Shown: positions 1 to 38,949 of the stretch, one piece after another
Numbering within the stretch: position 1 is the stretch's first letter
Layout: each line of letters starts with the position of its first letter
Assembly: GCA_026989265.1 (NCBI GenBank)
Contig: JALSJP010000032.1
Span: 1 to 38,949 of the forward strand
Length of the DNA stretch: 38,949 nt
Direction of reading: 5' to 3'
Source of the DNA: Micavibrio sp.
GTDB taxonomy: Bacteria > Pseudomonadota > Alphaproteobacteria > Micavibrionales > Micavibrionaceae
Notes under the pieces: model-generated
Database searches by the model: none
Told to the model about the DNA's origin: nothing
Seen by the model: the letters and a program-made list of their open reading frames with translations, nothing else
Translations under genes and position numbers: made by a program

Positions 1-151
1 CCTCAGGAGCGCCGTCAATCTCATCATAATCCTTGAAATCACCAAAATATTTAGTGATAGCAGCCGTCAGCGTCGTCTTACCATGGTCAACATGACCAAT
101 AGTCCCAATATTACAATGCGGCTTATTCCGCTCAAACTTCTCTTTTGACAT
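1..151 (-). CDS. tuf: Elongation factor Tu, N-terminal part (cut by window edge)
   Basis: The first 50 residues of EF-Tu, the GTPase that brings aminoacyl-tRNA to the ribosome, are visible; the rest lies beyond the left edge. The translation begins [20 protein letters not shown] and continues with the P-loop GHVDHGKTT at about residues 19-27. The ATG at 149-151 follows a strong Shine-Dalgarno AAGGAG. It lies 31 bases downstream of the fusA stop on the same strand, so it is the last visible gene of the rpsL-rpsG-fusA-tuf (str) operon. The wording of the N-terminus fits an alphaproteobacterial EF-Tu. A second tuf copy elsewhere is common in the phylum but cannot be seen here. Confidence 0.96.
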
Positions 152-182
152 CTTATGTCTCCTTCTTTTTTAAAACTAGTGC

Positions 183-2291
183 TTACGCACCTAAACTTTC
201 TTTAACTTCCTGAGCGATTGCCGCAGGAACCTGCTCATAATGATCGAATTGCATTGAGTAATTCGCACGCCCTTGTGACATAGAGCGCAAATTATTAATG
301 TAACCAAACATATTAGCAAGCGGCACCATTGCCGTAATAACCTTAGCATTACCGCGATCATCCATCGCCGCAACTTGACCGCGACGTGAGTTAAGATCAC
401 CAATAATATCGCCCATATAATCTTCGGGTGTCACAACTTCAACCTTCATAATTGGCTCTAGCAATTTACAACCAGATGCCGCCATACCTTCTTTAAAGGC
501 AGATTTTGAAGCAATTTCAAACGCCATAACAGATGAGTCAACATCATGATAAGCCCCGTCAACAAGCGTTACTTTAAAGTCCAAAACAGGGAAACCAGCA
601 ATAATGCCTGTTTCTTTAGCCATTTTCATACCTTTTTCAACTCCCGGAATATATTCCTTAGGAACATTACCGCCGACGACTTTGGATTCGAATACGAAAC
701 CTTCACCTGGTTCACTTGGTTCAAATATAAGGTCGATCTTCGCGAATTGACCAGAACCACCAGTTTGTTTTTTATGAGTGTAACTAATTTCAGATTTTTT
801 AGTAATCGTCTCACGATATGCAACTTGCGGCGCGCCGATATTAGCCTCAACCTTAAATTCACGTTTCATACGATCAACAAGAATATCAAGATGAAGCTCA
901 CCCATACCCTTCATTATTGTTTGACCTGATTCATGATCAACCGACACGCGGAAAGATGGGTCTTCCGCCGCCAAGCGTTGTAGCGCAGTTGACATTTTTT
1001 CTTGGTCAGCCTTGGTTTTAGGCTCAATCGCAATTTCGATAACAGGCTCAGGAAATTCCATACGCTCCAGAACAACCGGATTTTGCATATCGCAAAGAGT
1101 ATCACCAGTTGTAGTGTCCTTCATACCAACGAACGCCACAATATCACCAGCATGAGCTTCGGATAATTCTTCACGGTTATTGGAATGCATAAGAAGCATA
1201 CGACCAACACGCTCGCGCTTATCCTTAACAGAATTTTTAACGTAAGAGCCAGATTCAATGCGACCCGAATATATACGAGCAAATGTTAGAGATCCAACGA
1301 ATGGGTCATTCATGATTTTAAATGCAAGCGCAGAAAACGGCGCGTCATCACTAGGCGCGCGCATCTCTTCTTCATCAGAATCAACCTTTAAACCTTTTAT
1401 TTCCCCAACATCAAGTGGAGAAGGCAAATACTCAACAACCGCATCAAGCATTGGCTGCACGCCTTTATTTTTGAATGCTGATCCACAAATAACAGGAACA
1501 AAATCACCAGATATAGTGCCTTTACGGATACATGCCTTTAATTGCTGCTCTGTTGGCTCTTTGCCATCAAGATAGCCTTCCATCAAAGCGTCATCTTGCT
1601 CAACGGCAAGCTCTATTAGTTTTTCACGGAATTCAGCCGCTCTATCAGCAAGGTCAGCGGGAATCTCTTCTTCGTGGAATGACGCGCCAAGCGCCTCACC
1701 ATCCCAAACTATCGCCTTCATCTTAAGAAGGTCAACAACGCCAGCAAAATCTTTTTCCGCGCCAATCGGCAATTGAATAACAGCAGCAACTGCGCCAAGG
1801 CGAGTGTCAATTTCATCTACTGTATTATAGAAATCTGCACCAATTTTATCCATTTTATTAACAAAACACATGCGAGGAACAGAATATTTATCAGCCTGAC
1901 GCCAAACTGTTTCAGTTTGCGGCTCAACCCCTGCATTTGCATCAAAAACAGCAATCGCGCCGTCAAGAACTCTGAGTGATCTCTCAACTTCGATTGTGAA
2001 GTCAACATGCCCCGGAGTATCAATGATATTCAAGCGGAAACGCTCACCACCATATTGAGAGCCCTCAGGAGCATCCCAAAATGTAGTAGTGGCAGCAGAA
2101 GTAATGGTTATACCGCGCTCTTGCTCTTGCTCCATCCAATCCATAGTAGCCGCGCCATCATGCACTTCACCGATTTTATGCTCTTTACCAGAATAGTAAA
2201 GCACACGCTCAGTAGTTGTGGTTTTACCCGCATCAATATGCGCCATAATTCCGAAATTACGGTAATTCTCAATTTTATGTTCGCGTGCCAT
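183..2291 (-). CDS. fusA: Elongation factor G
   Basis: Ribosomal translocase GTPase of 702 residues, close to the usual length. The N-terminus [20 protein letters not shown] leads into the P-loop AHIDAGKT at residues 17-24, followed by the switch DTPGH and the NKMD guanine-specificity motif, then EF-G domains II-V ending in the typical [12 protein letters not shown] tail. The open frame runs on upstream to 2606, but that part overlaps rpsG. The ATG at 2289-2291 has the Shine-Dalgarno AAGGAAT and matches the family start, so I chose it. It is co-transcribed with rpsG (31-base gap) and tuf. No disruption is seen. Confidence 0.97.
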
Positions 2292-2322
2292 TTTACTATT
2301 CCTTAAAACTTTTAAAATTATT

Positions 2323-2853
2323 CTACCATCTGTAATGAGCGAACGCCTTATTAGCATCAGCCATTTTATGTGTATCATCACGCTTTTTAACCGCAGAACC
2401 GCGCTCACTCGCCGCATCATAAATTTCAGCAGCCAAACGATCTTGCATAGTATTTTCCCCGCGCTTACGTGCCGCGCCAATAAGCCAGCGCATAGCAAGA
2501 GCCACGGCGCGATCACTGCGAACCTCGACAGGAACTTGATAAGTAGCACCACCAACGCGGCGAGACTTAACCTCAAGGCGAGGCTTAACATTTTTAAGCG
2601 CGTCATGGAAAAATTTCAGACCAACGCTTTTATATTGAACAGGAGCAACAACTTCCTCCGTATCATCAGATTTTTTATTCTCATTCACAGGCTTCTTACC
2701 ATCAAGAGTATCAAGCGCACCATAAACAATACCCTCAGCAGTAGATTTTTTACCATCTAACATAAGGTTATTGATGAATTTCGACAAAACAAGATCCGCA
2801 AATTTTGGATCTGGCAGTATAACTCGCTTATCAGCTTTACGACGACGTGACAT
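2323..2853 (-). CDS. rpsG: 30S ribosomal protein S7 with an extra acidic insertion
   Basis: Primary 16S rRNA binding protein of the small-subunit head. The conserved parts are clear: the [10 protein letters not shown] start, [11 protein letters not shown], the [16 protein letters not shown] block and the KAFAHYRW C-terminus. It has 176 residues, against about 156 usually. The excess lies at residues 51-81, between the helix ending GALDTL and the helix beginning FHDALKNV, where roughly 20 additional residues rich in Asp, Glu, Lys and Val are inserted. The reading frame stays open and both flanks align with ordinary S7, so this looks like a real loop extension. Shine-Dalgarno AAGGAAT precedes the ATG. 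Second gene of the rpsL-rpsG-fusA-tuf operon. Confidence 0.95.
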
Positions 2854-2889
2854 TTATTTATATTCCTTCTTTATCTTCTCTTCTTTCCA

Positions 2890-2913
2890 GATCCCCGCCT
2901 GAGCAAGGATGAC
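2890..2913. repeat. Degenerate REP-like element
   Basis: The gap between rpsL and rpsG contains a GATCCCCGCCTGAG...GATGAC stretch. It resembles the clearer CCCCGC/GCGGGG hairpin element at 7892-7914 and the one at 38576-38604, all ending in GATGAC. The stem is degenerate here. It looks like a decayed copy of a dispersed intergenic palindrome of the kind common in proteobacteria. Confidence 0.45.
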
Positions 2914-2951
2914 TGATTATTAAACTCGGCTTCGCCTCATTAAAAAATCCG

Positions 2952-3323
2952 TCATTTAGGACGTTTAACGCCGTAGCGTGAACGTGATTGTTTACGATCT
3001 TTAACACCTTGAGTATCAAGCGTTCCACGAATGATAGTATAGCGAACACCTGGTAAATCCTTAATACGACCACCGCGCACAAGAACGACGGCATGCTCTT
3101 GCAAGTTATGACCCTCACCCGGTATATAGCAAATAACTTCCGCGCCAGTAGTAAGGCGAACCTTAGCAACCTTACGCAAGGCAGAATTTGGCTTTTTTGG
3201 AGTAGTAGTATAAACGCGCGTACAAACGCCGCGACGCTGAGGATTACCCTTAAGAGCTTTTGTTTTTTTAGCTTTCACAGGCTTTTTACGAGGCTTGCGA
3301 ATTAATTGTTGAATGGTTGGCAT
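2952..3323 (-). CDS. rpsL: 30S ribosomal protein S12
   Basis: Decoding-centre protein, 123 residues, full length. It starts [10 protein letters not shown] and contains [19 protein letters not shown] and [14 protein letters not shown]. The lysines equivalent to E. coli K42 and K87 are both present, so no classic streptomycin-resistance substitution is seen. It is the first gene of the str operon, 331 bases downstream of rpoC. A terminator and a candidate promoter lie in between, so it is probably transcribed independently of rpoBC. Confidence 0.97.
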
Positions 3324-3367
3324 ATCAAACCTTCTTAAATTCTTTGTTTCATTTATGGACGGAAGGC

Positions 3368-3396
3368 ATTTAGCGCGGATTTACTGCTCATGTCAA
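3368..3396 (-). promoter_or_regulatory. Candidate promoter for rpsL-rpsG-fusA-tuf
   Basis: On the minus strand a perfect -35 TTGACA (3391-3396) is followed after 17 bases by a weak -10, CTAAAT (3368-3373). Predicted transcription would start about 35-40 bases before the rpsL ATG. The -10 is poor by enterobacterial standards, which is often tolerated in alphaproteobacteria. Confidence 0.4.
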
Positions 3397-3433
3397 ATAT
3401 AAAATATATTTAACGAACAAAAATTCCGCAGAG

Positions 3434-3491
3434 CATCCAAAAATTTTGTACCACGCCAAATATTGTGAAGGCAAAATTTATTTTTTGGATG
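3434..3491. repeat. Imperfect inverted repeat between rpoC and rpsL
   Basis: The left arm 3434-3448 (CATCCAAAAATTTTG) is complementary to the right arm 3472-3491, with a five-base bulge in the right arm. The loop is about 23 bases. It sits downstream of the rpoC terminator and upstream of the rpsL promoter candidate. It could be a second termination/insulating structure or a decayed small palindromic element. Nothing else is recognised in the 3397-3600 part of this gap. Confidence 0.55.
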
Positions 3492-3603
3492 TTGCACGCC
3501 CCTACTATCTTTACGAAAATTCGGAACGCCCATCACAGTGGCGCGAAATATAGTGCAAAGATTCTATATCGTCAAGGAATTATTTAATAAAAAGTGAATA
3601 TAA

Positions 3604-3632
3604 AGAAAAAGGAGCCAACAGGCTCCCTTTAA
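3604..3632 (-). terminator. Rho-independent terminator of rpoBC
   Basis: In the transcript sense (minus strand), the stem GGAGCC/GGCTCC (3611-3616 with 3621-3626) closes a TGTT loop and is followed by TTTTTCTTT. It lies about 24 bases after the rpoC stop codon and fits an intrinsic terminator well. Confidence 0.85.
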
Positions 3633-3655
3633 ATGTATATCAGCAAGCCTAAAGC

Positions 3656-6600
3656 CTAACCGTTAGCAGCTTCTTTTGCATCACCATCATCTATCTCAGA
3701 GCTATCAGAAACAGGAGCTTCCAACACTTCAGGAGCTGGCATATTAGCAATCGCCACTTCATCACGATCAGCAGCAAGGCGTTTGATCGTATTAATGAAT
3801 GCACCAGTTCCAGCGGGGATCAAGCGACCAACAATCACGTTTTCTTTCAAGCCGTGCAAGCGATCAACCTTACCATTAACCGCCGCATCCGTAAGAACGC
3901 GCGTTGTTTCTTGGAATGATGCCGCAGAGATAAATGAACGCGTTTGCAAAGATGCTTTTGTAATTCCTTGCAATACAGGCTTGCCCTCTGGAGGGATTTT
4001 ACCTTCATCCATATAACGCTTACGTGCAATATCAAACTCTTCACGGTCTTCATTCTCACCAATAAGGTAAGTAGAATCACCCACAGAGGTAACCTCAACT
4101 TTTTGCATCATTTGGTGAACAATAACTTCGATATGCTTGTCATTGATCTTAACACCTTGTAGGCGGTAAACATCTTGGACTTCGCTTGTTAGATATTCAG
4201 CCAAAGCCTCAACGCCCATAATATTCAAGATATCATGTGGCACAAGAGCGCCATCAAGCAACGGGTCACCTTTGCGAACAAAATCACCTTCATTAATCGC
4301 TAAATGGCGACCTTTAGGTATTAGATACTCGCTAGTCTCCGCGTCTGCTCCTGATGGGCGAACAATGATGCGGCGTTTGGATTTATAATCTTTACCAAAC
4401 TCAACATAGCCATCAATTTCAGATATAACCGCAAAGTCCTTTGGAATGCGGGCTTCGAATAGCTCCGCCACACGTGGCAGACCACCCGTAATATCGCGGG
4501 TTTTTGAAGTCTCACGAGGAACGCGAGCAATAACATCGCCAGCCTTAACATCTTGACCATTCTCAACAGAAAGAACAGCGTCCGCAGCCAATAAATAGCT
4601 AGCTTCAGATGAATTAGAAAGGATAATAGGCTCATTCTTGCTGTCAAATAATGCTATACGTGGCTTCAAACCACCGCCCTTAGGATGTGAATGCCAGTCA
4701 ATCACTTTCTTAGAGGCAATGCCCGTAGATTCATCAATATTATCAGCAACAGAAACGCCCTCAACCAAATCAAAGAATTGTGCAACTCCGTCTTTTTCCG
4801 TGATAACAGGAAGTGTGTATGGATCCCACTCTGCCATTTTATCGCCAGCCTTAACCTTGCCGCCATCTTTGACAAGCAAACGAGAGCCATATGGAACGCG
4901 CTGCGTTGATTTCTCATCGCCTTTTTTATCAAGTATGGCAAGCTCGGTATTGCGACCCATAATGATTTCAACGCCATCGGAGTTCTTAACAACGCTTTTA
5001 TTGCGAAGCTCAATTTTACCATCAATATTAGCTTCAATATGTGAACGCTCTGCACTTTTTTGAGCCGCGCCGCCAATATGGAAGGTACGCATAGTAAGCT
5101 GCGTTCCTGGTTCACCAATTGATTGAGCAGCTATAACTCCGACCGCTTCACCGATGTTAACTTCAGTTCCGCGCGCAAGGTCACGCCCGTAACATTTACC
5201 GCAAACGCCGTTATTTTCGGCTTCACATGTTAGAACTGAACGAACCAGCACTTCTTGAACGCCAGCTTCATCAATTTTTTCTGATACTTCTTCATCAATT
5301 ATAACACCAGCTTTAGCAACAACATCGTTGGAATTAGGATCAATAACATCAACAGAGGCCGCACGACCAAGGACGCGCTCTGATACTGGAACGGAAACAT
5401 CCGTGCCATTCATAACAGGGCGCATTGAAATACCTTTTTCAGTTCCACAATCATGCTCTGTGATAATTGCATCTTGCGCAACATCAACTAGGCGGCGAGT
5501 TAGATAACCAGAGTTAGCCGTCTTAAGAGCCGTATCAGCCAAACCTTTACGCGCTCCGTGGGTGGAGTTGAAATATTCAAGAACGGTTAGACCCTCTTTA
5601 AAGTTAGAAATAATCGGGTTTTCGATAATTTCGCCAGAAGGTTTAGCCATTAGACCGCGCATACCTGCAAGCTGTCTGATCTGAGCAGCAGAACCACGCG
5701 CACCAGAATGAGCCATCATATAAACCGCGTTCAAGCTTTTTGATGTATCAGAAATCTGATCCATCATAGCATTAGCAACATCATCCGTGCAGCGTGACCA
5801 AATATCGATCACCTTGTTATATTTCTCGCCTTTTGTAATTAGACCATCCATATATTGCTTCTCAAACTCGCCAACTTTTTCATGCGCATCGGCAATGAAT
5901 GTTTTCTTAGATTCAGGGATAATAAGATCATCTTTACCAAAGGAAATACCCGAAATACAAGCATATTTAAAGCCAAGCTTCATCATACGATCACAAAATA
6001 TTACCGTTTCTTTCTGACCACAATGACGATAAACAATATCAATCATATCAGAGATTTCTTTTTTCGTAAGAACCTGATTTAGAATGCTAAATGGTACTTT
6101 ATAGTGACGAGGCAATAGCTCTGATAAGAGCATTCTACCGGGCGTAGATTCAACGATTTCAGTCTTGCGCTCTCCATTTTCATCAACGCCGTTATAACGA
6201 CATTTAATTTTTGCATGAAGAGACACAACATCATTTTCAAGCGCGTGCATAATCTCACCTGCGCCGCGGAAAATCATGCCTTCGCCTTTTTCGCCGTCAA
6301 GAGCAATAGAAAGATAGTAAAGCCCTAGAATAATATCTTGAGACGGAACAATAATCGGCTTACCGTTTGAAGGGGATAAAATATTATTAGTAGCCATCAT
6401 CAAGCAGCGAGTTTCAAGCTGTGCTTCGATGGAAAGCGGCACATGGACAGCCATCTGGTCACCATCAAAATCAGCATTAAAAGCTGTGCAAACAAGAGGA
6501 TGAAGCTGGATAGCTTTACCTTCGATTAGTACAGGTTCGAATGCTTGAATGCCTAGTCTGTGAAGAGTTGGCGCGCGGTTAAGCATAATTGGATGCTCGC

Positions 6601-7852
6601 GGATAACCTCTTCCAAGATGTCCCAAACTTCAGGGCGTTCTTTTTCCACCATTTTCTTAGCAGCCTTAACAGTAGATGCCATGCCATAGATTTCAAGTTT
6701 ATGATAAATAAACGGCTTAAACAGCTCTAACGCCATTTTCTTAGGCAAACCGCATTGGTGCAGCTTAAGTTCAGGGCCAACAACAATCACCGAACGACCA
6801 GAATAATCAACGCGTTTACCAAGAAGGTTTTGACGGAAACGACCTTGCTTACCTTTAAGCATATCAGAAAGCGATTTAAGCGGGCGTTTATTCGCGCCAG
6901 TAATAACGCGACCACGACGACCATTATCAAATAATGCGTCAACTGATTCTTGCAGCATTCTTTTTTCATTACGCACAATAATATCGGGCGCTCTAAGCTC
7001 TATAAGGCGTTTTAGGCGGTTATTACGGTTAATAACTCGGCGATATAGATCGTTAAGATCAGATGTTGCAAAGCGACCACCATCAAGCGGCACAAGCGGG
7101 CGAAGTTCTGGCGGAAGCACAGGAACAACGTCCAAAATCATCCATTCAGGGCGCGTGCCAGAGTTAATAAATGCTTCAAGAAGTTTAATACGTTTTACAA
7201 GTTTTTTGCGCTTTGCTTCTGAATTAGTTTCGCGCAAATCTTCTTCTGCTTGCTCAAGCTCACTTTCTAGATCCATATCAGAAAGCATTTCTTTCATGGC
7301 TTCTGCGCCGATACTCGCGCGGAAATTCTCTTCGCCATATTCATCTTGCGCGTCGTAATATTCTTCTTCCGTCAAAAGCTGGAAGGGCTTAAGCGGCGTC
7401 ATACCTGGTTCAATCACAATGAAGCTTTCGAAGTAAAGAACTTTTTCAAGCTCTTTCAAGGTCATGTTCATGATAAGACCGATACGGCTTGGCAATGATT
7501 TCAAGAACCATATATGGGCAACAGGAGAAGCAAGATCGATATGACCCATGCGCTCACGGCGAACTTTGGTAAGAGTTACCTCAACGCCGCATTTCTCACA
7601 AATAATGCCCTTATATTTCATGCGCTTATATTTACCGCACAAACATTCATAGTCTTTTACAGGGCCAAAAATACGCGCACAAAATAGACCGTCTTTTTCT
7701 GGCTTAAATGTACGGTAGTTAATGGTTTCAGGCTTTTTTACTTCACCAAAAGACCAAGAGCTGATCTGTTGCGGACTTGCGATAGATATGCGCAAGCTGT
7801 CAAAGCTTTGTGGTCCTGTTGGTTGACCAAATAAGTTCATCAATTCATTCAT
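3656..7852 (-). CDS. rpoC: DNA-directed RNA polymerase subunit beta'
   Basis: Catalytic subunit of RNA polymerase, 1398 residues, complete. The N-terminal zinc-binding cysteines are at residues 70, 72, 85 and 88. The active-site [12 protein letters not shown] motif, which binds the catalytic Mg2+, is near residue 460. A second zinc cluster ([14 protein letters not shown]) lies in the C-terminal half, followed by the trigger-loop and bridge-helix region. The tail is rich in Glu, Ala and Pro. It is read 69 bases after rpoB in the same transcript; that gap contains a GC-rich hairpin repeat. A strong terminator follows the gene. Confidence 0.98.
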
Positions 7853-7891
7853 TTTATTGCCCTTTATTTTAATTCTCTTAACTGTATTTTG

Positions 7892-7914
7892 ACCCCCGCC
7901 TTCGCGGGGATGAC
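7892..7914. repeat. REP-like GC-rich hairpin between rpoB and rpoC
   Basis: CCCCGC (7894-7899) pairs perfectly with GCGGGG (7904-7909) around a CTTC loop, and GATGAC follows the stem. It is GC-rich in an AT-rich intergenic gap and related in sequence to the elements at 2890-2913 and 38576-38604. As RNA it would form a hairpin without a U-tract inside the rpoB-rpoC message, so it is more likely a dispersed repeat or processing site than a terminator. Confidence 0.7.
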
Positions 7915-7921
7915 TATATGT

Positions 7922-10900
7922 TTAAGACTTACCACTTTGCTTCAAATCGATATTCAGACAAAGAGCGCGAAGTTCTTTAGTTAGAACGTTAAAGCTCTCT
8001 GGAATGCCGATTTCAAAGTTATCCTCACCGCGCACGATAGATTCGTACACTTTAGAGCGACCAGCAACATCATCAGACTTAACCGTAAGCATTTCTTGCA
8101 ACGTATAAGCCGCACCATAAGCTTGCAGCGCCCAAACTTCCATCTCTCCGAAACGCTGACCACCAAATTGAGCTTTACCGCCAAGGGGTTGTTGCGTTAC
8201 CAGTGAGTATGGGCCAATTGAGCGCGCATGGATTTTATCATCAACCAAATGGTGAAGCTTAAGCATATACATAACACCCACAGTAACATCACGGTGGAAA
8301 TATTCACCCGTGCGACCATCAATAAGGCGCATTTGACCCGATGTATCAAGACCAGCTTTTGCAAGTAACTCAGAAATATCACCTTCATGAGCTCCATCAA
8401 ATACGGGAGTTCCCATAGGCACGCCGTCACGCAAGTTATTAGCCATTTCAACGACTTCTACGTTATCAAGAATCTTAACTTTGTTCTTGAATTCGCGCTC
8501 GCCATAAACTTCTTCAAGCTTACCATCTAAAGTTTTACGCTCATCCGATGTGATCTCTTTTTGGTTTTGGAAAGCGTCAACCATCTCGCCAATTTGCTTA
8601 CCAAAATTAAGTGATGCCCAACCAAGGTGAGTTTCCAAAATCTGACCAACATTCATACGTGATGGAACGCCAAGCGGGTTAAGCACAACATCAACGGTGC
8701 GCCCATCTTCAAGATACGGCATGTCTTCTTGCGCCATAATACGAGAAATAACACCTTTGTTACCATGGCGACCAGCCATTTTATCACCTGGTGCCAATTT
8801 ACGTTTAACCGCAACAAAGACTTTCACCACCTTCATAACACCTGGTAATAATTCATCACCACGCTGGAGTTTTTCAACCTTGTTTTCAAAGCGATCTTTA
8901 AGATCATCAATAGCAGAGTCAAATGTTTTTGACATCGCCTCGATTTCTTCCATACGGGTTTCATCTTCAATAGCAAGCTGCCTCCATAGACCGCGTTTCA
9001 TGTCTTCAAGAGCAGTCTTAGTAATAACAGAACCCTTTTTAACAGAAGAATCCCTAGGAGCAGAAGCAACTTTTTGACCATCAAGCATTTCAGACAAGCG
9101 ACCATAAAAGCCATCTTCTATAATGCGGCGCTCATCATTACGGTCTTTTGCCAAACGTTCAATCTCATCTTGTTCAATTGAAAGAGCTCTAGCATCTTTA
9201 TCAACGCCTCGGCGGTTAAATACGCGAACTTCCACAACTGTTCCAGAAGCACCCGGTGGCAAGCGAAGCGATGTATCTTTAACATCAGCGGCTTTTTCAC
9301 CAAAGATAGCGCGAAGAAGTTTTTCTTCTGGCGTCATTGGGCTTTCGCCTTTTGGCGTTACCTTACCAACAAGAATATCACCAGGGTGAACTTCCGCGCC
9401 GATATGAACAATGCCAGCCTCATCAAGATGCTTAAGAGCTTCCTCACCAACATTTGGAATATCGCGAGTGATTTCTTCCGCGCCCAAACGTGTGTCACGA
9501 GACATAACATCGAACTGCTCCAAATGGATGGATGTATAAACATCATCGCGAACAACGCGCTCATTAATAAGGATTGAATCCTCAAAATTATAACCATTCC
9601 AAGGCATGAATGCCACGACCATATTACGACCAAGGGCTAGCTCACCCATATCCGTAGATGGACCATCCGCAATAATATCACCAGCAGCAACCTTATCACC
9701 AACCTTAACAAGTGGGCGCTGATTAATGCATGTATCTTGGTTTGAGCGTTGGAATTTTGCAAGTTTGTAGATATCTACAACTGCCTCATCCGCGCGCACA
9801 ATCTTAGTTGCCTGAACAACAATGCGCTGCGCATCCACTTTAGTTACAACGCCAGAGCGAGTAGCAACAACAGAAGCCCCCGCGTCACGAGCAACAGTAG
9901 ATTCCATGCCCGTACCAACAATAGGTGCGGCAGATTTAAGCAATGGAACAGCTTGACGCATCATGTTCGAACCCATAAGAGCGCGGTTAGCATCATCATT
10001 TTCAAGGAATGGAATAAGAGATGCAGCAACAGATATCATCTGCTTTGGCGATACATCCATAAACTCGATATTTTCCGCTCCAACAATAACGTTATCACCG
10101 GCCTTACGACAAGAGACAAGGTCATGTTCAAATCCACCATTTTTTGTCAAAACAGAGTTAGCCTGAGCAATTGTGTATTTAGCTTCCTCCATAGCAGGCA
10201 TATAAACAACCTCAGCCGTAACTTTACCATTAACAACTTTTCTATACGGGCTTTCGATAAAGCCATATTGATTGATTTTAGCGAATGTCGCCAGTGAATT
10301 AATCAGACCAATATTTGGCCCTTCTGGTGTTTCAATCGGGCATATTCTACCATAATGAGTAGGATGCACATCGCGCACTTCAAATCCAGCGCGCTCACGA
10401 GTTAAACCGCCTGGTCCAAGCGCGGACAAGCGGCGCTTATGAGTAATCTCAGAAAGCGGATTAGTCTGATCCATAAACTGTGAAAGCTGTGATGAACCAA
10501 AAAACTCACGGATAGCAGCTTGCAATGGCTTAGAATTAACTAAGTCATGCGGCATATATGTATCAATCTCAACAGATGACATACGCTCACGAATAGCGCG
10601 CTCCATACGAAGCAAACCAACGCGAATCTGATTCTCCATCAACTCACCAACCGAGCGAACGCGGCGGTTACCAAGGTTATCAATATCATCAACCTCGCCC
10701 TTACCATCTTTAAGGTCATGCAAATACTTAACGATAGCAAGAATATCTTTTTTACAAAGAATGCGGAATTGATCATCAGCATCCAAGTCAAGGCGCGCAT
10801 TCATTTTAACGCGACCAACTGGTGATAAATCATAACGCTCCGCGTCAAAGAAAAGCGACTCAAATAGAGCAGAAGCAGAATCAACTGTTGGCGGCTCACC

Positions 10901-12163
10901 TGGGCGCATAACACGATAAATATCAATCAACGCTTCCTCGCGTGTATCACATTTATCAGCCATTAAAGTATTACGAAGATATGGCCCAACATTTAAGTAA
11001 TCAATGGCAAGCAAAGGAATTTCCTTAACTCCTGCTTCTGCCAAAGCCTCAAAATCTTCTTCCACAAGCTCATGACCCGCTTCATACAAAACAGTGCCAG
11101 TCTCAGCGTCAAATATATCTTTAGCCAAATATTTACCGACAAGAAGCTCTTCTTGTAGCAAAATATTTTTCAGACCATCTTCAATAAATTTCTTAGCCTT
11201 GCGAGGAGTAATTTTAACGCCCTCTTCCGCCACAACGTCACCTGTTTTAGCATCAACAAGGTCATATGTAAGCTTAACGCCTTTGAAACTCTCGCCATCA
11301 AATGCAGTCTTCCAACCATTCTTAGTTTTAGAATATTTTACAGCGTCATAAAATGTAGCTAATAATTCTTCATTTGACATGCCCTGAACCATCAAAGGAT
11401 CAATTTCTTCATCATTTTCAAATGCTTTTGCGCGCATATTTTCCGTTTCCGCACTATCTAGGCAACGCAAGAATGTTGTCAAAGGAAGCTTACGACGGCG
11501 ATCAATACGAACATACATTTGATCTTTTGCATCAAATTCAAAATCAAGCCATGAACCGCGATAAGGAATAACTCTGGCAGAGAATATATATTTCCCTGAA
11601 ACATGGGTCTTGCCTTTATCATGATCAAAGAAAACACCTGGGCTACGGTGCATTTGCGATACGATAACGCGCTCTGTGCCGTTAACAACGAATGTACCAT
11701 TATGCGTCATCATGGGCATATCAGCCATATAGACATCTTGCTCTTTAATATCTCGGATAGAGCGAAGACCAGTATCCTCATCAATATCAAAAACAGATAA
11801 GCGCAGAGTAACACGCAACGGAGCAGCATACGTCATGCCGCGTTGTTGACATTCCTCAACGTCATATTTAGGCTCTTCAAATTCATACCTAACAAAGTCA
11901 ATCTCAGCCTTATCACCGAAATCACATATAGGAAATACAGAAGCCAGAACTTCCTCAAGACCCGTAATTTGACGATCACCAGCAGCAATATCTTTTTGCT
12001 GGAAACGCTCATATGAATTGCGCTGAAGCTCAATCAAATTCGGCATTTGCGCGACTTCTTCAATCTTACCAAAGCTACGGCGAACGCGCTTGCGACCTGT
12101 GAAACCTTCAATAGAGTTAGTGGGAACGAGTTCTTTAGATGTTTTGGCTTTTGCTGCGCACAT
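7922..12163 (-). CDS. rpoB: DNA-directed RNA polymerase subunit beta
   Basis: 1413 residues, in the upper range for alphaproteobacterial RpoB. The rifampicin-binding region, around residues 552-578, reads [20 protein letters not shown] followed by [10 protein letters not shown]. The Asp, His and Ser positions usually mutated in resistance (E. coli 516, 526, 531) are all wild type. The invariant [15 protein letters not shown] and the C-terminal [18 protein letters not shown] are present. The ATG at 12163 is preceded by TAGGAAAA. It is downstream of rplL across 269 bases that contain an attenuator-like hairpin and a possible internal promoter. Confidence 0.98.
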
Positions 12164-12314
12164 ATTTTCCTACCTTTGTCTTAATTCCAAAGCAAATTGA
12201 CCGCTTCTCACTCCCATATCAGAAGCCGAAACGGTATATTAATTAGCGGTTTCCGCTTTTGCGGATTGACATCTCATTTATGAGTATCACGATTATCCTA
12301 GAAAAGTTTTTAGC

Positions 12315-12343
12315 TATATAACCTACAGGTGATAAAACATCAA
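12315..12343 (-). promoter_or_regulatory. Possible internal promoter before rpoB
   Basis: On the minus strand, TTGATG (12338-12343) and TATATA (12315-12320) are separated by 17 bases. This lies after the rplL-side hairpin and about 150 bases before the rpoB ATG. The rest of the 12164-12314 leader holds a short CCGC-AAAA-GCGG hairpin and no gene. Confidence 0.3.
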
Positions 12344-12362
12344 CCATTAAAATCATATAAGA

Positions 12363-12413
12363 CTAAAAAAAGCACTCCCCGCATATTTTGCAAAATTGCA
12401 ATAGCGGGAAATG
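12363..12413 (-). terminator. Attenuator-like terminator between rplL and rpoB
   Basis: In the transcript sense, GCGGG pairs with CCCGC, extended by outer GCA/TGC pairing. The apical region is nearly self-complementary (ATTGCAATTTTGCAAAAT), and a run of seven to eight U follows. In other bacteria partial termination between rplJL and rpoBC sets the ribosomal-protein to polymerase ratio; this is the structure expected for that role. Confidence 0.75.
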
Positions 12414-12432
12414 CCCAATAAAATTAAATTGA

Positions 12433-12804
12433 TTATTTAAGTGACACAGTTGCGCCAGCAGCTTCCAATTTAGCTTTAATTTCTTCTGCTTCTGCTTTTG
12501 GAGCAGCTTCTTTAACAGCTTTTCCACCAGCTTCTACAAGGTCTTTAGCTTCTTTCAAGCCAAGACCTGTAATTGCGCGAACTTCTTTGATAACTGCAAT
12601 TTTAGAGCTACCAGCAGCTTCAAGAATAACATCAAAGTCAGTCTTTTCAGCAGCAGCTTCCCCACCAGCAGCGGCAGCGGCAACAGGTGCAGCGGCAGCA
12701 GCGGCAGTAACGCCCCATTTATCTTCAAGAAGTTTAGAAAGCTCTGCAGCTTCCAAAACACTCAATTCAGATAGTTGTTCAACAATTTTCTCTAGATCAG
12801 CCAT
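12433..12804 (-). CDS. rplL: 50S ribosomal protein L7/L12
   Basis: Stalk protein that recruits translation factors, 123 residues. The N-terminal dimerisation region (about residues 1-33, [20 protein letters not shown]) is followed by an Ala/Gly-rich hinge (about 35-53). The globular C-terminal domain contains [20 protein letters not shown] and ends in ATVSLK. It is 50 bases after rplJ in the same transcript. A hairpin terminator follows, matching the need for more L7/L12 than polymerase. Confidence 0.97.
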
Positions 12805-12854
12805 AATATTTTTCTCCTTTTAATAATAAATTAGCTAAAAATTTAAATCAGTAA

Positions 12855-13367
12855 TTATTTCTCACTATAAGCCTTAGTAACACCAACAAGGTCACGCGCA
12901 GGAGCGGCAGTGATGCTCGCAAGTTTTTGCGCAGGCGCTTGAATCAATCCAACAAGTTTAGAGCGCAATGCATCAAGTGAAGGCAATTTAGCCAAAGCTT
13001 CAACCGCAGCAACATCAAGAACGATATCACCAAGGGCGCCACCAAGGATAACAAGCTTGTCATTATCTTTTGCAAATTTATAAGCAACCTTAGCCGCAGC
13101 AACAGGATCTTGAGAAGACGCAACGCCAGTCGGCCCCGAGAATAAACCCTCAATTGCTTCGAACTTAGTTCCCTTTAATGCAAGCTTTGCCAAAGCGTTT
13201 TTAGTCACCTTAAATGATGCGCCCTCGCTACGTAGATTTCCGCGAAGCTCAGTCAAAGACTCAACGCTTAAACCTGAATAATGTGTAACAACAATAAGCT
13301 CATTATTTGAAAAACTCTCATTCAAATTTTTAACTTCTGTTTCTTTTTCTGACCGGCTCATGCCCAT
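12855..13367 (-). CDS. rplJ: 50S ribosomal protein L10
   Basis: 170 residues; anchors the L7/L12 stalk to 23S rRNA and acts as the autogenous regulator of its own operon. It has the L10 core (FKVTKNALAKLALKGT, GPTGVASSQDPVAAAKVAYKFAK) and a C-terminal helix for binding L7/L12 dimers. I chose the first ATG (13365-13367) because AGGAG lies nine bases before it; the ATG two codons later is the alternative. The long untranslated leader upstream fits L10 autoregulation. Unusually, rplK and rplA are not upstream; bioA is. Confidence 0.96.
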   Translation of the reverse strand: MGMSRSEKETEVKNLNESFSNNELIVVTHYSGLSVESLTELRGNLRSEGASFKVTKNALAKLALKGTKFEAIEGLFSGPTGVASSQDPVAAAKVAYKFAKDNDKLVILGGALGDIVLDVAAVEALAKLPSLDALRSKLVGLIQAPAQKLASITAAPARDLVGVTKAYSEK

Positions 13368-13403
13368 AGGTCTTACTCCTAAATTAGTTATTCCAAAAAT
13401 AAT

Positions 13404-13511
13404 GGCTGCAAACCATACGGCTCAGCCACCCACACAAAATCAAAAATATAAAAAGAAAATAATATTTTCTCCCTATCTGTGCAGGATATTTAAACTTTAA
13501 AAGTTCCTGCA
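13404..13511 (-). ncRNA. L10 leader (rplJL autoregulatory mRNA structure)
   Basis: On the minus strand an outer TGCAGG/CCTGCA stem (13506-13511 with 13480-13485) encloses an inner AACTTT/AAAGTT stem with an asymmetric internal loop, resembling the kink-turn arm that L10-L12 binds. A second GGCTG/CAGCC hairpin (13423-13427 with 13404-13408) lies nearer the rplJ start. Position and architecture fit the known L10 leader class, but I could not score it against a covariance model. Confidence 0.55.
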
Positions 13512-13592
13512 GTCTTTGAATGGGCAATTAACTTAACGAGCCACTACTTAAAGAGTTAAATAGCCCCCGTCAAGTATTATTTTCTTTTTATA
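13447..13592. repeat. Perfect 18-bp inverted repeat flanking the rplJ leader
   Basis: TATAAAAAGAAAATAATA at 13447-13464 is the exact reverse complement of 13575-13592. The arms bound 110 bases that carry part of the L10-leader candidate and the best rplJ promoter candidate. The left arm also overlaps a shorter palindrome, AGAAAATA-A-TATTTTCT (13454-13470). It could be the termini of a small non-autonomous element or an RNA structure formed on read-through from bioA. Confidence 0.8.
13545..13573 (-). promoter_or_regulatory. Candidate promoter for rplJ-rplL-rpoB-rpoC
   Basis: On the minus strand, TTGACG (13568-13573) is followed after 17 bases by a poor -10, TAAGTA (13545-13550). It is placed correctly to give a leader of about 170 bases containing the L10 structure. 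The support is mostly the -35. Confidence 0.3.
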
Positions 13593-13672
13593 ATTTGGAA
13601 CCACAGGCAACAATATGTCTAATACAAACTAATAGTAGTGCAATGGTTTAGGCAAGAGCAAGAAATAACTAT

Positions 13673-13689
13673 TTAGGGTCAACCCCTAA
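13673..13689 (-). terminator. Hairpin directly after bioA
   Basis: TTAGGG (13673-13678) pairs perfectly with CCCTAA (13684-13689) around a five-base loop, one base beyond the bioA stop codon. No clear U-run follows, so termination is uncertain. Between here and the promoter candidate (13593-13672) I see nothing else. Confidence 0.4.
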
Positions 13690-13690
13690 T

Positions 13691-14989
13691 TTAATTAACA
13701 ACATCATTTAAAGTGATATTTATGGAGTTGTAAATTTTATCAAGGTCATCTTGCGAAGTACAATATGGCGGAAGGATATAAATTGAGTTACCAAGCGGGC
13801 GCAAAAGCACGTTTTGTGATAAAAAAGCCTCATATAATTTTGGCTGCACATTCGATAAATACCCGCTATCATCGACTTTTAAATCCATCGCAAGCATCGT
13901 CCCTTTTTGCCTTATCTTTGTTAAGTCACTGCGCTTTGATAGTGCGCCTGCTGCGCTTGCATGAGATTTTGCGATTTGCTCTATGCGCTCTAACACAGGC
14001 TCATTCTCCCAAATATCCATAGATGCATTAGCAGCCGCGCAAGATAGCGGGTTGCCCATAAATGAAGATGAGTGAAAAAACATCTTTGATTTATCCTTGT
14101 GATAAAAAGCCTTGTATATATCCGCGCTGCATAAAGTTGCGCCAAGCGGTAGAAATCCTCCCGTAAGTCCCTTTGATAAACACATTAGATCGGGAGTTAG
14201 ATTAGCTTGCTCGCACGCAAATAGCGTTCCAGTGCGTCCAAAGCCCGTCATAACCTCATCAGCGATTAGCAATATATCTTGCGCTCTGCACATATCAGCC
14301 ATGGTTTTCAAAACATCGGGTGAGTAAATTCGCATTCCGCCTGCGCCTTGCAATAATGGCTCGAAAATAAATGCGGCTATATCATCATTATTTTCATTTA
14401 ATATTTTTTCAAGCGCGTCAAAACATTCTGATTCCCTGCCCTCTTCGGGGAAAGGAATATGCTCTACCTCAAACATATATGGCTCATATAATTTGTGGTA
14501 AATGCTGCGCCCACCAACTGACATAGTGCCGAACGTATCGCCGTGATAACCGCCATCTAGCGCAATAATTTTTCTGCGCGGCTTGCCCGTTTGCTCCCAA
14601 AATCCTATCGCCATTTTAAGAGCAACTTCCACGGCAGTAGAGCCACTATCAGAGAAAAACACGTTACTTAGATTTTCACCTGTCACATTAATAAGCTTTT
14701 CCGCAAGCTCTTCGGCGGGATCATGGGTAAAGCCTGAAAATATAACCTGATCGCATTTAGCCGCTTGGAATTGTACAGCGCGGACAATATCAGGGTGGCA
14801 ATGCCCGTGAGATATAACCCACCAGCTTGAAATTGCATCAATGATACATCGCTCATCTTCAGGGTCGCCGCCATCATCACTGCCACGCGCGAATAGGTAA
14901 GCCCCCGCCGCGCGGTCAATATGGATTGCTTCAGGCGCTATGGCATGCTGGGTATATGGATGCCATATTGGAGATTTATAATCACTCAT
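13691..14989 (-). CDS. bioA: Adenosylmethionine-8-amino-7-oxononanoate aminotransferase
   Basis: PLP enzyme of biotin synthesis that converts 7-keto-8-aminopelargonate to 7,8-diaminopelargonate with S-adenosylmethionine as amino donor. 432 residues, class-III aminotransferase fold. The BioA signature WHPYTQ is at residues 9-14. The phosphate-binding SDSGSTAVEVAL starts at 113, ADEVMTGFGRTG carries the PLP-contacting Asp244, and LSKGLTGG carries the Schiff-base Lys273. The ATG at 14989 uses AAGGA as Shine-Dalgarno, which lies in one arm of a long inverted repeat. No other bio gene is in the window; it stands alone between sdhB and rplJ. Confidence 0.93.
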   Translation of the reverse strand: MSDYKSPIWHPYTQHAIAPEAIHIDRAAGAYLFARGSDDGGDPEDERCIIDAISSWWVISHGHCHPDIVRAVQFQAAKCDQVIFSGFTHDPAEELAEKLINVTGENLSNVFFSDSGSTAVEVALKMAIGFWEQTGKPRRKIIALDGGYHGDTFGTMSVGGRSIYHKLYEPYMFEVEHIPFPEEGRESECFDALEKILNENNDDIAAFIFEPLLQGAGGMRIYSPDVLKTMADMCRAQDILLIADEVMTGFGRTGTLFACEQANLTPDLMCLSKGLTGGFLPLGATLCSADIYKAFYHKDKSKMFFHSSSFMGNPLSCAAANASMDIWENEPVLERIEQIAKSHASAAGALSKRSDLTKIRQKGTMLAMDLKVDDSGYLSNVQPKLYEAFLSQNVLLRPLGNSIYILPPYCTSQDDLDKIYNSINITLNDVVN

Positions 14990-14999
14990 CCGATAAAAT

Positions 15000-15124
15000 C
15001 CTTAATATTAAAATTACCCGCAAATACAAAGCGTAGCATTAATGCTGCCGAAAACACAGTCTTATTGGTATTGGTATTGGAACGATGTTTTACAAAATGG
15101 TCGCACGGGTTTTAATATTAAAGG
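15000..15124. promoter_or_regulatory. Long inverted repeat in the bioA leader, covering its ribosome binding site
   Basis: The arm 15000-15020 (CCTTAATATTAAAA plus TTACCCG) is complementary to 15106-15124 (CGGGTTTTAATATTAAAGG), with a three-base bulge. In the bioA message the near arm includes the AAGG of the Shine-Dalgarno, which would be paired with CCTT of the far arm. The loop carries a perfect palindrome, AGCATTAATGCT (15035-15046), and three tandem TATTGG hexamers (15063-15080). It may be a translational control element, an operator region or a small mobile palindrome. Confidence 0.6.
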
Positions 15125-15155
15125 CAAACATTACAGGCTTGTTGTTTGGATAAAG

Positions 15156-15965
15156 CTAGCTACGGGCCACCATCATTTTTTTGATCTCGGCAATTGCCTT
15201 GGCGGGGTTTAGACCTTTGGGGCAAGTATTTGTGCAATTCATAATAGTATGACAGCGATACAAACGGAATGGATCTTCTAATTGGTCGAGGCGCTCGCCC
15301 GTTGCATCATCGCGGCTATCGGCTATCCAGCGATAAGCTTGTAGCAATACCGCAGGGCCCATAAATTTATCCGAGTTCCACCAATATGACGGGCAGCTAG
15401 TAGAGCAGCAAAAGCACAAAATGCAAGCCGCAGGTCCATGTCCGTCTGAGCCGTTTAGCACAAGCGCGTCATCTTCAGATTGCAAACGTTCACGGCTTGG
15501 CGGCGGGCTATCTGATCTAAGCCATGGCTGGATAGAGCTATATTGCGCGTAGATATGGTTAAGGTCAGGCACTAAATCCTTGATAACGGGCATATGTGGC
15601 AGAGGAGTTATTTTCACATCGCCTTTCACATCGCCAATATCTTTGGTGCAAGCAAGCGTATTTGTACCGTCAATATTCATCGCGCAAGAGCCGCATATCC
15701 CCTCACGGCATGATCGGCGCAGCGTAAGCGTGCTATCGACATTATCCTTTATATAAAGCAGAGCGTCCAAAACCATAGGCCCGCATTTATCAAGGTCAAT
15801 CTTAACCTCATCAAGGCGCGGATTTTTCACCTCGCCATTTTCATCCTTATCATCGGGTGACCAACGATAAATCGTGAATGTCTTTGTATTCTCGCCGCCA
15901 TTTGAAGCATCAATTTTCTGCCCCTTTTGGATTGTTGAGTTCTTTGGAAGTGTAAATTCAGCCAT
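15156..15965 (-). CDS. sdhB: Succinate dehydrogenase iron-sulfur subunit
   Basis: Electron-transfer subunit of complex II, 269 residues. The plant-type [2Fe-2S] cysteines are at 86, 91, 94 and 106 ([10 protein letters not shown]...LAC). The C-terminal ferredoxin domain has the [12 protein letters not shown] and [14 protein letters not shown] clusters for [4Fe-4S] and [3Fe-4S], and the ubiquinone-side SYWWN Trp is present. Its ribosome binding site AAGGCAGGT lies in the 21-base gap after the restriction gene. It therefore retains its own translation signal but has been separated from sdhA by about 2 kb of R-M genes. Confidence 0.96.
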
Positions 15966-15986
15966 TATTACCTGCCTTTTATAATT

Positions 15987-16994
15987 TTAAAGTTGCTTTA
16001 AAATATCTATTGTTAAATTTTTAACCGAATATACTCCGCTCAATTTTTGTAAAAAAGTGCGTGTGTTATAAATTTCATCCGCAACAAATATTTTAGTATT
16101 ATGCCCTAGAATTATTTTTGCTTTTTCTTCATTTAAATCTAATCCTAACGTTATTTCTATCATCACATCAATGTCACTGCTTAAAGATGTTTTAATAAAT
16201 TGCTTATATCGCTCTCTAAGAGTTCTTTTTGCGCCTATTCCATAGGTGCGCCCTTCTAATTCAAAAAACAAGTCAAATTCGGTGCTTTTATCATTTTTAT
16301 CATGTATTTTTTGTATGCAGTCTTCTGGAATTCCTGCTTTTACTAAAACACTAAAAATACGTTCTTCATAATTACTGCCAGAATCAGAAATAATTGATTG
16401 ATTTACACTCTCTGAAAACATAAGCATAAAAATTTGATTTGGCTCTATGCCTATTTTTTGTAAGCGTATTGCTTCTTTTGAAAGCCTTTGTATATAATCG
16501 TGGGAATCTTGAGATAGTAAGTTTGTGTCACCATTTTCTAGTTTTTCAAAAAATAATAATGATAGTAGTGCGCCATTTACCCTTGTAGAATACGGACTAT
16601 ATAAGGATTTTTCGTCATAAGCTAAAGATAATGGATCCATAGTAGACATCGCTTCAGTATCAATCATATTCTTCATTTTCGCTTCAGCTAGAAGCAGGTC
16701 TTTTATCATGTAAAGTTTTAAGCTAAAGATAAAAACATCCATATCTATTTGGCTATGAATATTGGCAATAAGTTTATAGAAATTCTCTGATTTTAACTTG
16801 CCTTTGATATTTTTAGAATATGTGTCCAATACAGATAGTTGCTCTGATAACTGCTGGCTTAAGAGTAAGTTTGATAAAAGTGTGTTTGCTTGCTTATCTG
16901 ATAGGCTGGTTTTGACGAGGTGTTTGAGCCAATAATAAAATTTTAAATTTAAGTCAAATTTATCATCTACAATGGTAAGTTTTTCGAATTTCAT
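15987..16994 (-). CDS. Putative type II restriction endonuclease, PD-(D/E)XK superfamily
   Basis: 335 residues with low-complexity, Lys/Leu/Ser/Ile-rich composition. Residues 1-200 are mostly helical with no recognised motif. The C-terminal part has a plausible nuclease core: an N-terminal helix with GSNYEERI (Glu210/211), then TEFDLFF with Asp241, a strand ending YGIGAK with Lys256, and TLRERYKQF directly after. The K-x-T-x-(K/R)-(D/E)-R-(W/Y)-x-Q pattern resembles the EcoRII/PspGI/Ecl18kI group, although the Glu expected 13 residues after the Lys is Thr here. Assignment as the cognate endonuclease also rests on position: it starts three bases after the cytosine methyltransferase stop. The region is visibly AT-rich (14 G+C in 60 bases at 16081-16140, against 33 in 60 at 15661-15720 in sdhB). 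Target site unknown. Confidence 0.75.
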   Translation of the reverse strand: MKFEKLTIVDDKFDLNLKFYYWLKHLVKTSLSDKQANTLLSNLLLSQQLSEQLSVLDTYSKNIKGKLKSENFYKLIANIHSQIDMDVFIFSLKLYMIKDLLLAEAKMKNMIDTEAMSTMDPLSLAYDEKSLYSPYSTRVNGALLSLLFFEKLENGDTNLLSQDSHDYIQRLSKEAIRLQKIGIEPNQIFMLMFSESVNQSIISDSGSNYEERIFSVLVKAGIPEDCIQKIHDKNDKSTEFDLFFELEGRTYGIGAKRTLRERYKQFIKTSLSSDIDVMIEITLGLDLNEEKAKIILGHNTKIFVADEIYNTRTFLQKLSGVYSVKNLTIDILKQL

Positions 16995-16997
16995 TGT

Positions 16998-18008
16998 TCA
17001 TTTCCCTACAGCTTCACATATTTTCTTTGCTACTGCTCTTATAACTGGAACAGCAACGCTATTTCCAAATTGCTTATATGCTTGGGTATCACTTACAGGA
17101 ATAATAAAATCATCAGGAAAACCCTGTAGCCTTGCAGCCTCCCTTGGTGTTAATTTACGAGGATTTTTGTCTTTTTGTTCAATAAGAATTTCTGAACCAT
17201 CTTTATAATACCGCGCGGAAATAGTGCTTGTATATCCCGAATCATGATTAAAAATAGAATATCCAAAGCCATTTCCTTTTGCTCTGTGCTCAAGCTTTCT
17301 TCGCTTGTGTCCTGCCCATAATTTATTAGAGATAGTATATTTATCATCAACATGATTTTTAGATAAAATATCACCGACCTTTACTTTTTTACAACATGGA
17401 ATAGGGAATGAAAATTCTATATCATCTCTAAAAGCAATAATATATATGCGCTCTCTGTTTTGAGGTACACCAAAATTCTTAGCATTTAAGATTTCTGTAT
17501 AAATATGATAACCAAGTTCTTCAAGTTTTTCTTTAACAACTGAAAATGTTTTACCTTTATTGTGTCCTTTGAAGCCTTTTACATTTTCTAAAAAAAGAAT
17601 TTTTGGTTTATGGAGTTTTACAATACGGCAAATATCAAAGAATAAAGTTCCCCTTGTATCATCAAACCCTTTTTTATGCCCAGCATTAGAAAAAGGTTGG
17701 CATGGGAATCCTGCTAATAAAATATCAAAAGACGGAATGTGATTTTCATCTATTTTTGTTATATCACCATGGGGAATTTCACCATAATTAGCCGCATATG
17801 TTTGCCCAGCATATTTATCCCATTCAGAAGAAAATACACATTGTGCCCCTAATTCATCAAAAGGCTTTCTAATGCCACCAATTCCAGCAAAAAGATCAAT
17901 AAATTTATATCCTGATAGTGGAAGATTTTCTTTAAGGCTGTCCTGAAAACATTGCGCATAAGCAATGTTAATTAAGTCTTCTTGTATAGGTTGGCAATCT
18001 CTCATCAC
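16998..18008 (-). CDS. DNA (cytosine-5-)-methyltransferase of a type II R-M system
   Basis: 336 residues, transferring methyl from S-adenosylmethionine to cytosine C5. The motifs are in canonical order: I FIDLFAGIGG (37-45), IV GFPCQPFS with catalytic Cys103, VI ENV (141-143), VIII QNRERIYI (183-190), a target-recognition region of about 195-285 including HRAKGNGFGY, IX LTPREAARLQGFPDDF and X GNSVAVPVI. The frame opens with GTG at 18008, two bases after the sdhA TAG; an ATG follows at 18003-18005. Either start makes translation closely coupled to sdhA. The restriction gene follows after three bases. No separate promoter or controller gene is apparent. It protects the genome from the partner endonuclease and is probably a horizontal acquisition. 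Confidence 0.95.
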   Translation of the reverse strand: MMRDCQPIQEDLINIAYAQCFQDSLKENLPLSGYKFIDLFAGIGGIRKPFDELGAQCVFSSEWDKYAGQTYAANYGEIPHGDITKIDENHIPSFDILLAGFPCQPFSNAGHKKGFDDTRGTLFFDICRIVKLHKPKILFLENVKGFKGHNKGKTFSVVKEKLEELGYHIYTEILNAKNFGVPQNRERIYIIAFRDDIEFSFPIPCCKKVKVGDILSKNHVDDKYTISNKLWAGHKRRKLEHRAKGNGFGYSIFNHDSGYTSTISARYYKDGSEILIEQKDKNPRKLTPREAARLQGFPDDFIIPVSDTQAYKQFGNSVAVPVIRAVAKKICEAVGK

Positions 18009-18009
18009 A

Positions 18010-19800
18010 CTAATAAACCCTTTTCTTGGGTGGAATGGGGTCTATTTCATCGGTTAGAGTTTCCATGATAACGGGGCGGTAGGAAATATCGCTGTTACCC
18101 TTTTCATCAATTGCAATCACCGTATGTTTCATCCATTTAACATCATCACGATCGGGAAAATCATCACGAGCATGCGCCCCGCGTGATTCTTCGCGGTTTG
18201 CGGCGGCGTGCATAGAAACCACTGCTTGCGAGAGCAGATTATCAAGCTCTAACGCCTCGACAAGGTCAGTGTTGAAAATCATAGAGCGGTCTTTAATTCC
18301 GATATCAACCTTGGCAGCAAAACATTCATTAATCTTGCCAACGCCTTCATTCATGCTGTTGCCATTTCGGAAAACGGGCGCATGGGTTTGCATTGTGCGT
18401 TGCATTTGATCGCGAAGCTTCGCGGTAGAAGTCCCGCCATTCGAATTACGATAGTGATCCAGCCTAGCAATAGCTTTAGAGCCATCATCCGCGCCGCATG
18501 GTTTATGAGCTGCCCCCGCTACGACGACTTCTGCAGCTCTATTAGCAGCAGCCCTGCCAAAGACCACAAGATCAAGTAACGAGTTAGAGCCAAGGCGGTT
18601 TGCTCCATGCACAGAAACGCAAGCCGCCTCACCAATAGCCATAAGCCCAGCAACAACGGCGTTTGGATCGCGCTTAGTTGGGCGCAAAACTTCTGCCATA
18701 TAATTTGTCGGTATCCCGCCCATATTATAATGCACAGTCGGAAGCACGGGGATAGGCTCACGAGTAACATCAACGCCAGCAAATATACGCGCGCTTTCCG
18801 CAATCCCTGGCAGGCGCTTGCCGATAACCTCCGGCTCTAAATGCATAAGGTTAAGATATAGATGGTCTTTATGCTCGCCCACTCCGCGCCCAGCGTTAAT
18901 CTCCTCAATCATAGAGCGCGAGACAACATCGCGGCTAGCTAAGTCCTTGGCAGAAGGGGCATAGCGCTCCATAAATCTCTCGCCTTCTGAATTGGTGAGA
19001 TACCCGCCTTCACCGCGCACGCCTTCGGTAATCAAGCAGCCCGCGCCATATATTCCCGTTGGATGAAACTGCGTGAACTCCATATCTTGCAAGGGCAAGC
19101 CGGCGCGAAGCACCATAGCATTACCATCACCAGTGCAGGTATGAGCCGAGGTACAAGAAAGGTAAGTACGCCCATATCCGCCCGTTGCCAATATAACTTC
19201 ATGAGCGCGGAATCGGTGCAGCGTGCCTGTGTCTAAATCCCAAGCCATAACGCCTATGCATTGCCCGTCATCACTCATTATCAGATCAAGCGCGAAATAC
19301 TCAATAAAGAACTGCGCGTCATGTTTTAATGCTTGCGTATATAAAGTATGCAAAATTGCATGACCTGTGCGGTCAGCCGCCGCGCAAGTGCGCTGCGCCG
19401 TTCCTTTGCCGAAATGAGTTGTCATGCCGCCAAATGCACGTTGATATATTTTGCCCGCCGCCGTGCGCGAGAATGGCACTCCGTAATGTTCAAGCTCAAT
19501 AATCGCGGGGATAGCCTCACGGCACATATACTCAATAGCATCCTGATCGCCGAGCCAGTCACTGCCCTTGACCGTGTCATACATATGAAACTGCCAGCAA
19601 TCCTCACCCATATTACCAAGAGCCGCAGATATACCGCCCTGCGCCGCCACTGTATGCGAGCGCGTTGGAAAAACCTTGGATATAATGGCAGTATTAAGTC
19701 CCTTTTCCGCGCATCCCAGCCCAGCGCGCAAGCCAGCGCCACCAGCGCCAACTACTACTACGTCAAATTCATGGTCTATAATTTCGTAAGAATCTGTCAT
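18010..19800 (-). CDS. sdhA: Succinate dehydrogenase flavoprotein subunit
   Basis: 596 residues; oxidises succinate to fumarate in complex II at the inner membrane. The dinucleotide-binding GAGGAGLRA is at about 18-26. The covalent FAD histidine is His49 in [11 protein letters not shown]. The substrate-binding and catalytic regions are seen in QFHPTGIYG and TEGVRGEGG (catalytic Arg near 290). The C-terminal [15 protein letters not shown] helical domain is present. The ATG at 19800 has AAAGGAAT upstream. It is preceded by a hairpin and a small gene remnant rather than directly by sdhD, and its stop almost touches the inserted methyltransferase gene. The protein itself appears intact. Confidence 0.97.
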
Positions 19801-19825
19801 TTTGTTTTATATTCCTTTAATTTTC

Positions 19826-19854
19826 ATCGCAAAGCCTCTAAGGCTCAAAGCGAT
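19826..19854. repeat. Two-tier hairpin upstream of sdhA
   Basis: ATCGC (19826-19830) pairs with GCGAT (19850-19854), and inside it AGCCT pairs with AGGCT around a CTA loop. It has no U-run, so it is probably not a terminator. It may be an RNA-processing or stabilising site before the sdhA ribosome binding site, or part of the inserted material between sdhD and sdhA. Confidence 0.55.
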
Positions 19855-19884
19855 CATTAATAATTCTAACTATTCCATTCTTAA

Positions 19885-20001
19885 TTATGAGCCAAAATAT
19901 TCATGGACTTTAAATGCAGAGTCAACGATTTGAGTTGCTAAAACCTCAGTTTTAAAATCCACCACCGTAAACTTTGCGACTTTGCTAATTTGCGATTCCA
20001 T
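19885..20001 (-). pseudogene. Remnant resembling the N-terminus of a GxxExxY-family protein
   Basis: A 38-codon open frame reads MESQISKVAK, and its end, LATQIVDSAFKVHEYFGS, closely resembles the opening of GxxExxY-family proteins (typically I-x-x-A-F/I-x-V-H-x-x-L-G-P-G-L-L-E-x-x-Y). It stops just where the conserved GPGLLE segment should follow. An AUG with GGAG upstream remains. Intact members are about 120-130 residues and of unknown function with a PD-(D/E)XK-like fold. I read this as a decayed insertion in the sdhD-sdhA gap. A real micropeptide is the alternative. Confidence 0.5.
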
Positions 20002-20023
20002 TTATTTACACTCCATAACTAAC

Positions 20024-20419
20024 TTAACCCCCGAAAGATATTTTTAGAATACTGAAAATAATTGCTACGCCCATGGCAAAGAATAATATCTTATGGCATA
20101 TGAGTTTAGCCATTTTAAGGGGTTCATTAGTTATATAATCTTCAACGACTACTTGAGTGCCGAGCTTGGCATGCAGCATTACAGAGCAAACTAAAATTAT
20201 CATTAATATAGCGTTAATTGGTTGTCCAAGCCATGCGCTAAACTCCACATAGCTCACGCCTTGCAGGCTTATAATTGACCATATAAGCCAAATAACAAGC
20301 GGGATTTGCGCAAGTGCTGTAATCTTTTGCATCATCCAATGGTGAGTGCCTGTGTGGGCAGAGCCAAGCCCCTTGGCTTTTTTGAGTGGAGCAACATATA
20401 GATCATTATCTTTAGACAT
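20024..20419 (-). CDS. sdhD: Succinate dehydrogenase membrane anchor subunit
   Basis: 131 residues with three hydrophobic segments (about 36-55, 62-84, 107-128). It has the family signatures GSAHTGTHHWMMQKITA near the N-terminus and HAKLGTQVVVEDY near residue 83, which contribute to haem and quinone binding. It starts seven bases after sdhC, consistent with co-translation of the two anchors. Sequence identity to enteric SdhD is low, as usual, so the call rests on these motifs and the operon. Confidence 0.9.
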   Translation of the reverse strand: MSKDNDLYVAPLKKAKGLGSAHTGTHHWMMQKITALAQIPLVIWLIWSIISLQGVSYVEFSAWLGQPINAILMIILVCSVMLHAKLGTQVVVEDYITNEPLKMAKLICHKILFFAMGVAIIFSILKISFGG

Positions 20420-20426
20420 TTATTTT

Positions 20427-20804
20427 CTACCTCGCTAAAATCCAAGTGACAGCCGTTAAAATAATTGCTCCCGCAATCACATAGTAATTAGAGCGCATTG
20501 CTTTTTTCTTATCAAGTAGCTTGCCCGTATCAAAAAACATATGGCGAATACCATTGCACATATGAAAGTAGAGCGCCGCCGACCATAAGAACAAAATTAT
20601 TTGCCCAATCGCGCTAGTTGCTAAGCTCATGACAAAGTTATAATGAGCCTCACCACTTGCCGAGGCAATGAAAAATGCAGCAATCAGCAAAGTTCCAATA
20701 GCAAGGCTAACGCCCGTTATACGGTGAGTTATAGACATTAGAGCAGTCAATGGAAGCTTATATATTTGCAAATGTGGGGATAATGGTCGTTGCACTGGTT
20801 GCAT
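20427..20804 (-). CDS. sdhC: Succinate dehydrogenase cytochrome b556 subunit
   Basis: 125 residues, three transmembrane helices. The N-terminal RPLSPHLQIYKLPLTALMSI followed by THRITG is the classic SdhC quinone-site signature, and the haem-ligand region HMCNGIRHMFFD lies in the second half. It is the first gene of the operon, with a promoter candidate about 45-70 bases upstream. It anchors the SdhAB dimer to the cytoplasmic membrane. Confidence 0.94.
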   Translation of the reverse strand: MQPVQRPLSPHLQIYKLPLTALMSITHRITGVSLAIGTLLIAAFFIASASGEAHYNFVMSLATSAIGQIILFLWSAALYFHMCNGIRHMFFDTGKLLDKKKAMRSNYYVIAGAIILTAVTWILAR

Positions 20805-20846
20805 AATTGAAAGCCTCTTTAATTTTAGAATTACATACCGAATGCA

Positions 20847-20875
20847 ATGCTAAAACTATGTGGCATGTTTGGCAA
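20847..20875 (-). promoter_or_regulatory. Candidate sdhCDAB promoter
   Basis: On the minus strand TTGCCA (20870-20875) and TAGCAT (20847-20852) are separated by exactly 17 bases, matching the sigma70-type consensus at five and four positions. It precedes the sdhC start with room for a short leader. Confidence 0.45.
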
Positions 20876-20928
20876 CCCTAACTTAAAAAGAGCCATAATT
20901 TAGTTAGAATAATTGTCCCTATGCATTG

Positions 20929-21564
20929 TTAATGTACGGCAGTAGGGGCTGAATTATGATCTACTTCAAGGTTCGTAGCAGGGATCTCCTCTGGTTTAGG
21001 AGCAAAATCATTTGCGATTTCTTGAAATTCATCATTATCTATATCTCGCAATGCTTGTCCTAGCTCTACCAACATTTCTGGGGTATCTGCAGTTAATATC
21101 TCACGCTCTCGTAGTTCATTAACCAAAGCTTGAAGATGACGTCCACTTAGCTGGGTTATATCATCAATTTCTGTTAAGTCTTCAAACTTATCTGCGCCCA
21201 TCCCAAAAACGGATTTATTACCTGATTCACTTTCCATTTTATCCATTAAAGCAGTATTAAGGGCAGCAACAGTTCCAGCGCCCGCAAAGCCATCTGCTGT
21301 AATATTATGTCCCATTGCCACCAAGCCTTTTTGAATAAACTCACCAAGCTCTGATTTAGACGTTGCGCTTATGTTAATGTCATCTGGCTTAACTTCATCT
21401 TCTAATCTATTTTCAACTTGGCGCAGGTGATGGTTGATCATCTGATCGTTCCATCCAGCCTTAACTTTAGGGTCATCTGCAGCATCTTTAACTTTTGTAA
21501 ATGCCTCTGTAAGATCCTTACCTTTTTCAAGCCAACCACCAACACTACCTAAATCAAAACCCAT
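20929..21564 (-). CDS. Hypothetical protein with a peptidoglycan-binding-like motif
   Basis: 211 residues, acidic, no signal peptide or transmembrane segment. Residues about 74-108 (ELGEFIQKGLVAMGHNITAD then GFAGAGTVAALNTAL) follow the pattern of the PG_binding_1 helical repeat, where a short Q/x-x-L-x-x-x-G helix precedes D-G-x-x-G-x-x-T-x-x-A. The C-terminus is Pro/Glu-rich. An AGGAG ribosome binding site precedes the ATG. It sits alone between asd and sdhC on the same strand. I do not recognise a specific family, and without an export signal the cell-wall role is doubtful. Confidence 0.7.
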   Translation of the reverse strand: MGFDLGSVGGWLEKGKDLTEAFTKVKDAADDPKVKAGWNDQMINHHLRQVENRLEDEVKPDDINISATSKSELGEFIQKGLVAMGHNITADGFAGAGTVAALNTALMDKMESESGNKSVFGMGADKFEDLTEIDDITQLSGRHLQALVNELREREILTADTPEMLVELGQALRDIDNDEFQEIANDFAPKPEEIPATNLEVDHNSAPTAVH

Positions 21565-21624
21565 AATATTATCTCCTTAAATTAATATCTGAAATAACCA
21601 TATATCAATAAGGTTAATAATTAA

Positions 21625-22635
21625 TTACTTACTTTTTATAAGTAATTCTGCAATCTGAATTGTGTTTAATGCTGCGCCTTTGCGCAGGTTATCAGATACG
21701 CACCAAAAATTAAGCCCATTATCAACGCTTATATCCTCGCGAATGCGTGATACATATACATCATCTTCGCCTTGAACTTCTTGTTGAGTGACATATTCCA
21801 GCTCTTCATTATCGAGATCAACAACGGTAATCCCTTCGAACTCGCGCATAGCAGCCCTAGCCTCGGCAGCTGAAAACTCATTTTCAAGCTCAACATTAAC
21901 CATTTCAGCGTGACCAACAAATACTGGAATGCGCACACATGACGCGCAAACCTTAATAGATGAGCCAAGGATTTTTTTGGTCTCGACTACCATTTTCCAT
22001 TCCTCTTTAGTCATGCCATCATCCATGAACACATCTATTTGCGGAATGGCGTTAAAGGCGATTTGCTTTGGATAAAAAGCGGGAGGCGCAGTATTATTCA
22101 TGTAAACGCTCTTTGTCTGGTTAAACAGCTCGTCCATTGCCTCGCGCCCTGAACCTGACACAGATTGATAAGTGCTTACCACTACACGCTTGATTTTGGC
22201 AGCGTCATGCAATGGTTTAAGCGCAACCACCATTTGTATGGTTGAGCAATTCGGGTTAGCAATAATCCCACTCTTAGTGTGACCTTTGATAGCCTCAGGG
22301 TTTACTTCGGGAACTATCAATGGAACGTCAGGAAACATGCGGAAATGGCTGGTATTGTCAATAACAACCGCGCCAGCTTTTGCAGCTATGGGGGAGTATT
22401 TAGCAGACACCGCACCGCCTGGAGAAGACAAAACAATATCAATGCCTTTAAAGTCGAATTTGGCAAGGTCTTGAACTTTAAGGTTTTTATCACCAAATGA
22501 CACTTCCTTGCCTATTGAACGCTCGGAGGCAAGTGCGATTACATCACTTACGGGAAACTCGCGCTCATGCAAGATATTAAGCATTTCACTACCAACATTT
22601 CCTGTTGCTCCGACTACTGCGACTTTATAACCCAT
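21625..22635 (-). CDS. asd: Aspartate-semialdehyde dehydrogenase
   Basis: NADPH-dependent reduction of aspartyl phosphate to aspartate semialdehyde, feeding lysine, diaminopimelate, threonine and methionine synthesis. 336 residues. The NADP-binding VGATGNVGSEM is at residues 8-18. The catalytic cysteine is in the NPNCSTIQMV motif, and the phosphate/substrate-binding STYQSVSGSGREAMDEL and the downstream His region VFVGHAE are present. AGGAG precedes the ATG. It is divergent from the hybrid kinase across 92 bases. Confidence 0.96.
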   Translation of the reverse strand: MGYKVAVVGATGNVGSEMLNILHEREFPVSDVIALASERSIGKEVSFGDKNLKVQDLAKFDFKGIDIVLSSPGGAVSAKYSPIAAKAGAVVIDNTSHFRMFPDVPLIVPEVNPEAIKGHTKSGIIANPNCSTIQMVVALKPLHDAAKIKRVVVSTYQSVSGSGREAMDELFNQTKSVYMNNTAPPAFYPKQIAFNAIPQIDVFMDDGMTKEEWKMVVETKKILGSSIKVCASCVRIPVFVGHAEMVNVELENEFSAAEARAAMREFEGITVVDLDNEELEYVTQQEVQGEDDVYVSRIREDISVDNGLNFWCVSDNLRKGAALNTIQIAELLIKSK

Positions 22636-22727
22636 TTTATGCTCCTGATAAATTCATGCCTATTGGTATAGAGTGATCTGTGATAGTCTAAAAGTCACGT
22701 CAATAGCAAGCATTCTTTTGAAAAATC

Positions 22728-24665
22728 ATGACATATAAAAAACCAAATAAAACAGTAGAAGAGCTAGAAAAAGCAGTCGCGCAAGCGGACGCTATCGCCG
22801 CTCAAAAATCAAATTTCTTGGCGACTATGAGCCATGAAATACGAACGCCCATGCAAACCATCTATGGCTTGCTAGAGCTAATCGCTCTTGAAAATCCAAG
22901 TGAGAATATAGCGTCAATGGTGAAAACGGCGCAAAGCGCGTCTAGCTCTTTGCTCGAAATACTTGATGATGTCTTAGATGTAGCTAAAATGGATGCGGAC
23001 GCTATGGAGCTTGATATATTAGAAGTTCCATTGCGCTTATTAGTGCGCGGTATGATTGAGGCTCTATCGGTTAAGGTGCGCGGCGCGCATGTGGAATTGA
23101 TTGATGATATCGGCTCTGACGTTCCTTTCGTTGTTAAGGGAGATCCCAAACGTCTTCGCCAAATATTGATTAATTTATGCGGTAATGCTTTGAAATTCAC
23201 CCATGAGGGCAAGGTCACAGTTCACGTTAGCACCAATGCTCGGCATATAGAAAAACCTGAAAATGGTCTGGTTTTACGGTTTGAAGTGATCGATTCTGGC
23301 ATAGGGATGAGCGAGGAAGTATGTGACAAATTATTCCAATCTTTTACACAAGCAGATAACACAACATCTCGTAAATATGGTGGAACGGGGCTTGGGCTAT
23401 CCATTGCCAAGAAATTAGTGGAGCTAATGGATGGTGATATCGGAGTTACAAGCATAGAAGGTCAAGGCTCAAATTTTTGGTTTGAAATCCCAACCGAAGA
23501 GGTAAGCACTGATGAAAATACGGTAGAACTTCCTGATTTAGTGGGGATTTCTGTATTATCCGTAGAAGATCACCCGCAAGGAGCAAAGGAGATACTCACA
23601 TCTTTGCGCTCTATGGGGGCAAAAGTAGAGAGTTGCGCGACTTATGCCGAAGGACTAAGGCTTGCTAAAGCTCACCCTTATGATGTTGCGGTTATTGACC
23701 AAGGCTTGCCCGATGGGCTAGGGATTGATCTTATACGCGAGATACAGTCATTTCGCCCATTCATGGGGATTGTGATGTACACGGTGCGCGATGATATCGG
23801 CTTATCGCACAGCCTTAATTCATTAGGCGCGGCTTACCTAACGAAACCAGCAAGTAGAGCTGGTCTTGGGGAGGCGGTTAAAAACTCAGCTCGTCAAAAT
23901 ATTGGCACTATTGAAGGTCCTACGCGCCTTTTAATTGCCGAAGATACGCCAAGTGTGCGCGACATTCTTAAACGCCAACTTGATAAGCTCGGCGTTGTTG
24001 CTGATTTTGCAACAAACGGAAAAAAAGCATTAGAAGCTCTTGAGACTGGAAGGTACGGCATATTATTTACTGATTTGCATATGCCCGAAATGGATGGGTA
24101 TCAGCTTACAAAAACCCTTAGGGGTAGGGAAGAAAACACGGATAAGCACTTTCCTATAGTCGTACTAACCGCTGATGTACAAATGTCACAGCGCGAAACT
24201 TATACCAGCCATGGATTTGATGAATGCTTGCTAAAGCCTGTATCTTTAGGGCAGCTCCGCGGGCTTCTTATCAGGTGGCGACTACTAGATGAAAGTAACT
24301 TAAAAACACCAGATGATAAGCCTGAATCAAACAATGATGAATCACGACCAATTAATCGGGCTTGCTTAATTGCTAATATCGGCGCAATAGATGAAAATAC
24401 TATTGAAATGATGGAAATGTTTGTTGATATGACTGCGCCGTTAATTGCAAACATAAAGACTGAAAAAAATCATCATGAGCTATCAGAACTAGGTCACAGC
24501 CTTAAAGGGGGTGCGCGCTCTGCTTGTTGCAATAAATTGGGTGATCTTGCCTCAAAACTTCAAGATGATGCAGGGGAAGGCAAGGATTGCAGCGACTTAG
24601 TAAAAGATATTATAGAGGGATTTGATCTGATTAAGGGGGATATTGAAGTTTTGAGGCAGTTCTAA
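22728..24665 (+). CDS. Soluble hybrid histidine kinase with two receivers and an HPt domain
   Basis: 645 residues forming a full phosphorelay in one chain. In order: HisKA with His36 in SHEIRTPM; HATPase_c with N-box NLCGNALKFT, G1 DSGIGMS and G2 GGTGLGLSIA; receiver 1 with EDH acid pair and Asp324 in VIDQGLPDG; receiver 2 with Asp449 in FTDLHMPEMDG and the KPVS lysine; a C-terminal HPt with His590 in LGHSLKGGARS. All phosphoryl-accepting residues are intact. There is no transmembrane segment and no PAS/GAF input domain; the kinase begins after a short coiled-coil-like stretch (about 8-25). The start has no good Shine-Dalgarno. A single-domain receiver gene at 34724-35104 is a possible partner. 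The signal is unknown. Confidence 0.92.
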   Translation: MTYKKPNKTVEELEKAVAQADAIAAQKSNFLATMSHEIRTPMQTIYGLLELIALENPSENIASMVKTAQSASSSLLEILDDVLDVAKMDADAMELDILEVPLRLLVRGMIEALSVKVRGAHVELIDDIGSDVPFVVKGDPKRLRQILINLCGNALKFTHEGKVTVHVSTNARHIEKPENGLVLRFEVIDSGIGMSEEVCDKLFQSFTQADNTTSRKYGGTGLGLSIAKKLVELMDGDIGVTSIEGQGSNFWFEIPTEEVSTDENTVELPDLVGISVLSVEDHPQGAKEILTSLRSMGAKVESCATYAEGLRLAKAHPYDVAVIDQGLPDGLGIDLIREIQSFRPFMGIVMYTVRDDIGLSHSLNSLGAAYLTKPASRAGLGEAVKNSARQNIGTIEGPTRLLIAEDTPSVRDILKRQLDKLGVVADFATNGKKALEALETGRYGILFTDLHMPEMDGYQLTKTLRGREENTDKHFPIVVLTADVQMSQRETYTSHGFDECLLKPVSLGQLRGLLIRWRLLDESNLKTPDDKPESNNDESRPINRACLIANIGAIDENTIEMMEMFVDMTAPLIANIKTEKNHHELSELGHSLKGGARSACCNKLGDLASKLQDDAGEGKDCSDLVKDIIEGFDLIKGDIEVLRQF

Positions 24666-24804
24666 CTATCATAGATCATGTGAAAAAGACCATAACGTAC
24701 AAATTACCATTTCACTCTATATTTATAATGCAAAAACTTACTCCGCAGAATAGAGCTTATTTACCGCCCCCGTCGCAAAATCCTTGAAATAATAGATATA
24801 ACAT

Positions 24805-24833
24805 TTGACATACTTCAATGGCTTATGTATAAT
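24805..24833 (+). promoter_or_regulatory. Perfect-consensus sigma70-type promoter
   Basis: TTGACA (24805-24810) and TATAAT (24828-24833) are separated by exactly 17 bases, a full match to consensus at both hexamers. Predicted start is about 25-27 bases before the ATG at 24867, with GAGAAG as ribosome binding site. The upstream 24666-24804 holds no gene that I can see. Confidence 0.85.
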
Positions 24834-24866
24834 CCACATGAGATGACAATTGAGAAGTAGAATATA

Positions 24867-25121
24867 ATGTCAAATAACACAATTAAGCAATCTGAACATA
24901 AAAACGAAGAAAAACCTACTCATTACGCTTTAGTCGCAGTTTTATTCTCTCTTCTTACATTAACATCCCTGTTTGCAAACCAAAGCAACGAACCGCTTGA
25001 GCAAAATCCTGATGATACAACTTTAAAAGACACGACCCAGCCCCCTAAGGTCAACCCCTGCATTAAAACCAATCCAGATAAAACCTTGACCGCGGAAGAC
25101 TGTGATTCACCTAGCTTATGA
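24867..25121 (+). CDS. Small single-pass membrane or exported protein of unknown function
   Basis: 84 residues. A hydrophilic N-terminus of about 18 residues with several Lys is followed by one hydrophobic segment (about 20-38, YALVAVLFSLLTLTSLFA). The tail of about 46 residues is rich in Thr, Pro, Asp and Asn with two cysteines (CIKTN... and ...EDCDS), which could form a disulphide if periplasmic. The LFA-N junction could also be read as a signal-peptidase site. It has a perfect-consensus promoter and GAGAAG before the ATG, so it is very probably expressed. No family recognised. Confidence 0.75.
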   Translation: MSNNTIKQSEHKNEEKPTHYALVAVLFSLLTLTSLFANQSNEPLEQNPDDTTLKDTTQPPKVNPCIKTNPDKTLTAEDCDSPSL

Positions 25122-25381
25122 CCCTAAATAGTATTAAATTCAGTTTCATGACGTCATGTTTGTGGGCTTGAAATCAGGGGAATAAGGCGGTAACGGTAGC
25201 ATCGCATGACCGTGTTTTTGGCGGAGGTTTAGAACAATATCTTTAAGCTTCAACCTTACTTCCACCATTTTCTATGAAGGATAAAATGGCAATCCTGTGG
25301 GGTGTTTGATAAGTCATGCAAAAGTACAACATGCTTCTTTCTTATTCTAAAGTACTATAGTTGACCTATTTTGTCTAATGT
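25122..25381. other. Non-coding gap after the small membrane protein
   Basis: No credible gene in 260 bases. It contains a perfect 12-base palindrome CATGACGTCATG at 25147-25158 that could be an operator. It lies between two convergent units, but no clear hairpin plus U-run is visible for either side. Confidence 0.4.
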
Positions 25382-26119
25382 CTACGGGCAAGATGCCTCT
25401 TCGCCGTCACTATCGCCGTTATATTCCGCTGTGCTATTTATTGTCATTCTAATGCGAAAACATGTATAGCCGCTCTCACATTGAACTTCTGCTGGGCTAT
25501 CGCTATCAAGATCAATCGCCGAGGAGGTTGCATCAATAATATCTGCCTCACATTCACCAAATTGATCATCAAGTTTTTGCAAGGCTGTTCCAATAAAAGC
25601 ATCCGTCTTATTAGTTCTAGTCCAAAAGAAAATACCATCTCTACCATTATAATAACGCCAATCATCAAATAAATCGGGCGCGGCTGATAAAAACTTGCCA
25701 GATGTGCCACCAAAAATCTTTTCATGGTTTTCATCACTATTACCGGGATTACCGGGGCATCTTATATCTCTAACAAGGCGACCAGCGGTAGGCCCTATTG
25801 TTGCAGCACCAAAATGGGTGGAGTTTGGCTTTATAGGAAAATTGCGGCGCGCATTTGGATCTGTTCCTGATCCAGAAATATCAATAGATATATCACCTTT
25901 TTTGTAAGACAAAACACATTCTTGGATAGCGGAACGAATTATAGAAATCTGACTTTTGATTTTTGAAATACTGCGAAAGCTACTTTGTGATGATGTTTGT
26001 TGAGATGACGGCTGCATGAATGTAACCGTTAATGCAGCAAGCAGTGCTATTGCTATTAAAATATAGACAAGGGCACTTCCACGCTCTTTCATATCATTTT
26101 CTGCACTTTTAAATGCCAT
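25382..26119 (-). CDS. Prepilin-like protein (atypical type IV pilin), distal gene of pilus operon
   Basis: 245 residues. The N-terminus reads MKERG then SALVYILIAIALLAALTVTF from about residue 10, i.e. a short charged leader ending in Gly followed by one hydrophobic helix, the layout of a class III (prepilin) signal. The residue after Gly is Ser and there is no Glu at +5, so it departs from canonical pilins. The long extracellular part has six cysteines. Two bases separate it from the previous pilin-like gene and it ends the operon. It could be a minor or tip pilin. No named family recognised; the pilin call combines N-terminus and context. Confidence 0.65.
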   Translation of the reverse strand: MAFKSAENDMKERGSALVYILIAIALLAALTVTFMQPSSQQTSSQSSFRSISKIKSQISIIRSAIQECVLSYKKGDISIDISGSGTDPNARRNFPIKPNSTHFGAATIGPTAGRLVRDIRCPGNPGNSDENHEKIFGGTSGKFLSAAPDLFDDWRYYNGRDGIFFWTRTNKTDAFIGTALQKLDDQFGECEADIIDATSSAIDLDSDSPAEVQCESGYTCFRIRMTINSTAEYNGDSDGEEASCP

Positions 26120-26121
26120 TA

Positions 26122-26826
26122 TTATCTTTCCACAACGACATGGTAGTAAACATAGTCACCACCGCCAGCATTTTGGAAACAGCCAAATGGCTGACCATCA
26201 AAAGCACCCGAGCCATCAGTTATATCTGCCTGATTTCCTGTCGGCAAAACGTAATCAGAAGATCCATCATCATACATACGCGTGGTATATAAAGCCGAAC
26301 GATCAGCGTCCAGCACAGGAATAGCCGTACCAAGCCCATGCTCCTCATTTATCTTAGAGCAGATAGATTGCTTAACACCAACCAAGTAAGCAATAATATC
26401 ATTACCACCAGCGCCCGCAATTCCTATATCAGGAACTTCTAACCCACCATTAAACACCCATTGCCCTGCACTGCCTGAAACCATAATATCAGCAGGCGCA
26501 GGATTATATGTAGCGCCGCCGCCAGAAGGATGGAATACACCAATGGCGGTTGAATCCAGTGTTGCAAATTCAGATGGCCTATTAAATCTAATCTCACTAA
26601 CAGCTGTGCCAGAAACTATCGCGCGGAATATAGCAGTGCTAACCGATGCTGGATATTGCGTAATTTGTGCGCTGCTAATCAGATTAGTTTCACTGCTAGG
26701 ATTACCTCCACTAGAGCGAGTTGATGACGTTACTGCGTAGGAAAGAGCCGCAAAAAGAGCTACTGCGATTAAAATCAAAAATAGCACATTTCCGTCTTCG
26801 TTAGAATTTTTATTAAACATACTCAA
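26122..26826 (-). CDS. Prepilin-like protein (candidate major pilin)
   Basis: About 234 residues. The leader FNKNSNEDG is followed by NVLFLILIAVALFAALSYAV, a prepilin-type Gly-helix junction again lacking Glu at +5. The soluble part is Gly, Ser and Ala rich and ends in a Cys-containing segment (PFGCFQNAGGGDYVYY), reminiscent of a C-terminal disulphide loop. The start may be TTG at 26826, eight bases after AAGGA, or ATG at 26820. It lies just downstream of the assembly proteins and upstream of the second pilin-like gene. Confidence 0.65.
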   Translation of the reverse strand: MSMFNKNSNEDGNVLFLILIAVALFAALSYAVTSSTRSSGGNPSSETNLISSAQITQYPASVSTAIFRAIVSGTAVSEIRFNRPSEFATLDSTAIGVFHPSGGGATYNPAPADIMVSGSAGQWVFNGGLEVPDIGIAGAGGNDIIAYLVGVKQSICSKINEEHGLGTAIPVLDADRSALYTTRMYDDGSSDYVLPTGNQADITDGSGAFDGQPFGCFQNAGGGDYVYYHVVVER

Positions 26827-26856
26827 AACATTATTCCTTATTTAACAATAAAATAA

Positions 26857-27393
26857 TCAATTTTTTTCTACAGAAACTGTGCTAATTTTTAATGATGCTG
26901 AAAGAGGGTATTGCTTACATTCTCTACCAACACATAAACGCTCAACATCAACACGCCAACCTAAACCACCATTTTGAACATGTCCAATAGATTCACGAAA
27001 CTGACCAAACAATGATGTGGACTTAGCCCGTATTATAATATTGGATGAATTTCCCTTTATTTCAAGCCCTTTATATATTTTTTGTAACTCATCCACAAAG
27101 AATTGAACCTCACGTGAGGTAACAGCTTTGTCCTTTATCTTAGGGACGGCTGGCAAAAGAGCCTTAGCCTCATCATACTTAGTTGATATTTCCGAGAACT
27201 CTTGCATTTTAATTGTAGTATATAAGCCAAGAGCTGCCGCCCCCCCCCATATAACTGCAGTTATAATCAAAAGAGATTTGCTGGTATTTTGCGGTAGTTT
27301 TTCAAGGAAATCATTCATATCATCCATAGCTTTAGGGCTAAGGAATTTATTTAGTGATTTCCAGTCAAAACTTTTAGGCTCTTTTAACTGCAC
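26857..27393 (-). CDS. Bitopic pilus assembly protein (PilO/GspM-like by context), with in-frame G9 tract
   Basis: 178 residues. Cytoplasmic N-terminus of about 40 residues, a single transmembrane helix (about 40-60), a coiled-coil-like stretch (about 62-80), then a small periplasmic domain of about 90 residues containing two cysteines (LCVGRECKQYP). This is the layout of inner-membrane alignment-complex proteins in type IV pilus and type II secretion systems. It is not recognisable by sequence to a named family. A run of nine G (coding strand) falls at codons 49-52, inside the membrane helix, so a one-base slip would truncate the protein at the membrane. Confidence 0.65.
   Translation of the reverse strand: MQLKEPKSFDWKSLNKFLSPKAMDDMNDFLEKLPQNTSKSLLIITAVIWGGAAALGLYTTIKMQEFSEISTKYDEAKALLPAVPKIKDKAVTSREVQFFVDELQKIYKGLEIKGNSSNIIIRAKSTSLFGQFRESIGHVQNGGLGWRVDVERLCVGRECKQYPLSASLKISTVSVEKN
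27240..27248 (-). repeat. G9 homopolymer inside a pilus assembly gene
   Basis: Nine consecutive C on the plus strand, nine G in the coding sense, reading TGG-GGG-GGG-GCG (Trp-Gly-Gly-Ala). I saw no other G or C run this long in the window, which is AT-rich. Tracts of this kind are known slipped-strand hotspots for phase variation. Confidence 0.9.
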
Positions 27394-27432
27394 AATAATT
27401 CTCCTAAATCATATAATAAAGTCATCATGAGT

Positions 27433-28422
27433 TTAACGTTTACCCTTGATTCTAACATTATCGCCTTTTTCTGCTCCGACTACTTTTGGCGCAAAGGTTC
27501 TAGACCTGCCTGCTTCAATAACCCTAAAAGTTGCATCACTTACAAATGTGCTAGCCAACCCTTGCGGAACAATTGCGCTCCACTCAACTCTTTTACCAGA
27601 AACTTCATAACTAACAAGATAACCATTAGATAGAGCAACTTTATCAAGAAGTTGCTGCACCCTAACCATATGTTTAATAGAATCACTTTGCATCACATTG
27701 GCAGCGTTTTGAACAAGCTCAAGGGCAGCTTTATCTGTGTTTTCCTTAACCTTAACCAAATCACGGTTAACAAAGCTTATAGATACAAGACTTGCTATTA
27801 AAACAAGGGCCGCTAGAAAATTAACAAACAAACCTGAAAAAATAAGCATGCGTATTACTGCGCGCGATAATTTTTCAGTCCTAAGCATACGATTGCGCCA
27901 CGGAACAATCGTTGCCGTATCAGGATTTATAGTAACAAAATTAGCATCCATGCTTTGAATTCGCGGCAATATAGTCCGAGCTGCACCCAAAAACACTTGC
28001 ATCCTCCCAGTTTCAGGATCCCACCTTAACGCTGAAGCAATGGCTTCACGCTCATAAATATAGACGGTCTCTTTATCCCAATATTCACTATTACCTGGAA
28101 GAGCAGCGGCAAGAGGACACCAACTATCAGGATTTGATGCCAAAGAAGCAGAAGGACATGCCAAATACCACACTCTTCCATCCGCAACAGAATACACATA
28201 ATGTATTTTTTCAGTGCCGCAAGCTTGGGAAGCAGCGTTCCAAACAGCCTCATCCTCAGAACCTGAAACTTGTGGTAAAGACCCACCAATTATATCATTG
28301 GGAAGGTAAGGCTTTAAATTATAGTTGAAGTCTTTTACTTCACCAGCAAGTATATCCAACAAACCCGCGCGTGGGGCGGGTGCATTTTTAACTTCATCAT
28401 TTTCATTTTTAACAACTGACAA
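27433..28422 (-). CDS. Bitopic pilus biogenesis protein, PilO-like of type IVb systems (by architecture)
   Basis: 329 residues. The cytoplasmic N-terminal domain of about 190 residues contains four cysteines. One transmembrane helix follows (about 192-217), then a coiled region and a periplasmic domain (about 245-320). In R64-type IVb pili the corresponding gene encodes a PilM-like domain fused to a bitopic PilN/PilO segment; this order and size fit, but I cannot confirm the fold by eye. Translation probably begins at TTG (28422), because AAGGAG lies eight bases before it and the preceding gene's TAG abuts it. It sits between the platform protein and the smaller bitopic protein. Confidence 0.65.
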   Translation of the reverse strand: MSVVKNENDEVKNAPAPRAGLLDILAGEVKDFNYNLKPYLPNDIIGGSLPQVSGSEDEAVWNAASQACGTEKIHYVYSVADGRVWYLACPSASLASNPDSWCPLAAALPGNSEYWDKETVYIYEREAIASALRWDPETGRMQVFLGAARTILPRIQSMDANFVTINPDTATIVPWRNRMLRTEKLSRAVIRMLIFSGLFVNFLAALVLIASLVSISFVNRDLVKVKENTDKAALELVQNAANVMQSDSIKHMVRVQQLLDKVALSNGYLVSYEVSGKRVEWSAIVPQGLASTFVSDATFRVIEAGRSRTFAPKVVGAEKGDNVRIKGKR

Positions 28423-29643
28423 CTACACCGCTCCTTGCATAAGACCACCCATCATGGAATCCATGCTCATATTCATAACTGTTAAGGCATAAATAGCACT
28501 ACCAAATGCTATTACTAAAAACACCCCTGTCATAGCAAAGGCGATCCAAATAATAAACTTATGCCTAGTTCTAGCCGAGGCACTACGCATTTCAGCGATA
28601 GACTCCATCACTGTAGCAACTTGTCCCAAATCAGACAACCCCGCAATTTCAAGGCGCTCACTACGTGTTAACGGTTCGCGATCAAGCGCAGCACCCAAAC
28701 CAACCCCGCGCCCAAGATTATGGGCTGCTTCCAACCAATAAGCCGCAACTTCAGGGGATGAGGAAGCCTCGGCTGATTGCTCTAATGTATTATCAATAGG
28801 AACGCGCCCAATAAGCATTCTAGATGCTGCCATCATCGAATCAGCAAAAGCCAAATCACGTAAGTAAGATCCTATAAGGGGTATTTTTCGAACGACCCTT
28901 GCCGTTGACCAATCCCTCTTACCGCGATTTACCCAAAAGGAAAACACACACCATGCCATGAACACTCCAGAAGCAACTGAACTCCATATAAGCACATCCC
29001 ATACAAGCTCAAGATTATTAACAACGTCATTAAACTTAGCCCGCTCTGCCGCCTCGGTTGGCTCATTGTTTCTAAACCACCCAAGGATCATGTCCTTACC
29101 AGCCCAAAGAGAAGTCACAATAGTAAATACATCGAAGGCAAGCCATGACATAGTCCCAACAATAGCGCGAGTATTTTTACGTTTTTGTGTGATTGATTGA
29201 ATAGCATGCGGAATACCTTCTACAAGCCTATTTGCACGCTCTGATCCAGATAAAATAGCAAGCGTTCCATGATCAAAAATATTTAAAGCCTTCAATGCAT
29301 CAATAACGCCCAAACCCCGTGATAGTGCTTCACGAGCCGGAGCTAGAATATTTTGACGACGGGGATTTGTTTCGGCTTGAATAATCTTCCAAAGCGCAAC
29401 TCCGGGAGGAGTTGATGTTGCTCTAAATTGTATTCCGCGCAATAGCTGCACTTGCCACCAAGTTGAACGCGCCAAAAGACGCTCTAGTGATGATCTTGAA
29501 TATGGTCTTATATTAAGGACATAACCACCTTTTTTAGTAACAGCATCGCGTACATCTTCAATAGTGGGCAAATAAAATGTCTCGGTGGACTTTTTAGGGC
29601 CAGATGTTGTTTCGTAAGCTATTTCTGCCATCCATTGCTGCAT
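28423..29643 (-). CDS. Type IV pilus / type II secretion inner-membrane platform protein (GspF/PilR family)
   Basis: 406 residues. Two cytoplasmic GspF-type helical domains alternate with three hydrophobic segments (about 158-182, 212-238, 363-388). The second domain contains IGSYLRDLAFADSMMAASRM and LGAALDREPLTRSERLEIAG, matching the T2SF repeat pattern in which a small-side-chain helix precedes L-x-x-G-x-x-L-x-x-A. It works with the ATPase encoded immediately upstream (gap of six bases) to add pilin to the base. GAGGAG ribosome binding site. Closest by layout to the type IVb PilR branch. Confidence 0.82.
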   Translation of the reverse strand: MQQWMAEIAYETTSGPKKSTETFYLPTIEDVRDAVTKKGGYVLNIRPYSRSSLERLLARSTWWQVQLLRGIQFRATSTPPGVALWKIIQAETNPRRQNILAPAREALSRGLGVIDALKALNIFDHGTLAILSGSERANRLVEGIPHAIQSITQKRKNTRAIVGTMSWLAFDVFTIVTSLWAGKDMILGWFRNNEPTEAAERAKFNDVVNNLELVWDVLIWSSVASGVFMAWCVFSFWVNRGKRDWSTARVVRKIPLIGSYLRDLAFADSMMAASRMLIGRVPIDNTLEQSAEASSSPEVAAYWLEAAHNLGRGVGLGAALDREPLTRSERLEIAGLSDLGQVATVMESIAEMRSASARTRHKFIIWIAFAMTGVFLVIAFGSAIYALTVMNMSMDSMMGGLMQGAV

Positions 29644-29649
29644 AACATA

Positions 29650-31410
29650 TCACTCCTCAAGATGGGATATAGCAGCGATAGGATCAACTAACCCCGATAA
29701 GACAAGGTCGACCAGACCTTCTCTGCGAGTATGAACAATAATCCCATCTTCTTTAAGTATGTCATTAACATTACCTATCAAAGCTTCATAAACACTATTA
29801 CGCTGCCCCGCGCCCAAAGTGATAAGTAGTGCATCAAGCAGCAATGTTCTTCCAGAAATACCCGTGCGCCCGCAAAGATCACAGCCATTAGTGTTATGCT
29901 TACGCACCATAGAACAAGGATCAATCCCAAGCTGCTCAATCGCATGATCATCAAGAAATTCAGATGCTTTAACTTTATGAGCGCAGCCCTGACAAAGAGT
30001 TCTAACAAGGCGCTGATTTAAAATTGCTCCAACTTGCTGGGCTAGCGTATAGGTAGAAGAGCGCTCCCGCTCTGATGGCATTAAAGAGCGCAAACGCTCA
30101 AAAGTTTGCAAAGCTGTATCAGCATGGACTGTTGAGATAACCGTATGTCCAGATTCGGCGGCGCGAAGCGACGTTTCAACCGTATCACCATCACGCATCT
30201 CACCAATAACAATATAATCAGGATCATGACGCATAGCCGCGCGAATAAGATCGGCAAAGCCTCCGCCTGCCATATCAGGGCGCACCTGCCATTGCGTTGC
30301 ATAACGAAGCTCATATTCAATCGGATCTTCAATGGTTAAAACATGCCTGCGACGGCGATCAATCTGCTGCACACATGCATATAGTGTTGTGGTTTTACCA
30401 GAACCAGTAGGGCCTGATAGAAGTATCAAGCCGCCACCGCCTTTTATCTCAGGCGATAGCAATTTGGATAAATAATCCGCAACATCTTCATGACGGCGAA
30501 ATAAATCATCAAACCCTTTAAGAGCGGCACGATCAAGTAAGCGCAATGTTAGCTTTTCGCCATCTTGAGCCTGAGGCCCTGCAGCAACGCGAACATCAAT
30601 AGCGCGACCTTGCCATTGAAATCCAAAACGCCCGTCTTTTGGCGTAACGCGATCACCAAAATTCATTCCAGCATCACGTTTAAGCAAAGTAGTCAAACGC
30701 GCCATCGCGTCCGCGGGCAATAAATGCATAGGAATTAAATCACCATCAATTCGGTATTGTATCCAGTTAGGCGCATCAGGATTATTATCTTGAACAAGGT
30801 GAATATCAGAAGCTCGCATTTGCAAAGCTTCCGCCATAAGATCACGCTGAAATTGGTTTAGGAATAAACCATTATCTATATCAGCAATCCATAGAGATAA
30901 TGTTTTCTCGCAACGATCAGCCGACAAATCATGGACAGAGCGCAAAGTATCACTAAGCTCCTTACGATCCCAAATTTCTATTTCTACAGATGTAACATGA
31001 AAGCCACTTCGATTAGATATAGAAATTAATGTATCAATTTGCTTGTCATTCATTTCATGCAAAGAAGCAATGTGCAATGCACTGTCCCTTAGTGAAATAA
31101 GATGAACACCTAAAGGAAGCCAAGACTGCACGGGAAGCACCGCGCGCAGCTGATCACCTGTTGCTCTATCTTTGATTGTTTCATCATCAAGATCAGATAT
31201 AACCGCTGCTCCAGCCATATCTAAAAGCTGCTCGGTTGAGCGAGCAACACCTTGCTCAAGCATGAGCGCGCGCTCACGCTGCACCATATCAAGGTAACGA
31301 TCACGTCCTTCATTTAGGCGCGCGCGCCTACGTTTTAAAGAGCGTTCTTGAATGATTTTTTCCGAACGACCTTCACTTTTTAAATCTGACGCTTTTTCTG
31401 TATCTGTCAT
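29650..31410 (-). CDS. Pilus assembly/secretion ATPase, GspE/PilB/PilQ family
   Basis: 586 residues. A highly charged N-terminus (1-50) precedes an N-terminal domain, then the GspE catalytic core. Walker A GPTGSGKTTTLYA is near residue 335, the Asp box TIEDPIEY and Walker B DYIVIGEMRDGDTVE follow (near 398), with the His box STVHADT. A tetracysteine zinc site lies near 473-515 (LCQGC and CDLCG), typical of extension ATPases and absent from PilT retraction ATPases. It powers pilin polymerisation at the inner membrane. No retraction ATPase gene is in the window. Confidence 0.94.
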   Translation of the reverse strand: MTDTEKASDLKSEGRSEKIIQERSLKRRRARLNEGRDRYLDMVQRERALMLEQGVARSTEQLLDMAGAAVISDLDDETIKDRATGDQLRAVLPVQSWLPLGVHLISLRDSALHIASLHEMNDKQIDTLISISNRSGFHVTSVEIEIWDRKELSDTLRSVHDLSADRCEKTLSLWIADIDNGLFLNQFQRDLMAEALQMRASDIHLVQDNNPDAPNWIQYRIDGDLIPMHLLPADAMARLTTLLKRDAGMNFGDRVTPKDGRFGFQWQGRAIDVRVAAGPQAQDGEKLTLRLLDRAALKGFDDLFRRHEDVADYLSKLLSPEIKGGGGLILLSGPTGSGKTTTLYACVQQIDRRRRHVLTIEDPIEYELRYATQWQVRPDMAGGGFADLIRAAMRHDPDYIVIGEMRDGDTVETSLRAAESGHTVISTVHADTALQTFERLRSLMPSERERSSTYTLAQQVGAILNQRLVRTLCQGCAHKVKASEFLDDHAIEQLGIDPCSMVRKHNTNGCDLCGRTGISGRTLLLDALLITLGAGQRNSVYEALIGNVNDILKEDGIIVHTRREGLVDLVLSGLVDPIAAISHLEE

Positions 31411-31427
31411 TTAACTACTTAACTACC

Positions 31428-33071
31428 TTAATACTGGCTTACCACTCCAGAAGAGGGCGTTTGCGAAATTGAGTTCCTTTGCTGTGAAGCTGAACCACCC
31501 CTAGATAAAGCCGAACTATTGCGTGGCAATTTCCCTGAAATTCTATTAAGAGAAGATAGTGACCTATCAAATAAAAGCAGAACAACATCACCACCATTTG
31601 CAAACTCAATGCCGTTGCCTTGAATATTTATATCCCAAACAATTCCACCAAACATTACTTGCTCTTTGTTAGAAATTAAGCGACTTCCACCTGGACCATT
31701 AACAATTGCATGTCTTTTAGAAAAAGACGTTATTTTTAGACCATCAAGCGCGCTAACAGCATTGGTATTAGCAGCTACAGGATTTTGGCTATGTTTTCTA
31801 GGTTGCCTGGGCTTATCATTACCCACTTTAGATGCGCTTATGTCATCGCTTCCTAGAATATGTGTAACCGTAGATTTAGATAAAACGATCGCCTTTTGAT
31901 CCTGACTAACAACATCAAGAGACGTGCCGCGAATAGGAAGAACCAATATACCGCGCGCGCCATCATGCAAAATCTGCACATCATCAAGCAATGCACCAAT
32001 GCGAGTTGGCGACCATGTCAAAGTAAGCGGGCAAGCTTCCACAGGCTCTAAGACAACGCCAGCCGCGCAGCCGCTATTACTAATGCTAACACCATTATCA
32101 GAGCCCGAGATTTTTATGTCATTAAGAGTTAGAGAAGAATCCCCAGTATTAACCAAAGATACAGTGATAGTAGATGCAGAAGACACCTTCGCGCCAAACT
32201 GAATTTCAGTTTGTGACGACACTAAAAGCCCCTTACCTGGTACTTCTTCAGGAAATATATCTGCTCCACTAACAACGTCAGGAGAATAATCACCCGACAA
32301 AGAAACACTTGCAAGCCCTGTTGCACCGCTATGCTTAACAACTAAAACCCCCGTTGAAGGGCCTTTTTGCTTTGGCGCCCATGTCACAGTAGCAATACAT
32401 GCCTGCCCCGCCTGAAGCTCTAAGCAATCCGATTCAACTATATAGCCCGAGCGCTCCGATGAATTAATAAATACATCGGATATTTTAACCGCATTAGAAG
32501 TGATATTGCGCAAGATAATAGGCTCAACCATAGTTTGACCAGAAGCAAGAGTGCCAAAATCAAGCTCCGACGGAATAGTTTCAATATCACTAGAAAGCGA
32601 ATCAGAAGAATCACCATTTGATTCAATGCTCCCCGATAAAGTAGCCGTAACAAGGCGCGTACGCCCGCTATGCAGCATAAGCATTTCCAAACGCCATGCC
32701 CCAGCTTGCAAACCCTTAACTGAAATGGCAACCGCGCACTCCGCACCAGAAGGCAGAAGCTCGGCGCTACATTGATTTAAGGAAACATTTGCAGAAAGAT
32801 TAGATGAGGGATAAAGATTTATCTTACCTGTTTGAACAGGCTGCGCGCCCTCATTCCGAAACAAAACTACAACTTGTGAAGTTGCGCCAATAGGAACTGT
32901 TCCGCCATCTATATTATCCTCCACAGGAATAAGACCAACCGCCCCGCCGCCAGATACGCGCGTCCCAGGTGCATCAAAACCAGGATATTGGGCATAAGCA
33001 GGAAAACTGCCACCTAATATAATAAGGGCAGTAAAAAATAAAGATAAATTTTTAACACAATGCGAATGCAT
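31428..33071 (-). CDS. Secreted protein with Ig-like (choice-of-anchor/HYDIN-type) repeats in the pilus operon
   Basis: 547 residues with a Sec signal peptide (about 1-27, cleavage after PAYA). Three repeats of about 100 residues (roughly 60-150, 165-260, 283-380) share a pattern: E-L-D-F-G-x-L-x-x-G or P-I-G-A, then V-x-L-x-N, then a C-x-x-x-L-x-x-G-x-x-C pair and V-T-W-x-P. This is the ASPM/HYDIN-like beta-sandwich pattern. A Ser/Asn-rich linker leads to a small C-terminal domain (about 455-510) containing MFGGIVWDINIQG. It sits between the secretin and the ATPase, where type IVb operons often encode PilP-like or periplasmic accessory proteins. A role as periplasmic scaffold or surface adhesin is inference only. 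Confidence 0.7.
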   Translation of the reverse strand: MHSHCVKNLSLFFTALIILGGSFPAYAQYPGFDAPGTRVSGGGAVGLIPVEDNIDGGTVPIGATSQVVVLFRNEGAQPVQTGKINLYPSSNLSANVSLNQCSAELLPSGAECAVAISVKGLQAGAWRLEMLMLHSGRTRLVTATLSGSIESNGDSSDSLSSDIETIPSELDFGTLASGQTMVEPIILRNITSNAVKISDVFINSSERSGYIVESDCLELQAGQACIATVTWAPKQKGPSTGVLVVKHSGATGLASVSLSGDYSPDVVSGADIFPEEVPGKGLLVSSQTEIQFGAKVSSASTITVSLVNTGDSSLTLNDIKISGSDNGVSISNSGCAAGVVLEPVEACPLTLTWSPTRIGALLDDVQILHDGARGILVLPIRGTSLDVVSQDQKAIVLSKSTVTHILGSDDISASKVGNDKPRQPRKHSQNPVAANTNAVSALDGLKITSFSKRHAIVNGPGGSRLISNKEQVMFGGIVWDINIQGNGIEFANGGDVVLLLFDRSLSSLNRISGKLPRNSSALSRGGSASQQRNSISQTPSSGVVSQY

Positions 33072-33143
33072 AACTAAGAGATTTTACCCTGAACAGAGTT
33101 AAGATATTAAAAGGGCACAAGGAATGTAAGCATGCCGAATCAT

Positions 33144-33149
33144 ATTATA
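33144..33149 (-). promoter_or_regulatory. Perfect -10 hexamer upstream of the Ig-repeat gene
   Basis: TATAAT on the minus strand lies 73 bases before the ATG of the gene at 31428-33071, in a 134-base AT-rich gap. No convincing -35 sits 17 bases further upstream, so an internal operon promoter is only possible. Confidence 0.3.
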
Positions 33150-33205
33150 CACATATTTTTACAAAAAATATAGTCATGAGTTGATATGTTTTACGTCAAT
33201 GGGAA

Positions 33206-34678
33206 TCAATCAGATTTTACGACTAAAGGATACTTCACAACATCATGAGAAACAGGCTTAGAATTGTAAGCGTTCTGCGCCTTGCGTGCGTCATCTGCAT
33301 CGGATGTATAAACAATAACGCGAGGCTTTAACAAAAAGACTAATTCTGTATTTGATGTAGTAATAGTGCGTGACATAGGTAAAAACGGCGAATCAAAGCC
33401 AGCGCCAGACTTATCAAACTCATCACTTTCACGCACAAGACCAGCAATTAGCACCGAATCACCTGGTCTTATGCGGATTTGTGTTGAAAGCTCACGCTCA
33501 GTTGTTTCAGGTAATTGCAACGTCGTGCCATCAGCATCAAAGCTCTTAAAGCCCTTAAACTCATCCAAATTAATATCAATAGCCCCGTATACGGTAGCAT
33601 TATCCCAATTACTAGCGATTTTTAAAGTAAATCCAGTGTCAACAGTAGCAACCTCAGTAGAAACTGCCGTTTGACCATTGGTGGTGATAGTGCGCGTTAA
33701 AGCAGAAACATAATTGATGGTATCAGCCGCGCGCAAAGTAGCCTCAGCGCCAGAAAGAACAGTAATTTGCGGCTGTGATATTGTCTTAACCGCGCCATAC
33801 TCAGAAATAAACTTGAACACGTCATCGGAGCCGAAAGAAACTCCGCCCATCGTAGGCAGACCTATACTAATAGGATTAAACCCCGCGCCAGTAGAGCCAG
33901 ATATATCTATACCAGAGGCAAAACGACCTAGCTTGCCAATGCCTTGCCAATCAATACCTGCTGAGTTTCCATTATTAAGCGACACTTCCCAAATATAAAC
34001 CTCAAATATAATCAAGGCGGTACTAGCACGCACGCGCTGAAAATACCTTTCCACAAGGTCAGAAGTTCTGTTTGTTGCCTCATATATAATAGTGCGAGTT
34101 GCGCTTTCGGTTATTGGAGTGCTGCCCGTTATAGCCTTAACACCAGAAGCAATACTTGCTAGCACATCACTATCTCCGCCAATAGGAGGGATGGTCACAG
34201 TGAAAGTCTGTGTTTCTTTAACAGTTAATAATCCACCATCATAATAGCAGTACAAATCCGCCAAGCCGCATATTTTACCGACAACATCACTTAACTCTCC
34301 GCGCAAGTTGGTAACAGTTACCGTGCGCTCAAACCCCGCATCCGTCTCAAACGCCATCGGAATTTCGTAATCAGCTAAAATTAATTGCAAAGCGCCAGCA
34401 ACAGTTTCAGAACGAAGCTCAAAAGGGCCAACAATAGAATTTGGCAACCCCCCTCCAACCTGAGAAGATTTAGGAACAAGAACATCACTGCCTAACGGCA
34501 AGTAAATAACACTATCAGGCCTTTCATTAACAGATGCCTGCCTACCAGCAGCAAGAGCAGGTGATGGCACAGATAAATTTCGTGCAGCAGGAACATCGAC
34601 AGGAGCGCAAGACGCCACAAAAGACCCTGCAAGAGCCAAAGCAGTCAAACATATATATTTATATTTTACAAAACGCAT
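33206..34678 (-). CDS. Lipoprotein secretin of a type IVb-like pilus (PilN/BfpB class)
   Basis: About 490 residues. The lipoprotein signal MRFVKYKYICLTALALAGSF ends in VASC, giving an acylated cysteine. An STN/N0-like domain follows (about 85-160), then a secretin N-type region. The C-terminal secretin domain (about 300-465) carries SQPQITVLSGAEATLRA and RIRPGDSVLIAGLVRESD and ends FLLKPRVIVYT. It forms the outer-membrane channel for the fibre. The frame could open at TTG (34693), but the ATG at 34678 starts right at the signal peptide, so I prefer it although its ribosome binding site is weak. It is first of the structural genes, downstream of a receiver gene. Confidence 0.9.
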   Translation of the reverse strand: MRFVKYKYICLTALALAGSFVASCAPVDVPAARNLSVPSPALAAGRQASVNERPDSVIYLPLGSDVLVPKSSQVGGGLPNSIVGPFELRSETVAGALQLILADYEIPMAFETDAGFERTVTVTNLRGELSDVVGKICGLADLYCYYDGGLLTVKETQTFTVTIPPIGGDSDVLASIASGVKAITGSTPITESATRTIIYEATNRTSDLVERYFQRVRASTALIIFEVYIWEVSLNNGNSAGIDWQGIGKLGRFASGIDISGSTGAGFNPISIGLPTMGGVSFGSDDVFKFISEYGAVKTISQPQITVLSGAEATLRAADTINYVSALTRTITTNGQTAVSTEVATVDTGFTLKIASNWDNATVYGAIDINLDEFKGFKSFDADGTTLQLPETTERELSTQIRIRPGDSVLIAGLVRESDEFDKSGAGFDSPFLPMSRTITTSNTELVFLLKPRVIVYTSDADDARKAQNAYNSKPVSHDVVKYPLVVKSD

Positions 34679-34723
34679 AGGAATACAACCCAAAGATAAG
34701 TTCTTCGAATCATAACATTAAGA

Positions 34724-35104
34724 TTAATGTTTACCCAAGTGCAAAGTGCGAGAAATAATTTTAATCAACCGATCTTTTTGCACAGGCTTTTTTAATATAG
34801 CGCCGACACCTAACCTTGAGGCCTCACCCAATAAGTCAGGGTTATCGTCTCCTGTTACCAAAATAACGGGCATTGCTATATTGTCACCACGAATTGCTCT
34901 TATGAAATCAAAGCCATTTATAGGCTCCATCCTTACATCAACGATTGCAAGATCAAGGTTGCTTTGGCTAGATACAGCGTCCAAAGCCTGACCGCCGTCA
35001 CTGGACTCAAAAGTGTCATATCCATCATCATTTAAGAATTTACAAATTTGCATACGAACAAAATCATTATCTTCAACAACTAATATCTTGTGCTTACCTG
35101 ACAT
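34724..35104 (-). CDS. Single-domain response regulator (CheY-like receiver)
   Basis: 126 residues, one receiver domain with no output domain. Acid pair Glu11-Asp12, phosphoacceptor Asp56 in AIVDVRM, Thr84 and Lys106 (LKKP) are all present. GGAG precedes the ATG. It is the first gene of the pilus operon, 45 bases before the secretin start, so it probably regulates pilus assembly through protein contact or acts as a phosphorelay intermediate. The hybrid kinase at 22728-24665, with an HPt domain, is the only kinase in the window and a natural candidate partner. Confidence 0.9.
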   Translation of the reverse strand: MSGKHKILVVEDNDFVRMQICKFLNDDGYDTFESSDGGQALDAVSSQSNLDLAIVDVRMEPINGFDFIRAIRGDNIAMPVILVTGDDNPDLLGEASRLGVGAILKKPVQKDRLIKIISRTLHLGKH

Positions 35105-35172
35105 ATATTAAACTCCAATCGCACTAATATTAGCAAATAACAATAAACAATGTGATAATAATAGATAAAATA

Positions 35173-35181
35173 TGATATAAA
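35173..35181 (+). promoter_or_regulatory. Extended -10 element almost at the prepilin peptidase start codon
   Basis: TGA-TATAAA (35173-35181) fits an extended -10 (TGnTATAAT). The expected transcription start, about seven bases downstream, coincides with the ATG at 35189. No Shine-Dalgarno precedes the ATG. Together these suggest a leaderless transcript. Confidence 0.45.
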
Positions 35182-35188
35182 ATCCAGC

Positions 35189-35677
35189 ATGGATATAATC
35201 ATTACTATTGCATGCCTGGCAAGCGCTTTATTATTTCTTGCTTTATTATTTCTTATAGATTTAAAAACTAGATTATTGCCGAATAAATATGTTGCTGGAT
35301 TTTTTCTAAGCGGCCTAATTTTCCATGCTGTAAATAAATTCCAATTTATTGCGCCCTTGGATATGTTATTAGGAATTATATCAGGTGCAGGATTATTGTT
35401 AATCATCAGATATATTGCCAATAAAATATATAAACAAGACACATTAGGGCTTGGTGATGTTAAATTGATGGGCGCAGCGGGCGCATGGCTAGGGTTTGAG
35501 TATATATTCCTTGCCTTAAGCCTTGGAGCATTTGCAGGATTAATTCATGGCTTTATATATGGGCGTTATAAAAAAATTGAGCTATCAAAACTTTCAATCC
35601 CCGCAGGCCCTGCTTTCATTTTCGGAATAATTATAGTTGGCATTATCAAATTTCAAATGCTAATAACTATATTATGA
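35189..35677 (+). CDS. Prepilin peptidase, A24 family (CpaA/TadV-like short form)
   Basis: 162 residues, almost entirely hydrophobic with about five to six transmembrane helices. The aspartate protease residues are Asp24 in LIDLKTRLLPN and Asp90 in the family signature GLGDVKLMGA. It lacks the N-terminal methyltransferase domain with CxxC pairs found in full-length PilD, so it belongs to the short class. It presumably cleaves the prepilin-like proteins of the divergent operon. The last four bases overlap the pyrB start (ATGA), so it is translationally coupled to a housekeeping pathway gene. Confidence 0.93.
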   Translation: MDIIITIACLASALLFLALLFLIDLKTRLLPNKYVAGFFLSGLIFHAVNKFQFIAPLDMLLGIISGAGLLLIIRYIANKIYKQDTLGLGDVKLMGAAGAWLGFEYIFLALSLGAFAGLIHGFIYGRYKKIELSKLSIPAGPAFIFGIIIVGIIKFQMLITIL

Positions 35678-36582
35678 AGCATTTACTTGGAATTGATGAG
35701 CTATCCCCTGAAGGAATTCAAGATATTATTAACCGCGCGGATTACTATGCGCGGGCGCTTGTTGATGGGCGATGGGATCGCAATAAGCTGCAAAATAAAA
35801 TAATTCTAACACTATTTTTTGAAAGCTCAACGCGCACGCTAACATCATTTGATATTGCGGCAAAACGCCTTGGTGCTGGCGTTGTAAACTGGAACGCTAG
35901 CATAAGCGCCCTTAGCAAAGACGAAAGCTTTTCCGATACTATAGACACATTAAGCGCGATGCAGCCCGATGCTATTATTATCCGCCATAGTGAGTATGGC
36001 GCGCCAAATTTTGTGGCTAATCGCGTAGATTGCACCGTCATAAATGCAGGTGATAGCTGGCGCGAGCACCCTTCCCAAGCCTTGCTTGACGCTCTTACAA
36101 TTATGCAAGAAAAAGGCAAACTAGAAGGTCTAACCATTTCCATTTGCGGAGATGTAGCCCATAGTAGGGTTGCTAGCTCTAATGCTAAGCTACTTACGAA
36201 AATGGGGGCAAATGTAAGATTTGTTGCACCAGAATTTCTTATGCCGCAAAAACTTCCTTGCGAGAGCATTAAGTGTTTCGATAATCTTGAAGATGGCATA
36301 GCCGGCGCGGACGTTGTCATGATGCTTCGCATTCAAAAAGAGCGCATGGATAGGGGCGATATCCCAAGTGACGCAGCTTATTTCAATAATCATGGTCTAA
36401 CGTTGGAACGCCTAAAACATGCTAAGCCAGATGCAATCATAATGCATCCTGGCCCTATGAATAGGGGCGTTGAAATTGCCGATGAGGTTGCGGACGACCC
36501 TACGCGCTCTATGATGAAAGCTCAAGTAGCTAACGGAATACCTACGCGCATGGCTATCTTAGATATATTGATGGGCGGGTAA
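35674..36582 (+). CDS. pyrB: Aspartate carbamoyltransferase catalytic subunit
   Basis: 302 residues; condenses carbamoyl phosphate with aspartate in pyrimidine synthesis. Carbamoyl-phosphate-binding STRT is at residues 52-55, the SKDESFSDT segment carries the active-site Lys, and HPSQALLDALTI and HPGPMNRGVEI complete the active site. The ATG overlaps the stop of the prepilin peptidase gene. In many alphaproteobacteria pyrC follows; here plsY begins two bases after the pyrB stop instead, so pyrC is missing from this locus. Confidence 0.96.
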   Translation: MKHLLGIDELSPEGIQDIINRADYYARALVDGRWDRNKLQNKIILTLFFESSTRTLTSFDIAAKRLGAGVVNWNASISALSKDESFSDTIDTLSAMQPDAIIIRHSEYGAPNFVANRVDCTVINAGDSWREHPSQALLDALTIMQEKGKLEGLTISICGDVAHSRVASSNAKLLTKMGANVRFVAPEFLMPQKLPCESIKCFDNLEDGIAGADVVMMLRIQKERMDRGDIPSDAAYFNNHGLTLERLKHAKPDAIIMHPGPMNRGVEIADEVADDPTRSMMKAQVANGIPTRMAILDILMGG

Positions 36583-36584
36583 TA

Positions 36585-37226
36585 ATGTTTTTAGTTATGG
36601 CTCCAATTCTATTAGTAATCGGGTATTTCATAGGATCCATTCCCTTTGGTCTATTGCTTACAAAATTCTTTGCAAAGCAAGATATTCGCAAAATTGGCTC
36701 GGGTAATATCGGCACTACTAATGTTTTGCGCACTGGTAGTAAAAAACTAGCCATAGCTACATTAATTCTTGATGCTGGAAAAGGCGCGATTTTAATTCTA
36801 CTACTTATAGATATAAATGCCAATGATCCAGCAGTCCCGCATTACTTTGGGAATTTGATGGCTCTTGTAATTGGGTTAGGCGCGGTTATCGGTCATTGTT
36901 TCCCTATATGGCTGAAATTCAAGGGCGGAAAAGGCGTGGCGACTAGCCTTGGAGTATTGCTTGCCGCCGTACCTTATGCGGGTTTAGCTGCATTTGCGGC
37001 GTGGATAATTGCCGCTGCAATATTTAGAATATCATCACTTGCCGCGCTTATTGCCGCAACTATAGCGCCGATAGTCACTCTGCTTATATATGGGCAAGAA
37101 GCAGCGATGATTTGCGCTTTCATAACTTTATTGGTATTTGTGCGTCATAAAGAAAATATAGGGCGCATTGTAGCAGGCACAGAGCCAAAAATTGGAGGAA
37201 AGAAAGATGTTATTCAAACAAAATAA
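36585..37226 (+). CDS. plsY: Glycerol-3-phosphate acyltransferase PlsY
   Basis: 213 residues, inner-membrane enzyme that acylates glycerol-3-phosphate from acyl-phosphate to make lysophosphatidate. It has GSIPFGLLLTK, the GSGNIGTTNVLRT motif 1, the DAGKGA segment, and GHCFPIWLKFKGGKGVATSLG motif region, with about five transmembrane helices. The C-terminal tail is longer and more hydrophilic than in minimal PlsY. Its 3' end overlaps the dprA start by 20 bases. Part of the pyrB-plsY-dprA-topA block. Confidence 0.95.
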   Translation: MFLVMAPILLVIGYFIGSIPFGLLLTKFFAKQDIRKIGSGNIGTTNVLRTGSKKLAIATLILDAGKGAILILLLIDINANDPAVPHYFGNLMALVIGLGAVIGHCFPIWLKFKGGKGVATSLGVLLAAVPYAGLAAFAAWIIAAAIFRISSLAALIAATIAPIVTLLIYGQEAAMICAFITLLVFVRHKENIGRIVAGTEPKIGGKKDVIQTK

Positions 37227-38355
37227 TTTACTTTCCGAAACATCCGAAAGCGAAAAACTTGCAGCTCTTAGGCTTTTTCGCACCAATAATATCGGGCCGA
37301 TAACTTTCTATCAATTGGTGGAGCGTTTTGGCTCGGCAAGTGAAGCATTGCACGCGCTGCCCGAATTATCCAAACGCGGAGGGCGTAAAAAACCTCTCCA
37401 ATCCCCTAGTGAACGCGACATAATGCGCGAGTATAAAGCCCTGCAAAAGCTTGGTGGGCGAATTGTTACTTATGCGGACAAAGAATATCCGCTTTCCCTT
37501 ACCGCTACCGATGACGCGCCGCCTATCATAAGCGTTATCGGAGATGTCTCGCTGCTAAATAAATCATGTTTAGCAATCGTTGGCGCGCGTAATGCCTCTA
37601 TCAATGGTAAGAAATTCGCCTATAAACTAGCCGCAGAACTTGGCGCGCGCGGGCAAATCATAACTTCGGGTTTGGCAAGGGGCATTGATACTGCTGCCCA
37701 TCAAGGAAGCGTCGCAACAGGCACAATCGCGGTAGTGGCAAGCGGAATTGACGTGGTCTACCCCGAAGAAAACCAAAAATTATATGAGGAAATAGCGGAA
37801 AAAGGCTTGGTAATAGCTGAAAGCGCGCTAGGCGCAAAACCATACGCCGCCGCTTTTCCAAAACGCAACCGCATAGTATCGGGGATTTCCAAAGGCGTTA
37901 TAGTGGTGGAGGCAACTCGGCGATCAGGCTCTCTTATAACGGCGCGGCTTGCAGGTGAGCAAGGGCGCGATGTCTACGCCGTTCCGGGTTCTCCCTTTGA
38001 TCCACGCGCTGCAGGGCCTAATCATCTAATACGAGAAGGCGCAACATTAATAAGAAATGCCGATGATATCATGGAAATATTGATGGATTTTTCTGGTAAA
38101 TCTTTACGAGAACCACCATCACATATAGTTAATTTTACGCCACCATATCACAATAATCAAAATGAAGAATCACCAGAAAAGACACAAGAAGAAATACTCG
38201 CCCATTTATCTTTTTCTCCAATTTCAGTTGACGAATTGCTTCGGGCATGTCATTTGACTATTTCAGCTTTGCAAACTTCATTGCTGGAATTAGAGCTAGC
38301 GGAGCGCGTAAAACGCCTTAATGGAAACAGAATTATATTACTGGAAGAAGAGTGA
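37207..38355 (+). CDS. dprA: DNA-processing protein DprA
   Basis: 382 residues; loads RecA on incoming single-stranded DNA during natural transformation. An N-terminal helical/SAM-like region (about 15-85) precedes the Rossmann core with SGLARGIDTAAHQGSV, TIAVVASGIDVVYPEEN, PKRNRIVSGIS and RRSGSLITARLA. A C-terminal winged-helix domain (about 315-380) ends the protein. The frame is open five codons earlier with TTG, but the ATG at 37207 follows GGAGG perfectly, so I chose it. It lies next to a type IV pilus locus, but dprA beside topA is a conserved alphaproteobacterial arrangement and is not itself evidence of competence. Confidence 0.95.
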   Translation: MLFKQNNLLSETSESEKLAALRLFRTNNIGPITFYQLVERFGSASEALHALPELSKRGGRKKPLQSPSERDIMREYKALQKLGGRIVTYADKEYPLSLTATDDAPPIISVIGDVSLLNKSCLAIVGARNASINGKKFAYKLAAELGARGQIITSGLARGIDTAAHQGSVATGTIAVVASGIDVVYPEENQKLYEEIAEKGLVIAESALGAKPYAAAFPKRNRIVSGISKGVIVVEATRRSGSLITARLAGEQGRDVYAVPGSPFDPRAAGPNHLIREGATLIRNADDIMEILMDFSGKSLREPPSHIVNFTPPYHNNQNEESPEKTQEEILAHLSFSPISVDELLRACHLTISALQTSLLELELAERVKRLNGNRIILLEEE

Positions 38356-38370
38356 AAATAAGGAATAATC

Positions 38371-38430
38371 AACCGCAGATAGGCATAAATTAACTCAGAT
38401 AAAATCAGTGTATATCCGTGTTAATTTGTG
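38371..38430. repeat. Degenerate CAGAT-type palindromic repeat
   Basis: CCGCAGATAGGCATAAATTA and the following CTCAGATAAAATC are approximately the reverse complement of 38396-38430 (GATAAAATCAGTGTATATCC then GTGTTAATTTGTG). This is the familiar form of a degenerate dispersed repeat seen in many bacterial genomes. No coding potential. Confidence 0.5.
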
Positions 38431-38450
38431 ATTATAAATATAAAACAATA

Positions 38451-38514
38451 AACTACAGAGGTAAACAGAGACCTAAGCGATAATATACGAAAATCTCTGT
38501 CTTTCTCTGTAGTT
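38451..38514. repeat. Inverted repeat between dprA and topA
   Basis: AACTACAGAG (38451-38460) is the exact reverse complement of CTCTGTAGTT (38505-38514), and inside it ACAGAGA (38465-38471) matches TCTCTGT (38494-38500). The two-tier stem encloses a 22-base loop. There is no U-run in either direction. Confidence 0.8.
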
Positions 38515-38575
38515 AAAGAATTAAGATTGTCACCTCTAACGTATGTGAGAGATCTTATAAAATAGTATTAACCAA

Positions 38576-38604
38576 GATCCCTCAGCTAAAGCTTTCGGGA
38601 TGAC
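38576..38604. repeat. Degenerate REP-like element before topA
   Basis: GATCCCTCAGCTAAAGCTTT followed by CGGGATGAC. TCCC/GGGA form the stem and AGCTAAAGCT lies in the loop. It shares the GAT-CCC start and GATGAC end with the elements at 2890-2913 and 7892-7914. Confidence 0.5.
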
Positions 38605-38630
38605 ACTAGAAAAATAAATAGGAAATAAAA

Positions 38631-38949
38631 TTGGCTAAAAATCTTGTAATTGTTGAGTCCCCTGCAAAGGCGAAGACCATTAATAAATATCTTGGAAATG
38701 ACTATGAGGTATTAGCGTCCTATGGTCATGTGCGCGATTTAGTGAATAAAGATGGCTCGGTTTTGCCTGACGAAGATTTTGCCATGAAATGGCAGCTTGG
38801 CGAACGCGCGGATAAGAATGTAAAAGATATAAAGCGCGCCCTTAAAAAAGCAGATGCATTGTACCTCGCGCCTGACCCTGATAGGGAGGGTGAGGCAATC
38901 GCGTGGCATATATATGAGCTGCTTAATGAGGAAAATTTGCTTGAGGGCA
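38631..38949 (+). CDS. topA: DNA topoisomerase I, N-terminal part (cut by window edge)
   Basis: The first 106 residues of the type IA topoisomerase that relaxes negative supercoils. The translation reads (M)AKNLVIVESPAKAKTINKYL, then YEVLASYGHVRDL and YLAPDPDREGEAIAWHI, i.e. the TOPRIM domain with its catalytic Glu in VIVESPAKAKT and the DxDxE-type DPDREGE. The start is TTG at 38631 with AGGAAAT upstream; there is no ATG nearby in frame. It is separated from dprA by 275 bases filled with repeats. Confidence 0.96.
   Translation, partial: MAKNLVIVESPAKAKTINKYLGNDYEVLASYGHVRDLVNKDGSVLPDEDFAMKWQLGERADKNVKDIKRALKKADALYLAPDPDREGEAIAWHIYELLNEENLLEG

Follow-up and report, generated by a model that had tools for sequence, protein, structure and literature searches.

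The window, the whole 38,949 nt stretch of Micavibrio sp. DNA analysed here, contains a succinate dehydrogenase (sdh) operon in which the two genes of a restriction-modification (R-M) system lie between sdhA and sdhB. How did the pair come to lie there, and do its genes and sdhB depend on the respiratory operon for expression?

Gene order and the two enzymes

The six genes lie on the minus strand in the order sdhC-sdhD-sdhA-M-R-sdhB. The sdhC (20427..20804; PF01127, 8.8e-31) and sdhD (20024..20419; PF01127, 3.2e-16) genes are followed by sdhA for the flavoprotein subunit (18010..19800), M for a 336 aa C5-cytosine DNA methyltransferase (16998..18008), R for a 335 aa PD-(D/E)XK restriction endonuclease like those of the CCGG family (15987..16994), and sdhB for the iron-sulfur subunit (15156..15965). 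Because their family models are covered (TIGR01816 over 1-584 of 584; NF004616 over 4-236 of 238), sdhA and sdhB look intact. This order agrees with the original prediction, and the spacings given there were reproduced exactly. At the sdhA-M junction (18002..18012), M starts with GTG 1 nt, or with ATG (at 18005) 4 nt, behind the sdhA stop; R follows M after 3 nt; and the R-sdhB spacer (15966..15986) is 21 nt and includes an AGG-containing stretch resembling a ribosome binding site. No gene other than M and R separates sdhA from sdhB, and the 1, 3 and 21 nt spacers leave no room for a controller gene, which had also been described as absent; in this the pair is unlike C-protein-controlled R-M systems. 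The predicted AT-richness of the cassette was likewise found, with GC contents of 33% for M and 30% for R versus 51% for sdhA, 47% for sdhB and 42% for the whole window. As the source genome is a draft in 34 contigs, a misassembly at the locus is formally possible.

Judged from its sequence, M is an intact C5-cytosine methyltransferase whose target-recognition region resembles that of Dcm. It matches PF00145 over 1-323 of the 324 Pfam positions (3.6e-111), and the best PDB matches of the whole protein are M.HhaI chains (1.4e-79). The conserved motif columns are retained in the family alignment (A2), with the Type II catalytic motifs intact. For the 76-residue target-recognition piece just two entries, 3lx6 and 3me5, reach an E of 0.01 or better, both listed as cytosine-specific methyltransferases, which we take to be Dcm (CCWGG). 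We assume that M groups with the Dcm/M.EcoRII-type enzymes, with which it shares the C5 methyltransferase family and the match of its target-recognition piece, although it differs from them in being 336 aa long and in an N-terminus that is variable across its family.

The R protein of the window alone gave noise-level matches only, with E 0.029 in Pfam (below the cut-off), a best E of 0.047 against PDB, and no match in NCBIfam or PADLOC, nor at E 1e-5 in plasmid and phage collections. A reading of R as an unknown protein, with weak PDB profile matches to internalins and ribosomal proteins, was set aside. The endonuclease label is used because homologues and a structure model back it. EcoRII-C (PF09019) is matched at E 0.1 or better by 30 of the 37 aligned R members, a set that includes the window protein, itself not among the 30; the best match is 6.1e-6. 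The model (mean pLDDT 79.8, pTM 0.62) aligned best in VIA-align with Ecl18kI (2fqz; Z 12.2, 136 residues, 3.0 A), followed by PspGI (Z 10.7), a Cdn1 entry (10.1) and EcoRII-C (Z 9.7), a ranking to be read knowing that partly helical models may score high Z through a common arrangement. Foldseek also placed Ecl18kI closest (E 1.6e-3), with zero matches at E 0.001. The likeness to Ecl18kI, PspGI and EcoRII-C extends over the fold of about residues 120-335 and the D...K followed by R-E-R. However, identity over the aligned residues is 8-21%, a second acid is not evident in R, and R has an additional helical N-terminal part of about 110 residues (about residues 10-116). With M intact and the R label backed in this way, the pair looks complete, as had been claimed.

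Residues E239, K256 and R260-E261-R262 are invariant in all 37 aligned members, and D241 is present in 36. The CCGG family is described as carrying its recognition motif, R-(D/E)R, behind the catalytic lysine (PMC6344858, PMC4652773). In R this motif stands 4-6 residues behind K256, the same spacing as that of K165 and R169-D170-R171 in BsaWI (PMC4652773). The usual active site of the family is PD...K...E/D, with the second acid 12-13 residues behind the lysine, and the exceptions described include Gln and a permuted E...ExD...K in PfoI (PMC6344858). In all 37 members, K and T occupy the positions 12 and 13 residues behind K256, and E210, E239-x-D241 and K256 could fit a PfoI-like permuted arrangement. 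An R family that the libraries used leave unnamed is now linked to the CCGG-family enzymes, with a predicted site that can be tested.

That site, a prediction drawn from two different proteins, is CCNGG or CCWGG; M would methylate it and R would cut the same site when unmethylated. We compared observed/expected (o/e) frequencies of palindromes in samples of the window genome (414 kb, loci L134-L153 and the window), its sister species G010 (115 kb) and a further relative, G009 (400 kb). CCWGG had o/e values of 0.31, 0.29 and 0.32, respectively. As G010 and G009 lack an R match yet are equally depleted in CCWGG, the genome does not confirm the predicted site. GGCC, which misfits that site, was depleted more strongly in the window genome than in the other two, at 0.21 against 0.67 in G010 and 0.80 in G009, and in the pooled flanks of 35 R-M copies many palindromes were depleted, not just the predicted one. 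Both G010 and G009 contain other C5-methyltransferase matches, so they have an R-M history of their own, and palindrome avoidance has been described as a possible trace of lost R-M systems (PMC4687349). Two other palindromes were also strongly depleted in the window genome, with o/e values, in the same order of genomes, of 0.18, 0.12 and 0.73 (CCGG) and 0.09, 0.07 and 0.63 (GGCGCC). Elsewhere in the window genome (G000:C6:2980-3264), a short PF00145 match with an in-frame TGA is a possible remnant of a lost methyltransferase gene, and a congener carries two tandem PF00145 methyltransferase genes (G004:C42:230-2096).

Distribution and genomic setting of the M-R family

A genome scan for R returned 45 loci labelled as Alphaproteobacteria, Campylobacterota, Patescibacteria lineages, Rickettsiales and others, most of them binned metagenome records in which some taxon labels may be wrong. 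An M-like sequence lies directly upstream of R at 40 of the 41 loci that have upstream sequence; the remaining four begin less than 100 bp from R at a contig end. The M-R spacing, taken from longest-ORF starts, is -50 to +10 nt at 35 of the 38 loci with a called ORF for each gene. By these counts, M and R travel together. Two of the family members (L050 and L070) have a second C5-methyltransferase-like gene directly behind R.

Among the relatives of the window genome, R is present in 2/104 genomes of the family and 2/58 relatives. The second R-bearing genome, G028, has a decayed copy in which R is interrupted by a TAG and M is broken; this copy, on contig C38, is not at sdh, as sdhB lies on C9. 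An ancestral arrangement across the class is not borne out by this sparse distribution and the position of the second copy. The original prediction had treated the arrangement as not ancestral, and this holds, with R so rare in the family and a direct sdhA-sdhB junction in most of the genomes sampled outside the order (see below). The decayed copies are that of G028 and of an alphaproteobacterial bin (L034, JAJRSA010000032.1), with M broken and a TAG within R in both records, and that of L057, with an M without the recognition region and Y in place of D241 in R.

The divergence of M and R from near relatives is mostly synonymous, with dS near saturation (R versus L034, dN 0.11 and dS 1.19; M versus part of L075, dN 0.14 and dS 1.82). 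By eye, homology to L034 and L075 starts in the first codons of M and ends with R. Neither flanking repeats nor a target duplication bracket the insert, the longest word common to both edges being 6 nt, and no mobility gene lies between sdhA and sdhB. In these respects the pair is unlike R-M systems carried by transposons or insertion sequences. We infer that it was acquired horizontally as a bare two-gene cassette and that its arrival was recent.

Orientation relative to neighbouring genes was assessed at 34 of the 45 R loci, broken copies included. Both neighbours are co-directional with the pair at 24 of these 34 loci, versus 37% expected (p 8e-5), and where the two neighbours agree in strand the pair follows them in 24 of 27 cases (p 2.5e-5). 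Names could be given to 18 of 20 hand-picked neighbour proteins, the other two having no match. At L040, the pair lies between two ABC-transporter permease genes, presumably PstC and PstA, with gaps of -8 and 1 nt, and at L054 between the trigger factor and ClpP genes, with gaps of 82 and 174 nt. The neighbours are ATP synthase epsilon and a radical SAM gene at L035, and COQ9 and CvpA-like at L065; at L063 a histidyl-tRNA synthetase gene is downstream.

The sdhA-sdhB junction in related genomes

We found sdhB in 54 of the 58 relative genomes. The sdhA-sdhB gap was measurable in 39 of the 52 sdhB loci that were fetched, and exceeded 300 bp, up to 7.3 kb, in 28. One of these gaps (G006) is a run of N in a genome whose own sdhB start is 16 nt after sdhA, a direct junction, leaving 27 of 39 loci truly interrupted (27/38 with G006 dropped). 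At six further loci, the roughly 9 kb upstream of sdhB contain no sdhA, and the seven loci left out of the 52 end 0.6-4.2 kb upstream of sdhB without sdhA. Within the order, gaps of more than 300 bp occur at sdhD-sdhA in 6/36 and at sdhC-sdhD in 1/36.

For other orders of the class, we used 29 genomes, a non-random draw of the best-scoring among 59 matching genomes other than that of the window: 27 have a direct junction, one has 530 bp between the genes, and one has no sdhA within 1.5 kb. The sdhA-sdhB junction is interrupted in 27/39 loci in the order versus 1/28 measured outside it. Fisher tests that ignore shared descent gave p 1e-8 (27/38 versus 1/28) and p 4e-9 (33/44 versus 2/29), and the count represents a single order and one sdhB tree in which the bootstrap has not settled and 20/50 forks are open. 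The relatives show that sdhB is readily uncoupled from sdhA. This points to a weakened sdhA-sdhB linkage in one order, the linkage being steady in 27 of the 29 genomes sampled from other orders. The original prediction had proposed to look in close relatives for an uninterrupted junction; G003 has one, of 16 nt.

The cargo at these junctions was called mechanically (83 ORFs, of which the 73 of at least 95 aa were scanned), so some ORFs may be spurious. By family, GGDEF (7) is the most frequent, followed by isocitrate dehydrogenase (3) and the uracil-DNA glycosylase superfamily (3); the others among those listed (25 of 34 families) have one or two members each. PADLOC families are represented by PDC-S09, which is the MNT protein of G010, mad3, mad8 and a desaturase, with one member each. 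Many of the other inserts lie on either strand with wide spacers. As the cargo is mainly metabolic or signalling, the idea that the junction is a hotspot for addiction modules is weakened. In one family (f3), three genomes (G056, G053 and G044, at L111, L114 and L120) have in common a 507-bp insert whose co-directional, closely spaced gene encodes a member of the uracil-DNA-glycosylase superfamily, a further case of a gene within the operon.

The genome that is sister to that of the window in the sdhB tree is G010 (support 100/90, in a single-gene tree where many other forks are weak). Its junction codes for a 98-aa PF18765 protein, which begins 1 nt after sdhA ends, and for a 138-aa PF08780 protein ending 3 nt before sdhB, a MNT-HEPN pair predicted to be a toxin-antitoxin-like module. 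The two domains are those of HEPN-MNT type VII toxin-antitoxin systems as described in PMC7641770 and PMC11586414, while the window carries another kind of module. The HEPN protein has relatives in 10/104 genomes of the family and no match in the window genome.

The 8 nt right after the sdhA stop (TGTGATGA) are common to the window and the G010 junction. The window also has a 9-nt match to G003, while G010 and G003 share 4 nt only. Among 6000 draws of random 25-mers from the window, 8-nt matches occurred in 0.9% and 9-nt matches in 0.3%. These matches are only suggestive of the M start region having been captured from the host sdhA-sdhB spacer.

Expression of the pair and competing explanations

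A scan for sigma-70-like sites, the one promoter type covered, gave 24 matches versus 20.4 +/- 4.1 in shuffled sequence, and a terminator scan gave 6 versus 6.2 +/- 2.7, so both are at chance level. The earlier observation that no promoter is visible thus extends, for the sigma-70 type, to a scan that also found no terminator signal above shuffled sequence. With no recognisable promoter of its own, the pair is most likely read on one sdhCDA-M-R-sdhB transcript. The explanation that we prefer, and think probable, is that a horizontally acquired M-R pair occupies the sdhA-sdhB spacer, is co-transcribed with sdh and recognises a CC(N)GG-type site. An intact Type II pair, M then R without accessory genes, would have landed in a short sdhA-sdhB spacer. 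The sdh promoter would drive its expression. Translation would re-initiate at M after sdhA, that of R would be coupled to that of M, and sdhB would be translated from its own ribosome binding site.

The original prediction also had SdhB depending on read-through of the R-M genes. In four relatives (G004, G005, G007 and G009), sdhB adjoins an opposite-strand isocitrate-dehydrogenase-like gene. Given these and the six genomes without a nearby sdhA, much of the group presumably expresses sdhB independently, which speaks against strict dependence on read-through. This presumed promoter of sdhB in congeners, together with a 9-of-12 promoter-like match just before sdhB, also lends something to the idea that the genes are independent of the operon, with the promoter of the pair inside the 3' end of sdhA and that of sdhB inside R. 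However, the number of matches equals chance, the one before sdhB ends on the start codon, and spacers of 1 and 21 nt leave no room, and we consider this explanation improbable.

The two remaining readings concern the site itself. On one, genomes of this order simply tolerate a break between sdhA and sdhB, and the R-M pair is one unrelated passenger among many. We lean towards this reading, to which the high frequency of interruption at sdhA-sdhB relative to sdhD-sdhA and sdhC-sdhD, the direct junctions outside the order and the diversity of cargo families all point. Against it, the R-M and MNT-HEPN pairs run with the operon and have spacers of 1-21 nt, in contrast to many of the other inserts, an objection tempered by the similarly tight uracil-DNA-glycosylase insert of f3. 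On the other reading, which is compatible with the co-transcribed cassette that we prefer, the pair holds the operon hostage: its loss would require an exact excision restoring sdhA-sdhB, and an imprecise loss would add damage to complex II to the killing by leftover endonuclease. The pair does stand between two subunits of one complex, the family members at L040 and L054 lie between two permease genes and between the trigger factor and ClpP genes, the MNT-HEPN pair of G010 occupies the same junction, and operon maintenance through killing has been proposed for operon-inserted R-M systems (PMC4615327, section 8). We nevertheless find this reading doubtful. In this group sdhB is frequently apart from sdhA, and the sdhA-sdhB junction offers just two tight addiction-module cases. 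For many bacteria succinate dehydrogenase is not an absolute requirement, and the decayed copy in G028, though not at sdh, indicates that loss by mutation is possible. Loss of the cassette may, as originally predicted, affect complex II and in this way help to stabilise the pair.

A broader proposal would be that the sdhA-sdhB junction of this order repeatedly takes up foreign genes, that an R-M and a MNT-HEPN module in two sister species independently captured operon transcription and even the start region, and that this R-M family, which occurs in records from many phyla, specialises in promoterless insertion into housekeeping operons, tying its expression and retention to them. We put this forward tentatively and suspect that it will not hold in full.

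The general arrangement of an R-M system in an operon is already known. PabI-family R-M systems in Helicobacter and Campylobacter are described as same-strand pairs within operons of linked genes, namely glutamate synthase chains and histidine genes (PMC4615327). The pair examined here resembles them in lying on the same strand between functionally linked genes, but the enzymes differ, PabI being a DNA glycosylase, as does the operon, and here a sister species has another two-gene module at the same junction. A literature search covering few subscription journals returned no earlier description of an R-M pair in the sdhA-sdhB spacer, and in the passages of PMC2614495 consulted no housekeeping operon is described as carrying an inserted R-M system. 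The landing site, often broken in this order, is unusual. The locus is a clean natural example of an R-M pair whose expression is probably governed by a respiratory operon instead of a control circuit of its own, and the related genomes supply built-in comparisons: an empty junction, a toxin-antitoxin insert and a metabolic gene insert.
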